Shown here piece after piece: positions 1 to 57,580 of a stretch of 57,580 nucleotides of DNA. A program made the position numbers and the translations under genes. Source of the DNA: Clostridiales bacterium (GTDB lineage Bacteria > Bacillota > Desulfotomaculia > Desulfotomaculales > VENG01). The stretch lies in the NCBI GenBank assembly GCA_016278505.1, contig JADQBQ010000008.1:1-57580 (forward strand), in the 5' to 3' direction. Position 1 is the first letter of the stretch. Every line of letters begins with the position of its first letter. Below the pieces are notes generated by a model. That model saw only the letters and a program-made list of their open reading frames with translations, was not told where the DNA came from and did not search any database.

Positions 1-318
1 AAACCTTAGCGCCCCATTCACCATCACCGCAGGTCATAAGTAATGCAACTGCAGCTGCCATCTCACTTTTACCATTCCTTTTAGGCACCTCAATGTAGGC
101 GGTGTTATATTGCCGGTAGCCATTTTCTTTGATTGTCCCGAATATATCCCGGATGATTTTATCCTGCCAGGGAAGAAAGTCGAAAGGCACGCCACGCCAT
201 TGGCCTTTGGTGTGCTTTAAGCAGTTAATAAAGTTAACGGCATGCTGCGTTTTTTTTCATCATACACCGGGGATGTTAATTCTAAAACTTGAAGGCGGCC
301 AACTACGTTGGGTGGCTT
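1..318 (-). pseudogene. Phage terminase large subunit, N-terminal fragment (broken, cut by window edge)
   Basis: The minus strand reads as the N-terminal ATPase part of a tailed-phage terminase large subunit, the motor that cuts and packages phage DNA. Visible pieces are GVPFDFLPWQDKII and then VPKRNGKSEMAAAV, which fits the terminase Walker A region. The frame stays open to the window edge, so the rest lies outside. The 5' part is broken: SPVYDEK is in one frame and QHAVNFINCL in another, separated by an 8-T run (+ strand 250-257) that looks one base short, and a TAA closes the upstream frame at 319-321. The upstream side ends at the repeat element starting near 328. A C-terminal terminase piece lies at 13387-13615. 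It is a prophage relic and not an active gene. The family call rests on motif recognition only. Confidence 0.72.
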
Positions 319-327
319 TTAACGGGT

Positions 328-367
328 ACCATTACGGGGTCAGGCTTACCATTACGGGGTCAGGCTT
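328..367. repeat. 20-bp tandem duplication at the end of repeat copy A
   Basis: A 20-bp unit (ACCATTACGGGGTCAGGCTT) occurs twice in a row at 328-347 and 348-367. The second copy contains the outer tip of the REP-derived element starting at 356. The duplication may be a scar of insertion, excision or slippage at the element end. Confidence 0.85.
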
Positions 368-648
368 GAATAATTCACTTATTTCCTTCTTCAAACCTCC
401 GGCTAATTTCCTAAACATACCGTGTTCCCTTACTAACACCCGATTTTATTTTTGATATCATTGATAATGATATATTCAGCTCTTTGGCCAACATTTTTGA
501 AACTCTGTATAAAATACTTTTTCTCCGTTATTGTCCCGGACCGTTACGCGGTATAAGGCACCGGGATAATGAACCCGTAATTTCCTTGCCATTTTTCATC
601 ACCAGGTTAATTGCACCATAAATTAGTGAATTATTCAAGCCTGACCCC
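356..648 (-). mobile_element. REP/RAYT-derived non-autonomous element, copy A
   Basis: This ~293-bp element is bounded by inverted ends GGGGTCAGGCTTGAATAA and its complement. The minus strand holds the first residues of a REP-associated tyrosine transposase (MARKLRVHYPGALYRVTV) joined directly to the C-terminal helix-turn-helix-like end, with the catalytic HUH and tyrosine core missing. Copies C (11187) and D (13683) share the same internal junction and are nearly identical across the transposase start. The deleted form has therefore been multiplied, presumably in trans by an intact relative elsewhere. Copy A sits between the terminase fragment and the cut end of the symporter gene, so it marks a deletion or rearrangement point. 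Confidence 0.85.
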
Positions 649-1425
649 GTTAACGCTCCTTTCTCCAAGTAGGCTTCGGTGTTTAGGCAAATAACTTCCG
701 AATATTGCCATGCTCCCCATTCCTATACTGAGGCTGAAAAAGGCTTGTCCCATGGCTGCATAAATTATTGTCCAAAGACCATGTTTTGCAATGCTATCAA
801 AATTAGGCAAGAGGTAAAAAGAAAGACCTTCCATGGCATTGGGTAAAGTTAAAGAGCGAATCACCAGGGCAATCATAATAAAAAGAAGACTGGACATCAT
901 CATCTTGGTTATTCTTTCAACCCCATTATTTAGTCCTAAAGAGCAAACACCTAAACCTATGATAGTAATAATTATCATAAAAAGTATGCTTGTACTTGCA
1001 CTTGAAGTAAGCCCTTCAAAAACTCCTTGGACTTCTGCAGGAGTACGACCGACGAAATTACCTCTGAGCATATAAAAAAGATATGCCAGCATCCAACCTG
1101 CCACGGTGGTATAAAACATCATTAATAGATAGTTTCCCGCCATACCGAACCATTTAAAAATATGCCATTTCGTTCCTTCTGGTTCCAGTACATCAAAAGA
1201 CGTCGCAACGCTTTTTTTGCTGGCGCGGCCAACGGAAAATTCCATAGTCATAATTGGCAAGCCAAGGATGATGAGGAACAAAATATAAAAAAGGACAAAA
1301 AGACCGCCTCCATAAAGACCCGTAATATACGGAAAGCGCCATACATTACCTAAACCGATAGCACAGCCGGCAGATATTAGAATAAATCCCAACCTTGATG
1401 AGAATAATTCTCTTGCCTGGTTCAT
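631..1425 (-). pseudogene. Sodium:neurotransmitter symporter family transporter, C-terminally truncated
   Basis: The 264-residue frame starts with the family's N-terminal signature: FSSRLGFILISAGCAIGLGN, then VWRFPY, the sodium and substrate binding TM1 of NSS (LeuT-like) transporters. About six hydrophobic segments follow, ending at GMGSMAIFGSYL. Full members have 11-12 segments and about 450 residues, so roughly the last 40 percent is gone. The truncation coincides with repeat copy A. The last residues, GVRLE, and the TAA stop are encoded by the inverted end of that element. The start at 1425 is supported by AGGGGGA seven bases upstream. The protein would normally import an amino acid or amine with sodium; the truncated form is unlikely to transport. 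Confidence 0.88.
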
Positions 1426-1561
1426 AAAATCCCCCTGGAAAAAATATCGGAATAATGCTTGATCAAATATAATTGTAATTTATGATAAAACCCTACCTTC
1501 ATTTTGATTAATATTTCCATACGAACCATAAACATACCCTCGAAATATATAAGCAGCTCAC

Positions 1562-1588
1562 CAGCCAAGGGGACTATCCCCTTGGCTG
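1562..1588. repeat. Perfect 12-bp hairpin upstream of the symporter gene
   Basis: CAGCCAAGGGGA and its complement flank a 3-base loop (CTA). No T-run follows on either strand, so it is not an obvious Rho-independent terminator. It could be a REP-like palindrome. The rest of 1430-1640 shows no gene. Confidence 0.7.
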
Positions 1589-1639
1589 AACGATATTGAT
1601 TAATACTCAATATTGTGCAACGCCAAGAATAAATATAAA

Positions 1640-2165
1640 GTTGTTTACTCGACACGTTTTACCCCTGGTATTTCATATGTGCCATTTAATACTTTAGCAG
1701 CGAGCTCGTACAGCCTTAACACTAGTTCAAATCTCCTTCCGCACCGGTTGGTAGTACATCGGTGTCTGACTTCTCAGTGGCGTACACGCCAGGATTATAG
1801 CCACAAGCATTCCCTGGCCGACCCGCCTGTCTTTGCAACAGCGGGTACCGCTGAGATCTCCCGGTTCTCGAACATAGAGTGTCCACGCATGCTCAGGGTC
1901 TTGGATTCTGCGGGGCCGCTCTACAGCTCGCTGCCCTGCGCTGTAAAGCGTATTGCCTTCCCCTTCGGTTCACAAGGTGGCACTCCGGAAGAGGTGATTT
2001 CGGATGGCTGGCCTGCATTTCCCCCTGTCAACGCTTCGCGTGCTGCCTCGCGGCTGCCCACGCATGACTCGGGGCCGTGATGGTGCAGCTAATCCTTTCA
2101 CGTAGGGCTCTTTCATCCCCTGCTCTATGCCGGTTTATCCCGGCGCTTCGAACCGTCCCCCTGGT
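1640..2165 (-). mobile_element. Group II intron remnant (5' structural part, reverse transcriptase missing)
   Basis: This GC-rich, non-coding-looking block reads on the minus strand like the conserved leader seen before group II intron reverse transcriptases. Chance translations such as HHGPESCVGSREAA, ALTGGNAGQP, GPAESKTLS, FENREISAVPA and TEKSDTDVLPTG follow each other in different frames, as expected of the structured 5' RNA rather than a protein. No reverse transcriptase frame follows, and the sequence turns AT-rich near 1640, so the element is truncated. I did not find a convincing domain V hairpin or GUGYG 5' end. Long frames on the + strand here (1613-2080) look spurious. The call rests on memory of the motif order, so confidence is moderate. 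Confidence 0.5.
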
Positions 2166-2168
2166 TCA

Positions 2169-2197
2169 TTGACATCTGAGGCCAATCCAGCTACAAT
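2169..2197 (+). promoter_or_regulatory. Sigma-A promoter of the padR operon
   Basis: TTGACA at 2169-2174 and TACAAT at 2192-2197 are separated by exactly 17 bp, close to the sigma-A consensus. The start codon of the PadR-family gene is 64 bp downstream. Confidence 0.85.
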
Positions 2198-2199
2198 AC

Positions 2200-2225
2200 A
2201 ACTATATAGTTAAACTGTATAGTTT
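2200..2225. promoter_or_regulatory. Tandem palindromes, likely PadR operator
   Basis: Directly after the -10 box lie the perfect palindrome AACTATATAGTT (2200-2211) and the near-palindrome AAACTGTATAGTTT (2212-2225). PadR-family proteins usually repress their own operon from dyad sites of this kind over the transcription start. Binding is inferred from position and symmetry. Confidence 0.72.
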
Positions 2226-2260
2226 GGCTTCATACTAGCACTAGCGGAGCGGAGGACTCT

Positions 2261-2575
2261 ATGAATAGAGATACAAATTTACCATTAACTGAAACCACTT
2301 ATTATGTACTTTTATCTTTGTTAGAGCCGGCCCATGGCTATATTATTATGCAAAAGGTGGAGGATTTAAGTAATCAACAAGTTAGAATAGCTGCAGGCAC
2401 TCTTTATGGAGCTATTGATAACTTATTAAAGCAAGAATTGATAAAATCTGTAAAAAGTAAAGATAAGCGGAGAAAAACGTATGTTATTACAGACAAAGGC
2501 AAAGAGGTCTTACAATTAGACTTTTTAAGAATGCAACATATGATTGGCATAACTAAAGATTTATTAAGTCTGTAA
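2261..2575 (+). CDS. PadR-family transcriptional regulator
   Basis: This 104-residue winged-helix regulator belongs to the small PadR subfamily. TETTYYVLLSLLEPAHGYII is the first helix block typical of PadR. AAGTLYGAIDNLLKQELIKS is the recognition helix, and KRRKTYVITDKGKEVL is the wing. It should act as a homodimeric cytoplasmic repressor. A GGAGG site eight bases before ATG 2261 supports the start. The promoter at 2169-2197 and the palindromes at 2200-2225 suggest autorepression. The next gene starts 18 bp after its stop, is translated from its own GGAGGG, and belongs to DUF2812, the usual PadR partner, so the two form one operon. Confidence 0.93.
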   Translation: MNRDTNLPLTETTYYVLLSLLEPAHGYIIMQKVEDLSNQQVRIAAGTLYGAIDNLLKQELIKSVKSKDKRRKTYVITDKGKEVLQLDFLRMQHMIGITKDLLSL

Positions 2576-2592
2576 TTATGGAGGGAATAAGA

Positions 2593-3204
2593 ATGAGAAA
2601 ACTGAAATATTTTCTTGACTTTGATAAAGAAGAAAAATGGCTGAATAAAATGGCACAACAAGGCTATCAGTTAGCTGATAAATCTTTAAGATATAAATTC
2701 AATTTGACAAAACCAGACGATTCTAAAATCAAGATTGATTATCGAAAGTTTAAGACACAGGAAGATTTCATTGATTATTGTACTTTATTTGAGGATAGTG
2801 GATGGCAACATATTGCAGGAAAAAAGAACTCAGGCACTCAATATTTTAAAAAAACGAATACAAATAGTGATGATGATATTTTTTCAGACAAAATTTCAAA
2901 AGCAGGAAAATATAAAAGATTATCTGATATGTTTATTGAACTAGCCATTTGTTATATACCACTTTTTATTGCATTGGTGTCTACTGATATTATTGATATA
3001 TCTGCAATTTTTGATCCTAAACGGTTGTATTTAACACCTGGAGTTTGGGAAATGACTGGAGCTTCATTTTGGAAAAATTTTTTATTTGAAACTCCTTTTG
3101 TACTTATTAGAAGTTTCATCTGGCTATTCATTCCTGTAACGATTATTTTATGTCTTTTATTTTCATATAAAGCAAAAAAACTATATGAAAAAAATATAAA
3201 TTAA
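2593..3204 (+). CDS. DUF2812 membrane protein, PadR partner
   Basis: This protein of 203 residues from ATG 2593 begins MRKLKYFLDFDKEEKWLNKM, the DUF2812 signature. An N-terminal soluble domain of about 100 residues (with the WLNKMAQQGY and GWQHIAG blocks) is followed by two hydrophobic segments (about residues 113-132 and 171-195) and a lysine-rich tail. ATG 2578 is in frame, but GGAGGG at 2580-2585 lies inside that extension, so ATG 2593 is the better start. The family's biochemical role is unknown; members nearly always sit beside a PadR regulator and are thought to act at the membrane. Base composition is very AT-rich compared with the polysaccharide cluster. Confidence 0.88.
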   Translation: MRKLKYFLDFDKEEKWLNKMAQQGYQLADKSLRYKFNLTKPDDSKIKIDYRKFKTQEDFIDYCTLFEDSGWQHIAGKKNSGTQYFKKTNTNSDDDIFSDKISKAGKYKRLSDMFIELAICYIPLFIALVSTDIIDISAIFDPKRLYLTPGVWEMTGASFWKNFLFETPFVLIRSFIWLFIPVTIILCLLFSYKAKKLYEKNIN

Positions 3205-3359
3205 ATATTTTCTGTTTCATAATATTTGTTTAGAAAGTGATACTCCTGTTAGCTAATTGTGCTTCAATGTCTGCATAGTTCAACAATAGGCCCGGCCACC
3301 AACTGCGGGAACATCGTTATAATCATTCCGAAGTATTAAAAAAGCGAGGCAACCTAAAG

Positions 3360-3388
3360 TGGGACAAGGTACCTGTCCCCTTGTCCCA
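3360..3388. repeat. REP-like palindrome
   Basis: TGGGACAAGG and CCTTGTCCCA form a 10-bp inverted repeat around a short centre containing GGTACC-type sequence. The look is that of a REP sequence moved by IS200-like tyrosine transposases. It lies in the 534-bp gap 3205-3738, which holds no gene that I can support. Confidence 0.7.
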
Positions 3389-3421
3389 TTCTCACCGGCG
3401 CAATTTTTAGCGTTACCACGG

Positions 3422-3453
3422 TGAAGAACTCCGGATAACTCCGGAGTTCTTCA
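3422..3453. repeat. 14-bp perfect hairpin
   Basis: TGAAGAACTCCGGA and its complement flank the loop TAAC. No T-run follows on either strand, so a classical terminator is not supported. It may be a REP-like element or an mRNA 3'-end structure for the DUF2812 operon. Confidence 0.65.
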
Positions 3454-3738
3454 TTTACGCCTTCAAATTCCACAATAATTGGGGGCTTTATAAACGTGCT
3501 CTGGTTTCATCTTTGCGTCACCTTAAGTTGCCTCATAGGAAAAAATACCCGATCTTGCTACGTGTGTGATGAGTTACCCTGACCTAAAGTGTTTTGACCA
3601 TCTACAATTATTCAGAATAATATGAGCTAGAGGAGATTTATTAAGGTAATTATGGCTTGACCGGGACACACGGAGTTCAGCCAGGCTATGACTGCGATTT
3701 ACTTTATTATTATGATTAACCGAAAGAAGGTGTTGTAT

Positions 3739-4161
3739 ATGACCGCACGCTACCCGCAGGACTGCCCGGAGGGTTTTATAAGCCACTACTTTGTTATACC
3801 AGGTGACACAATGACTATTATTGCCCGGTATTTTGGCACGACCAAGGAAGAGCTTATAGCAGCAAATCCCCATATTGCTGATCCAGAGGTGCTTTATCCG
3901 GGTGATGTATTATGTGTACCGAGATTTCGTAAACCAACCGGTTGCCCGGAAGATTTTCAGGATCGTTACGAAGTAAAAATTAACGATACAATGTATACCA
4001 TTGCAAAGATGTTCAATATTAGCAATGAGGAACTTATTGCCGCAAACCCGCATATTCCCAATCCAGAATATATTTTTCCTTTTGATGTATTATGTGTTCC
4101 TATAGCACAGGTTAATGTAAACGAAAGTAACAACGGAGGTGTAGTTTCCCTTGAGATATAG
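3739..4161 (+). CDS. Double-LysM domain protein
   Basis: The protein has 140 residues from ATG 3739. AAGGTG lies seven bases upstream; an earlier in-frame ATG at 3688 has no ribosome site. There are two LysM repeats, each built as CPEGF/CPEDF, then YFVIPGDTMTIIARYFGTT or its homologue, ANPHI and PGDVLCVPRF. LysM modules bind N-acetylglucosamine chains of peptidoglycan or spore cortex; such short double-LysM proteins are common in spore-forming Clostridia. No signal peptide is seen. The frame ends in TAG at 4159-4161, and the same frame continues with a chagasin-like domain to 4428, so this may be the front part of a formerly longer, 229-codon protein. Confidence 0.87.
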   Translation: MTARYPQDCPEGFISHYFVIPGDTMTIIARYFGTTKEELIAANPHIADPEVLYPGDVLCVPRFRKPTGCPEDFQDRYEVKINDTMYTIAKMFNISNEELIAANPHIPNPEYIFPFDVLCVPIAQVNVNESNNGGVVSLEI

Positions 4162-4428
4162 GAAAATTTGGAACTTACTCTTAAAGAAAATGCTTCCACC
4201 GGTTACTCGTGGGAATACAAATCAACGCCGGATGCCAACGTTCTGAAGGAAATGGGAACTTGGTCCGAAAGTCCGGACTTCTCCATACCCGGAGCACCGG
4301 GTAAGCGCCACCGGATTTATCAGGGAATAAGCCCCGGGCAAGCCACAATTGATCTTTGGCACATTCAAGCCTGGTTAGCTGAACCTATACCGGCAGGGAC
4401 ATTTAAATTAACAGTAAAAGTGATATAA
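4162..4428 (+). pseudogene. Chagasin-like (I42) inhibitor domain behind an in-frame amber codon
   Basis: In the same frame as the LysM gene, immediately after its TAG, the sequence reads LTLKENASTGYSWEYKSTP and ends with TFKLTVKVI. This is the pattern of the chagasin / I42 cysteine-protease inhibitor fold, with the NASTGYSW loop (family: NPTTGY-W). A TTG at 4168 could in theory start it, but it lacks a good ribosome site and would drop the first strand. The simplest reading is one LysM-LysM-chagasin protein with a single nonsense change; readthrough or a sequencing error are alternatives. Confidence 0.65.
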
Positions 4429-4531
4429 CCATTAAGGCAAGTTGTTTCTACACCGATAACCTGGTCTTTGGAAAGGGTACTAACGCTTAGGCCAGGCTAT
4501 ACAATCCTTCAAATTCCGGAGGAATTTGAAA

Positions 4532-6389
4532 CTCCACGTTTGACACCCCAAATCCTGAAACCCGCATAAACACTGGACTTTTTAGGGCATAGCTATTGCG
4601 TTCCACAACATTTTTCCCTTATGGCCTGTTTTCTGCATATATATCCATCAATTGCATATGATTAGGAGGCCTTGTTCCGGTAGCTTTAAAGGCCGTATAT
4701 GCTTCTCCCTGTAATTCACTGTGGGTTAAATATGCCTGGTCTTCGAAACTCACCTTTACCGCTTGCATCTGGGCCAGATTTCGCATCACTTTACGGCAGC
4801 TAAGGCCTGGTTTAATATCCCGAAGCTTTTTCTGCAGGGTGGATTCCAGTACTAAGGCCAGATAGCATACCATGACATGCCCTCTTATGCGGCTGTCAGT
4901 CCAGTGATAGATAGGTCTTAAGTCGAGGCCTGATTTGAGTTCCCGGAATGCTCGTTCTACTTTCCAAAGGTCTTTGTATGCCAGTGCTACTTGTTCTGTG
5001 GGCAAATCAGAGTTAGTTAATAGAAGGTATTTACCGTCAAACCGTTCTTCCCGTTTCAGGGCTTCCCGGTTAATAGTTGCAGCCTTGCCGTTTACGTTAA
5101 GGTAGCGGCGATAGCCACGGTTGCCGACCAGGCTTTTGGTGCCGCCTTTTAAGAGCTTTTGCTCTAACTTTGCGACCATGCTTTTGCGGGCCAGGCGGTC
5201 TCTTTCTTTGGCCTCGGGGTTTAAACAGAGAATGAAGCGGCCCAATTCATCAATTCGGACTTCCTTGACTTTTAAGTTATCCTTTACTTTAAGATAACGG
5301 GCGTTCCGGCTTAGCATGTGGTCAATACCGGCGAGGCGGCGCATGCGCATGCCAACGATGTATTCCATGCCGCAATCTCTTAGCTCTTTTAAGATTTTTT
5401 GGCTGACCATGCCCCGGTCCCCCACCATGATGACTCTGGTGATGCTGAATCTTTTTCGAAGGTCATCCACTATGGACTTAAAGGTCTTGGTGTCGTTGGT
5501 GTTGCCGGGAAAGATTTGATGGGCTACCGGAATTCCTTCTTTGGTCATTAACACTCCAATGACTATTTGCAGCCGGTCGGGACGTTTATCTTTGGAGAAG
5601 ACGTATTTAGCTAAGTCTTCCGAGCCACTGCCTTCAAAGTAGGTGGATGTGGTGTCCCAGAATACCAGGTCTAATTCCATGTTGAAAAGGCTTCTTATGC
5701 GCTCAAACAGCTTTACTTCCAGCTTGTTTTTATGCTCTGCCAGGAAATCCAGGGCTTTATAAAAATGTTGTAGTTTTAATTGGTCGAATTCTGGCCGGTG
5801 TATGGTGTTTGTCCATTCACTAACGCCCAGTTTTGATTGAGGGTCACTCAAACGATTCAAAACCATGGCGAAGGCTGCCTCTTCAAGAGGAGATGTTTTT
5901 TCGGTGGACTTCAATAAAGTACGCAGCTGCGGACCTATAGAAAGTTCTTCCCATAGGCGGCGAAAGACCAGTGCCGGGCCCCATTGTTTGGTCCACTCTA
6001 TCTTGAGGTTTTCTGGGCGGCTTTTAATCCAGTTTTCCTTGGAAAACTTGCTGAGATGCTCTAAAAGGTTGTCGATCTCACCTTCTTGGAGTTGTTCCAG
6101 TCGTCCCAGGTTGGCAATTACTTTCTGCCGCACCTTACCGTTTTCGCGGTACCCTTGAACTATTTGAACATATGTCCGGACTGTGCCGTCTTTGTTTTTG
6201 TTGGTGGTTTTACGAATATACATAACACAACTATTTTACCATATTATTAAGCATAACAGCAGTAAATAACTGACAGACGTGACACAACACTTTTGGATAT
6301 TTTTGCTCACTTGAACCCGGAAGGCCTTGATTTTATTGCATTCTTGTTTTTGGAATAGGCAAAAATGGCGCCTGGCTGTCAAACTTGAG
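4532..6389 (-). mobile_element. IS1634-family insertion sequence, complete
   Basis: This element of about 1.86 kb carries one transposase gene. The right end, read inward, starts CTCAAGTTTGACAGCC. The left end starts CTCCACGTTTGACACC, giving imperfect terminal repeats that share GTTTGACA. The right end interrupts the small membrane-protein gene at 6390. A fragment of the same right end recurs at 11489-11594. I could not define a target duplication. Ends are inferred from the shared motif and from the gene disruption, so they may be off by a few bases. Confidence 0.75.
4619..6223 (-). CDS. IS1634-family DDE transposase
   Basis: The 534-residue transposase is full length for the family. The N-terminal part has YRENGKVRQKVIANLGRLE, common to IS1634/IS1549 proteins. 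The catalytic triad is visible as LVFWDTTSTYF (first Asp), VIMVGDRGMVS (second Asp) and LWKVERAFRELKSGL (Glu in the Y-R-E-K context). It acts in the cytoplasm on the terminal repeats at 4532 and 6389. The frame has no stops, so the copy may still be active. Transcription runs from the right end leftwards. The leader from 6224 to 6389 is the element's own non-coding end. Confidence 0.92.
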   Translation of the reverse strand: MYIRKTTNKNKDGTVRTYVQIVQGYRENGKVRQKVIANLGRLEQLQEGEIDNLLEHLSKFSKENWIKSRPENLKIEWTKQWGPALVFRRLWEELSIGPQLRTLLKSTEKTSPLEEAAFAMVLNRLSDPQSKLGVSEWTNTIHRPEFDQLKLQHFYKALDFLAEHKNKLEVKLFERIRSLFNMELDLVFWDTTSTYFEGSGSEDLAKYVFSKDKRPDRLQIVIGVLMTKEGIPVAHQIFPGNTNDTKTFKSIVDDLRKRFSITRVIMVGDRGMVSQKILKELRDCGMEYIVGMRMRRLAGIDHMLSRNARYLKVKDNLKVKEVRIDELGRFILCLNPEAKERDRLARKSMVAKLEQKLLKGGTKSLVGNRGYRRYLNVNGKAATINREALKREERFDGKYLLLTNSDLPTEQVALAYKDLWKVERAFRELKSGLDLRPIYHWTDSRIRGHVMVCYLALVLESTLQKKLRDIKPGLSCRKVMRNLAQMQAVKVSFEDQAYLTHSELQGEAYTAFKATGTRPPNHMQLMDIYAENRP

Positions 6390-6585
6390 CCAAGGCTTCA
6401 ACTGCTGATAATATATAAATTGCAAGTTTAACTTCCGGCCCTGTACCCAAAAGCCACGATTCCGTCCAGAAACTCCCCACAGGGGCATTCTCCACTTTAT
6501 CGCTCGGTACTAGAGCCATAATCGGGAGTACCAAACCGTGTAAAATCAGGAAGATCCCAATCAGATTTTTAAAGACAACATTCAT
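6390..6585 (-). pseudogene. Small membrane protein, N-terminal part cut by the IS
   Basis: A gene starts at ATG 6585 with AAGGAAG close upstream. It encodes two hydrophobic segments (MNVVFKNLIGIFLILHGLVL and VKLAIYILSAVEAL) around a soluble loop. After AVEAL the reading frame runs into the IS end, which adds Ala-Gln-Val and a TGA stop. The missing half was not recognised left of the IS at 4429-4531, so insertion may have been accompanied by a deletion. I do not recognise the family. Confidence 0.7.
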
Positions 6586-6688
6586 TTAACTTCCTTCTTT
6601 CGTAAGTTCATAATAATCCCATTTCAAGTCTGGATTCATTGTGCATATCCCATACATACATCCGTTAAAAACTTTGCGACTATGGAGA

Positions 6689-7334
6689 TTAAAGTAATTT
6701 AATCTCCTTTTTAAACCTTGGAGCAGACCTAAGATAATTCACCGAGGGGTATCCAAGTAAAAGTACCGCGTGGATGTTGTCTTCCTTTGCTAAACTTAAT
6801 ATTTTTTTACATTTACTGCTAAAGTTAATAGCTTTTTGAGCAAGTGTTACAAAGCATGTACCTAATCCAAGAGCCTGTGCCATTAATGCCATATTGTATC
6901 CGGCAAGGATACTATCTTCTTTTGGGGTAGGTATTTCTTTCTTAGAATGGATAATTATAATAACCGGTATAACCATAGAACAAAGGATCTTCCCCTATAC
7001 TAGTTCTGTTAAAAAGGTCTTTCATCCGGTCACGATAGCCAGGATCTTTTAAAAAGCGCCGAGTAGAAGCGTTGGTAAACAAGGCCACTATATTCCTTAG
7101 CAAAGCATTATTTATAATCGTATTTTTCCTTTTATAGAAAGCAGCCAGTTCTTCTTTTAGTGCATGCTTCACTCGCTCACTCTTAATTACGGTAAATTCA
7201 TAAGAGTGACTATTACCACCGGACGGAATGTAACTAGCTGCACAAAAAATTTTCTCCAAGGTTCTTTCATCAACCATCTTGTCTTTATATTTTCTATGGC
7301 TTCTTCTAAAAGAGAGTAATAAAATGAAAAAAGG
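6689..7334 (-). pseudogene. Nitroreductase-family protein, frameshifted and N-terminally truncated
   Basis: The upper part reads LLSFRRSHRKYKDKMVDERT, then LEKIFCAASYIPSGGNSHSYEF, the FMN-binding start of nitroreductases (RRS-R-Y, APSGGN). The lower part reads EDSILAGYNMALMAQALGLG and LLLGYP in another frame. The two join around 6945-6975, after DPLFYG, through a frameshift. No start codon precedes LLSFRRS and a TAA stands 57 bases before the internal ATG 7277. Ferredoxin-nitroreductase fusions have an N-terminal iron-sulfur module here, which is missing. The intact family reduces nitro groups or quinones using FMN. This copy is almost surely dead. Confidence 0.82.
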
Positions 7335-7570
7335 TTACGGCTAATTTTACGAGTCTATTCAAAAAGTCCCCCTTGAATTGTTCCAAAAATAGGAAATGCA
7401 CCGCCGCTTGTCAAATTTTGAGTTATTATTCCCCAATAATACCCCAAACCAAGCTAGGCGCATATTTGTGACAGACCTTCATTTGGATCTTTTCCCCATG
7501 GGCTATTATTCGTAGATTCATTCCTCAGAGGCTTTAGTCTATGCTTTAAAAACATAGTTTTTTATCGATT

Positions 7571-7729
7571 CTACATTTGATTTTTGAAAGGAACTTTTAT
7601 TTGTTTATAGATTTGCGCTAGTTTTTGACACTCCTTTTCAGAAATGTTTATATTTTTATCGTCAGGGGCAAAGTCTTTAATCCCTTCATAGACTCTTTTC
7701 AGTGCTTCTGTATCTTGCCTCATGCACAT
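7571..7729 (-). CDS. Small hypothetical protein (52 residues)
   Basis: A clean 52-residue frame starts at ATG 7729 (or ATG 7723, two codons later) with AGAGG just upstream. It is highly charged and helical in look (TEALKRVYEGIKDFAPDDKN, then ISEKECQKLAQIYKQIKVPF). No family is recognised. It lies alone between a decayed nitroreductase and repeat copy B, in a region otherwise without genes (7335-7570 shows nothing). Coding character is reasonable but expression is unproven. Confidence 0.45.
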   Translation of the reverse strand: MCMRQDTEALKRVYEGIKDFAPDDKNINISEKECQKLAQIYKQIKVPFKNQM

Positions 7730-7750
7730 TTTTCCTCTTGTCCCCCCTAC

Positions 7751-8263
7751 GGGGTCAGGCTTGAATTATTCACTTATTCCTTTTTAAATTTAGGATAATT
7801 TCCCGAACATAGTCTGTTCCTTTGCGAATCCCGATTTTTATTTTCGATATCATTGATAACGGTCAGCTCTCGCATTAACAATGTATTTGTTACATTGCGA
7901 TGCCTTTCTCAGCAGCACTGACCGCTCTACAAAAATTATACTGTTCAATGCAATAGCGCACCTGCTGTTTCTCCTTCGGTATACTCTCAATAGGCTTCTT
8001 TAAGTTTGTGGGCCACCAAATAATACAGCTCCAATACATAGATCCCCTCAAGGTACATTAAGCCACTCCTGGTGCAAAAGAGTCCGGATGCCTTTCGCTT
8101 AGCACAGCAGCACTATCACCGCACATATGCCAGATTGTTTTCTAATTCTTGTTTTTTCACTGTCAGCTCTGATTTTACACCTAATGTAAATCTTTCGAGC
8201 AAGACCTCCATGTTTACGCGCTAAATAAAAGGATGAATTAGTGAATTATTCAAGCCTGACCCC
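7751..8263 (-). mobile_element. REP/RAYT-derived element, copy B (longer and degenerate)
   Basis: It is bounded by the same inverted ends as copy A. The left 130 bp match the C-terminal part of the short copies, including the TATCATTGATAA block. The remaining interior of about 350 bp is not shared with copies A, C and D, has many stops, and yields no supported protein. The right end overlaps the last codons of the primase-helicase gene and provides its stop codon. Confidence 0.75.
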
Positions 8264-11173
8264 AATGCTCTTTATTAATTCACTTGCGATATTGAAGCTC
8301 TCAAGTCTCATAATGCTTTCCTCTGCACTTCCATAGCTTAATAAATTTATACTTCCGTACCACACCAATTTTTGATCAATCACTGCAAATTTCTGGTGTA
8401 TATTTGACTTGAATATCACGGCAATTCCTGCATTTTTCAATGAATCCAATGTGCCTTGCAAAGCCTTTGCACCCCGGTCCTTGAAATCTGTGACCGGCCT
8501 GGTTACAACAATAACTTTTATGTTATTCCCTATAGCGACCTCTAAATTTTGCAGCATTTGCAAACTTCGTTTTTTAGTAACAAACGGGCTTACAATCAAG
8601 ATTTCTCTTGCAGCACTCACTATGTCATTAGAATACACCGGCAAGAAAGTGGTTTTGTTAAAAATAATATCAATTGGTTCCGATGGGACACTTTCACTTT
8701 TAGCTTTATACCCAATAGAGGCGTATCCGGAAAGCCGTTTATGATACATCCTATCTAACATTCTTACATGAATATCAACATAATCGTAGATTTGTACTTC
8801 ATCTTTATGGTGGCATAACCTATGTAACCTACCTGCATATTGCTGCAAAGTTCCTTTCCATGATATAGGCATGGCTAGGAATAAAGTATCAAGACGAGGT
8901 TCGTCAAAACCTTCTCCTATATATTTACCTGTCGCCACTATAGTTAATTGTTTATCGCTGGGAGCATCAGTAATAAGCTTCAAAGTTTCTCTCGTTGTTT
9001 TTGCTCCCATTCCTCCCATGAGAGGTATTACATCAGAAATTTTCTTACCCAGCAGTTTCACAAGAAGTTTCACATGCGCGGTTCTTTGAGTTAAAACAAT
9101 GCAGTTCCTTCCATCCTCATGGCACCTGATTACATCATCTATTATTAGCTGGTTGCGCATTTCGTTGACAATTATTTCGGAATAGAGGTCTTGTATAAAC
9201 ATGTCTTTTTCATCTTTGTCCATGGGAACTCTAAATGAGGTAAATCTTGGAATTATATAATGCTCGAAAGGTCTTTTTTCTGCTTGTTTTTTTGCATCAT
9301 CCCTATACCGAATAGGACCGCACTGCATGCTAATAATAGGATGGTGCCCGTCTTTTCTTGTTGGCGTCGCCGTCAATCCATAAACATATTTAGCATTTAC
9401 ATTTTTAAGCACTTGTTCAAATGTAAAAGATGAAACATGGTGGCATTCATCGACAATGACCATACCATAATCCTTAACACATTCCTTTACTTCACCCCTT
9501 CTATTCAGCGACTGCATTACCGCAATGTCAATAATGCCACTTAGATCTTTTTTCCCTGCTCCCAGTTGTCCGATAATGCTTTTGGACTTTTTTCTTCCCC
9601 TCTTTTTGCCCTTATCTTTATCCGGCAAGGCCTCATTGATAGTAAGAAATTCTCCTATCTTTTTTCTCCACTGTGAAGCTAAATTGACTTTATCAACTAT
9701 AATAAGTGTGTTTACCTTTCTTTGGGCGATTAGGTTTATTGCTACGACCGTTTTCCCAAATGCCGTTGTTCCACAAAGTATCCCGTTCTCGTATTTTAAT
9801 AGTTGATCGATAGCAGCAGGTTGTTCATCTCTGAGGTCACCGTTGAATTCGACATCAATAGTCTTGCCTCCATTGGTTTCATCAACGAAATGAAAACCCA
9901 CATCCTGATCTTTGAATACTTTTTTGAGGTCAGCCTCGCATCCTCGGGGCAGGCACAAATATTCTTCAATCTCATCGGAGCAGGATATAACTCTTGGTAA
10001 TTGTTTGACCGGTAACCGCAAGGCCTGAGCTTTATAGAACTCGGGGTTCTTGAAAGCCGCTAAACGTTTTAAATAATTTAGCACCTGGGGAGAGATCCCA
10101 GCTTTCGGAACGAATAGCATATTCGCCCTAACAACTGCGATATTTTGCGGGAAAGCATTCTGGGGTAATCTTATCTTCTTAACTTCCCACGGTTTTGGGC
10201 TTTCCTCATCCGTTCTCAACTCTCCCAGTTCATTTCCCCGGCATAGCTTTGCCGCTAATATTTCAACATCTTTTTCAGACAGTTTTCGGATAACAGAAAG
10301 ATATGCCCATTGATCGCTATACGGCTGTTTATTTGCATCGATAAATTCAGTATTATTATTCCTTCTTGCAGCCTTTTGTAACGGTAAGGCAATCAAGTTT
10401 CCCAAGCCACCCTTTGGCATAGTATCCTGATTAGGGAAAAGCCTATCATAGGAGTTAAATTTAATCTCATGCCTTTTCGCCATACAGCAAGTAAGCAGTG
10501 CACTACCAAATTTTCTCGCCAAAGTAGCTGGTAGAGAATTTTCAAAGAAAAACCACGCATGCGCCCCATTACCAGAACGAGAGCGTTCAACTGATAAAGG
10601 TATTTTAAATTCCGAACACACTACCCGGAGTACAGATATGTCTCTTTCCCATCCCTCACCGTCAAAGTCTATAGCTAGAAAATAACAGGTTTCATCAAGG
10701 CATAGGGGATATATTCCCGCAACAAAATTCTTACGCCCGCGCAAATGATCATCAATAACCTTTTCATCCAAAGCGTCATATGCTTTATTTTTACAATTGA
10801 AACAGGAGAACTTTGGCTTGTTGCATAATCCTGGCTTCCATTCATTCAAACAGCATGGTGAATACCCAGCCGTCCCTTTTTTGTGGTTTTCCCATCTTTT
10901 TGCGTAAACATCGTCGCGTCCTTTAAAAAGTGACATAAATAGTTGGATTTTTTCCTCGGGAGCTGACATATTGTTAATGGTTGCATAAAAAACTGGACGG
11001 ATTGCCTCTGGCGCATTTATTTCAGGTTTAAATCCGTCAATGGAAATCTCTTGAGGATTAATCGTAGGTACTTTACTGCAAAGTTGATCTTGCAACCTTT
11101 CTACTTCCTTTTTCAAATTTTGGTTTTCCACCAACAGTGCCTGATACTTTTCAAACAACTCATCGTAATTCAT
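8246..11173 (-). CDS. TOTE-type AEP primase / superfamily 2 helicase / phospholipase D fusion protein
   Basis: A cytoplasmic conflict protein of about 975 residues. A coiled coil (residues 1-35) precedes a zinc-type Cys cluster (CFNCKNKAY). Next is an archaeo-eukaryotic primase domain with YFLAIDFDGEGW (Asp-x-Asp metal site), RSGNGAHAWFFF (His motif) and the block YDRLFPNQD. The helicase follows: GTTAFGKTVV (Walker A), VIVDECHH, YGLTATPTR and QYAGRLHR. The C-terminus has one phospholipase D/HKD motif, HQKFAVID then WYGSINLL. This architecture matches proteins carrying the TOTE conflict system primase domain. The annotated long frame starts inside repeat copy C. ATG 11173, with AGAGGG seven bases upstream, is the better start. 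The last residues (GVRLE) and TAA come from repeat copy B, so the native C-terminus is slightly altered. Target and mechanism are unknown. Confidence 0.88.
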   Translation of the reverse strand: MNYDELFEKYQALLVENQNLKKEVERLQDQLCSKVPTINPQEISIDGFKPEINAPEAIRPVFYATINNMSAPEEKIQLFMSLFKGRDDVYAKRWENHKKGTAGYSPCCLNEWKPGLCNKPKFSCFNCKNKAYDALDEKVIDDHLRGRKNFVAGIYPLCLDETCYFLAIDFDGEGWERDISVLRVVCSEFKIPLSVERSRSGNGAHAWFFFENSLPATLARKFGSALLTCCMAKRHEIKFNSYDRLFPNQDTMPKGGLGNLIALPLQKAARRNNNTEFIDANKQPYSDQWAYLSVIRKLSEKDVEILAAKLCRGNELGELRTDEESPKPWEVKKIRLPQNAFPQNIAVVRANMLFVPKAGISPQVLNYLKRLAAFKNPEFYKAQALRLPVKQLPRVISCSDEIEEYLCLPRGCEADLKKVFKDQDVGFHFVDETNGGKTIDVEFNGDLRDEQPAAIDQLLKYENGILCGTTAFGKTVVAINLIAQRKVNTLIIVDKVNLASQWRKKIGEFLTINEALPDKDKGKKRGRKKSKSIIGQLGAGKKDLSGIIDIAVMQSLNRRGEVKECVKDYGMVIVDECHHVSSFTFEQVLKNVNAKYVYGLTATPTRKDGHHPIISMQCGPIRYRDDAKKQAEKRPFEHYIIPRFTSFRVPMDKDEKDMFIQDLYSEIIVNEMRNQLIIDDVIRCHEDGRNCIVLTQRTAHVKLLVKLLGKKISDVIPLMGGMGAKTTRETLKLITDAPSDKQLTIVATGKYIGEGFDEPRLDTLFLAMPISWKGTLQQYAGRLHRLCHHKDEVQIYDYVDIHVRMLDRMYHKRLSGYASIGYKAKSESVPSEPIDIIFNKTTFLPVYSNDIVSAAREILIVSPFVTKKRSLQMLQNLEVAIGNNIKVIVVTRPVTDFKDRGAKALQGTLDSLKNAGIAVIFKSNIHQKFAVIDQKLVWYGSINLLSYGSAEESIMRLESFNIASELIKSIGVRLE

Positions 11174-11186
11174 TGCAACACCCTCT

Positions 11187-11482
11187 GGGGTCAGGCTTGA
11201 ATAATTCACTTATCCCCTTCTTCAAAACATCCGGATAATTTCCTGAACGTACCCTGTTCCCTTACTAACACCCGATTTCATTTTTGATATCATTGATAAT
11301 GATATATTCAGCTCTTTGGCTGGCCAACATTTTTGAAACTCTGTGTTAAATACTTTTTCTCCGTTATTGTCCCGGACCGTTACGCGATATAAGGCACCGG
11401 GATAATGAACCCGTAATTTCCTTGCCATTTTTCATCCTGGTTAATTGAACCATAAATTGGTGAATTATTCAAGCCTGACCCC
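11187..11482 (-). mobile_element. REP/RAYT-derived non-autonomous element, copy C
   Basis: The element is 296 bp with the full inverted ends. It is the best preserved copy, since its transposase remnant is one open frame (11222-11428). It lies directly before the ribosome site of the primase-helicase gene, so that gene's promoter must be inside or beyond the element. It also abuts the IS1634 end remnant at 11483. Confidence 0.88.
11222..11428 (-). pseudogene. REP-associated tyrosine transposase, internally deleted 68-residue remnant
   Basis: The frame starts MARKLRVHYPGALYRVTVRD, the conserved start of RAYT (Y1_Tnp) proteins, and ends ELNISLSMISKMKSG then YVQEIIRMF, which looks like their C-terminal DNA-binding end. 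Intact relatives have about 200-330 residues with an HUH motif and catalytic tyrosine in the missing middle, so the product cannot catalyse transposition. It could at most bind DNA. The same junction occurs in copies A and D, where the frame is also broken. Confidence 0.75.
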
Positions 11483-11488
11483 GTGCTG

Positions 11489-11594
11489 AAAAACTTTTGG
11501 CGGTTTTTGATCGCTCAAACCCACAAAGCCTTGATTTTATTGTATTCTTGTTTTTGGAATAGGTCCTAAAATGGCGCTGGCTGTCAAACTTGAG
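11489..11594 (-). repeat. IS1634 right-end remnant
   Basis: About 105 bp match the transposase-proximal end of the complete element (6289-6389), including TTGATTTTATTG and TGTCAAACTTGAG at the tip. No transposase follows because repeat copy C ends at 11482, so most of a second IS copy has been lost. Confidence 0.8.
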
Positions 11595-11616
11595 TTAGAG
11601 CGATAAAAAAGGGCAT

Positions 11617-11643
11617 AAAAAAAGCACTCAGTATAAGAGTGCT
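11617..11643 (-). terminator. Rho-independent terminator of the HipA/HIRAN operon
   Basis: On the minus strand AGCACTC and GAGTGCT pair around a 7-base loop, followed by seven T residues. It lies just after the HIRAN gene stop at 11662. Confidence 0.87.
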
Positions 11644-11661
11644 CTTGAATGCTAATTTAAA

Positions 11662-12384
11662 TTAACTTATTTTCTGGATATTCCCGGTATCAGTGTAAAC
11701 TTTCAATTCTACTTTTACACAATCATGACATTCATTTTCTTTATTTACTTCCAATACAGTACACTTATACCGAGCTCCTTCTTTGAGGATATTTGTCATA
11801 CTTTCACTGTAGTATCTTGGTAAGTATCCCACATGGTTTCCCTTTGAATCAATCATTCTAATTGCATTCTTATCGTATGGGTTTTTAGGGTCCAGCTCAA
11901 GTTCCAGTTTATCTCTAACCTCTAAGTGAAGGGCTTCATTGCAATCTTCACCTTCACAGCCAAGATAATATCTAACACCTGCAATATAAAAAATTCTTTT
12001 GATTTTACCGTTATGCCATTTTAATATCGGATCGATAAATTCCAGGCCATCAATTGGTAATCTTGCACCACTTCTTTTTAGCAGTGTATACTCATCATAA
12101 TTTTGAAGGCCGTATTTTGAAAGGATCTTTTCAATACCTCTTCTTTTCTTATCAGGCAACCTACTGGAAAAGGTGGGGAATAAGGTGTCACTTTTATAAA
12201 CTTTATTGATATCATCAAAAGGTATCAGTAATTCAAACCCTTTTTTAGTAGCTTCTTCTACCTCGTGCCCGTAAGAAAATTCATATTGGCTGTTTTTTGA
12301 TAACTGCCCAACAATATAATTTTGTCTAGTGTTAGGCTCTTTCCAAACCAAATAGATGTAATCTTTTCCATCCATTTTTGACAC
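11662..12384 (-). CDS. HipA-N-like / HIRAN domain protein
   Basis: A 240-residue protein starting with GTG 12384, preceded by AAGGAGG at ideal distance. The first 110 residues (IYLVWKEPNTRQNYIVGQLS, then LFPTFSSRLPDKKRRGIEKI and SGARLPIDGLEFIDP) resemble the N-terminal subdomain of HipA, which in HipBST systems is a separate protein, HipS. The C-terminal 110 residues are a HIRAN domain: YIAGVRYYL, LDPKNPYDKNAIRMID and GNHVGYLPRYYSESM. HIRAN domains bind DNA ends or 3' overhangs in HLTF/Rad5 and also occur alone in bacteria. The gene starts 15 bp after the HipA-like kinase gene and ends at a terminator, so both form one operon. No HipB-type helix-turn-helix gene is present. It may neutralise or target the kinase; this is inference. 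Confidence 0.78.
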   Translation of the reverse strand: MSKMDGKDYIYLVWKEPNTRQNYIVGQLSKNSQYEFSYGHEVEEATKKGFELLIPFDDINKVYKSDTLFPTFSSRLPDKKRRGIEKILSKYGLQNYDEYTLLKRSGARLPIDGLEFIDPILKWHNGKIKRIFYIAGVRYYLGCEGEDCNEALHLEVRDKLELELDPKNPYDKNAIRMIDSKGNHVGYLPRYYSESMTNILKEGARYKCTVLEVNKENECHDCVKVELKVYTDTGNIQKIS

Positions 12385-12399
12385 GTCTTTTTCCTCCTT

Positions 12400-13269
12400 T
12401 CACATATTAAATTGCCTCGCCATTAATCTAACCTTCTCAAGCAAAAACCTTTTAATCAAAATCATTCTTTTTTCGCTCATAATGGTACCATATTCACCTA
12501 GTATACTATCTATATTATGCACGTTAATATTATCTTTTATTGTTTTAGCAATTCCAATCACATCATTATAATGGTTGACTCGCAAAAATTGAAGCACTTC
12601 TATATGTTTAGGTTCCTTTTTTAATTTTTTATTTACTCTTATCCTGGATCTTGACTTTGTATCAACCAGTGATTGAAACCGAAGTCTATCTTTTCCTAGG
12701 TAGCTATCTAGTTGTGATTCTAGTATATAACAACAAAGTGACGACCCATTGTCATATAATGGGCAAAGCTTAAGATTTTTATCCTTTTGCAAAACTGCCC
12801 AGTTGCTTTGATGCCTATCAGTATTACCTATAAGAAAATCGAATATGGGAATGGCAAAAAAATCCTTTTGGAGTCGATATTCTTCAAGAGACCGTAATAT
12901 CATTTCCAATGAATAGTATTCATCTCTTTCACTATCGTACAGGATTTGCTCATTGTAATGAGAATAATACTTGTTAATTAGTTGGATTCCCTCTATTAAA
13001 TTTTCGTCTTGCCTATTTATTCTATAGCTTAGGGAACCCAATCTTGAATTATATTCCCCTAGTTCCACTCTCATGCATTTAACATCGATTAATTTAGCGA
13101 TATCCGCTGCAATTTTTTCTGATAAGTGCTCTGTTGTGTACTCCGTTTTGGGGAATTTAAATAACCCAATATCTCCATTAACAGGATTGACCAGCCAAAT
13201 TTTTTCGCTGCGGCCACTCCCTTCGGAAGCTCCTTCATACTCTTTCCAGGAACTAAAATCTTTAATCAT
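12400..13269 (-). CDS. HipA-like Ser/Thr kinase (HipT-type core)
   Basis: A 289-residue protein containing the kinase core of HipA toxins without the usual N-terminal subdomain. FDFLIGNTDRHQSNWAVL (Asp151) is the catalytic loop. LCPLYDNGSSLCC (Asp173) is the metal-binding motif. LFKFPK around residue 38 may supply the ATP-binding lysine, and SEGSGRSEK may be the flexible Gly/Ser loop. E. coli HipA phosphorylates glutamyl-tRNA synthetase and HipT phosphorylates tryptophanyl-tRNA synthetase; the substrate here is unknown. The ribosome site before ATG 13269 is weak (GGTGGG, somewhat far). It is the first gene of a two-gene operon with a strong promoter at 13324-13352. Confidence 0.82.
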   Translation of the reverse strand: MIKDFSSWKEYEGASEGSGRSEKIWLVNPVNGDIGLFKFPKTEYTTEHLSEKIAADIAKLIDVKCMRVELGEYNSRLGSLSYRINRQDENLIEGIQLINKYYSHYNEQILYDSERDEYYSLEMILRSLEEYRLQKDFFAIPIFDFLIGNTDRHQSNWAVLQKDKNLKLCPLYDNGSSLCCYILESQLDSYLGKDRLRFQSLVDTKSRSRIRVNKKLKKEPKHIEVLQFLRVNHYNDVIGIAKTIKDNINVHNIDSILGEYGTIMSEKRMILIKRFLLEKVRLMARQFNM

Positions 13270-13292
13270 AATTTCAACCCATTCCCACCAAT

Positions 13293-13362
13293 ACTAGTAT
13301 GCCCAATAAATAGCTAATAGATTATTATATTAGCCCTGGGGTTTTTTGTAAACTAGTATACC
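13293..13362. promoter_or_regulatory. Direct 11-bp repeats flanking the HipA/HIRAN promoter
   Basis: ACTAGTATGCC (13293-13303) and ACTAGTATACC (13352-13362) have the same orientation and bracket the promoter, one at the leader and one touching the -35 box. Each contains the palindrome ACTAGT. Paired sites around a toxin-type promoter suggest autoregulation, but no dedicated repressor gene is seen. Confidence 0.5.
13324..13352 (-). promoter_or_regulatory. Sigma-A promoter of the HipA/HIRAN operon
   Basis: On the minus strand TTTACA (13347-13352) and TATAAT (13324-13329) are separated by exactly 17 bp. The predicted start lies about 45 bp before the kinase ATG at 13269. Confidence 0.85.
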
Positions 13363-13386
13363 ATAGATATTTTGAAAATTACAGCA

Positions 13387-13615
13387 TTATAAGCCCCGCT
13401 CATCATACACAGACTTCCCACTGTTCCCACCCTCATTCCTGATAGCCCGGTCCAAGGCCATAATCGGGCCACAGCACCATCAATGCGCTCGGTACTTTTT
13501 TCTTTATTTGGCTTAATGTTCCTGCCAGGTCTGTCTTAACATAAATGTTATCCATCATCCATCTTAGAACCGGGTTCCCTCCATGAACTATCTTTTTCTC
13601 AAGTGTAAGCTCTAT
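13387..13615 (-). pseudogene. Phage terminase large subunit, C-terminal fragment
   Basis: Three frames in succession give EKKIVHGGNPVLRWMMDNIY, then NIKPNKEKSTERIDGAVA, then MALDRAIRNEGGNSGKSVYD and RGL with TAA at 13387-13389. This is the C-terminal nuclease end of HK97/P27-type terminases (HGGNPVLRW, IDG-VALIMALDRA). Two frameshifts show that it is dead. The upstream part is missing and repeat copy D begins 68 bp away. It is not colinear with the N-terminal piece at 1-318. Confidence 0.8.
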
Positions 13616-13682
13616 TTAGCCCAAAGGGAACCAAAGAAAAGCCTCTGGACCATCTACACAGCACCCCACCTGGGAGGCAAGT

Positions 13683-13972
13683 GGGGTCAGGCTTGAATTA
13701 TTTAATTATTCCCTTCTTCAAAACATCCGGATAATTTCCTGAGCATAGCATGTTCCCTTACTAACATCCGATTTTATTTTTGATATCATTGATAATGATA
13801 AATTCAGCACTTTGGCCAACATTTTTGAAACTTTGTATTAAATACTTTTTCTCCGTTATCGTCCCGGACCGTTACGCGGTATAAGGCACCGGGATAATGA
13901 ACCCGTAATTTCCTTGCCATTTTCATCCTGGTTAATTGAACCATAAATTAGTGAATTATTCAAGCCTGCCCC
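13683..13972 (-). mobile_element. REP/RAYT-derived non-autonomous element, copy D
   Basis: The 290-bp element has the same inverted ends; the right tip reads GCCTGCCCC, missing one A. The interior matches copies A and C closely, but small deletions break the transposase remnant (the ATG is followed by a shift near 13920). Confidence 0.85.
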
Positions 13973-14044
13973 GTTACCCCCGCACACTCATAATGTCCTC
14001 TTACTCATCTCGCCTTTCTTATACGGGGTTAATAAGAGCATGGA

Positions 14045-14070
14045 TTAGTGGATTATTCAAGCCTGACCCC
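14045..14070. repeat. Solitary REP end (copy E)
   Basis: Only the right end of the element is present (GATTATTCAAGCCTGACCCC). It lies 42 bp past the stop of the HEPN-like gene and 73 bp after copy D, with no left end. It may be a standalone REP or the relic of a deletion. Confidence 0.75.
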
Positions 14071-14111
14071 AATACCTTTAAATACTCTTTACATAGAAAA
14101 AACAATTTATT

Positions 14112-14831
14112 CTATTCTTTTGTGTACATTCTTTCGGGTAGCTCACTCCAAAATTGAATTATTGCTTCGCAATATTTTTCAAATTCATTGTCGTCTACGT
14201 TCAAAACCATCTCATTTAAGGTTGTCTTATATAAATCCAATAGGTCATAATCTCCAAAGTCAGATTTAAAGAAATCAGCTCTTAGATGTTTCAATTGGGT
14301 CGCTGACCATCCATCCCCATGCTTGATAACATTCGCCAACAATCTAAGCTCACTTATTTTTCCCCAACACAAAAGTTTTTCTAAGTCTTGATCAAACGTT
14401 AAGAATTCATCCTTAATATCCTCAATTCCTCTTGTGCAAAATTTTTTAAAAGGAACTTTATTCCCTTTTTTGTCAATAAATTCATGAGTCCTAGTCACTT
14501 CTTCATAAATAAACTTTCTAACTTGTTGCTCCCAAAATTGATATAGGGTTGATATCCACATTAACTTAGTATTGTATTTGATTAATACCATACCTTCATA
14601 GTGTTCCAACCCGGCTTCCCACGCAGTCTCAGCAAAATCAGCTGGGTCATTATAATCTGGATGAAAGTTTTTTCCCATTTCATGATAACGCTCTTCAGCA
14701 ATTGCCTCAGCTTCTTTATCAATATTATTAAACATCGGATTTATTTTATTAGAATATGTATCTTTAAACAATTCTATTGGTCTCTGAAATCTCTCACGGA
14801 GTGAATCATATAAATATAGCTGAGCTCTCAT
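14112..14831 (-). CDS. Hypothetical HEPN-like protein in defence island
   Basis: A protein of 239 residues, mostly helical. ATG 14831 is chosen because AAAGGAG stands five bases upstream; the longer frame from ATG 14858 has no good ribosome site and its extra codons contain this one. The motif ISELRLLANVIKHGDGWS resembles the Arg-x-x-x-Asn-x-x-Lys-His pattern of HEPN/abortive-infection proteins, and WISTLYQFWEQQVRKFIYEE fits the first helix of that fold. Such domains are often RNases triggered by phage. No nucleotidyltransferase partner is present. Placement between the HipA/HIRAN operon and the type I restriction operon fits a defence role, but the family is not certain. Confidence 0.6.
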   Translation of the reverse strand: MRAQLYLYDSLRERFQRPIELFKDTYSNKINPMFNNIDKEAEAIAEERYHEMGKNFHPDYNDPADFAETAWEAGLEHYEGMVLIKYNTKLMWISTLYQFWEQQVRKFIYEEVTRTHEFIDKKGNKVPFKKFCTRGIEDIKDEFLTFDQDLEKLLCWGKISELRLLANVIKHGDGWSATQLKHLRADFFKSDFGDYDLLDLYKTTLNEMVLNVDDNEFEKYCEAIIQFWSELPERMYTKE

Positions 14832-14869
14832 ACGATCTCCTTTCTTATATTTTGCCATTTAATTTCACA

Positions 14870-15098
14870 TTACTCCTGCTTTGTCGCAGCTAATTCTTTT
14901 AATGCCTCTGTTTCCTAAGTTCGTCCTTCATAAACGTTAGACCCTTCCCCATTATAGAATAATCCGGCGACCATTCCCTGACATCATATTTAGATTCTCT
15001 TGGTTCCAGCTAATAAGATTTAATTCCTTTGCCCAGCCCTACTTAGATTCTGAGAGAATCCCAATATTTTCTTTTATCTCGAATTTTACCCCCGCCAT
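14870..15098 (-). pseudogene. YdbC / PC4-family protein, degenerate
   Basis: From ATG 15098 (GGAGGA upstream) the minus strand gives MAGVKFEIKENIGILSESK, then an in-frame TAG, then GWAKELNLISWN. A shift leads to SKYDVREWSPDYSIMGKGL, and a second shift to EALKELAATKQE with TAA at 14870-14872. This follows the whole of YdbC, the small bacterial homologue of the transcription coactivator PC4, which binds single-stranded DNA. One nonsense codon and two frameshifts make it a pseudogene. The gap 14832-15115 holds nothing else. It is too broken to appear as one open frame. Confidence 0.85.
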
Positions 15099-15115
15099 AA
15101 CCATTCCTCCATTCT

Positions 15116-18100
15116 TTATCTACTCTCATTCTCGCACATTAATTTAGTTTGCTCCATTACAATATCCACTGCTTGAGGGGTCTTATCCGGTGGATAACCA
15201 TATTTCTTGAGCAGCCTTTTAATAGTCATCTTCATTCTTGCTTGAACACTTTCTCGGATTGCCCAGTCTACGCTGATATTGTTCTTAATAGCTGTAGTTA
15301 GGTCCCTTGCAATCTGCATAAGAATTTCATCGCCCATGACTTCTCTAGCCGATTCATTTTCTGCCAGCGCATCGTAGAACGCCAATTCATCTGAAGTGAG
15401 ACCTGTATGCTCTCCGCGTTTTTCCGCCTCGCTGATCTCCTTAGCAAGCTCAATTAACTCCATGATCACCTGGGTGGTTTCAATGGCTCTGTTCTGATAC
15501 TTCTTAATAGAGGCCTCCAACAGTTCTGAAAATTTCTTAGACTGTACAAGATTGCGCCGGGAGAAGGTCTTGATGTTGCCTTTGAGCAATCTATTTAATA
15601 ATTCCACTGCAAGGTTCCTCTGCTTCATCCCCCTCACTTCTTCAAGGAACTCATCAGAAAGAATAGCAATATTGGGTTTAGAAAGACCCACTGATCCCAA
15701 AATATCTACCACTTCGTTAGAGGAGATAGCCTTAGAAATCAGCTGGTTAAGTTCATTGTCAAGCTGGGTTGGGGTTTTATTTTTCTTATCATCGCTAAGC
15801 ATTTTCACAAGGCTTGCTTTGACGGCTTTATGGAAACCAACTTCTACATTAAGACTTTCAGCAATATCTGTTGTGGCGCATAGGGAATAAGCCCTTGCCA
15901 TTTCGGTTACCAGCTTAATATAATCATTTTTTCTATCTTCACGAAGCCCGATGATATAATCCATTGTTTCCACAATAGCCTGCATTTTCTCGCTGGGCTT
16001 ACCGGTGAAAAATTTACTATAGTCGTGGCCATGCAGCAATTCTTTTATTAGGTCATGCTTTTCTAAAAGAATCTGAGACGCAATTTCTGTATCTACGCCA
16101 GCCGTCTTCTTATCACTTTCAGTATATTTGGAAAGCGCTTCTTTTAAATTTTCCGCAATACCGATATAATCAACAACCAGACCGCCCTGTTTATCTTTAA
16201 ACACCCTATTTACCCTGGCGATAGCCTGCATCAGGTTATGGCCGCTCATTGGCTTATCGATATACATGGTATGCATACTGGGCACATCAAAACCAGTAAG
16301 CCACATATCACGAACAATAACTAGCTTTAGTTCATCGTTTTTATCTTTCATCCGTTTAGCCAGAGTTTCTCTGTTAGCCTTGGTGCCGATAAACGGCTGC
16401 CAGTCTGCCGGGTCGGAGGAACTGCCTGTCATTACCACCTTAATCTTGCCTGACATTAAGTCATCGCTGTGCCATTCCGGGCGCAGGCTAACAATTTCCT
16501 TATAAAGATCAATGGCAATTCTTCGACTCATGGCAACGATCATTGCCTTACCGCCTTCGTTTTCCTGTGCCTGTTCCCGCTTCTCAAAATGGTCTACAAT
16601 ATCTCTAGCAATTTGTTTTATTCTTTGCTCCGCACCAACTATAGCCTCAATTCTGGCCCATTTGCTTTTAAGCTTTTCTTTTTGACTGTGTTCCTGGTAT
16701 TCAGTAATCTCTTCATACTCGGTATCAACCTTAGGTTTCATTTCCTCCGGCAGCTCCAGCTTGGCTATTCTGCTCTCATAGAAAATCTTAACGGTTGTGC
16801 CGTCTTCCACCGCCCTGGTCATATCATAAACGTCTATATAGTCACCAAAAACTGCTCTCGTATTTTTATCGGTTAGTTCAACCGGAGTTCCGGTAAAGCC
16901 AATGTATGAGGCATTGGGCAGGCTGTCACGCATGTACTTAGCATAACCATATTTAATATCCGCCTCAGTTTTGCCTTTGACCACTTCCGCTCCAAAACCA
17001 TACTGGCTGCGATGTGCTTCATCTGCAATGACAATCACATTTTTCCTATCTGTAAGCACCTTATTGGCCTCATAGTCAGCGCTGTTCTCAGCTACCTTAT
17101 CCAAGGCTTCATAAGATTTAGCACCCTCTTTATTCTCATTAGAAATAGGAGCAAACTTATGGATAGTTGTAAAAATGATACCTCCGCTGGTGCGGTTATT
17201 TAGCAGTTCTCTTAAGTGGGCTCTGTCCTCTGCTTGTACGGGGGTAGTCCTTAATAATTCCTTGCTTTTAAGAAAAGTATTAAACAGTTGGTCGTCCAAA
17301 TCATTTCTATCCGTAATAACCACAATGGTTGGGTTTTCAAGCTCTTCACTGATAACGAGCTTTCCGGCATAGAATACCATAGACAGGCTTTTACCACTGC
17401 CCTGGGTATGCCAAATAACACCTATTCGCCTATCTCCCTGTTCCATTGTGGATCGTTCGCTGCTTTCCACTGCCTTATTAACTGCATGGTACTGGTGATA
17501 CCCGGCCAGAATTTTTATTGTTTCTTTTCCATCACTTTGGAACAATATAAAGTACTTGATAATATCAAGGAAACGGTCATGTTGAAACATGCCCTTAATC
17601 AAAACTTCAAGTTGGGGAATAGAAAGTGGTGCTACATCATCACCCTCAATGGTACGCCAGGACAGAAACCAATCTTCATCGGCAGTAAGCGTACCTGCCC
17701 TGGCGTTGATTCCATCACTGGTGACCATAAAAGAATTATAAGTAAAGAGGGAAGGGATGGTCATTTTATATGTTTGCAGTTGATTATAGGCGTCAGTGAT
17801 GTCAACGTTTTCATCGCTGGCGCTCTTCAGTTCAATAACCACCAGGGGAATACCATTAACAAACACAACGACATCAGGACGCTTTTCTACACCGTGTTCT
17901 ACAATAGTAAACTGGTTTGCTACCATAAACTCATTGTTTTGTGGCTTGGCAAAATCAATGGCATAAGCCTTCTCTGTCCTGTAACCGCCATCGGGCTGTT
18001 TCACTTGCACATCTATGCCGTCAGTAATCATCTTTTGAAAAGCCTTATTATTCATGATAAGGCTCGGACTTTGTGGGATTATAATCTGCCTGAAGGTATC

Positions 18101-18310
18101 TTTTATGGCGTCAACTGGCAGTTTCAGGTTTATCCTGGTTAAAGCTTCTTTTAACCGCTCTGTTAGAATAACATCACTGTAATCCTCACGTTCCGGGTAC
18201 TCCCCATCGGGTGCAATATCAGGTGCAAAGACCACCTCGTAGCCTAATTCTTCAAACCACTCCAGTGTGGCTGCTTCTAATTGGGATTCATGAAAATTAT
18301 TACTGGCCAT
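15116..18310 (-). CDS. hsdR: Type I restriction enzyme, R subunit
   Basis: A 1064-residue motor and nuclease subunit of normal length. The PD-(D/E)xK nuclease is near the N-terminus: [20 protein letters not shown] with Asp146, Glu160 and Lys162. The translocase follows, with [10 protein letters not shown] (Walker A, about 304-308), [12 protein letters not shown] (about 430) and [11 protein letters not shown] helical C-terminal region binds the methylase core. With HsdM and HsdS it would form the R2M2S1 complex that translocates DNA and cleaves far from unmethylated sites. ATG 18310 directly follows the TAA of hsdS with zero spacing, and its ribosome site GAGGAGGTG lies inside the end of hsdS, so translation is coupled. 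It is the last gene of the operon. Confidence 0.96.
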
Positions 18311-19513
18311 TTATTGCACCTCCTCGATAGGCACTCGGATTTTTCCTGACATGAGTTTTGGGATAAGGGAATCGCGAATGGCAATTAGAGTTCTATTTTG
18401 GATAAAATTATTCTCGATAATATCATCTAATTTTCCAACAATATTTTGAAACTGAAACATTATTTTCTCAGATGGAATAATTATTTGCATATTATTCAAT
18501 GTTCCCTTGTTTACTGAGCCAAACACTGTACCCTCTCCGTTGTATACATTAAATCTACTCTTAAAATCTAATAATTGATAAAGCAAATAAGAATTACAAT
18601 TATTCTTGCTTCTTAATGATGCTAAACCACGACCAATGCAACAATCGTCACTAGCTACATTAATATCTCCAACAGGAGCCCTTACACTCATTAAAATATC
18701 ACCTTTTTTTGCCACCCTCTTGGGTTCTGTTGTGTACAATCTTATTGTTGGATAACGCTTACCAAAATCCGTTCTGCCTTGATAAAATATTGTTCCAGTA
18801 TTGTTTTCATTATAGCTACTACCCTTTGGGGATTGTCCCATTGTAATATTTGCAATATCCCCCAAAGTTCCAATTCTCCACTCTTTAGGGATCATACCTA
18901 ACTCACTATCCTCAAACTCCCCATCCTGGAAAGGCTCAAAGTCCACAAACCAGCTTTTGAATATCGCCTGGGCCATTTCCTCAATGGTTTTATTTTTCAT
19001 GTTGTTGAGTTCCACTTTGTTATCAAGGCAAGAAAGTGTATCCGCTATGGCTTTTTGTTCAGAGATGGGTGGTAAATCGATTGATGTATCCCGAACCATA
19101 TCAAGGGTTAGATTTTTCATTGTGCTGTCATAAGCACCATGAAGAAGTTTCTTTCTAATATGAAGCAACCTATAAAACAGATAATAAATATCAATACCTT
19201 GTAAATCATCAAAAACTTGCCATCCGTCATGTATGCACGCTTTTATACCCATAAACTTTGGGAGACCGGCTGTTCCACTGTTTGACAATATCAGCGAACC
19301 TGGATTTACAACTACACTTTTATCTACGCCATTCATTTTAATATACTGATTTGTTTTTTCAATAAACCTAGAATTACTTTCTGTGGCATCCGCAATTTTC
19401 ACCCACGGCATTCCACTATTTGACAGATAATCTTTAATTGGTCTTGGGGATGAACCTCGTCTAATTTTACAAATGTCACCCAACTTAACCTCTTTCCAAT
19501 CACTAATATTCAT
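18311..19513 (-). CDS. hsdS: Type I restriction enzyme, S (specificity) subunit
   Basis: About 400 residues with the usual two target-recognition domains and two conserved helical spacers. TRD1 begins [20 protein letters not shown]. The first spacer includes [20 protein letters not shown] and [14 protein letters not shown]2 starts [20 protein letters not shown], and the C-terminal spacer ends [13 protein letters not shown]. It sets the bipartite DNA sequence recognised by the complex; the sequence cannot be read from the protein by eye. ATG 19513 is preferred to the upstream TTG 19519. It overlaps hsdM by 11 bp. Confidence 0.94.
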
Positions 19514-20984
19514 ACCCAATTGCCCCCAATTGCTGCTTAATTTCTTCCTCTAGCTCATGGGATTTAGCAAACATTTCTGCCAGCTCTGCCGTCAGCCGAG
19601 CCATCTTTTCCTCGAAGGGTTCCCCGTCATCTTCTAACTCTTCAAACCCAACATATCTTCCCGGGGTTAGAATATACTCATACCCTCTCACTTCTTCAAG
19701 CGATACGGATTTACAAAAACCTTGCACATCCTCGTATTCTTCCTTACCGTCACGCCAGGTGTGGAAGGTATCATAGATTTTCGAGATTTCCTCATCGGAA
19801 AGCTCCCTATGCTTACGAGTGACCATTGTTCCCATCTTACGGGCATCTATAAAAAGGATTTTATCTTTTCTGTTTTCCCGCTTCTTGGCAAGGAACCACA
19901 GACAAACTGGAATGGTTACATTGTAAAAAAGATTAGGCGGCATGGTAACAATGCAGTCCACTAGTCCTGCTTCGATAATGTTTTTTCTAATTTCGGCTTC
20001 CGCCCTGGTAGATGTACTCATAGAACCGTTGGCCAAAACAAAGCCTGCAACACCCTTAGGCGATAACTTACTAATTATATGCTCAATCCAAGCATAATTA
20101 GCGTTGTTAGCCGGGGGAATGCCATACTTCCAACGGGCGTCATCCTGAATCAAAGTATAATCACTCACGTTAAATGGGGGATTAGCTAAGATATAATCTG
20201 CCCTTAGGTTTTTATGCAGGTCATTACCGAAGGTGTCTGCATCTCTTCCACCCAAATTTGCATCAAGCCCACGGATGGCCAGGTTCATTTTACAAAGTTT
20301 CCAGGTAGATGCGGTATATTCCTGGCCATAGATATAAATATCATCTTTGCGGCCTTGGTGCTCTTCTACAAATCTAGCTGACTGCACAAACATTCCACCG
20401 GATCCGCAACACGGGTCATAAACTCTTCCTTTATATGGCTCAATCATGCCGACCAGTAATTTTACGATAGTAGGTGGCGTATAAAATTCACCCTGGCTGG
20501 AACCAAATTTGCCCAAGAAATATTCATAAACCCGGCCTAAAACATCCTGGGCTTTAGCCTCCTTATCCCCCAGGTTAAAAGAAAACAAATCGATTAGTTC
20601 CCCAAGCTTGGATTTATCCAATTCCGGCCTGGCATAGTTTTTAGGAAGCACACCTTTTAAACTTTTATTTTCCCGTTCAATAGCCATCATAGCATCATCA
20701 ATAATTTGACCGATGGTGTTTTGCTTGGCACTCTTTTTGATAAAATCCCATCTGGCGCTTGGTGGTACGAAGAAAACATTATCCTCTATGTATGCATCTC
20801 TGTCTTCCTCAAAGCCTTCTCCCTCAGCCACCAGCTCATTGTATTTTTCTTCGAAGCTGTCGGAGATGTATTTCAAGAATATAAGTCCAAGGACCACATC
20901 CTTATATTCTGAGGGTTGAATATTACCTCTTAACTTATCCGCCATTTCCCATAACTTGTTTTCAAACTCTAAATTTACCGCCAT
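19503..20984 (-). CDS. hsdM: Type I modification methylase, M subunit
   Basis: About 493 residues from ATG 20984, with GGGGGC six bases upstream; an extended frame to 21038 would overlap the preceding gene and lacks a ribosome site. N-terminal helical domain: [20 protein letters not shown] then [16 protein letters not shown]. The catalytic domain has motif [15 protein letters not shown] and motif [11 protein letters not shown], as in N6-adenine methylases. It transfers methyl groups from S-adenosylmethionine to adenine in the site read by HsdS, protecting host DNA. The operon order is fusion gene, hsdM, hsdS, hsdR. Confidence 0.96.
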
Positions 20985-20995
20985 AGTATTGCCCC

Positions 20996-22579
20996 CTATA
21001 TTAAATGGTTGTAGATACTGTCCTTTACCTGTAACCACCGGTTTTCTGCCTTTTTGATGGTATCCTTATAAATACTTAGTTCCTCATTATATTTATCGAT
21101 CATTTCCTGCTGCTTGCTTATAGGTAGTAATGGTATCTCCATTTCCATAATATCTGAACTATTGATATTCATAATGGTAGTACCCCTCTGGAAGCTCTTA
21201 ATGATAGCTATCCCTACAGGACTTTCAAAAAAGATTTTGATATACTCGCCTTTTACCTTCTCCTTTGGTCTAATCACTATCAAGTTGGCAGAAGCAATAA
21301 TTGTTTTATCTTGAGCTTTAAATACGGCAGATTTTATGGCAGTTCCCCTGCAGGAAAGGACTACATCGCCGGTATACAACTCATACCGTTTTATTTTCCG
21401 TTCCTCTTCGTCGATAGTATCCATTTTCTCATAATTGATTTCGCCATACTCGATATTGGAAATATTGAGTACAGAAATGCTGCCAACGGAAATGTCCTTT
21501 TTTAGAATGGATTTTCCTCTGAATACCTCCGCCACATCCTTAAGCTTCACTTTTTCATGCTTCGAGCTTTTAAACCGCTGAATATTCTCATTATCATCTG
21601 CCAAGAGAAGTTCAATGCGCCAATCCTCATGAGATAAAAACCCTTTGGTTGGTATTTCCTTTTTATCTTCTATCTCAAACTCTCTTTTGCTAAATTCAAA
21701 TGTTCCGATTTTTATGTTTTCCCTTGGTTTTGTTGTGATTGAGAATAAATAGGTTTTAATGGCCGTTAGCGGTCTAAAAGTTCCTTCGGGTAGAATATAA
21801 ATGCTTTCCACATAAAAGTGTTCTGTAATATATCTCCTTAGTTTCATATACCCCGCACCGGCAAAAGTAATCTTCGCTGGAACGATAATATCTAAAATGC
21901 CCTTATCATCCAGGTGTTCAATCATATTTTGTATAGCTATACCATCACTATCTCTTGTTAAAAACTTTTCACCTAACTCTTCCGGTCTATATCCAAACGC
22001 AGGTAGGGAGTATATATAATCATATTTTTCATCCTGTAAACATCCAGTGTAAATAGACTCAAATCGTATTTTCACATTTTTATATCCACCAAAAGCTAAC
22101 TGCAGCAATATGTGCATTGGTTTAAGTTGAGTTGTTAATGTAAATTTGGGATCTTGAAATCGGTTAATAATTTCTTTGAGCCCAGATAAATGTTTTTCTG
22201 CTTCCGTGATAAGAATCGTATTTGGTTGCAAATACCTTATTCTATCACTGATATATGCGCTTAGGTATCTTGGTGAAATGATTGTACCGAGACGATCGTT
22301 TTTATATATTTCAAGGGTGAAATCAATAAGGTCAATATCCTTTAACTCCTCAAAAATAGCCCAAAAGTCATCTCGGTCAGCCGGGAAGAAGCCCAATTCA
22401 TCTTCAGTGACTTTTTTCATAAATTGAAAAAGCTTCTCTTTATTCTTGGTGGTGATTGAAGCCTCTTCAAGTTTCTTTAACGTCATTTTTACACGGAGCA
22501 TTTCATTCAATAGCTGTTCCCTGGACGTTAGCTGCCTTTGGTACAAGACATTCAAGGCTAAATCTATATTTCTGTTCAC
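20996..22579 (-). CDS. Degenerate N6-methylase-like / HsdS target-recognition fusion
   Basis: A 527-residue protein starting with GTG 22579 after AAGGAGG. Residues 1-335 look like a type I methylase (helical N-terminus, [55 protein letters not shown]), but the catalytic motif NPPF is replaced by YIYSLPAFG (about 188-196), and motif I lacks the glycine-rich DPxCGSG. Residues 341-527 are one HsdS-type recognition domain ([20 protein letters not shown], then [20 protein letters not shown]). It is the first gene of the type I operon, 11 bp before hsdM. It is probably catalytically dead but DNA binding, so a regulator, an alternative specificity module or an anti-host-methylation factor are possible. 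The function is not established. Confidence 0.75.
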
Positions 22580-22615
22580 ATTAGGCCTCCTTCCTGTATT
22601 TATTTGCCTAATTTA

Positions 22616-22644
22616 TTATATTTATCATTATTTAGTATGTCAAT
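22616..22644 (-). promoter_or_regulatory. Consensus sigma-A promoter of the type I RM operon
   Basis: On the minus strand TTGACA (22639-22644) and TATAAT (22616-22621) are separated by 17 bp, a perfect consensus. The first start codon is GTG 22579. Confidence 0.9.
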
Positions 22645-22650
22645 ACTAAA
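22633..22650. promoter_or_regulatory. Palindrome over the -35 box of the RM operon
   Basis: TTAGTAT and ATACTAA form a perfect 7-bp inverted repeat around four bases, centred on the -35 box. This is a good position for a repressor that delays restriction. No C-protein gene is in the window; the methylase-like fusion is one candidate binder. Confidence 0.6.
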
Positions 22651-22669
22651 AACGCAAATATTTAAACAA

Positions 22670-22690
22670 GCACCTGTAACAAAGGTGCTA
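22670..22690. repeat. 7-bp hairpin upstream of the RM promoter
   Basis: AGCACCT and AGGTGCT pair around GTAACAA. There is no T-run. The role is unclear. Confidence 0.5.
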
Positions 22691-22726
22691 CGAAGCTGGT
22701 AACGATGTCTTATAATCAATAGATGA

Positions 22727-22817
22727 GGGGGTCGTTTCCCCAAACTTAATGAACAATTACGAAAAAACCCTATCTTTTCGCGCAAATGTTTATTTCTGCG
22801 TAAAAGTGCGACCCCCT
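22727..22817. repeat. Short inverted-repeat element between rlmD and the RM operon
   Basis: AGGGGGTCG at 22727-22735 and CGACCCCCT at 22809-22817 are inverted copies about 90 bp apart around an AT-rich interior. This is REP/MITE-like in layout but differs from the GGGGTCAGGC family. It marks the boundary of the accessory island next to the core gene rlmD. Confidence 0.6.
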
Positions 22818-22851
22818 AAATAAAAAATCCCCCAAACCAATAGTCTGAGGG
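22818..22851 (-). terminator. Rho-independent terminator of rlmD
   Basis: On the minus strand CCCTCAGA pairs with TTTGGGGG (two wobble pairs), followed by ATTTTTTATTT. It lies 57 bp past the rlmD stop. Confidence 0.75.
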
Positions 22852-22907
22852 AACATATTTTACACCCATATAAACGCCCGAAAACGCTGAAACCTACTGA
22901 TGCCAAC

Positions 22908-24263
22908 CTATCCCCGCTCTATCAGCGCCACGCACTCCACGTGCCCTGTCCAGGGAAACATGTCCACCGGCTGCACCTCTCTTATCCCATAGCCCCGCAT
23001 TTGCAGGCGCCCCAGATCCCGGGCCAGCGTTGCCGGGTTGCAGGAAACGTATACTACTCTGGGTATCTGCATACCTACAATTGCTTCCAAGACCTTCTCT
23101 TCACATCCTGCCCGGGGTGGATCCAACACTACTACATCAGGGCTCAACCCTTCTTGGAGTAAATTGGGCAGAAGATTTTCCACCGCGCCGGCTCTAAATT
23201 CTGCATTATTAATACCGTTTGACTTTGCGTTCTCTCTGGCATCGGCAACTGCCTCGGGTACCGATTCCAGCCCTATTACCCTTCCAGCACTGCCGGCCAG
23301 GTATAGAGCTATGGTTCCGGTTCCGGAATAAGCGTCTACTACAGTTTCACCGCCGGTCAAACCTACATAATCCCCGGCAACATCATAAAGCCGCTGAGCC
23401 TGGGTCAAATTGACCTGGTAAAAGGAATTTGCTGAGAGGCGGAAAGTAAGACCTCCCAGTTTATCTGTAATGTATTCCCGGCCCATCAGCACCCGGTTCT
23501 TATTCCCCAGCACCACCTTACGCGGCCCGGTGTTTATATTTCTGACCACTGAGACTATACGGGGATGAAGGCTTATGAGGTCCTTGGCTAAATCCTCCGC
23601 CTCCGGCCATTTGCCCGGAACTGTTGCAAATACTACCATTATTTCACCTGCAGCTTCACCGATGCGGAGCATTACATTGCGGAGAAGCCCCCGCCTTTTT
23701 CCCCAATGATAAGGCGCTACCCGGTGCTTATTTATCAGCTCCTGCAAAATACCAGCTACTTCATTTAGCGACTTGTTAACAAGACGGCAGCTGCCGGCGG
23801 CGGATACCAGCCGGTGACTACCCGGGGCGAAAAACCCCAATAAAATGTTTCCCCTTTCCCCCGCCAACTGAAAATGTACCTTGTTGCGATAATTCCAGGG
23901 GTTTTCCATGCCGATTACCCTATGAATAGGTATGTCAGTGACTTTTCCAATACGTGACAGCGTCTCCTTTACATTCTGTCTCTTATGCTTAAGCTGGCTC
24001 TCATAATCTAGATGCTGTAGTTGACATCCACCGCATGTTTCAAAATCCCTACATTCCGGGTCAATCCTGGCTTGTGCCGGGTATAGTACTTCTTCCAGCT
24101 CGCCTATGGCAAAAGACTTCTTAACCTTTATAATCCGGGCTTTTACCGTTTCCCCGGGAAGAGTTCCAGGCACAAATACAGCCATGCCTTCCCACCGGCC
24201 AACCCCGTCTCCATTACCGGCCAGATTGTTAATTCCCAATTCAATCACCTTAATTTGGCTCAC
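22908..24263 (-). CDS. rlmD: 23S rRNA (uracil-C5)-methyltransferase, RlmD/RlmCD type
   Basis: 451 residues, normal length. An N-terminal TRAM RNA-binding domain (GDGVGRWEGMAVFVPGTLPG) is followed by a 4Fe-4S cysteine set, CRDFETCGGCQLQ. The methyltransferase domain shows VVDAYSGTGTIALYL (SAM binding), VVLDPPRAGCE and VYVSCNPATLARDL with the catalytic cysteine, then DMFPWTGHVECVAL. It methylates U1939, and in Firmicutes often U747, of 23S rRNA. The frame starts at GTG 24263, where the GGAAGG site is rather close, so the exact start is uncertain. It is transcribed divergently from the polysaccharide gene at 24383 and has its own terminator. It is a chromosomal core gene beside the defence island. 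Confidence 0.93.
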   Translation of the reverse strand: MSQIKVIELGINNLAGNGDGVGRWEGMAVFVPGTLPGETVKARIIKVKKSFAIGELEEVLYPAQARIDPECRDFETCGGCQLQHLDYESQLKHKRQNVKETLSRIGKVTDIPIHRVIGMENPWNYRNKVHFQLAGERGNILLGFFAPGSHRLVSAAGSCRLVNKSLNEVAGILQELINKHRVAPYHWGKRRGLLRNVMLRIGEAAGEIMVVFATVPGKWPEAEDLAKDLISLHPRIVSVVRNINTGPRKVVLGNKNRVLMGREYITDKLGGLTFRLSANSFYQVNLTQAQRLYDVAGDYVGLTGGETVVDAYSGTGTIALYLAGSAGRVIGLESVPEAVADARENAKSNGINNAEFRAGAVENLLPNLLQEGLSPDVVVLDPPRAGCEEKVLEAIVGMQIPRVVYVSCNPATLARDLGRLQMRGYGIREVQPVDMFPWTGHVECVALIERG

Positions 24264-24382
24264 CCTTCCATTTGTGGTTCCCTATACATATGTTGGACTG
24301 CAAATCACTTTAACAGGTTATAGAAACAAAGTTACCACCCATTGCATATTATGTATGAAATTAAAAACGGAACGGGGTAACT

Positions 24383-26182
24383 ATGATAAAAAAAATATAC
24401 ATTTTATTGCAGGTAACTCTGGATTTAATATCTGTAAACGTGGCTTTAGCCATGATAACATATATGTCCGTCCATATTATCTGGCTAAGTGAAGAATTAT
24501 ATATAACTCATATTGCTGCTTCCATCATCGCAGTTGGCATATTTTATACAAACCACATCTACCGCAGATTGTGGCAATTTGCCAGTGCCCACGATTACCT
24601 GGTACTGATACGAAGTATTTTACTATATGTTCTAACTTATTACCTCTACCGCTTATTCTTTTCTCTTACATCAATTTCCCCTATAGAGGCAGCAATTCTG
24701 GCATGTGTTACGGGCTCTTTAGCTGGTGGCTGGCGCCTCCTATGGCGTATATATGGGAATCCTCAAATACTAACCCCCAAAAAACAAAAAAGCAAGCCCA
24801 CATTGATAGTTGGAGCCGGTGGGGCAGGTACTTTAGTGGCCAAAAGCCTATTGGAAAACCGCTCCGGCCTGCAACCAATAGGATTCATTGATGATGATCG
24901 AAAAATACAAGGAATGCGTTTAATGGGCTTACCTATACTGGGCACCCGGAATGATATTCCTAAGATCGTAGATATGAAAAAAGTAGAGGAAATCATCATT
25001 GCCATCCCCTCTGTCAGTGGCAATGAGATTGGTGAGATTGTTGAATTAAGTCGCAATACTAATGCCAGGCTGAAAATATTACCCAGCGTTCACCGGATCA
25101 TAGATGGAAGAATCCCCGAGGAACAAATTCGGGACATACGAGTAGAGGACCTTTTAAATAGAAAACCAGTCAAACTTAACACAGAAATCATTGGGGGCTA
25201 CATAAAAGGAAAAGTAATCCTGGTAACAGGTGCCGGTGGCTCAGTGGGATCAGAACTGTGCAAGCAAATAACGGCATACGAACCGGGCACGCTGGTACTT
25301 TTAGGGCGGGGTGAAAACAGCATCTACCAGGCAGAGGTATTGCTGTCTACTGAATTCCCTGATTTACATACCTTTTCTGAGATAGCAGACGTACGAGACC
25401 GGCTCAGGATAACACAAGTGTTGGCCAAATATAAACCCTCTGTTGTTTTTCACGCGGCAGCCCACAAGCATGTTCCACTTATGGAGAAATGTCCGGATGA
25501 AGCCTTTAAAAATAATGTTCTCGGCACCTACAATGTGGCCCGGGCGGCATTGGAAAATAAAGTGAATACCTTTGTTTTAATTTCCACTGATAAAGCAGTC
25601 AATTCAACCAGTATCATGGGGGCCACCAAACAGATGGCCGAAAAAGTGGTCTATGAATTTAACGGCCGGGGTGAAACTCGCTTTGTGTCTGTACGCTTCG
25701 GCAATGTATTGGGCAGCAGGGGAAGTGTCATTCCGGTCTTTAAAAGGCAAATAGCTGCAGGAGGTCCGGTAACGGTAACCCACCCGGAAATGGTTCGATA
25801 TTTTATGACCGTTTCCGAAGCAGCACAACTGGTGATCGAGGCCGGCGCTATTGCTAAGGGTGGAGAAATATTCGTACTTGATATGGGAGAACCGGTAAAA
25901 ATAGTTGATTTAGCACTAAACATGATTAAGTTATCAGGTTACAGACCGGAAAAAGATATCGCCATTAAATACACCGGCATCAGGCCGGGAGAAAAGCTTT
26001 ATGAAGAGCTGTTTGGAGAAGGAGAATCTTTGATTAAGACGGAACAAGAGAAAATTTTCCGAGCAAAGTCCGCAGCAATTAATAATAATCTAATTGACTT
26101 TTTATCAAAATTGACCGGTGAGCAGATAGACGCTCCCAATGCCCTCCAGATTATTAAAAAATATACCAACACTTTCAAATGA
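24383..26182 (+). CDS. FlaA1/PglF/CapD-type membrane nucleotide-sugar 4,6-dehydratase
   Basis: 599 residues. Four transmembrane segments fill the first 120 residues. A first Rossmann-like module follows (TLIVGAGGAGTLVAKSLLEN), then the catalytic dehydratase domain: VILVTGAGGSVGSELC (NAD binding), VFHAAAHKHVPLME and STDKAVNSTSIMGATKQMAE. Methionine stands where short-chain dehydrogenases have tyrosine, as in FlaA1/PglF. The family converts UDP-GlcNAc to a 4-keto-6-deoxy sugar, the entry to bacillosamine, QuiNAc and related amino sugars. The start ATG 24383 follows GGGG. It is co-transcribed with the Gfo/Idh gene, with stop and next ATG overlapping. The aminotransferase at 45049 could act on its product; this is inference. 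Confidence 0.9.
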   Translation: MIKKIYILLQVTLDLISVNVALAMITYMSVHIIWLSEELYITHIAASIIAVGIFYTNHIYRRLWQFASAHDYLVLIRSILLYVLTYYLYRLFFSLTSISPIEAAILACVTGSLAGGWRLLWRIYGNPQILTPKKQKSKPTLIVGAGGAGTLVAKSLLENRSGLQPIGFIDDDRKIQGMRLMGLPILGTRNDIPKIVDMKKVEEIIIAIPSVSGNEIGEIVELSRNTNARLKILPSVHRIIDGRIPEEQIRDIRVEDLLNRKPVKLNTEIIGGYIKGKVILVTGAGGSVGSELCKQITAYEPGTLVLLGRGENSIYQAEVLLSTEFPDLHTFSEIADVRDRLRITQVLAKYKPSVVFHAAAHKHVPLMEKCPDEAFKNNVLGTYNVARAALENKVNTFVLISTDKAVNSTSIMGATKQMAEKVVYEFNGRGETRFVSVRFGNVLGSRGSVIPVFKRQIAAGGPVTVTHPEMVRYFMTVSEAAQLVIEAGAIAKGGEIFVLDMGEPVKIVDLALNMIKLSGYRPEKDIAIKYTGIRPGEKLYEELFGEGESLIKTEQEKIFRAKSAAINNNLIDFLSKLTGEQIDAPNALQIIKKYTNTFK

Positions 26183-26196
26183 CAGGAGGGAGTCAA

Positions 26197-27213
26197 CTGA
26201 AAACCTTAAATTTTGCCATTGTGGGATGCGGTTTTATAGCTTCTAAACACATTAAGGCTATAAAGAACATGCCGGACTGCCACCTGGCGGCGGTATATGA
26301 TGTAAATTTGAAAGCTGCCAGGGAATTAGCTCACCTTACAGGGGCGTTAGTTTACCGCAATTACGACGAATTAATTCAAAACGACAGCATACACGTGGTT
26401 ATTATTTGTACCCCCGCTAACCTGCATGTACCTTTGGGAATCAAAGCTGCTGCTCACGGCAAGCACTTACTGATTGAAAAGCCACTGGCAGTGAGCCTGG
26501 AAGATGCCGACATATTAATCGAAGCCTGTCAGAGGGCAGGGGTAATACTGGCCACCGTACACCAGCACCGCTACAAAGCCCCTGTAAAGGCCTTGAAAAG
26601 GGCAATTACCCAGGGAGAACTAGGCACCATTTCCCACGGATCAGCGGTGCTGCGGTGGAACAGAAACATGGATTATTATACACAAAAACCATGGAGAGGC
26701 GATCCACTAATGGGTGGTGGGGTACTTTTAAACCAGGCCATACACAATATTGACCTGCTGCAGTGGATGCTAGGCCCGGTAAATAGAGTTTACGGCCAAA
26801 CAGCTTCTTCCATCCTTCCCATAAAAGGTGAAGAAACGGTCATCGCCGTTCTACAATTCGCATCCGGAGCACTGGGATTAGTTGAAGCATGTTCGTCGGT
26901 TTACCCGGAGAATCTAGAAGAAACTTTGTCCATCTTCGGGAGCAAAGGCACAGTAATTTTAAGCGGGAAAAGTATCTCGCAAGTAAAGAGGTGGGATTTG
27001 GCATCGGAAGTAGCTAAACCTGAGGACTATGCAGTAGATCCGGCAGATCCCGGAGGTTACATCCCCGTTTTTGCAGATCTCGTGCAATGCATCAGAACCG
27101 GGCACAACCCCATGGTTAGCGCGCAAGAAGGGCGAAAAACTCTGGAAATAATTATGGCCATTAAGGATGCTCATTTAAACGGCAAACCAATAGAATTACC
27201 GTTAAAATCTTAA
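26197..27213 (+). CDS. Gfo/Idh/MocA-family NAD-dependent oxidoreductase (WlbA/WbpB-like)
   Basis: About 338 residues. LNFAIVGCGFIASKHIKA is the NAD-binding start. IICTPANLHVPLGIKAAAHG and LLIEKPLAVS (catalytic Lys of the EKP motif) follow, then GGGVLLNQAIHNIDLLQWML with the active-site His. Closest in look are WlbA/WbpB enzymes that oxidise UDP-GlcNAc-uronate at C3. The start is unusual: ATG 26179 overlaps the previous stop (ATGA) but would add MTGGSQ and has no ribosome site, while AGGAGGG stands six bases before CTG 26197, which gives the family-like beginning (M)KTLNFAIVG. A CUG start is therefore likely. Transcription ends at the terminator at 27220. Confidence 0.88.
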   Translation: MKTLNFAIVGCGFIASKHIKAIKNMPDCHLAAVYDVNLKAARELAHLTGALVYRNYDELIQNDSIHVVIICTPANLHVPLGIKAAAHGKHLLIEKPLAVSLEDADILIEACQRAGVILATVHQHRYKAPVKALKRAITQGELGTISHGSAVLRWNRNMDYYTQKPWRGDPLMGGGVLLNQAIHNIDLLQWMLGPVNRVYGQTASSILPIKGEETVIAVLQFASGALGLVEACSSVYPENLEETLSIFGSKGTVILSGKSISQVKRWDLASEVAKPEDYAVDPADPGGYIPVFADLVQCIRTGHNPMVSAQEGRKTLEIIMAIKDAHLNGKPIELPLKS

Positions 27214-27219
27214 GCAAAA

Positions 27220-27265
27220 ATACCCCGCAGGTCAAGGCATAGACCTCGGGGTATTAATATTTTTT
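27220..27265. terminator. Terminator between convergent polysaccharide operons
   Basis: ATACCCCG and CGGGGTAT form the outer stem, AGGTC and GACCT the inner stem. TTTTTT follows at 27260 on the + strand and a short A-run precedes it, so it may serve both converging transcripts. Confidence 0.85.
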
Positions 27266-27275
27266 ACGTAAACAT

Positions 27276-28232
27276 TTAATCTCTGCTATCACTATTCTTT
27301 ATTACTTCATCAACAATATAAAGAGGTCTTTTTTTAACCTCGATGTAAATACGTCCTATATATTCCCCGAGTATGCCCATAAACACCAACACAATGCCTC
27401 CTAAGAAAAAAACACCCACTGCCAGGGTGGTAAAGCCGGGGACATCCTGCGCACTGGTACCAAAGACGGAAAAATTAAATATACGGGCTGTTAAATACAG
27501 CATTCCCAGCAAGAAAGAAGAAAGGGCAATAAAAACACCTGCATATGTAGCCATCTTTAAAGGTAACAAAGTAAAACCGAAAATACCGTCCAGAGCCAGT
27601 TTAACAAGTTTTCTAAATGTATATTTAACTTCTCCGGCCGCCCTTTGGTGTCTTTCGTACTTAAGCCCGGTTTGTTTAAATCCGGCATACGAGCGCAGTC
27701 CCCTAACAAATCTGACCCTTTCGGGCAATTCCTCATTTAACACCTGCACAACCCTACGGTCCATAACACAAAAGTCCCCTGCATCCAGTGGGATTTGTAT
27801 GTCACTCACCAGGCCCAAAAACCTGTAAAAACCGCCGTATGCCAACCGTTTTAAAGATCCTTCTTTACGCTCCGTTCGCACCGCATATACAACGTCATAA
27901 CCTTCGCGCCATTTTTGCAGAAAACGCGGCAATTCCTCGGGAGGGTCCTGGAGGTCACCGTCCATAATAGCCACCGCATCTCCGGCAGCATGTTTAAGAC
28001 CGGCGGATATTGCTGCCTGGTGGCCAAAATTTCGTGAAAGTTTAACTACCCTTATATCACTACTTTTTGCTATAAACCGCTTCATTATTTCCATCGATGC
28101 ATCGGAGGACCCATCATCCACAAAAATAATCTCGCACCTGTCACCGCAAAACGGAATGACGCTTATTAACCGGTCATATAGCATAGGAAGGGTTTCAGCT
28201 TCATTATATATAGGTATTATAATCGAAATCAT
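27276..28232 (-). CDS. Glycosyltransferase family 2, polyprenyl-phosphate type (GtrB/DPM1-like)
   Basis: 318 residues. A GT-A domain (MISIIIPIYNEAETLPMLYD, IIFVDDGSSDAS, VAIMDGDLQDPPEELP) is followed by two C-terminal transmembrane helices (about 230-250 and 265-290), the layout of GtrB, ArnC and dolichol-phosphate mannose synthase-like enzymes. It should move a sugar from a nucleotide donor to undecaprenyl phosphate at the inner membrane face. GGAGGCAAT precedes ATG 28232. A GtrA-like flippase (31262) and a GT-C enzyme (29452) nearby complete a three-part side-group system. It is the last gene of the minus-strand cluster. Confidence 0.92.
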   Translation of the reverse strand: MISIIIPIYNEAETLPMLYDRLISVIPFCGDRCEIIFVDDGSSDASMEIMKRFIAKSSDIRVVKLSRNFGHQAAISAGLKHAAGDAVAIMDGDLQDPPEELPRFLQKWREGYDVVYAVRTERKEGSLKRLAYGGFYRFLGLVSDIQIPLDAGDFCVMDRRVVQVLNEELPERVRFVRGLRSYAGFKQTGLKYERHQRAAGEVKYTFRKLVKLALDGIFGFTLLPLKMATYAGVFIALSSFLLGMLYLTARIFNFSVFGTSAQDVPGFTTLAVGVFFLGGIVLVFMGILGEYIGRIYIEVKKRPLYIVDEVIKNSDSRD

Positions 28233-28259
28233 ATTGCCTCCAATTATCCAAACAGAAAC

Positions 28260-28961
28260 TTAAGTTTTACGCCCTACAACATAGTATTGAGCGCCCAGGG
28301 GCAGCCATTTCAATATTTGGTCCAGGCCGGAGAATATGGTCCCCCGAAAAGGAAGGAAAAGAATATAACTACCCTCAATCACTTGGATGCCACTATCTTG
28401 CATTAACCTTTTAACGGCCGATTGTTTTAGTAATACTGCATCTGCGTCAAACTCACAATTACTAACCACGCGCCGGGTAAGAGGATTAAAAGGGTTGTGT
28501 TCAAAAACTATAACCAAGCCATCTTTTCTGGTCACACGCCGAAACTCGTGCACCATTTCCAGCCAGTCTGCCGGCGCTATATGATGCATAACGCAGATGG
28601 TAAATATGACATCCATGGAACGGTCAGCAAAGGGCAATCGTTTACCATCATATACCTGATAGTAAACCGAAGGATTCGTAAGAACTGCTTTCTCTATTAC
28701 TCCCTCATTAATATCTACTCCATGCAATTCTCCGAATATCCCGGCCAAAAAACAGTCCGTAAGCCCTACCCCACACCCCACATCCAGGGCATGTAAGCAG
28801 CTTGGAGGACCCAGGTATCTTTTGCAAATCCTGCCCAAGCAACGTGCCTTTACCTCGGTAAAGAAATCTACATTTTGGCCAACGAAAGAAACAGCCCGCT
28901 GGACTTCCTCCTTATACCGGTCTTTGTAATTACCAAAGTCAGTTCCGATAAGTTTGCTCAC
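28260..28961 (-). CDS. SAM-dependent methyltransferase, class I
   Basis: 233 residues with a methyltransferase-11-type Rossmann core: ALDVGCGVGLTDCFLAGIFG (SAM binding), LHGVDINEGVIEKA, GKRLPFADRSMDVIFTICVM then HHIAPADWLEMVHEFRRVTR. The substrate is unknown. Neighbours suggest methylation of a sugar or lipid-linked intermediate. The GTG 28961 start is only weakly supported because GGGG touches it. It lies 27 bp upstream of the GtrB-like gene. Confidence 0.85.
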   Translation of the reverse strand: MSKLIGTDFGNYKDRYKEEVQRAVSFVGQNVDFFTEVKARCLGRICKRYLGPPSCLHALDVGCGVGLTDCFLAGIFGELHGVDINEGVIEKAVLTNPSVYYQVYDGKRLPFADRSMDVIFTICVMHHIAPADWLEMVHEFRRVTRKDGLVIVFEHNPFNPLTRRVVSNCEFDADAVLLKQSAVKRLMQDSGIQVIEGSYILFLPFRGTIFSGLDQILKWLPLGAQYYVVGRKT

Positions 28962-29002
28962 CCCCTTTATAAGGACTTCTTGTCAAAACTCACATGAACC
29001 AT

Positions 29003-29438
29003 ATACACAAACTAGTATGAAAACTACATTTTCGTGCAAGAGAGACTCCATAGTGCCCACACTAAAAAAGAAAGGGCAATTTTTGACGGGATTGACGAGA
29101 TTCTCGGGATAGAGATTAAAAACAAAGAGAAAGGAAAAGGCAAACACATTAGACAGGATTACAGGATTAGCAGGACAAGGGATTAAAAGATAGCGTTTAA
29201 AATATCCAATTGGTTATAAGTTTAAGCTTAAAGAGTTAACTAAGAGTTAATGGGAATTTTTATAAATATAATAAAACCGCTAAGACAAATTAATGCTAAT
29301 AAATATTTTATGCAAAAAATCCTGTTGATCCTGTTAATCCTGTCTAAGAAAATACCCCAAAGAAATACCCTAAAATGTTTTCCTATTAAAACTTACATAA
29401 AATCATACACAAACTAGTACGAAAAGCTACATTTTCGT
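29003..29438. repeat. Intergenic repeat block with nested direct and inverted repeats
   Basis: The 490-bp gap 28962-29451 has no gene. A 33-bp sequence beginning ATACACAAACTAGTA occurs at 29003-29035 and again at 29405-29438 in direct orientation, both ending CTACATTTTCGT. Inside lie inverted arrays of an ACAGGATTA-type unit, TTAGACAGGATTACAGGATT at 29149 and its complement at 29319-29347. The AT-rich interior has no coding potential. It resembles a small non-autonomous mobile element or an integration scar. Confidence 0.75.
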
Positions 29439-29451
29439 AAAAAAAGGCCGT

Positions 29452-31275
29452 TTATTCCAGGTAATATGCTTTAAAGAAGTACCCCTTGTGCTCAATGATG
29501 TTGGCTTTAAGAACCCGGTAATACTTTTGTAAATGTGCCAGTTCCGCTGCTTCATCCCCAAACCACGACAGCGAAAGATAAATTGGCTTTTGGGGCTTAT
29601 TCTCACTGCTTATATCAGCAACTGAAAACGTTTGTGGCTGAAATGTATTTGCAGTTTTAAATGTCCTTTTTAAATTCTCTTTATTAATACTAATGGTGGT
29701 ATGCCTGCCGGCACCATTAAAGTGCGCATTCCACCCATTATCACTCAATATTATTTGAGAGTTGGTGTTAATTTTGGTTTCCTGAATGAATTTATCTAAT
29801 AACTTATCAATGACCGTATATTCAGCGTTGTACACCATGCCGTCGGCAGGGTTGATGGCTAATACTTCATGCTCACCAAAAAACGTAGTCCCGAAGGCCA
29901 ATTTGGACAAAGGATCCACTGTACGAAATGTTTGCGCTGTAAATAAAACCAGCATCAAAGAAAGTATGACGATTCTTAAAGCTTTGCTTTTAGCCAGGCC
30001 GGTTAAGGCGTGGTAAGCAAACAACAACAAGAAAACCACGGCTAAAAGGACGTACCGGGGGTGATTAAAAGTTATATAAAGCAAATTGAAGGTTAGAAAA
30101 ACCGTAAATATAAACAAATGGATCATTAAAAGGTCTTTTTGGTTCTCATTTAAAGAAGGGGGCTTTTTACGAGTAAATAAAATTGTTTTACCCAAATACA
30201 GTAATATTATGAAGCACATGATCCAACTAAAATCTAAAACGAATATTTGCAAGCAAGTAGTCTTAAAACTGGCCCAGTTAAGGCCAAAAACATGAAACCC
30301 GTTGCTGTCCCAGCCAAGTGACCCGCCTCCCCACAATTGCCCCTGCCTGTATAGAAAAAAAATTATAAACGTTAAAAGCGGCAAAACCAAGCATGCCACG
30401 GAAGTTACGTTTATTTTACGCGGGATACACAAAGGCCGTTGCGCATTAAAGAAAACCTTCCTGGCAACAAAGATTAACAACAAAGAAAATAGAAAGGTAA
30501 AATAGATGAGGGCGCCGGTCTCTTTGGAAAAAACCAAAAGCATGCAGCAAAAGGAAGCCAGTATAAATCGCTCATACAAAAGTGCATACATAAATGCCAA
30601 CCAAAATACAACCAGCGGGAAGTCCGAGTTAAAAGACAGGGAAACACCGAAAAACAACGGATTAAAGGCAAACAGTGCGGTCAATAGCAATATTTCTGTT
30701 TTGTTATTACCGTACAGATAAGCCAATATTTTATAGAATGAAAATACGGCCAGCACTGCCAGTATTAAATATTGTATGTTCAAAATATAATGATTCCCGG
30801 GGTCAATAAACTGCCCCAGGGACATTAAAAAACCAAAGCCCATGGAGGGGTGACCAAACCAGTTGAAATTATTAATAAAATTACCCAGTGTAAAATCAAA
30901 ACCCTTTACTGATTCCAGCAACCGGCAAAAGTACCACGCCCCGTCCCACCTTTGCATGGTGTCCAAATAGAACAATTTTACTATTATATATATAACCAAT
31001 AAAACAAATACAGGTTGTTTAACTGCCGCCTTCATTTTATATAAAGTGTCATGCCCTATACTGGCCCGGTTATTATAAATAATGTAAGCAGATATAGTAA
31101 GAAACAAAGTATTTAATGCTATTCCCAATAAAATATATGCCGTGGAGAGATTATGCTTCGATGTAAAAGGGGATAGTGCGGCCAGATCCACAAACATTAC
31201 CACCAGCAGCGTCACCAGCCAGATTTGTACCGGTAGTGCATGGTTACCGCCTTTTTGGGGTTTAAGTATGTTCAT
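29452..31275 (-). CDS. Multi-pass membrane GT-C-type glycosyltransferase (putative)
   Basis: About 607 residues, with some ten or more hydrophobic segments and a soluble C-terminal domain of about 130 residues. FYLDTMQRWDGAWYFCRLLE, an Asp-containing first loop, fits the catalytic loop of GT-C / ArnT / PMT-like transferases. FGHPSMGFGFLMSL and the PRYVLLAVVFLLLF region are also typical. Such enzymes use lipid-phosphate sugars outside the membrane, matching the GtrB-like and GtrA-like neighbours. ATG 31275 has AGAGGGGG upstream; the longer frame to 31314 lies within the GtrA gene. It overlaps that gene by 14 bp. Confidence 0.78.
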   Translation of the reverse strand: MNILKPQKGGNHALPVQIWLVTLLVVMFVDLAALSPFTSKHNLSTAYILLGIALNTLFLTISAYIIYNNRASIGHDTLYKMKAAVKQPVFVLLVIYIIVKLFYLDTMQRWDGAWYFCRLLESVKGFDFTLGNFINNFNWFGHPSMGFGFLMSLGQFIDPGNHYILNIQYLILAVLAVFSFYKILAYLYGNNKTEILLLTALFAFNPLFFGVSLSFNSDFPLVVFWLAFMYALLYERFILASFCCMLLVFSKETGALIYFTFLFSLLLIFVARKVFFNAQRPLCIPRKINVTSVACLVLPLLTFIIFFLYRQGQLWGGGSLGWDSNGFHVFGLNWASFKTTCLQIFVLDFSWIMCFIILLYLGKTILFTRKKPPSLNENQKDLLMIHLFIFTVFLTFNLLYITFNHPRYVLLAVVFLLLFAYHALTGLAKSKALRIVILSLMLVLFTAQTFRTVDPLSKLAFGTTFFGEHEVLAINPADGMVYNAEYTVIDKLLDKFIQETKINTNSQIILSDNGWNAHFNGAGRHTTISINKENLKRTFKTANTFQPQTFSVADISSENKPQKPIYLSLSWFGDEAAELAHLQKYYRVLKANIIEHKGYFFKAYYLE

Positions 31276-31675
31276 TAGATGCCCCCTCTTGACATCTTTT
31301 TTGCCCGCCGGCAAAAGTCCAGTATTTTTGGCCCATAAAACTAAATATGGTGGCCGTAACCAGCGAAACAGCCTGCAGCACCAATATATTCAAGCTTGTT
31401 ATTTTAATACCGATACTTAAAATGGCAAAGTTTAATACATATGCCAGAGCATATACCATAGTAAATCTAACAAATTGTTTAAAATGCAATCTTTTTTTGC
31501 CAAAAGTCCATCTACTATTGCAAACATAACTGTTTAATATGCCGGTAAAATGAGAAAGGGTGAGCGCGACTAAATAGTGATAACTAATGACCTGCAGACA
31601 CACGCAAAAGGTCAGGAAACTAACTGTGGTGTTCAGCACACCCGTAATGGCAAACTTTATAGTTTGGGTATACAT
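31262..31675 (-). CDS. GtrA-family membrane protein
   Basis: 137 residues with four transmembrane helices and the family pattern: FAITGVLNTTVSFLTFCVCL, NSYVCNSRWTFGKKR and FSFMGQKYWTFAGG. GtrA proteins are thought to flip undecaprenyl-phosphate-linked sugars for surface glycan decoration. It is translationally coupled to the GT-C gene downstream by a 14-bp overlap. Confidence 0.92.
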   Translation of the reverse strand: MYTQTIKFAITGVLNTTVSFLTFCVCLQVISYHYLVALTLSHFTGILNSYVCNSRWTFGKKRLHFKQFVRFTMVYALAYVLNFAILSIGIKITSLNILVLQAVSLVTATIFSFMGQKYWTFAGGQKRCQEGASNEHT

Positions 31676-31704
31676 ATATTTACAGCCCTTTTTCTTAATG
31701 TTAA

Positions 31705-32511
31705 TTAGCCATATAATTCTTCCGGTTCCCGTCCGTCCGGCATGATAACGGTTACTGATTTTAGGCCTGATATTTCTAAGCTAAGGGCCAAGACATAAAG
31801 AGGATTAAGGAGCATGTAACGCCTCCACAGGCGTTTTGGTTCTTGCACCAGGCGATAGAACCATTCCAGCCCGCATCTTTGCATCCAGAAGGGAGCTTGC
31901 CTGGCCGTTTGGGCGTGGAAATCAAATGCAGCACCCACGGCAACAAGGGGCATGCGCAAACTTTTGCGATACTCGTATATCCAAGCTTCCTGCCGAGGAC
32001 AACCTAAACCCACCAGTACCATACGCGCCCCGCTGCTTGTTATTCTGTTTACCAGTTCCTCTTTTTCCCATGGAGACAGCCTGCGAAATTTGGATGGTTC
32101 TTGGCCTGCAATAATTAAATTAGGAAAGAGGGTTTGCATATTAGCTGCAAGCAAGCTCAATGTTTTTTCGGTACTGCCGTACAAATAAACCGGAATGCGG
32201 TTTTGAACAGCCCCTTGCATTAACCGTAACATTAATTCCGGCCCATACACCCGATCTGGTAAGACAACTTTATACATTAGGCGCAGCGCCCAGCGGACAG
32301 GCTGGCCGTCCGGCACAACCAGATCGATACCGTTTAAACGTCGGCGGTGAACGGTATTAAGATAACCGGTCATAATACCGTGAACGGCCAACGCAGAAAC
32401 AGTAAATGGCCTATTGTCTAAGGCCGCTTGCAAAACCTTGTGCACAGTAACTTGGTAATCCACCGCAGAAACCCGTGTACCCAATACAGGATATTTACCT
32501 TTATCGATCAT
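31705..32511 (-). CDS. WecG/TagA/CpsF-family glycosyltransferase (GT26)
   Basis: 268 residues with the GT26 blocks: YPVLGTRVSAVDYQ, IDLVVPDGQPVRWALRL, RVYGPELMLRLM, PVYLYGSTEKTL and VLVGLGCPRQEAWIYEYRKS. These enzymes add N-acetylmannosamine, ManNAcA or glucose to a lipid-linked first sugar, usually as the second step of chain assembly at the membrane. GGAGAG precedes ATG 32511. The C-terminal RLWRRYMLLNPLYVLAL region is the membrane-associated tail. Confidence 0.93.
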   Translation of the reverse strand: MIDKGKYPVLGTRVSAVDYQVTVHKVLQAALDNRPFTVSALAVHGIMTGYLNTVHRRRLNGIDLVVPDGQPVRWALRLMYKVVLPDRVYGPELMLRLMQGAVQNRIPVYLYGSTEKTLSLLAANMQTLFPNLIIAGQEPSKFRRLSPWEKEELVNRITSSGARMVLVGLGCPRQEAWIYEYRKSLRMPLVAVGAAFDFHAQTARQAPFWMQRCGLEWFYRLVQEPKRLWRRYMLLNPLYVLALSLEISGLKSVTVIMPDGREPEELYG

Positions 32512-32524
32512 GTCGTTCTCTCCA

Positions 32525-33583
32525 CTACATTTTGGTCTGTCCGTAAATTTCTTCCATGATAGTACGAACGTTGTACCTTAAATTCCACTGCGGAAAATGT
32601 GCTTTAAATTTACTTAAGTCACTTATATACCATATATGATCACCGGCCCGGTTTTGTTCTGCATATTCATACTTTAACTGCTTGCCCGTAATCTCTTGGG
32701 CCAGCTCAATAGCCTCAAGCACCGAAATATTTGACTGGCGTGCCCCGCCAATGTTATATACTTCTCCTCCGCACCGGGGGTTTTCAAAGAAAGCGTGAAA
32801 AGCTGCAATAACGTCCGCTGAGTGAATTACATCCCGAACCTGCTTTCCCTGATAACCCAAGATGGTATATTTAGTATTCTGCATAACACATTTCATTAAA
32901 TAATTGATGAACCCGTGCAATTGCACTCCCGCCTGGTGCGAACCGCTAAGTACTCCTCCACGAAAACAAACGGTCTTGAAATTAAAATACTTTCCATACT
33001 CCTGCACCAGCACGTCTGCAGCAAGTTTGGAAGCCCCAAAAAGAGAATGCATGCATTGGTCAACGCTCATGTCTTCACTTATTCCATTACGATAAGGGTG
33101 AGCAGGAGAAACTTCCCACCGGCTTTCCTCCTCTACCAAAGGTAGCTTGTTGGGCCTATCTCCGTAAACCTTGTTTGTTGAAGTAAATATAAATACAGCA
33201 TCAGGACAATACAAGCGCATAGACTCAAGTAAATTCAGTGTCCCCAGGGCATTTACGGTGAAGTCAGTAATTGGTTGCCCGGCGGCCCAGTCGTGTGATG
33301 GTTGAGCTGCTGTATGAATAATCAATGAAATATCTTTTGCATATGGGGAGAACACTGCTTTGACTTTATCAATATCACGAATATCTATATCAACGTGTTT
33401 ATAGTACGAACCCAATTTTCGTTCCAGTCGCCGTCGATTGTATAATGTTGATCCTTCCGTCCCAAAAAAAACCTGGCGCATATTATTATCAATTCCCACC
33501 ACTTGATAGCCTAGGCCAACATAAAACTCAGCTGCATCAGAACCGATTAGGCCTGAAGAACCTGTTATTATTACGACAGACAT
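32525..33583 (-). CDS. NAD-dependent epimerase (CDP-paratose 2-epimerase/RfbE-like)
   Basis: About 352 residues from ATG 33583, supported by GAGGAGG. The short-chain dehydrogenase core shows [20 protein letters not shown] (NAD binding), [15 protein letters not shown] and [13 protein letters not shown]. The YxxxK motif reads [13 protein letters not shown], so the usual tyrosine is phenylalanine. This variant also occurs in the RfbE-like subfamily I recall (HSLFGASK), so it need not be dead. The substrate is a nucleotide sugar of unknown identity. It is 13 bp upstream of the GT26 gene. Confidence 0.85.
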
Positions 33584-33619
33584 GGTATCCTCCTCAATAT
33601 CTATAAACATTTATGCCGC

Positions 33620-34780
33620 TCAGTGAATAACTGAATGCAAAATGCTAATTAATTCTTGATAATTATTCTCAGCTGTATACTTATCCTCAAATTCCGCCCG
33701 GGCTTCCTTCCTCATTTCTGCTATATTATTTTCATTATTAAAAGCCCATTTTACAACGGCTGCAAGTTCTTCCGGATTTCCGGGGCTATAGTGAAGGCCG
33801 GTTCGTCCATGTTCAATAATACTCTCCATTGCTCCTAAGCATGATGCTATAACCGGGGTACCCTTAGCAAAAGATTCGATAATAGTGCGTGGTAAGCCCT
33901 CATACCATTCAGATGGAAAGATCAAAACCTTGGCATCTCCCAATAAAGCAAATATTTCATGGAGAGAACGGAAACCGAGAAAATCAATTTCCGGCGATTC
34001 TTGAGCAGCTTTAGTGACGCAACTCTCCAAAGGCCCTTCCCCCACTATCTTTAAAGGTATGCCTCTGTCCATAATTTTCCACGCGGAAAGCATAGTGTTT
34101 ATACCTTTTTCTGGCGACAGCCTGCCAACAAATAAAGCAAATCCACCCCGCCCATGCCCGGGGTCTGTCTCTACCCGTATAAAGTTTGGTTTTATTATAA
34201 TTTTCCCCGGCGGCAAACCGCCGTCAATTAGCTTTTTACGGGCGAATGCAGTAGGGACAATAAAAACATCCACCACCTTCTCCCAAGTTCCCAGCATACG
34301 GTGGGTAGTTAACATAGCCGTTACCACGGCAGTTGATATGCGACTCTGCCTGTAACAACCGCGCAACAGTCCGGGCCAAGGTATAACCTTGCCCAGACAG
34401 TCCTCACAAACATGCCCGCCCCGGAAAAAGAAGGCTCCCGGACATAACAGCCGGTAATTTTGCACCACCTGCACCACCGGGACCTTCATTTCCCGGGCAG
34501 CATAATAAACAGACGGTGAAAGGAGAGGAAATGTATTATAAAAATAAACTACATCCGGACGCCATTTCTTAATCAATCTCTTTATATACTTATAGGATGC
34601 CCTGTTCCATATAGTGCTGCTAACTAAAGGAAGCCGTGCCATTGTATTAATCTCATTATTATGCCTGGTAAAGTTTTTCACACTGTGCCCCTTGCTTTCT
34701 AAAAGAGCTGTCTCCTCAACGAATAAAACATCTTCCCCGCCCTGCAACTGGTAATAGTTATGAACCGCTAAGATTCTCAT
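33620..34780 (-). CDS. Glycosyltransferase family 4
   Basis: 386 residues, GT-B fold. The N-terminal domain has ILAVHNYYQLQGGEDVLFVE. The C-terminal donor domain has GGFALFVGRLSPEKGINTML, IPLKIVGEGPLE and FPSEWYEGLPRTIIESFAKG with the Glu-x7-Glu motif. It is cytoplasmic or peripheral to the membrane and extends the lipid-linked glycan. Its start overlaps the upstream GT4 gene by 23 bp. Confidence 0.93.
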   Translation of the reverse strand: MRILAVHNYYQLQGGEDVLFVEETALLESKGHSVKNFTRHNNEINTMARLPLVSSTIWNRASYKYIKRLIKKWRPDVVYFYNTFPLLSPSVYYAAREMKVPVVQVVQNYRLLCPGAFFFRGGHVCEDCLGKVIPWPGLLRGCYRQSRISTAVVTAMLTTHRMLGTWEKVVDVFIVPTAFARKKLIDGGLPPGKIIIKPNFIRVETDPGHGRGGFALFVGRLSPEKGINTMLSAWKIMDRGIPLKIVGEGPLESCVTKAAQESPEIDFLGFRSLHEIFALLGDAKVLIFPSEWYEGLPRTIIESFAKGTPVIASCLGAMESIIEHGRTGLHYSPGNPEELAAVVKWAFNNENNIAEMRKEARAEFEDKYTAENNYQELISILHSVIH

Positions 34781-35891
34781 AACCCCTTAAGGCTCCTTTT
34801 ACATTATTAGCAATTAATTGCGAAACATCTTTAATTGTCTTTAGTTTTTTATAATCAGGCGCAGCAATTTTACCGTTTAACGCTCGCCGTAGAACAGCTT
34901 TAAAATCTTCCTGATCCAGCGGGTCAAAGATATTTTGCGGTGGTAAAAGTTCCTGGGCACAGCCAGCATATTTAGAAGCAAGCACTGGTAATCCGGACCA
35001 GAGGGCCTCATTAACAACAAGTCCCCACACATCATGCAGGGTTGGGAAAATAAATACATCAGCACTTTTATAGACTTGTGCCATGATAGATGGCTTTACA
35101 GGAGGTTGAAAAACGACGTTTTTAATATTTAAGTCCAGGGCATATTTCTCTAGGTGTTCACGTTCAAATCCTCCGCCAACCAGCAGCAAAGAGAATTTGT
35201 AACCCTCAGCTTGAACCCGGGCCACAGCATCCATAAGGTACTTGATACCTTTCCTGTTGATTAATTGGCCGGCGTATAAAAATACCGGTTCAGGTCTGAT
35301 ATTGAAGGCCGGTGTGATAGCTTCAGCGGTAAACACCTTTTCTTCCACACAATTTTGCACTTGTAATATGCGTTTCGGACTAATATTCAAGTGTAAAAGA
35401 TATTCCGTAGAAGTTTTCCCGAAACTTATCCATCGTTTAGCCCATCTGGCAATTAAACTTCGTATTAACCTTTTAAAAACACCTATATTTTTCTCTGTAT
35501 GCATAGTACCTTCCCAGCACACCCAGACCGGCCTGCGAAATATAGAGCCGTAGGTCAAAGACATTAATGTGCGAAAACCCATCTCATTAGAAATCACCGC
35601 ATCAGGCCGATTCGTGCATAAATCCCACAAATAGCCGGGATTTATGTGGAGGTACCAGTAATCAAACAATAACCCCCGTCTTCTTTGTGGAATTTTAAAA
35701 ATGAATCCCCACGCTTTTTTAAACCGAACGCCTTTAACTTGTAATTGTTCTTGTTGCCAAAAATCACGGTTGTCTTCCCAGCCGGAAAAGAAAACGGAAA
35801 CATCAAAATCTTGAGCAAGAATTTTATATATGGGTAGCCTGTAAGGGGCTACAATATTGGTGAGGATAGCTATTTTATTCCTAGTTTTCAT
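34758..35891 (-). CDS. Glycosyltransferase family 4
   Basis: About 377 residues from ATG 35891 (GGAG eight bases upstream; the GTG at 35900 is less likely). IAILTNIVAPYRLPIYKILA is the N-terminal motif. EPVFLYAGQLINRKGIKYLM and FIFPTLHDVWGLVVNEALWS are the donor-binding blocks. It belongs to a GT4 branch that often carries NIVAPYR. It overlaps the polymerase gene by 11 bp and the next GT4 by 23 bp, indicating tight coupling. Confidence 0.92.
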   Translation of the reverse strand: MKTRNKIAILTNIVAPYRLPIYKILAQDFDVSVFFSGWEDNRDFWQQEQLQVKGVRFKKAWGFIFKIPQRRRGLLFDYWYLHINPGYLWDLCTNRPDAVISNEMGFRTLMSLTYGSIFRRPVWVCWEGTMHTEKNIGVFKRLIRSLIARWAKRWISFGKTSTEYLLHLNISPKRILQVQNCVEEKVFTAEAITPAFNIRPEPVFLYAGQLINRKGIKYLMDAVARVQAEGYKFSLLLVGGGFEREHLEKYALDLNIKNVVFQPPVKPSIMAQVYKSADVFIFPTLHDVWGLVVNEALWSGLPVLASKYAGCAQELLPPQNIFDPLDQEDFKAVLRRALNGKIAAPDYKKLKTIKDVSQLIANNVKGALRGYENLSGS

Positions 35892-37152
35892 TTTTAGCAC
35901 TCCAAAAAAAGCTTTTATGCTCTACACAGAATTGCAGGGAAGTCACTACATAGAGAATCCAAAAAAAGTTATTCCTGACCATAAACGTACTTTCTGAAAG
36001 ATTATGAATGATCATAAAGGTAAGGATTAAGAGGGGAAACATTTGGAGAATATCCTTTTGACGGCATGCCAAAAGAACAGCCCTAAAATAATTGATCACA
36101 AACGAAATTATAAAAATCACTATCCCCACCACACCCAATTGAAGCCAAACATCTAAATAACCATTGTGTGCGTGAGGAGGGTTCCAGCTTATTATTTCCC
36201 ATACAGCTCCTGAAGGACCTTCCATCCCCAGCCAGAAAGCATCATAGCCAAACCCTAACCAGGGCTGCTGGTGCTGGATCATATCCCAAACTATCAACCA
36301 GAGCTCAGTTCTGCCGGTTAAAGTGATGTTTTTACCCGCTAGTTCTAAAAGGTTATTCAAATTGGTTGTGATTAAAAAAAAGAAGGTACAAAGTGCCAGA
36401 GTTATTAGGATGATAGGAACGGCCATTTTCACACGCTTGTGGCGAAGTAAATAATAAATAATTACCATTGGCAAGAGAATGCTAAATATTATCCAAGCCG
36501 TTATACATTGGGACAAAAGCAGAAAAATAAAAGACAATAAACAAAAACAAATGGCCATAAAACGCATCTTTGTGCTGTGTACAGAATAAAGCAACCATGT
36601 TATTACTGCCAATGCCATCAAAGGTCCGAAGTGATTTTTATTTGACAATACACCTCTCATAGAGCCGGGAAAATGATGAAAGGCAACATCAGGGAGAAAT
36701 ATCGACAATCCAAGGCTCAGAACAACGATCAATCCAAGTGCCCAGAGAAGCAATTTGAGGAATTTCTGCCTTGAATAACAAGTCACCAAATATATACCTA
36801 TAAGAGTATTACCCAACAGGGCAACACTCCCGCGCAAGGTTTCCAAAGGTGCATACGACCAGAGAGTAGATACAAAAGCCAATCCTACCAGAAGCCATAA
36901 AATCACGTCGCGAAAGGCAATTTGAATTGCCTTTCTCCAGTAAAAAATTATCAAATAAAAGGTTATCAGATAAATCCCTGACCACAAAACCTGCGCCAAC
37001 AGATTTCCTTGCCCCGACTGTATTACTACTCCAACCTTATCTTGAACCAAGGGATAAATTGCGGATGTAGAAAAAACAAGCGTAATTACAACAAAAATCT
37101 TTTCCCACAACTTCGGCTCTGGTTTTTGTCGGTTGACTCCCACTTCACTCAT
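35881..37152 (-). CDS. O-antigen ligase/polymerase (Wzy/ExoQ-like), first of three
   Basis: 423 residues with about 11-12 transmembrane helices and the O-antigen ligase (Wzy_C) loop. MRGVLSNKNHFGPLMALAVI and WNPPHAHNGYLDVWLQLGVV are characteristic of ExoQ-type exopolysaccharide polymerases. It should polymerise or transfer flipped repeat units outside the membrane. It is more divergent from the two paralogues at 48329 and 49923 than those are from each other. Confidence 0.92.
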   Translation of the reverse strand: MSEVGVNRQKPEPKLWEKIFVVITLVFSTSAIYPLVQDKVGVVIQSGQGNLLAQVLWSGIYLITFYLIIFYWRKAIQIAFRDVILWLLVGLAFVSTLWSYAPLETLRGSVALLGNTLIGIYLVTCYSRQKFLKLLLWALGLIVVLSLGLSIFLPDVAFHHFPGSMRGVLSNKNHFGPLMALAVITWLLYSVHSTKMRFMAICFCLLSFIFLLLSQCITAWIIFSILLPMVIIYYLLRHKRVKMAVPIILITLALCTFFFLITTNLNNLLELAGKNITLTGRTELWLIVWDMIQHQQPWLGFGYDAFWLGMEGPSGAVWEIISWNPPHAHNGYLDVWLQLGVVGIVIFIISFVINYFRAVLLACRQKDILQMFPLLILTFMIIHNLSESTFMVRNNFFWILYVVTSLQFCVEHKSFFWSAKNEN

Positions 37153-37193
37153 CAGCCTTAAACTCCTTCAGTCAAAAATATTACCTAAAATGC

Positions 37194-38105
37194 TCAAAAC
37201 CGCCTCAGAAATAAATTTAACAATCGATAGAGCCGGCTTGCGTACCCTATTGCTGGACAAGACAGTATTGCAGGGACCAATCTCCAAACCGAGGGTCTGT
37301 TTTCCAAAGCATGGGTAGTTATCAAATAAGGCAGGTGGCGATCAATTGTTATAGAAGTTTTTATTCCCAAGTTACTGAGCGCTTTCTTTAGCTGTTGATG
37401 CTCAAAAAAGTGCTGTTTTGCTTTTTTTTCCATGCCGCTGCCTTTAGCGTTTACAATGGTACCCCAATAGTTTTGACCGTGCTGCCGGTAATGCGTCAGC
37501 ACCTTCGGTAAACCTACTATGGTGCCGCAAAAAGGGGCCAGATCACCTACATATGCATCGGCGCAAAGCCGAAAACTCTGTTCAGGCATTGGGAAAACCC
37601 TTTCTAAAAAAGGGCGAGAAAAACACAGGGCACTGGTAGTCGGCCTTGGCCACCAGCCACCGGATCGCTCTACTCTATCCCTAATCAAGCCTACCCATAA
37701 AAATATTGGCCATGGCCGCCCCTTAATTACACCCTGGGCATCAATTATCTGCATGCGGTGATAGTATAAGACCGCATCCGGATAGCGCTGCCAAGCTCTG
37801 ACTATTTCCTCCACCTTATGGGGGAGGAATCTGTCATCTGCATCCAAAAAACAAATTATCTCTCCCGTACTTACTTCAAAACCCGCATTAAAAGCAGATC
37901 CCTGCCCGCCATTATCTTTAAATACCGGGATAATATTATTTAAATAAGAAGAAATAATTTCTCGCGAATTATCACTTGATCCATCGTCAACAACAATAAT
38001 CTCAGTGCGGGGGTAAGTCTGTTCAAAAACACTGTTAATAGCTTCAGCCAGAAAATGCCCATAATTATAATTATTAATAATGACGCTGACCAAGGGTTTA
38101 CCCAC
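37194..38105 (-). CDS. Glycosyltransferase family 2
   Basis: 303 residues, starting at GTG 38105 after GGGGGG. The GT-A domain has VSVIINNYNYGHFLAEAINS, IIVVDDGSSDNS and GEIICFLDADDRFLPHKV (DxD). No transmembrane helix is seen. It adds a sugar to the growing unit on the cytoplasmic side. The flippase gene ends 3 bp upstream. Confidence 0.93.
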   Translation of the reverse strand: MGKPLVSVIINNYNYGHFLAEAINSVFEQTYPRTEIIVVDDGSSDNSREIISSYLNNIIPVFKDNGGQGSAFNAGFEVSTGEIICFLDADDRFLPHKVEEIVRAWQRYPDAVLYYHRMQIIDAQGVIKGRPWPIFLWVGLIRDRVERSGGWWPRPTTSALCFSRPFLERVFPMPEQSFRLCADAYVGDLAPFCGTIVGLPKVLTHYRQHGQNYWGTIVNAKGSGMEKKAKQHFFEHQQLKKALSNLGIKTSITIDRHLPYLITTHALENRPSVWRLVPAILSCPAIGYASRLYRLLNLFLRRF

Positions 38106-38108
38106 AGG

Positions 38109-39497
38109 CTACCCCCCCATTCTGGTAAATTTAATATATTCCAAAACTTTTTGCCTGGGCCCTTTCATTAGTACAACAACACATAAAGGTATCAGAAGTA
38201 AAATTGTGTACGGTAAATTAACATAAGTCGCCCCAAGCGGCACTGAAAACGCAAGAAACCAGAGAACAGCATCTGTATAATGAGGGCGAAATAAACCTAC
38301 TAAATTAAGGTGAATAACAAGATAACTTAATAAGGCAAAAACTTCGGCCAGTCCGTAGCCTATCAGCCCTAAGCGTGGTAGCAAAAAAAGGGCACTCCCT
38401 ACAAAAATTAAAATGTGTACCATATGAAAGGATGTTACCCCCCAGGTACGACCAAGGACAAATAGTACAGATGAATGCATACTGAACATGGCATTAAAAA
38501 GATAACCTAAAGCAATAAAGGGGTAAATGTATAGTACATCAGTCCACCGGTCACCAAATATAAAAGGAATTATCCACCGAGCAGTATAAGCAAAAAAGAC
38601 AAATAAAGGCCCTACAGCCAAGACTTGAAATAGCATAGCATTCTCAAGCGCACGTTTTAAGCGCAGGTAATCTCTCTGTAATTTAGCAAAGCCGGAAATG
38701 GAAAGCCTCCATGTAGCGGTTTTTACGAAATTAAGGGCCTCTACCAGGCGGATAGCCAGTGCTATGTTACCCACAGCTGCCGGCCCGGCAAAACGTCCCA
38801 CAATGAGAGGATTTACCAGACTTCGTAGTTGCCATACCCACATGGATACGGAATAACCGGCTCCGTATCCTACAATCTCCTTTACTAATGACCAGGACCA
38901 GGTCGGCCGGGGTAATAAGCGGGTCACAATACATGTGGCCAATAGATTGAAAACCTGCCATGCTAAATATCCCGTCACCGGCGCCCATACTCCCTTACCA
39001 TGGTAGGCCAATACAATGGCAATTACATAATTAATTATTTGTCCCGTAAGTTCAATAATCGAAATGGGGCGGTAATTCAGATCTCGCTCTAACCGGGCCA
39101 TAGCCGGCCCGGCCAGAGTAATCAAGGGTATAGCAAGCAGCATGGTTATAAGTGGAGGTATAAATGCCCGGTTTTGCAGCCACCATTCAAATATGGGGAT
39201 AGTTGCTAAACCAAGCACTAACCCTATGCATCCTGTTAAAAGCATAAGAGTAAAAACCTGGTGATAGACATTTATATCAGGCTCAGACTCCCGCCTGATC
39301 AAGTAAACATGCGCACCTAAACTTGCTAAATTGCTTAAATAAACCACAATGCCATAGGCTGTGGTATAAATACCGTAATCGCCCGGTCCTATAGCCCGCG
39401 TGATTAATAAGACTCCTATAAAGCCAACAATTAATCCAAATCCCTGCCTGACAATAAGATAGGCTCCACCCTTAAGCATCTTTTCTCTCAGATTCAT
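38109..39497 (-). CDS. Wzx-type oligosaccharide flippase (first)
   Basis: 462 residues with 12-14 transmembrane helices, MOP/PST family: GGAYLIVRQGFGLIVGFIGV, LITRAIGPGDYGIYTTAYGI and RLERDLNYRPISIIELTGQI. It moves undecaprenyl-linked repeat units across the membrane. GGGAGACGGA precedes ATG 39497. A second, different flippase gene lies at 54155. Confidence 0.92.
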   Translation of the reverse strand: MNLREKMLKGGAYLIVRQGFGLIVGFIGVLLITRAIGPGDYGIYTTAYGIVVYLSNLASLGAHVYLIRRESEPDINVYHQVFTLMLLTGCIGLVLGLATIPIFEWWLQNRAFIPPLITMLLAIPLITLAGPAMARLERDLNYRPISIIELTGQIINYVIAIVLAYHGKGVWAPVTGYLAWQVFNLLATCIVTRLLPRPTWSWSLVKEIVGYGAGYSVSMWVWQLRSLVNPLIVGRFAGPAAVGNIALAIRLVEALNFVKTATWRLSISGFAKLQRDYLRLKRALENAMLFQVLAVGPLFVFFAYTARWIIPFIFGDRWTDVLYIYPFIALGYLFNAMFSMHSSVLFVLGRTWGVTSFHMVHILIFVGSALFLLPRLGLIGYGLAEVFALLSYLVIHLNLVGLFRPHYTDAVLWFLAFSVPLGATYVNLPYTILLLIPLCVVVLMKGPRQKVLEYIKFTRMGG

Positions 39498-39512
39498 TCC
39501 GTCTCCCGATAT

Positions 39513-40493
39513 TTAAATTGGTAGCGAATACTTCCCGGCAAAATATGCAACGGTTCTACCTATACCTTGTTTTAAGGGAACCGACGGATACCATTTTAAT
39601 AGCTCTTTTGCTCTACTTATATCCGGGCAGCGCTTTGAAGGATCGTCAGGCGGGAGGTCACCATATTTAATTTGGAGTTTCACACTACAGATTGCGGCAA
39701 CAACAGAAGCCAGTTCTTTAACGGTGTATTCCTCCGGATTACCCAGATTTATAACTTGGCCATTGGTGTTCTCATAAGTCATGGCCCGGAAGATCCCTTC
39801 TATTTCGTCGTCCACAAAAGCAAAACTGCGAGTTTGAGAGCCACTTCCATAGACGGTCAGGGCCTCATTTTTTAAAGCCTGGCAAATAAAATTGGGTACA
39901 ACCCGGCCATCTTTGATTCGCATGCGCGGGCCATAGGTATTAAATATTCTCACTATTCTGATATTCATACTGTAACGCCGGTGATATTCAAAAACTAATG
40001 CCTCGGCAAAGCGTTTACTTTCATCATAGCAGGCCCGCTCTCCTACCGAGTTCACATTACCCCAATAAATTTCCGGCTGCGGGTGCACCAAAGGATCACC
40101 ATATACTTCCGATGTACTGGCTAACAAAAATTTGGCTCTATTTTTCAATGCCACTTTCAACATATTTCCGGTACCGTTGCTGTTTACCAGCATAGTTTCA
40201 ATACTGAGCCGACGATAATCCACCGGGCTGGCGGGACTAGCCAGGTGCCATATGTAATCATATGCTAAGTTCGGCAGCTGAAAATCTTCTGTAATGTCAG
40301 CCTGTACCAATATGAAGTGGTTATTAGGTGATAAAGCATGATCCAAGTTATCCAGACTCCCGGTGTTAAAACTATCGATACCAACCACGAAATGACCGGC
40401 CTCAAGTAACCTGTCAACCAGGTGACTGCCCAAAAAACCTCCGGCACCGGAAACCAGCGAAACAGGTTTCCCGTTTAAATAAGGGGCGCTCAT
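39513..40493 (-). CDS. UDP-glucuronate decarboxylase (UDP-xylose synthase)
   Basis: About 326 residues. VSLVSGAGGFLGSHLVDRLL binds NAD. WHLASPASPVDYRR and STSEVYGDPLVHPQPE are the UXS signatures. ACYDESKRFAEAL holds the catalytic Tyr and Lys. RIFNTYGPRMRIKDGRVVPN follows. It converts UDP-glucuronate to UDP-xylose. The start is taken as ATG 40493, which overlaps the TGA of the UDP-glucose dehydrogenase gene by one base, so the two enzymes of one pathway are coupled. Confidence 0.93.
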   Translation of the reverse strand: MSAPYLNGKPVSLVSGAGGFLGSHLVDRLLEAGHFVVGIDSFNTGSLDNLDHALSPNNHFILVQADITEDFQLPNLAYDYIWHLASPASPVDYRRLSIETMLVNSNGTGNMLKVALKNRAKFLLASTSEVYGDPLVHPQPEIYWGNVNSVGERACYDESKRFAEALVFEYHRRYSMNIRIVRIFNTYGPRMRIKDGRVVPNFICQALKNEALTVYGSGSQTRSFAFVDDEIEGIFRAMTYENTNGQVINLGNPEEYTVKELASVVAAICSVKLQIKYGDLPPDDPSKRCPDISRAKELLKWYPSVPLKQGIGRTVAYFAGKYSLPI

Positions 40494-41821
40494 CACTGAC
40501 AAGAGAGTCTCCCCCCTAACCCTAAGCCCTGATACAAGAACCCTGTTTCCTCCAGATCATGAGCATGAAGCATTCCCCTACCATCAACAATGATGGGGCT
40601 TCTCATTAACTCTTTAATTTTGAGGAAATCAAGTTTACCAAATTCAGGCCAATCGGTCATAAACACCAGGGCATCTGCCCCCCTGGCAGCCTCATACGGT
40701 GACTCAGCAAAGGATATAAGTTCATATAAGCCGTTTAACTGCGCCCGTACATTACTCATGGCCTTGGGGTCGTAACAGCATATCTGGCATCCCTTATCTG
40801 CCAGTTTGCTAATCAGTTTGAGCGCGGGGGACTCTCTAACATCATCGGTATTACACTTAAAAGCCATGCCCAGGACACTAATCTTTTTATCCTTACACAC
40901 CCAAAGGGTATCTTCTAATCTTTTAACTATTAAGCAGATCCTTTTTTCATTGATGCGGTCTACTTCCCTTAATAGACTTACATTTATACCCAGGTCGGCA
41001 GCTAGGGAGGTAAAAGCTTTTACGTCTTTGGGAAAACAACTGCCGCCATACCCAGCCCCGGCACTAAGAAACTCTCTGTTGATACGCCTGTCATAACCCA
41101 TTCCATCCGCTACATGGTGAACATTGGCCCCAACTTTATCACACATGTCAGCGACCAGATTTATATACGAAATTTTCATGGCTAAAAAGGCATTACTGGC
41201 ATACTTAATTATTTCCGAGGTGGCAATATCCGTAGTTAACACAGGACAATCAAAATCCCGGTATAAATCCTTAAGAATTATTTCAGCCCTTTTGCTGTCT
41301 ACGCCCAAAACTACACGGTCGGGAAATAAAAAATCATTAACGGCCGAACCTTCCTTTAAGAATTCGGGATTACTGGATACATCAAAATCAGGGCAATTAT
41401 CACCATTGATAAGTTTTATTGTCTGTTTAATTTTTTTCGCAGTTCCAACAGGTACGGTACTCTTTCCCACTATAAGTTTATAATCGTTTAGATTAGCAGC
41501 AATCCCCCGGGCAACTTCTTCGACTTGAGTTAAGTCGACACTGCCGTCTTCCAGGGAAGGTGTACCGACACAGATAAAGATAACCTCCGATGCCTTAATT
41601 GCTTCATCAAAGTCTTCCGTAAAGAAAAGTAAATCTTTATCTATACCCCCTCTTAATAATTCGCTTAGACCGGGTTCAAAGAAAGGTGGCTTACCTTGAG
41701 ATAATAACATAAGTTTGTCATGATCCTTATCCACACCGGTCACTGAGTAGCCCAAACCGGCAAAACAAGATGCCGTTACCACGCCCACGTGCCCCATCCC
41801 TACCACACAAAGCCTTACCAC
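40493..41821 (-). CDS. ugd: UDP-glucose 6-dehydrogenase
   Basis: About 442 residues from GTG 41821, which follows AAAGGAGG by nine bases; the longer frame to 41863 runs into the sugar transferase gene. LCVVGMGHVGVVTASCFAGL binds NAD. FICVGTPSLEDGSVDL, SNPEFLKEGSAVNDF and GAGYGGSCFPKDVKAF (catalytic cysteine) are diagnostic. It oxidises UDP-glucose to UDP-glucuronate, the substrate of the next gene product. Confidence 0.95.
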   Translation of the reverse strand: MVRLCVVGMGHVGVVTASCFAGLGYSVTGVDKDHDKLMLLSQGKPPFFEPGLSELLRGGIDKDLLFFTEDFDEAIKASEVIFICVGTPSLEDGSVDLTQVEEVARGIAANLNDYKLIVGKSTVPVGTAKKIKQTIKLINGDNCPDFDVSSNPEFLKEGSAVNDFLFPDRVVLGVDSKRAEIILKDLYRDFDCPVLTTDIATSEIIKYASNAFLAMKISYINLVADMCDKVGANVHHVADGMGYDRRINREFLSAGAGYGGSCFPKDVKAFTSLAADLGINVSLLREVDRINEKRICLIVKRLEDTLWVCKDKKISVLGMAFKCNTDDVRESPALKLISKLADKGCQICCYDPKAMSNVRAQLNGLYELISFAESPYEAARGADALVFMTDWPEFGKLDFLKIKELMRSPIIVDGRGMLHAHDLEETGFLYQGLGLGGRLSCQ

Positions 41822-41852
41822 AACAGTTGTCCTCCTTTTGTCAGCAGCCTCA

Positions 41853-42497
41853 TCAACATGCACCTTTTTGTCTAATCACAATATAAACGGTTTTTATCAG
41901 GATCTTAATGTCTAACCCTAAAGACCATTCCTTTGCATATAAGGCATCCAACTCAATTCTCTGTTGAAATTCAATTTTGCTCCTACCGGAAATTTGCCAG
42001 AGACCGGTTATACCGGGCTTAACAGAAAGACCCATATTAAAAACGGAAGTGTTTGTATCTCCCACATTTTTTAATTCGTAAAGAGGCCTGGGTCTAGGAC
42101 CCACCAGGCTCATTTCACCCCGTATAACATTAAAAAGTTGGGGTAACTCATCAAGGCTGGTTTTTCTCAAAAATGTTCCCAGACGGGTTATACGAGGATC
42201 TTTCTTCAATTTAAAATTGGCATTCCATTCTCGCCTTAAATCAAAGCTTTCAGCCAATAAGCATTTCAGTTCCTTTTCAGCATCCCCACTCATGGTCCGA
42301 AATTTAAAGCATTTAAAAACCTTTAAGTCTTTACCTAACCTTTTTTGTTTAAAAATGGCTGACCCTCGCGAACCTATCTTGATGAAGATAGAAATCAATA
42401 TCATCAATGGTAAACTAATAACCAACACAGCTAAACCAATGACCAGATCAAAGAGGCGCTTAATAATTAATCCTTGTTTACTCACCACATCATTCAC
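41853..42497 (-). CDS. Phosphoglycosyl transferase (bacterial sugar transferase), first
   Basis: 214 residues, monotopic PglC/WbaP-core type. A membrane hairpin near the N-terminus (RLFDLVIGLAVLVISLPLMI) is followed by KQKRLGKDLKVFKCFKFRTM, SLDELPQLFNVIRGEMSLVG and PRPRPL, then KPGITGLWQISGRSKI. It starts chain synthesis by placing a phospho-sugar on undecaprenyl phosphate; the QISGR context is usual for hexose-1-P (WbaP-like) enzymes. The ribosome site before GTG 42497 is weak. It is the first gene of a run of seven that extends to 33620 and beyond; the 253-bp gap upstream should hold the promoter, though I found no clear consensus. Confidence 0.92.
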   Translation of the reverse strand: MNDVVSKQGLIIKRLFDLVIGLAVLVISLPLMILISIFIKIGSRGSAIFKQKRLGKDLKVFKCFKFRTMSGDAEKELKCLLAESFDLRREWNANFKLKKDPRITRLGTFLRKTSLDELPQLFNVIRGEMSLVGPRPRPLYELKNVGDTNTSVFNMGLSVKPGITGLWQISGRSKIEFQQRIELDALYAKEWSLGLDIKILIKTVYIVIRQKGAC

Positions 42498-42676
42498 TGC
42501 ACCGGCAACACCCTTTTTCGAAAACCCGGTCCAACTCGTTTGTCATAACTAAAAACCACCCGAATTATGCCACACCTTAAATTTGGAAATCACTTAGTTA
42601 AAATTTACCCAAAGCGTAAATGTTTGATGTTTTCCAGTAAAATCTACCTCCTCTTCCCCTGCTCCTTCAAAATATG

Positions 42677-42712
42677 AAAAAAAAAGCAGGAGCGTTCCTG
42701 TCTCGCACCTGC
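42677..42712 (-). terminator. Terminator after the WbqC-like gene
   Basis: On the minus strand CAGGA and TCCTG pair around ACGC, followed by C and nine T residues; an outer GCAGG/CCTGC pairing is also possible. It separates the transcript ending at 42751 from the one starting at the sugar transferase. The remainder of 42498-42750 shows no gene. Confidence 0.75.
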
Positions 42713-42750
42713 CAAAAATAACTATATCGACCATCCAAATTTAAATTCTA

Positions 42751-43446
42751 CTAATTGTTTCCGGATAGAATTATATCCCGGGCCTCAATACCTGTGTTAA
42801 ATAGGATATCTACCACTGAAAGCCCGGGAACAAAATGACCATATAACTGGTCATAAGTTAGTTCTTCATAATTGGTCTGCTCTACGTTTATTCCAGCTTG
42901 ATTAAACTTCTGCTCATCCATATAGCGCATGGTACCCGCACCTTGGCCTGTAATATACACTGTACCCCCAACCGCTTTAACCAGATTGATAATATACTCA
43001 CCAGTATCGCTGCATTCCAGGTCCACATCTGATGACCGTATAAATTTAGTATCAGCCTGTATGGCAGCTGCAATAAATTTGATCAATGCAATATTGAAAT
43101 CGGAAATGTACCGCCAGGTATCTCTATATATGTTTTCTATACCAGGGGAAAAGGTACCCCAATACGGCGCCTGGCTGTAATAAGCCTTGAAAGTTCCCAG
43201 GTGTTTTTTAACCCAATCATATCCAGCCACCTGTACATCTTTGATAGGCAGAAAATTTCCCTTTCCCTTAACGGGTACAGTAAGCCACCTTGCGCCTTGC
43301 GGAGACTTTATCTTTACCCTGCTACAATAGCTTTTCCCCCTGGGAAACTGTACCGTATCAAAAAAAATAAATATATCGGCCCGAAGCAGCTTATAAAAAT
43401 AACCAGCCCAAGGTAAAAAATTTGGCTGGTGTATTGCTACTTTCAT
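42751..43446 (-). CDS. WbqC-family protein
   Basis: 231 residues of the WbqC-like family. MKVAIHQPNFLPWAGYFYKL, FIFFDTVQFPRGKSYCSRVK and RWLTVPVKGKG, the N-terminal blocks, are all present. Members lie in O-antigen and capsule clusters and are presumed to modify amino sugars, possibly through glycine or acyl transfer; the reaction is not firmly known. GGAAGG stands ten bases before ATG 43446. It starts 1 bp after the epimerase stop. Confidence 0.9.
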   Translation of the reverse strand: MKVAIHQPNFLPWAGYFYKLLRADIFIFFDTVQFPRGKSYCSRVKIKSPQGARWLTVPVKGKGNFLPIKDVQVAGYDWVKKHLGTFKAYYSQAPYWGTFSPGIENIYRDTWRYISDFNIALIKFIAAAIQADTKFIRSSDVDLECSDTGEYIINLVKAVGGTVYITGQGAGTMRYMDEQKFNQAGINVEQTNYEELTYDQLYGHFVPGLSVVDILFNTGIEARDIILSGNN

Positions 43447-43447
43447 A

Positions 43448-44380
43448 TTATTTCGACCTTCCTTTCAACCATTCAAAGGTTAAGGATAACCCTTCCTCAA
43501 AATCAACACGCGGGTAAAAACCAATTTCTTTTTCCGCCAGGGTACCGTCTATGCTGTAATGCCTCTTATCAGTTTCACTGTCAGAGATATATTCAATGGG
43601 CACAGAAACACCGGTTGCACGGCGTACAATTTGTGCCAGCTCAATTATAGATATAGCTTTTTTGCCGGCTATATTAAAAACCCCGCCTTGTTTAAAACAC
43701 TTAAGAGCAGCAACAACGGCCTCACCGGCATCGCTTATATATAAATAGCTTCTGATCTGCTTTCCACCACCTCTAATGAGTAGAGGTTTTTTCGCCAAGA
43801 CTTTACTTAGAAAAGCTGCCGGAGCCCCGTTTCTGCCTAACCCCGGTCCATATAAATCAGAATACCTCAAAATAACAACATTACAACCATAGCGCTGCTG
43901 CATTATCTTACAATAGTTTTCTCCTGCCAATTTAGTAGCACCATATAATAAAATGGGCTCCGTGGGATGCTTTTCGTTTATTGGCGTATAGTTTTGCACC
44001 CCGTAAACGGATATGGAAGAACTAAACACCAAATTGGCCCCGGTATGCAATACAGCCTTTAATAGATTGTAAACACCCAAAGTGCCCACTTCTATGTACT
44101 GCCGGCCCGGCCCGGGATCACACTTGGCAAGGGGGAACGATGCATCCACCACGGCATTTTGTCCCTGTACGGAATTAAAGACACACTTTTCGTCAGTCAC
44201 GCTTCCGGTGATAATATTGACATCAGACTCTATATCTTGCAAATTGTAGATTTTTTCCCTGGGCAAGATGTCCAAAACAGTCACTTGGGCACCGGCTTGC
44301 AAAAGAGCCCTGCAAATATAAGATCCCAGAAATCCTGCTCCTCCGGCAACCAAAACCTTTTTACCGTCTAATGTATTCAT
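43448..44380 (-). CDS. NAD-dependent nucleotide-sugar epimerase/dehydratase
   Basis: About 310 residues, extended SDR. KKVLVAGGAGFLGSYICRAL binds NAD. FSSSISVYGVQNYTPINEKH and LLYGATKLAGENYCKI carry Ser, Tyr and Lys of the active site. RYSDLYGPGLGRNGAPAAFL follows. ATG 44380 is preferred since GGAGGGG lies five bases upstream. The substrate cannot be told from sequence; GalE-like or reductase roles are possible. Confidence 0.9.
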   Translation of the reverse strand: MNTLDGKKVLVAGGAGFLGSYICRALLQAGAQVTVLDILPREKIYNLQDIESDVNIITGSVTDEKCVFNSVQGQNAVVDASFPLAKCDPGPGRQYIEVGTLGVYNLLKAVLHTGANLVFSSSISVYGVQNYTPINEKHPTEPILLYGATKLAGENYCKIMQQRYGCNVVILRYSDLYGPGLGRNGAPAAFLSKVLAKKPLLIRGGGKQIRSYLYISDAGEAVVAALKCFKQGGVFNIAGKKAISIIELAQIVRRATGVSVPIEYISDSETDKRHYSIDGTLAEKEIGFYPRVDFEEGLSLTFEWLKGRSK

Positions 44381-44449
44381 AAACACCCCTCCATGTATAG
44401 AACCGCAAACAGCCGATACTTCTTCTGTTTATTCATTACATTTCGACAT

Positions 44450-45052
44450 TTAATGAATTTTAAGTATCGCTGCAAATGTACTTATGATTACGCCAATGTC
44501 ATTTAATAAAGTGGCATCTCGTGCGTAAGCTAAGTTAATTTGAATTTTCCTGGGCATTATTTCTTGGATATAGGTCTTTTCCGGGTCCGCAGATTGAGCC
44601 AGTAAGCTACTTTCATCCCGGTACTTAATGGAAGCTAAATCAGTAATTCCCGGCATAAGGTTAAGAACTTCGCGCTGTTCTTGATTATAGAATGCAACAT
44701 ACCTCGGCACTTCCGGCCTGGGGCCAACTAATGACATCTCACCCACCAGCACATTAATCAATTGCGGTAATTCATCCAACTTGGTTTTACGCAATAAATA
44801 GCCTGTGCGTGTTACGCGGGAATCATTTCCCACAGTAAGCTGTCCCCCTGCGTGGCCGGCACTTGGTACCATGGTCCTAAACTTACAGATGCGGAATAAC
44901 CTTCCACGATAACCAACTCGCTCCTGGTAAAAAAAAACAGGGCCTCCGTCCCCCAACTTAATCAATAAAGCTATAACAAGCAAAAAAGGGGTGAGCATGA
45001 TCAGGCCCAGTAGAGAACAAATCAAGTCAAACACGCGTTTTTCCCATTTCAT
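44450..45052 (-). CDS. Phosphoglycosyl transferase (PglC-like sugar transferase), second
   Basis: 200 residues. A membrane hairpin (RVFDLICSLLGLIMLTPFLL) is followed by YQERVGYRGRLFRICKFRTM, TKLDELPQLINVLVGEMSLV and GPRPEV. The PGITDLASIKYRDE ending is typical of PglC-like enzymes acting on UDP-diNAcBac or related amino sugars. It differs from the first initiator (41853) in the C-terminal block. It overlaps the aminotransferase gene by 4 bp (ATGA), a pairing also found in bacillosamine-type pathways. Confidence 0.92.
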   Translation of the reverse strand: MKWEKRVFDLICSLLGLIMLTPFLLVIALLIKLGDGGPVFFYQERVGYRGRLFRICKFRTMVPSAGHAGGQLTVGNDSRVTRTGYLLRKTKLDELPQLINVLVGEMSLVGPRPEVPRYVAFYNQEQREVLNLMPGITDLASIKYRDESSLLAQSADPEKTYIQEIMPRKIQINLAYARDATLLNDIGVIISTFAAILKIH

Positions 45053-46206
45053 TGCCGAAATCTCTTCACCACCTCTAAAACCGCTTCAATTACGTCAGTG
45101 ACATCACGATCACTTAAACGCGGGTTCAGGGGTAGGCTGAGCATACGCCGGTAGTTGTTATATGCTTGCGGGAAATCTTTAGGTCTAAAACCATACTTCT
45201 TCCGATAATACGGATGTAGGTGAAGTGGTATGAAATGTACTGAAGTCCCAATATTAAGGTCTGATAATTCTTTTATAAAACGATCACGGCCAACTTTGCA
45301 GGCTCCATCTTTCAAACGAAGTACATATAAATGCCAGGCATGCTCCACTTCCGGGCGCAAAGCCGGCAATTCCAATGCCTCCTCATTTAAAAATGCATTA
45401 TGATAGGCTTCAACTACTTTATTTCTGCGAGCTTGTAAACTACTAAGTTTCTTCAATTGCCAAAGGCCAAGGGAAGCCTGAATATCGGTCATGTTATATT
45501 TAAAACCCGGCAGCGTTACTTCATAGTACCAGTTCCCGCCCTTACCATACCTTTTCCAGGCATCCCGGCTCATGCCGTGAAGACTTATGACCCGGGCCTG
45601 CTCTAAAAACTCAGCATCCCCGGTGAGCATACCCCCTTCAGCCGTTGTCAAGTTTTTGGTAGCATAAAAACTAAATGCAGCGGGATTAATGCCTGAGCCT
45701 ATATAATGTCCTTTATATTTAGCAGGAAGAGCATGAGCAGCATCTTCAACAACTAAGAGCCCTTTGGCAGCAGCCAACTCATGTACGCTATCCAGATCCA
45801 CCGGATGCCCTGCAAAGTGCACCACAATAATAGCCCGGGTACGGTCAGTGACTGCCTCCTCTATCTTACGGGGATCAATATTTAAAGTATCCGGTTCCAC
45901 GTCCACCAGCACCGGGCGAGCACCTACATGTTCAATTACATTGACCGAGGCTGCAAAGGTTAGAGTTGTGGTGATCACTTCATCGCCAGGACCGATCCCG
46001 CCGGTTACCAGTGCAGTGTGCAGTGCGGCAGTGCAGGAATTTAGCGCTAGTGCCCCGGGGGCCTGAAGATATACGGCAAAGTCATTTTCAAAACGTTTGG
46101 TCTTGGGTCCGGTGGTAATCCAGTCCGAACGCAAAGTATCAACGACTTCATTTATTTCCTGCTCGCCGATTAACGGGGGAGAAAAAGGAAGATAACTTTC
46201 GCGCAT
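45049..46206 (-). CDS. DegT/DnrJ/EryC1/StrS sugar aminotransferase
   Basis: About 385 residues from ATG 46206 (GAGG upstream). PLP enzyme of nucleotide-sugar transamination. SDWITTGPKTKRFE is near the N-terminus, VVEDAAHALPAKYKG holds the cofactor-binding Asp, and FSFYATKNLTTAEGGML has the Schiff-base lysine. VHFIPLHLHPYYRKKYG closes the active site. It would aminate a keto sugar such as that made by the 4,6-dehydratase at 24383. Confidence 0.94.
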   Translation of the reverse strand: MRESYLPFSPPLIGEQEINEVVDTLRSDWITTGPKTKRFENDFAVYLQAPGALALNSCTAALHTALVTGGIGPGDEVITTTLTFAASVNVIEHVGARPVLVDVEPDTLNIDPRKIEEAVTDRTRAIIVVHFAGHPVDLDSVHELAAAKGLLVVEDAAHALPAKYKGHYIGSGINPAAFSFYATKNLTTAEGGMLTGDAEFLEQARVISLHGMSRDAWKRYGKGGNWYYEVTLPGFKYNMTDIQASLGLWQLKKLSSLQARRNKVVEAYHNAFLNEEALELPALRPEVEHAWHLYVLRLKDGACKVGRDRFIKELSDLNIGTSVHFIPLHLHPYYRKKYGFRPKDFPQAYNNYRRMLSLPLNPRLSDRDVTDVIEAVLEVVKRFRQ

Positions 46207-46264
46207 ACAATCCATCCTCACTCAATATTTTCCTGGATAGTTAACTTACCGGTTGGTTCAGGAT

Positions 46265-47497
46265 TTAACCGTTCTCTGGTTGCTCTTTCAGTAACTGTGA
46301 AAGCCAATCCCGCACCAGCACCGGCCAACTAAAATATGTCTCTACATAATTTCTACCGTTTCGCCCCAGTTTAGCCGCAAGGTCAGGGTTATTTGCCAAT
46401 ACTTGTATGGCTTCTGCTAAAAGAAGAGGGTCCTCCGGCTTAATAACCAGTCCTGCCTCTGCTTCCTCTACCAGCAGAGGCCCTTCTCCATCTCCCCTGT
46501 ACACTACCGGCTTGCCTGAAGCCATAACCGGGAACATTTTGGAAGAACGTGCTCCTCTGAACAATGGTAAATTTTTAGCACTGGCCAAACCCGCAAAAGC
46601 AATAGAATATAGTCTGGCAATAAACTCCGGGGGCCGTGGGTCTAAAAATTTGATATTATTTAGTCCTTTGCTAACAGCCATTTGGGCCAGCTTTTCCTTT
46701 TCCGAACCTCCACCGATAAAAACAAGAAGTATATCCGGATTGTCAGTTTGTAATAACTCCATTGCTTGAATAGCCACCTCTAAACCATGGGCAAAACCCA
46801 TTGTTCCGGCATACAAAATAATTTTCTTGCCCTCAAGTCCCAAATGGCGGCTAAGCTCGTTATCAGGTGGTCTAGGCTTAAATAATTCTTGATCCACTCC
46901 GTTAGGTAAAAAAAGTACCTTTTCAGGCGGTACCCCTTTATCCTCAATTAAAACCCGGTGTATACCCTCAGTTACCGCAGTAATGTAATCAGACTTTTTA
47001 TATGTCCAGCGCTCTAAAGCCTTAAGCATACGTAATATGATTCCGTCATCCATAAGACCCATTTCACTCACAGAATCAGGCCATAAATCCGAAATGTTAA
47101 AAATCAAGGGTATACCCCAAAGCCGGGAAGCTATAACTCCTGGTAAGCTCAGAAAGAGCGGAGGGGACTCAACAAACATGTAGTCTGGTTTCAGGGCACG
47201 AGTTAAAGCAAAAAGAGAAGTGGTGGTAAATGAGGTATAATTAAGCATCCTTTTTACACCTGCACCTACAGATGGCAAAACCCATGTTCTGTACACCGGC
47301 ATCTTTTCCCATAACTCATAATAGTAAAACTTTTTTGTATAACCGGGAAAGATCCGTCCGGTGGGGTGGTTAGGCATTGCTGTAACTATCTCCACTTGGT
47401 GGCCCATCATACCTAATTCCCGTGCCATGGATGCAAGCCGTACTTGTGCAGCGCCGATTTCAGGTGGGAAGTATTGAGTTAGGATCAAAAAACGCAC
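46265..47497 (-). CDS. Glycosyltransferase family 4 (WbuB/WcaI-like)
   Basis: About 410 residues. GTG 47497 gives the family-like start RFLILTQYFPPEIGAAQVRL and has GAGGGG upstream; GTG 47509 would be too close to that site. Further blocks are NISDLWPDSVSEMG, LFLPNGVDQELF, IILYAGTMGFAHGLEVAIQA and KMFPVMASGKPVVYRGDGEG. This WbuB-type branch often transfers fucosamine-type or other amino sugars to the first residue. It is 58 bp upstream of the aminotransferase gene. Confidence 0.92.
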   Translation of the reverse strand: MRFLILTQYFPPEIGAAQVRLASMARELGMMGHQVEIVTAMPNHPTGRIFPGYTKKFYYYELWEKMPVYRTWVLPSVGAGVKRMLNYTSFTTTSLFALTRALKPDYMFVESPPLFLSLPGVIASRLWGIPLIFNISDLWPDSVSEMGLMDDGIILRMLKALERWTYKKSDYITAVTEGIHRVLIEDKGVPPEKVLFLPNGVDQELFKPRPPDNELSRHLGLEGKKIILYAGTMGFAHGLEVAIQAMELLQTDNPDILLVFIGGGSEKEKLAQMAVSKGLNNIKFLDPRPPEFIARLYSIAFAGLASAKNLPLFRGARSSKMFPVMASGKPVVYRGDGEGPLLVEEAEAGLVIKPEDPLLLAEAIQVLANNPDLAAKLGRNGRNYVETYFSWPVLVRDWLSQLLKEQPENG

Positions 47498-47640
47498 GTT
47501 TAGTTTCACCCCTCAGCAGAACCAATTTACAGTTCCGGTAACATATAAACCCTAATTTTTGCTCCAGTTTGAACAGGATACCTTTATAATATTCCTGGCA
47601 TCAAAAAACTGTGTCACCAACAAAAAAAGCAAAAAAAACA

Positions 47641-47660
47641 ACATTTACCTAGGTAAATGT
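47641..47660. repeat. Perfect 20-bp palindrome
   Basis: ACATTTACCTAGGTAAATGT is fully self-complementary with no loop. It lies in the 186-bp gap between the GNAT gene stop (47684) and the GT4 start (47497). A repressor or recombinase site is possible; no T-run follows. Confidence 0.7.
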
Positions 47661-47683
47661 CTTAAAAATCTAAACCAGTATGG

Positions 47684-48319
47684 TTATAAAGTAAGCATAA
47701 AAGAGATACTCTTCTCGTTTATTTCTATTTGCTGCCAGCCCATCTTTTCGTAAAACGCTATTGCCCGTTTATTATCAGGTGATGTGGATAAGCCTATATA
47801 TTTTGCTCCGTTACGTCCAGACCGATCACAGAACTCCTTTACTAGTTTTTCTGCAATTTTTTTGCCGCGATATGCAGAGATAACACCAATGGACAATAGA
47901 CGAACGGTATTAAACGAACCCTTAGAATTGTAATTAGATTCCTTTTTTACAACACAACCCCTTAAAGAATAGAAGGCAGTACGCACTCTGCTTAGGATAT
48001 TTCGTAAAACACTGAAATCAGTTAAACACTTATACATAACAATCGATGCTATGGAAATTAGGTTTCTTCGATAAAAACGGTTTAATAATTTAGACTTATC
48101 ATTTGTCCCTACTACAAAACCAATTATCTTTTGATTATGCTCAGCAACTAGCGAATGACAGCCTGTTTGGTCAATAAATTCCCTGTAAAATAATTTAAGA
48201 AAACGATGACCCATACTAGTAAGAAAATATCCCGGGAAAGCCTCGCCATGTACAAAGGCCACCTCTTCAAGGTCATTAACAAACATTTTTCTCACTTCAA
48301 CCTGCACCAAGTTGCTCAT
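47684..48319 (-). CDS. GNAT-family N-acetyltransferase
   Basis: 211 residues. EVRKMFVNDLEEVAFVHGEA starts the fold. LLSIGVISAYRGKKIAEKLV is the acetyl-CoA binding motif A, and STSPDNKRAIAFYEKMGWQQ is motif B. It may acetylate an amino sugar of the glycan. The frame's ATG 48319 lies almost on top of the GGGGGG site, so an internal TTG or GTG a few codons in could be the true start. It follows the Wzy-like gene by 9 bp. Confidence 0.87.
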   Translation of the reverse strand: MSNLVQVEVRKMFVNDLEEVAFVHGEAFPGYFLTSMGHRFLKLFYREFIDQTGCHSLVAEHNQKIIGFVVGTNDKSKLLNRFYRRNLISIASIVMYKCLTDFSVLRNILSRVRTAFYSLRGCVVKKESNYNSKGSFNTVRLLSIGVISAYRGKKIAEKLVKEFCDRSGRNGAKYIGLSTSPDNKRAIAFYEKMGWQQIEINEKSISFMLTL

Positions 48320-48328
48320 CCCCCCGGT

Positions 48329-49642
48329 TTATGCGGTACCATCCATAGTTTTAAAAATGTAACATCTCCCAACTAACTGTAATCCAACAAAGGAGAACAG
48401 CAAACGATTGTCATTGATATCCCCTGAGATCATTGCATTGAGAAAAGTAAAAAATAGTAACAAAATTGAAATCAATAGGATAGGATGGTCTTTTAAAACT
48501 TTTAATGGAGGAATCATTCTCAAGCATAGATAGAAAATTAAACCTAACAAAATTAGGCCCACCACTCCCAATTCTGCCAGAACCTCCAGTGCTAGATTAT
48601 GAGGATAATTACGTTGGTCCCCATACCCGTGTTCCACGGGAAAACCTCCGATTCCCACACCCATTATGGGATGGTCGACCCATGTTCTCAGCGCCTGGTC
48701 ATATAGCACTACACGTTTTCCGGCGGAAAAGCCCATATCAGGTTCAGAAAGCATTACATTAAACCGGCCTACCATTGTATCAAAGAGATTGAAATTATAT
48801 GCAACAAATGCAGTAACGACTACCAAAAAAATTGCAATTAAAAAATTACGCCTAAAGACCCTGTTTTTAGCAAAAATGGTGGCTATAAGAGTGAATAGGA
48901 TTAGCGTTAATGCCACAGCCACAGCCGGTCCTCTGGCTCCGGAAACACCTACGACAGCAAGTGCAGTAATGGACCCCATTCCCAAAAGAATTTTATGACT
49001 GATTTTTTTGGCAAATATCAGCCCTACAAGCATTATTATAGCCGTCATTCCGGCCACGCGACCCAGGGCTATGTAATTTCCGCTGAATAAGGCTACAAAC
49101 CCTAAACCCCCGCCTCGCAGTATATATTTTGCAAAGGCCGCTATGGTCATGATGATGCCAAAACTACATAGCAGAGTCAAAAATCTTTTTGCCCTTTCCT
49201 TTTCTGCTGAAATAATTAAGACAGTTCCCATAAAAGCTACACCTGTCAGAGCACCTAGTCGTAAAACTTTACTAATGGAATAGATATCACTTGGAGTATA
49301 AAGCAAAGTTAGCAACGCCCATAAAAAAAACACTAAAAATACGGTAGCAGCATAAATGTTCTCTTGATGAAGATTTTTGATTTCAAACTTACGTATCCAA
49401 TTTAATTTCTTTTTAGGGTTATCATTCTCTAAGACTTCCTGATCATTATTAGACTTTATTCTTAACCTTCGGTATAAAATAATAGCCGCAGCTATTACAC
49501 TGGTTGCCATAAAAAATACCGTCAAATCAACCGGTAAATTACTTAACACCGGCGCCGCCTTAAAATTACCGGCCATCAAAAAAGCAACAAATAAAAATTC
49601 AAATGATATTAAGTAGCTGCAGGCTAATCTTAAATGTTTCAC
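48329..49642 (-). CDS. O-antigen ligase/Wzy-like membrane protein, tandem paralogue 1
   Basis: About 437 residues, ten or more transmembrane helices. The start GTG 49642 is set by GAGGTG upstream and by the parallel start of the paralogue at 51179. SFEFLFVAFLMAGNFKAAPV, LLYTPSDIYSISKVLRLGAL, VVGVSGARGPAVAVALTLIL and MGVGIGGFPVEHGYGDQRNY then PHNLALEVLAELG (ligase loop) are shared almost block by block with 49923-51179. It is likely to polymerise or transfer glycan outside the membrane. Confidence 0.9.
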   Translation of the reverse strand: MKHLRLACSYLISFEFLFVAFLMAGNFKAAPVLSNLPVDLTVFFMATSVIAAAIILYRRLRIKSNNDQEVLENDNPKKKLNWIRKFEIKNLHQENIYAATVFLVFFLWALLTLLYTPSDIYSISKVLRLGALTGVAFMGTVLIISAEKERAKRFLTLLCSFGIIMTIAAFAKYILRGGGLGFVALFSGNYIALGRVAGMTAIIMLVGLIFAKKISHKILLGMGSITALAVVGVSGARGPAVAVALTLILFTLIATIFAKNRVFRRNFLIAIFLVVVTAFVAYNFNLFDTMVGRFNVMLSEPDMGFSAGKRVVLYDQALRTWVDHPIMGVGIGGFPVEHGYGDQRNYPHNLALEVLAELGVVGLILLGLIFYLCLRMIPPLKVLKDHPILLISILLLFFTFLNAMISGDINDNRLLFSFVGLQLVGRCYIFKTMDGTA

Positions 49643-49822
49643 GCTAAACACCTCGAGTAAGATTAATTCTGTCAATTGAGTCAATCTAATCAGACGCTAA
49701 CTAATCCCTCCTTTAAGACAACTTCTTACCCATTTAAAAAGAACAGCTTAGGTCTGTACTGGGAATATAATACTCTTTATATTATTCCTGGCACCCAAAA
49801 TCTGTGTCGCATCATTAACATG

Positions 49823-49865
49823 AAAAAAGCACGCGCTAAATCAGTTTCCATAGCGAGTGCTTTTT
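49823..49865. terminator. Bidirectional terminator between tandem Wzy-like genes
   Basis: AAAAAGCACGCGCTA and TAGCGAGTGCTTTTT pair over 15 positions with one mismatch around a 12-base loop, giving T-runs on both strands. It follows the gene ending at 49923. Confidence 0.8.
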
Positions 49866-49922
49866 ACAGGTGGGGTTCTAATGTGTTTGTGTATAAGGTT
49901 CATGTGGGTTTTGACATAGCAG

Positions 49923-51179
49923 TCATGGTTTTATAAAATATGGATAAAACCTTCCTATTGTTAACAGCCCCGCAAAGGCAAATAATAATCGATTATCATT
50001 AATATCCCCTGAAACCAGAGCATTGAAAAATAGATAAACGAAAAGCAGTAACGAAGTCAACGGAATGGGATGTCTTACCAAAACTTTCAAGGGAGGGAGT
50101 GCTTTAAAACAAATATAGAAAAAAAGGCCTAACAGCACCAACCCCACTAAACCCAGTTCAGCCAGGACTTCAAACACAATGTTGTGAGGATAAATACGTG
50201 CGTCCCCATAGCCTTGCTCAACGGGGAAACCTCCAATACCAACCCCCGCTACCGGACTATTTAACCACATGGTCAAAGCCTGGCTGTACACATCCAGGCG
50301 AAAGCCGGATGTTCCCTCGGTAGGTTGAGAGAATAATAAGCTAAAACGAGTTATGGCCAAGTCCAATAAACCAATATGATAAGCAAATATGGAAAAAACA
50401 AATATTAGGCCTAGCACGGAAAAACTACGCCGCCGGTAAAACTTATCTTTCCCCCCCCATAATACCAATACCATAGAGAGCATTAATGTAAGAATAACGG
50501 CTAAAGTAGGCCCCCTGCTGCCGGAAATAATAACAGCAGCAATCAATATAACAAATGTGGCTGCATAAAAAAATTTTAAACATCGTCTTTTTGCATATAA
50601 ACAACCAATAAACGCCAATATGGCGGCCATACCTGTAATACGCCCTAACGCAATATGGGTATTTTCCAAAACAATAACAAAATCCAACCCACCGCCATCC
50701 CCAAAAAATTGCTTTATGGCCAATAGGGCCATTAACAATCCATAACCAAACAAAAAAAGAAAAAGTCTTTTTGCTCGTTGTACTTCAACTGAAATAATTA
50801 AAGACATCCCTAAAAAAGCCCATCCTGTTAAGATGCCAAACCTTAATACTTTATCTGTTGAGTACATGGTACTGGGAGAATAAAGTAGACTTAGCACTGC
50901 CCACAAAAATAAGGCGTAAAACAAAATAATGGCACAAATAGAGTTTTTGTAAAAGGGATATATTTTTGAGGCATGCGGAAGGCTTAATGAACCTTCTTTT
51001 ACTTTTCGATATAGAATTACAAACGCAGCCAGCCCACTGGTAAGCAGAAAAAACACAGTCAAATCAAAAGGTATACTCTTAAAAACCGGTGCCGCTTTGA
51101 AAGTACCGGCCATTAAAAAGGCAGCAAACAGGAATTCAAAAGACATTATGTGGAGCAAGACAACTTTTAACTGCTTCAC
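49923..51179 (-). CDS. O-antigen ligase/Wzy-like membrane protein, tandem paralogue 2
   Basis: 418 residues starting at GTG 51179 after GAGGTG. The blocks parallel those of paralogue 1: SFEFLFAAFLMAGTFKAAPV, LLYSPSTMYSTDKVLRFGIL, AAVIISGSRGPTLAVILTLM and AGVGIGGFPVEQGYGDARIY then PHNIVFEVLAELGLVGLVLL. By eye, about half or more of the residues are the same, so the two arose by tandem duplication. Same predicted function: extracytoplasmic polymerisation or ligation. Confidence 0.9.
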   Translation of the reverse strand: MKQLKVVLLHIMSFEFLFAAFLMAGTFKAAPVFKSIPFDLTVFFLLTSGLAAFVILYRKVKEGSLSLPHASKIYPFYKNSICAIILFYALFLWAVLSLLYSPSTMYSTDKVLRFGILTGWAFLGMSLIISVEVQRAKRLFLFLFGYGLLMALLAIKQFFGDGGGLDFVIVLENTHIALGRITGMAAILAFIGCLYAKRRCLKFFYAATFVILIAAVIISGSRGPTLAVILTLMLSMVLVLWGGKDKFYRRRSFSVLGLIFVFSIFAYHIGLLDLAITRFSLLFSQPTEGTSGFRLDVYSQALTMWLNSPVAGVGIGGFPVEQGYGDARIYPHNIVFEVLAELGLVGLVLLGLFFYICFKALPPLKVLVRHPIPLTSLLLFVYLFFNALVSGDINDNRLLFAFAGLLTIGRFYPYFIKP

Positions 51180-51229
51180 TCAAGAACACCTCGAATTTAA
51201 ATCTAAGCTGTCTATCATCACCAAAGCGG

Positions 51230-52642
51230 TCAATTCTTTATGCCATTCACTATGTCGTGGTACAATTGGCATTCACGCCGGTCAATAAAATGGCTGTTAT
51301 GCCAGAGCAATGTAAAATCACCTCTAAAAATCTTACAGTTATTGATTAACTTGGCGATTTCTACCCGGGCCTGTTGATGTGATAAATTCATATAATTTTT
51401 TGCCAGGACAGTACTGTCCATAACAATCAATGGCCTTTCAATTAAATCCAGAGGGCGCCTGGCATGCAGATTAAATACATTAAACTCATAGCAAACCCCG
51501 CATCGAAAACCTGTATGATCGGCAAAAACTAGTGTGCTGTCATAATCAAGGCCCACATCTTCCCAATTCTGCCAGGTAGTAGGCACATTCCACCGCAGGT
51601 AATGCTGGCGCCCGCCCCAAACCTCCTGTTGGATTCCTTCAGATTCACATACTCTCAATAAATTTTGAAATTCGCGGCTTAATTGAGACCGGTCGTGTAT
51701 AGTGTTATAACTTGGATGAAGACCTATCTCATGATTTCGATCATGGATTCGGCGCATCAATTTCCTGATCCACGGATGATCTATAGAATATATGCCATTA
51801 ATCTGGTTATCCCCGTGTTCAGTTATAAAATAGAAGGCACTATACAAACCGTTTCTTTCACTTAAGTCCATGAGCGTATCAAAAGTGTTACAAATATCCG
51901 CATCAAAATTTCCCAACCTTACCCGGTGGTAAGAGAGGAAGCGCCTTAATGCTAAGTCAGGGCTTCTTGTCTTGATCACATCACCCGCAATGTTTCTGAA
52001 AACCTGCAACAAAGTCTTTTCGTATGTACACAGGGGCCAATCTACATCGTGACTGAGACGCACGGTAAATGTCCTTTCTTTTCTTTTTAAACCAGGCCAC
52101 AGGTGCTTTAATGCCCGCCAAAGAATTTCAACGTACTCATTAACTATCGGCCGTGTTAAAAAACCTTCCTGAAACGCCAAAGAAGCTGCCGCAGGAAATC
52201 GCTCCCTGCTGTCACGGTCAGGTTTTACCGCTTCTTCATAACGAGTGAGCATAAAAAAAGAACTGCCAAAAATATCAACTCCTAAATCCATTCCATTTTC
52301 CCGCCTTACCAGGAAAGACCCGCTGGACAGCCTGCTTCCGTAAATAACCGGCATTTCCGGTGTCACTGTGGTATCACCAAAGATACTATCTGCTAAATGC
52401 CACCAATCCAACGGCTGTGAGGGTAACGAGAATTCATTGAGCCATCTTTCTTCCGGGGTTTGAAAAAGAATATCAGCAATGCGCAGCTCCCTTTCCCAAT
52501 GGTCTTCTGTTAACTTAATACAAACGTCAGACCGTTCTTCAATTTGGTATTGATATTTTAGCCCAAGAAACTGGGATAAAACTACATCAAAGATATATTG
52601 GCGCTCAACAAGATAGGTAGGAGGATAAATAACAATTAACAA
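51230..52642 (-). CDS. Polysaccharide deacetylase-like protein
   Basis: 470 residues starting with TTG 52642, eight bases after AGGAGG. The N-terminal 180 residues match the extension often seen before this deacetylase branch (DUF7033-like). The NodB-like barrel shows TVRLSHDVDWPLCTYEKTLL with the two acidic residues of motif 1, NGLYSAFYFITEHGDNQING, and HEIGLHPSYNT, where only one of the two usual metal His residues is obvious. It probably deacylates an N-acetyl sugar or is a related hydrolase of exported glycan. No signal peptide is seen. Confidence 0.85.
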   Translation of the reverse strand: MLIVIYPPTYLVERQYIFDVVLSQFLGLKYQYQIEERSDVCIKLTEDHWERELRIADILFQTPEERWLNEFSLPSQPLDWWHLADSIFGDTTVTPEMPVIYGSRLSSGSFLVRRENGMDLGVDIFGSSFFMLTRYEEAVKPDRDSRERFPAAASLAFQEGFLTRPIVNEYVEILWRALKHLWPGLKRKERTFTVRLSHDVDWPLCTYEKTLLQVFRNIAGDVIKTRSPDLALRRFLSYHRVRLGNFDADICNTFDTLMDLSERNGLYSAFYFITEHGDNQINGIYSIDHPWIRKLMRRIHDRNHEIGLHPSYNTIHDRSQLSREFQNLLRVCESEGIQQEVWGGRQHYLRWNVPTTWQNWEDVGLDYDSTLVFADHTGFRCGVCYEFNVFNLHARRPLDLIERPLIVMDSTVLAKNYMNLSHQQARVEIAKLINNCKIFRGDFTLLWHNSHFIDRRECQLYHDIVNGIKN

Positions 52643-52663
52643 CCTTAGTGCCTCCTTTTTAGG

Positions 52664-53590
52664 CTAGTAATTGAGCCAATCCCGTACCCAAATAGCCATC
52701 TGTTTTATACCGTAGGCCCCCAAAGTGTAGTAAGGAGTTAATTTAAATCCCCATTGCAGTTTCGACGCGGCGACACTGGGAATGTTAGCGCCGGTTAAAT
52801 CTATGCTTGTAGCACCCGCTACATTAAGATCGTCTATGGCGTATTTGATTATAAATTGCGTTACCCCTGAATGCTGATAGGATTGCCGCGTGCCGCCTAC
52901 CCACCCTATCGCCCGTGCTCCACGGCAATGCAACCATATATAAGCGCAGGCCGGCTCACCGTTTGGTGCATAACAAATATAAGTACGAAAATGATCATCT
53001 CCTAAAAGTTCACTGCACAGTTCAAGATCCTTTATAGTTAACTGATGATCAAATCCCTGTCGCTCCTCAGTTTCCAACAGACATGGCAAAACGTGATTCA
53101 TATCTTTGGTTCTACTGCATACATACCCCGCTTTTATGGCTTTACTAATATTTTTTCTTACGCTTCTATATGCTCTATTTATGTCATACGGAAATGTCTC
53201 ACAAAACGTATATTTAACCCCTGCCTTAAAACCGTTCCACTGCCATGGTCTAACATCCGTAATATGGGGAGGCAGCCCAATAGTAGAGGCCAAACCCCTG
53301 TCCCGCATCTCCTCAACCAGATAATCAGCTACTTCCAGCCACTGGTTAGATAAACGAGCCTGCTTATCTGTGGGTGTAGGGTTAAAGTTTATGCCCAAAT
53401 AAGGGTTCCGCGGTGGAACACATATCTTGCCCTTTGCATTTAAAAAAAACACTACCTCAATGGAAGGGATCTCTGCATCGTTGGGCGCCTTAAATTTCAC
53501 ACGCACTGGTTTAACTCCCCACTTTACCCGGTTAAATTCCAGCCAGCCATCAAGAAGAAGTGGGTTTATGTCTTTCTTATTGATAGTCAA
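52664..53590 (-). CDS. FemAB/BioF2-like acyltransferase (GNAT fold)
   Basis: 308 residues, TTG 53590 start after GGGGGTG. SVRKNISKAIKAGYVCSRTK and LLETEERQGF, then YICYAPNGEPACAYIWLHCR and GATSIDLTGANIPSVAASKL, follow the pattern of FemAB-type double-GNAT acyltransferases found in capsule clusters. It may transfer an amino acid or acyl group to an amino sugar. It overlaps the upstream gene by 4 bp. Confidence 0.8.
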   Translation of the reverse strand: MTINKKDINPLLLDGWLEFNRVKWGVKPVRVKFKAPNDAEIPSIEVVFFLNAKGKICVPPRNPYLGINFNPTPTDKQARLSNQWLEVADYLVEEMRDRGLASTIGLPPHITDVRPWQWNGFKAGVKYTFCETFPYDINRAYRSVRKNISKAIKAGYVCSRTKDMNHVLPCLLETEERQGFDHQLTIKDLELCSELLGDDHFRTYICYAPNGEPACAYIWLHCRGARAIGWVGGTRQSYQHSGVTQFIIKYAIDDLNVAGATSIDLTGANIPSVAASKLQWGFKLTPYYTLGAYGIKQMAIWVRDWLNY

Positions 53591-54171
53591 TAGATCACCC
53601 CCGTCTCCAAAGGCGGATGCTCCTGATCCTTATTCCACTTGCCATACACAAAGGACTTTAACTTTGGAAATTTTAGTTTATAACAGGTAATGACTCCCGT
53701 GGGTTCGAAGTTAGAGGCAATTATTGCCCTGCGGGAAGGAATATTTTGGGCGGCAGTATCAATGTAAATAGTTGCTTTATCCTGACTATCTTGAAGGGCG
53801 CGATTAATCTGACACTGCAATGCAGCTTTGTAAAAGCCCCGGCCCCTATATTTTTCATGCGTGTGACTATAAAAGATCCAATACGCATTTAAATCTTTGA
53901 CCCATGCGGGCAAGTGATGAGGTCCCCGGCTGTAAGGTGTAGTCATCCAACAGTAAGTTAACCAATTATCGCCGGAAGACAATACAAGGCCAATAAAACC
54001 TTTGTTTAAAAACTTACTAAAAGTGGTGTTTAGGTTTGGTTGGGAAGCAAAGAAAAGTCTAATCACATCCTTATCTACCCAATCCCACCGCACACCCTGT
54101 TCGGCCAATACATCACGGTGGGGCACTCTTTCTTTATATTCGTACACTAAACACTTAACTGGTTTTAACAT
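53587..54171 (-). CDS. GNAT-like acetyltransferase
   Basis: About 194 residues. WIFYSHTHEKYRGRGFYKAA (acetyl-CoA motif R-G-x-G-F), ATIYIDTAAQNIPSRRAIIA and SNFEPTGVI are GNAT features. The start is ATG 54171 or GTG 54180. Its 5' end lies within the flippase gene and its 3' end overlaps the FemAB-like gene, so the three are coupled. The acceptor is unknown, probably a glycan sugar. Confidence 0.82.
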   Translation of the reverse strand: MLKPVKCLVYEYKERVPHRDVLAEQGVRWDWVDKDVIRLFFASQPNLNTTFSKFLNKGFIGLVLSSGDNWLTYCWMTTPYSRGPHHLPAWVKDLNAYWIFYSHTHEKYRGRGFYKAALQCQINRALQDSQDKATIYIDTAAQNIPSRRAIIASNFEPTGVITCYKLKFPKLKSFVYGKWNKDQEHPPLETGVIY

Positions 54172-55483
54172 TTGTACCACCCTGTTCTTTAGAGGCTAGA
54201 AAACTTCGAATAGCTAACCAAGACATAAAAGCATAAATTATGTAACCTATTGAGGCTGCTATACTTAAGAAGGTAACAGCCATAACCGGTGGTTGATTGG
54301 AAACGCCGGCCATGATAAGTGCCACCGCAGTCAAACTAACTCTTATTACTTCTCTGATCATCGCAAGGTCTTGCCGCTCCAAAACATCAAGAGTTCCCCC
54401 GATAGGACTGCATGTTAATTGAAACAAAAACATGGGACCGAGAATACGTAAATAAATTTCTGATTCGCTCCATTGATTACCAAAAACGGTTGAAAAAAGC
54501 CATGGTAAGATGAGCATAAAAAAACTAATAACGATAATTCCCATTACAAACATTTTTTTCATTGTATCCCAAAATAGACTGCGTATTTTTTGGGGCGAGG
54601 AAGTTGCCATTTTGGCTGTTTCAGCCAGATAGACCTGGGCTACCGAGTTAGAAAGCAATCCCAGTGGAAGACCCAGGATACGCTGTCCCAGTGCAAACAG
54701 ACCTGCAACTCCGGCCCCGTAGTATCCCGCCAGTAAAAGTGGCGGTAGCTGCACCCCCAACCCGTTAAGCATAGCTGCACCGCTGGAAATTATGGGGAAG
54801 CGCCAATAACGTTTAAGGACCTTACGTATACCAAAAAGTGAAACTCCCTTTATAACCTTTCCGTCTTGTCTGAAAGCCAAGCAAGCCAGTGTTCCGCTTC
54901 CACTGGCCCGCCCTACAACATCACCCAGAAGCAGCCCCAATGGGCCTGCGTATAAAAATCCCGCCCCCAACTGTGTTAACACCTGGCCGAAGCTCTGGGT
55001 TAATTTTGTACGGGCAATGCGGGAAAAAGTTTTTCTTCGTAACGCCCAGCAATTTAATATCTTGTAAGTCCCGGCCCAGAACAAACTCAATGGCAAAAGC
55101 AGCAAGTAAGGTTTTAGAGATGCACAATTTAGCCAGTGTGTCACTTGCTCCCTGAAAAGCCAAATTCCCGCGACACATAACAAGCTTTCTGTTGTAAGGA
55201 TAAAAAAACACAGCGCCAGTAAGTTCGCAGCACTTTCATCCTTTTCGGGCAGGGGAATGGCCACTTCATAACGCAGAGAGGCTGTAATCAAAATAATAGA
55301 AAGAATGGAAGCGTAAACCGCCAGCACCCCAAAATCTTCGGGCGAATACAACCTTGTTAAAAAAGGAGTGGCCAGCACCACCAAAAACTGCCCCAAACCG
55401 GCGCCTCCTGCCAGCACCATCACATTGGCCATAAAGCTGCCCCCGCCAAGCCGGGCTTTTATACCTTTAAGCATCCTTTTCAT
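54155..55483 (-). CDS. Wzx-type oligosaccharide flippase (second)
   Basis: 442 residues, 12 or more transmembrane helices of the MOP superfamily. VLAGGAGLGQFLVVLATPFL, TRLYSPEDFGVLAVYASILS and YWRFPIISSGAAMLNGLGVQ are conserved in polysaccharide exporters of the LPS/EPS group. GGAGC precedes ATG 55483. It is the first gene of the minus-strand cluster, divergent from the gene at 55675, so promoters of both should lie in 55484-55674; no clear consensus was found there. Confidence 0.92.
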   Translation of the reverse strand: MKRMLKGIKARLGGGSFMANVMVLAGGAGLGQFLVVLATPFLTRLYSPEDFGVLAVYASILSIILITASLRYEVAIPLPEKDESAANLLALCFFILTTESLLCVAGIWLFREQVTHWLNCASLKPYLLLLPLSLFWAGTYKILNCWALRRKTFSRIARTKLTQSFGQVLTQLGAGFLYAGPLGLLLGDVVGRASGSGTLACLAFRQDGKVIKGVSLFGIRKVLKRYWRFPIISSGAAMLNGLGVQLPPLLLAGYYGAGVAGLFALGQRILGLPLGLLSNSVAQVYLAETAKMATSSPQKIRSLFWDTMKKMFVMGIIVISFFMLILPWLFSTVFGNQWSESEIYLRILGPMFLFQLTCSPIGGTLDVLERQDLAMIREVIRVSLTAVALIMAGVSNQPPVMAVTFLSIAASIGYIIYAFMSWLAIRSFLASKEQGGTNVKTS

Positions 55484-55674
55484 GCTTTAAGCTCCTGTTG
55501 TATCAATTAATAAAGCAATACCTGCTTCGTACTTTAATACATATTCAAATAGCCAAACTTTTGTGTACCGGCCGAAAAGCTATTTCTGTGACAGTCTTTT
55601 ATCTTTAATAACCTTTTAAATAAATAGCTCATATATTAACAGGGTATAAAAAATTTAGCAGGAGGGCGCTAAAA

Positions 55675-56400
55675 GTGAACATAAAGAGATTTTTAAAAGC
55701 AGTAATTATATTACTACTTCTATTTGGTCTGGGTTACATGGCTTTACTCTATGTTGGATATGGAAAGTACAGAAGCAAATTAATTAATAGCAATTTTTCG
55801 TTTAACCGAATTGGTTGGGTTGGAACACTGGGGGAAATAAAAAGAGAGGAAAACGGTAATAGGTATGCAGTCAATGATTACAACTGGGGCTTTTCCCAGA
55901 TGGTTTCCGTAGAGCCAGGTAATTCATATGCGCTATCGGCTAAAACTAAAAAGGGAACTTCTACCCAGGCGGCACGCATTGCAGCCATTTTTTATAATTC
56001 CCGCGATGAGCAAGAACCCGTTTCTTATTTGCTAAACTACTGGCACCGGGGCAGCGGGTGGGAAAGTATTCCCCCGCAAGTAATAAATGCACCGCAGGAT
56101 GCCACCAGTGTAAGAATATACCTGCTTGCCCTGGGTGAACATGGAAATCACCTCTTTGATAATATTCGTCTGAACGAACTCGACCATCATCAGACCGGCG
56201 CACCATTTGAAGTAAACATTAACCAACCGGAGGATCAACCGGAAGTAAATGAGCAGCGAACCGGTACTTCTATACTCAAGGAACCTTCATGGCAATACTT
56301 TCCAACTGTGAGTCCTGCAGATGAATCACCGGCACAAGAAACTTCTTCCGAAGATCAGGAACAGACAGCAAATCCCAATGCATCAGAAGCAAGCCGGTAA
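55675..56400 (+). CDS. Membrane-anchored carbohydrate-binding-like protein
   Basis: 241 residues starting at GTG 55675 with GGAGGG upstream. An N-terminal transmembrane anchor (FLKAVIILLLLFGLGYMALL) is followed by a CenC/CBM4_9-like beta-sandwich: LINSNFSFNRIGWVGTLGEI, NWGFSQMVSVEPGNSYALSA, SVRIYLLALGEHGNHLFDNI then RLNEL. The tail of about 60 residues is low-complexity, rich in Glu, Pro, Ser and Thr. The module is clearly related to the one in the convergent gene at 56466. It is probably exposed on the cell surface and may hold the cluster's polysaccharide. No catalytic domain is present. Confidence 0.8.
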   Translation: MNIKRFLKAVIILLLLFGLGYMALLYVGYGKYRSKLINSNFSFNRIGWVGTLGEIKREENGNRYAVNDYNWGFSQMVSVEPGNSYALSAKTKKGTSTQAARIAAIFYNSRDEQEPVSYLLNYWHRGSGWESIPPQVINAPQDATSVRIYLLALGEHGNHLFDNIRLNELDHHQTGAPFEVNINQPEDQPEVNEQRTGTSILKEPSWQYFPTVSPADESPAQETSSEDQEQTANPNASEASR

Positions 56401-56405
56401 CACAA

Positions 56406-56435
56406 AAAGGGAGCGGTATATATACCGCTCCCTTT
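56406..56435. terminator. Perfect 30-bp palindromic bidirectional terminator
   Basis: AAAGGGAGCGGTATA is followed directly by its complement. A-rich and T-rich flanks are short. It lies between the two convergent carbohydrate-binding genes (stops at 56400 and 56466). Confidence 0.85.
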
Positions 56436-56465
56436 AGAAAAAAGACTGACTGATTTTATAAATGA

Positions 56466-57580
56466 TTAATTTTGAGGGACCAAGCTAATATTGTCGAAGT
56501 CGTGGGTGCCGCTGCCGCCGTTAACCAGCAGGTATATCCGCAGCTTGTTCACTGTTGACGGAACCCTTATCTGAAGATCAGACAGTTGCTCCCAATTATA
56601 ACTGCTGTGCTTATGCCTGATCTCTTTGCTTTCTACGGGATTACCCTGCCCGTCAAGTAGATAGGCTACGACCCGGGCTTCAGTCCTAGCAGTACCAAAC
56701 CGGGTCTCTCCGCTTAAGACATAATTTTTTCCGGGAGTTACATCAACATCCTGGTAAAACTGCCAGGAATAACCGGCCGAGGCATATTTATTACCATTGT
56801 CCCCTTGAGCCAGTTCTCCACCTGAAGTAGTCCAGCCACTTCCACCATTACTGAAATCACCATTTATGAGACCACCATTAGGGGCGGGCTCAGTTCTGTT
56901 CAATACACTAACTTTCACTTCTTCTGATGCTGTTTCGTTACCGGCACCATCTCTGGCCACTGCTCTAATTAAATTTAATCCAGTATTGCCCGCGGTGTCC
57001 CAGTCAAAAATCCATTGGCCGTTGTTCAGAGTACCGCTGCCCAGCGTTTTCCATGTACCGTATACACCAGCCACCTGGAAAGACAGTGATGTTACATCTA
57101 CATTATCTTCGGCTTGGGCTTTCAGTGTTACACTGCCGCTTACCTTATCATTGTTTGCGGGGATAACCACTCTCACTTCCGGTGCTGTAATATCCGAAAC
57201 TTTAAAGCTGTAGACCCAGGTTTCCAACCCATTACCCGCTTTATCGGTTATCCCGTTATCCAGATTAACCCGGTAAGTTTCACCTTCTGCCAATGGGGCA
57301 TTAGGGGTAAGCTCGGCCATATGAGTTGTACTGTCGTAGGTTACCGTTCCCGGTACGTTTTCAATGAAAAAGGTGCTTTCATTTACACCGCTTACAGCTT
57401 CGCTAAATACTGCCCGGAAAGTTTGTCCGGAGTCAATTGAGGCGCCGTCAGCCGGAGTAAACTCTAATACTTGCGGATTTTCAGTATCCTGTGGTGTTTC
57501 CGGCGCAGTGCTGCCTGCCTCACTCAAGCTAATATTGTCGAAGTCGTGGGTGCCGCTGCCGCCGTTAACCAGCAGGTATA
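56466..57580 (-). CDS. Modular surface protein with Ig-like and carbohydrate-binding domains (5' end outside window)
   Basis: The frame is open to the window edge. From the N-terminal side it shows the end of one CBM-like module (IYLLVNGGSGTHDFDNISL), then a Big_5-type Ig-like domain (FTPADGASIDSGQTFRAVFS, GNGLETWVYSFKVSD), then a second Ig-like domain (ITAPEVRVVIPANNDKVSGS, LIRAVARDGAGNETASEEVK), then a full CBM4_9-like module (LINGDFSNGGSGWTTSGGEL, FYQDVDVTPGKNYVLSGETR, and the same IYLLVNGGSG end). A methionine at 57527 is internal and not the start. Such proteins are exported and bind surface glycans; signal peptide and any enzyme domain would lie outside the window. Confidence 0.85.
   Translation of the reverse strand, partial: YLLVNGGSGTHDFDNISLSEAGSTAPETPQDTENPQVLEFTPADGASIDSGQTFRAVFSEAVSGVNESTFFIENVPGTVTYDSTTHMAELTPNAPLAEGETYRVNLDNGITDKAGNGLETWVYSFKVSDITAPEVRVVIPANNDKVSGSVTLKAQAEDNVDVTSLSFQVAGVYGTWKTLGSGTLNNGQWIFDWDTAGNTGLNLIRAVARDGAGNETASEEVKVSVLNRTEPAPNGGLINGDFSNGGSGWTTSGGELAQGDNGNKYASAGYSWQFYQDVDVTPGKNYVLSGETRFGTARTEARVVAYLLDGQGNPVESKEIRHKHSSYNWEQLSDLQIRVPSTVNKLRIYLLVNGGSGTHDFDNISLVPQN
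56481..57580. repeat. Identical 56-bp repeats from duplicated CBM modules
   Basis: The 56 bp at 56481-56536 recur without change at 57525-57580 and probably continue past the window end. They encode the same last strand of two carbohydrate-binding modules. Identity at the DNA level points to a recent duplication or gene conversion. Confidence 0.95.

Follow-up and report, generated by a model that had tools for sequence, protein, structure and literature searches.

For protein X, encoded by the first gene of a type I restriction operon in the window (the whole stretch of 57,580 nucleotides that was analysed), the predicted function is autoregulation of its own operon, most likely as a repressor, through a palindrome in the promoter; on the sequence evidence, the probability of this reading is put at about 0.7. 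We infer binding of X to the palindrome, in dimeric form and with repression as the outcome. Among the roles offered by the first-pass annotation was that of a DNA-binding operon regulator, and this option is now strongly supported by the co-occurrence of X and its putative operator and by half-sites that change with the X subfamily.

Operon, promoter and domains of X

X is encoded on the minus strand at 20996..22579 (527 aa, GTG start) and is a fusion of a pseudo-HsdM and a half-HsdS. It is followed on the same strand by hsdM (19503..20984), which starts 11 bp past X and has an intact NPPF and motif I, hsdS (18311..19519), with two TRDs in Pfam, and hsdR (15116..18310), identified by family match, each of them full length. 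The promoter of X consists of the -35 hexamer TTGACA (22638..22643, minus strand) and the -10 hexamer TATAAT (22615..22620, minus strand) with a 17-bp spacer, a consensus sigma-A promoter with a 12/12 hexamer match. The earlier placement of X as first gene of the hsd operon behind a perfect sigma-A promoter thus holds.

Further downstream, a 248-aa ORF immediately after hsdR (14112-14858, minus strand) gave no family match above the cut-off. A two-gene pair of HIRAN/HipA-N and HipA-C-like proteins (11662-13269, minus strand) matches the PADLOC candidate system PDC-M03 B and A (E 7e-108 and 1e-128) and is likely part of a defence island.

X comprises a degenerate gamma-MTase core (residues ~1-335), a TRD (340-500) and a long C-terminal helix (~485-527). 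In Pfam, the core gave a partial N6_Mtase match covering the C-terminal half of the family (residues 211-295, E 9e-7). In the alignment with HsdM, motif IV reads SLPAFG against NPPF, in the region (21979..22020, minus strand) that stands where D-(x)4-NPPF is expected, and the motif I block, the SAM-binding glycine loop, is deleted in X and its short clade. The description of X as a 527-residue HsdM-like protein with SLPAFG for NPPF and no SAM glycine motif was therefore confirmed by Pfam and alignment. A structure comparison with HsdM, proposed along with that description, agreed with it: the central part of the AlphaFold model has a gamma-MTase fold, with Z 18 to the type I M subunit 3lkd_B over 228 residues.

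The C-terminus had been called a half-HsdS recognition domain, and the TRD with its helix (20999..21562, minus strand; residues ~340-527) bears this out with matches to Methylase_S and Esub1. The Methylase_S match is a single stretch (residues 340-495, E 1.4e-12), which corresponds to one TRD and not two. The top PDB sequence match is Esub1 (8vsq/8vsr, E 3e-34, residues 332-523), followed by EcoKI HsdS, and Esub1 also came first in the structural comparison of the TRD model (Z 12). The full-length model is poor (6 sequences, mean pLDDT 51; TRD-only model, pLDDT 65), and for this reason no claim is made on the geometry of an X dimer. No HTH family was found in X by Pfam and NCBIfam scans, and no nuclease family was among the Pfam matches over the 527 aa.

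The palindrome upstream of X and its family-wide rule

The proposed operator TTTAGTATTGACATACTAAA (22631..22650) contains AGTA-N6-TACT, in which the N6 is the -35 hexamer, and is built of two perfect 8-bp arms around TGAC. A palindrome overlapping the promoter had been reported before; it is real and covers the -35, and its extent, 22650-22631, is slightly longer than the 22633-22650 given then. In pattern searches, TAGTAT-N4-ATACTA occurred once in the 3.9-Mb genome, and TTTAGTAT-N4-ATACTAAA, with 16 specified bases, occurred eight times in 20 whole genomes, every time immediately upstream of X, and not once in 10 genomes picked for X-less relatives of the window HsdM. The palindrome also precedes X in relatives with different upstream genes. 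Being unique in the genome and recurrent upstream of X in relatives, it is not due to chance.

The spacer is TTGACA in the window, in eight close relatives (L021, L022, L023, L024, L003, L061, L062, L063) and in L077. The operator lies off the -35 hexamer in L064, L065, L075 and L080, ~10-20 bp upstream where a clear -35 was called. In L064, L065 and L080 the palindrome centres are changed (TTAAGA, TTATAA, TTATAG) and the arm cores are retained in both arms, indicating that the operator is not conserved merely for containing a promoter element. In L075, whose X is 36% identical, the operator is GGTA-N6-TACC, with both arms altered together. Upstream of X in L064 (~6197-6253) and L063 (~11116-11147), the palindrome arms are extended to ~20 and ~16 bp with perfect or near-perfect symmetry, which is far beyond what a TRD pair should need.

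The 150 bp upstream of X were scanned for NGTW-Ns-WACN palindromes at spacings 0 to 14. NGTW-N6-WACN was present in 30 of 42 X loci (14/15 close, 16/27 distant), every other spacing gave zero or one distant locus, and the N6 form was found in 0/28 X-less related hsdM operons. The narrower RGTW form gave the same N6 peak in close loci, against an average of 0.2-0.3 loci and a maximum of 3 in shuffles. Because the half-site pattern was picked after the first examples had been viewed, the evidential weight lies on the control sets and the spacing scan. The other 12 loci carry no N6 palindrome within 150 bp, some of these X genes being behind another gene; L066 has one N7 version, and L122, with intact NPPF, has none. 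In L025, a Lactococcus plasmid with a distant X, two TTAGTAT-N5-ATACTAA palindromes (AGTA-N7-TACT) were observed ~140 bp apart around the promoter, within ~210 bp upstream of 7398; the AGTA half-site is kept and the spacing differs.

The half-site varies with the X subfamily. AGTA belongs to the short clade, GGTT (GGTT-N6-AACC) was found in L028, L071, L074, L076, L079, L081, L124 and L128, TGTT (TGTT-N6-AACA) in L123, L125, L126 and L127, and TGTA-N6-TACA represents the half-site of another X subfamily. Long-form TRDs that share a half-site are more alike, also after correction for the N-domain (p ~0.02), the correlation being modest. Most X promoters match the consensus at 11-12 of 12 positions. 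The operator embeds the -10, with TATAAT as spacer, in L074, L076 and the phage-borne L081; other operators abut the -35 by 1-3 bp or sit downstream of the -10; and two operators surround the promoter in L028, L043, L076, L081 and L123. The EcoKI site AAC N6 GTGC likewise has a fixed N6 between its half-sites (PMC3874165), so the proposed operator resembles type I sites such as this one in layout, with a fixed N6 between inverted half-sites.

Spread, selection and exchange of HsdS under constant X

Orthologues of X at 70-80% identity were found in Desulfoscipio, Pelotomaculum, Syntrophomonas (partial), Desulfosporosinus contigs and other genomes, and one at 57% identity on an IMG/VR contig. 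Distant members (550-645 aa, 20-30% identity) likewise stand first in hsdMSR operons, those on Lactococcus, Lactobacillus and Salimicrobium plasmids among them. Among 398 genomes sampled from the phylum (Bacillota), at least 21, ~5%, carry X, a lower bound obtained with three candidates scored per genome. Searches in the small orders around G104 and G420 gave almost no further members, and the phage record collection yielded no homologue of X. On the IMG/VR contig L081, a long-form X (287-2038) has phage genes as neighbours (HNH endonuclease, terminase-like) and carries two GGTT-N6-AACC operators, of which one embeds the -10. The stretch is 8.4 kb long, begins just upstream of X and contains no hsd gene; this phage-borne X could silence a host operon.

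In the short clade, hsdM directly follows X in 13 of the 14 loci with downstream DNA, two of them with a truncated hsdM, so that the association with hsdMSR, on which the first-pass annotation had made a functional role depend, is conserved. The X-to-hsdM gap is 11-14 bp in seven of eight close loci measured and 57 bp in L066. The exception among the 14 is L062, where hsdM and hsdS were not detected; X and the operator are intact there, only an hsdR fragment is left, and X may outlive its operon, judged from this locus. No hsdMSR genes were detected beside X in L026, L028, L077, L078 and L081, and no other gene was seen to be conserved beside X operons.

All but one of the 42 family members have lost the asparagine of NPPF; it was found in 0/30 members of one alignment and in no short-clade member. 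Long forms, once aligned, proved too divergent for pattern scanning. The five HsdM proteins of X operons that were aligned alongside all keep NPP[FY]. The SLPA-type loss is thus not simple decay, which intact NPPF in close homologues, a test set beforehand, would have suggested. The sole exception, L122 (1486-3321), has the intact NPPF and lacks an N6 palindrome; no hsdM was recognised in the short stretch that follows, and L122 is possibly an active, ancestor-like form. The reading frames of X are open and of near-constant length across divergent genomes. dN/dS was 0.13 for the X N-domain, 0.05 for the X TRD and 0.03 for HsdM in the WIN-L061 pair; dS is saturated in most pairs, and the ratios come from this one pair for the N-domain and from two for the TRD. 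Judged by these sequence comparisons, X is under purifying selection, with catalysis lost and not regained.

Across six operons, mean pairwise identity was 62% for the X N-domain, 80% for the X TRD, 88% for HsdM and 89% for HsdR, and in the same six operons 24% for HsdS TRD1 and 36% for HsdS TRD2. By this measure, HsdS specificity is exchanged freely under a constant X. With its TRDs swapped while the X TRD stays at 80%, HsdS cannot be the reader of the conserved sites in X promoters, and the target of X must be constant.

Proposed mechanism, alternatives and known systems

X would descend from an M-S fusion in which catalysis was lost and a single TRD retained. Through their C-terminal helices, two copies would pair in the manner of two half-HsdS units and so set two TRDs in inverted orientation on the bipartite palindrome AGTA-N6-TACT. 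Since the N6 spacer coincides with the -35 hexamer, an X dimer on the site would keep RNA polymerase out, and X would be a negative-feedback repressor of X-hsdM-hsdS-hsdR, its own gene included. A possible benefit would be a steady low expression that survives changes of HsdS, together with a burst of expression when the operon enters an X-less cell.

X might instead bind the palindrome mainly as an activator or as a concentration-dependent dual switch, like type II C proteins. The position of the operator 10-19 bp upstream of the -35 in L064, L075 and L080 also suits an activator and speaks against the repressor reading, and the paired operators around the promoter in five loci likewise favour an activator or dual switch. 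Repression is preferred because most promoters are already of consensus strength and because operators frequently overlie the -35 or the -10, or lie directly next to the -35, a placement that fits occlusion; an activating role is considered unlikely.

It is highly improbable that X, with the active HsdM or with HsdS, forms a second methylation specificity for which the promoter palindrome is a methylation site and epigenetic switch. In favour stand the complete TRD and the helix of X, the WAC of the half-sites as a plausible m6A context and the co-transcription of hsdM with X, but the M-like domain of X already occupies the docking place of HsdM, and GGTT half-sites have no adenine on the type I-methylated strand in the 5' half (rule: PMC3874165). 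The TRD of X does not diversify (80% identity against 24-36% for HsdS TRDs) and the extended site is found once in the genome, which also disfavours the extra specificity factor suggested earlier.

Equally hard to sustain is the reading in which the palindrome is recognised by another regulator and X has a different task, for instance as an assembly subunit or decoy. The pairing of X with the palindrome is drawn from sequence, which leaves room for such a regulator, but no further gene was seen to be conserved beside X operons, the palindrome and X co-occur and the half-site shifts with the X subfamily. The suggested decoy against anti-restriction proteins found no specific support and does not predict an operator. 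That X is a decaying remnant of a second M-S gene, as the lost catalytic motifs might suggest, is rejected as having next to no chance, the motif loss being family-wide under purifying selection, with open frames of near-constant length, low dN/dS and a conserved position and operator.

Most accounts of how type I restriction is controlled deal with the protein level, as in ClpXP-dependent restriction alleviation and in assembly. If X is an autoregulatory repressor, the enzyme's methylase and specificity subunits would have been reused to make its regulator. This would be a different kind of control, in which the operon could change HsdS freely without breaking its control, because the TRD of X stays fixed. 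The common annotation 'N-6 DNA methylase' would then turn into a regulator, natural TRD-operator pairs would make TRD recognition readable without methylome data, and the binding of Esub1 by the phage protein Prx would gain a hypothetical explanation open to testing. Chances are about even that X founds a widespread repressor class in which the DNA reader is a type I TRD, the operators follow type I grammar with an unread N6 spacer that is often a promoter hexamer, and phages exploit such proteins, as the X of L081 with its matching operators and the binding of Esub1 by Prx would exemplify.

Among known proteins, Esub1, which we take to be of streptococcal origin by way of Prx (paratox), has a TRD homologous to that of X. 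Its entries are titled 'Crystal structure of Esub1' (PDB 8vsq) and 'Co-crystal structure of Prx with Esub1' (8vsr); the crystallised chain starts at approximately the domain boundary of X, and the likeness rests on the TRD part, which is all that the crystal contains. A scan of viral contigs found no Esub1 DNA. With HsdM and HsdS of EcoKI, EcoR124I and PacII, X shares the gamma-MTase core and an HsdS-type TRD with dimerisation helix; unlike them, it is a single fused chain without NPPF or SAM loop, with one TRD and a constant recognition domain. Type IIG/IIL/IIB fused enzymes have a nuclease, an active methylase and a TRD, whereas X has no nuclease match and has lost the catalytic motifs.

Among regulators, type II C proteins control RM operons from operators at their own promoter and are functionally analogous to X, but they are small HTH proteins, whereas X has no HTH match and would use its TRD. 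The regulatory methylases SsoII, Ecl18kI and EcoRII repress the RM promoter at an overlapping operator (PMC3874152, PMC12707154), a methylase-derived repressor role like that proposed for X; these enzymes retain methylase activity and carry an extra HTH at the N-terminus, whereas X is catalytically degenerate and would repress through its TRD. RptR has recently been reported as a transcriptional repressor, and its gene lies upstream of a type I RM system (PMC12255303). It is a type I-linked repressor, as X is proposed to be, but it is small, has a different fold and recognises directly repeated TAGCTA. No description of a regulatory role for X-type proteins was found in the literature searched. 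With no HTH and no intact catalytic motifs, X has the defining feature of none of the C proteins, the SsoII/Ecl18kI methylases or RptR; the trait it shares with RM autoregulators is a conserved putative operator at its own promoter.
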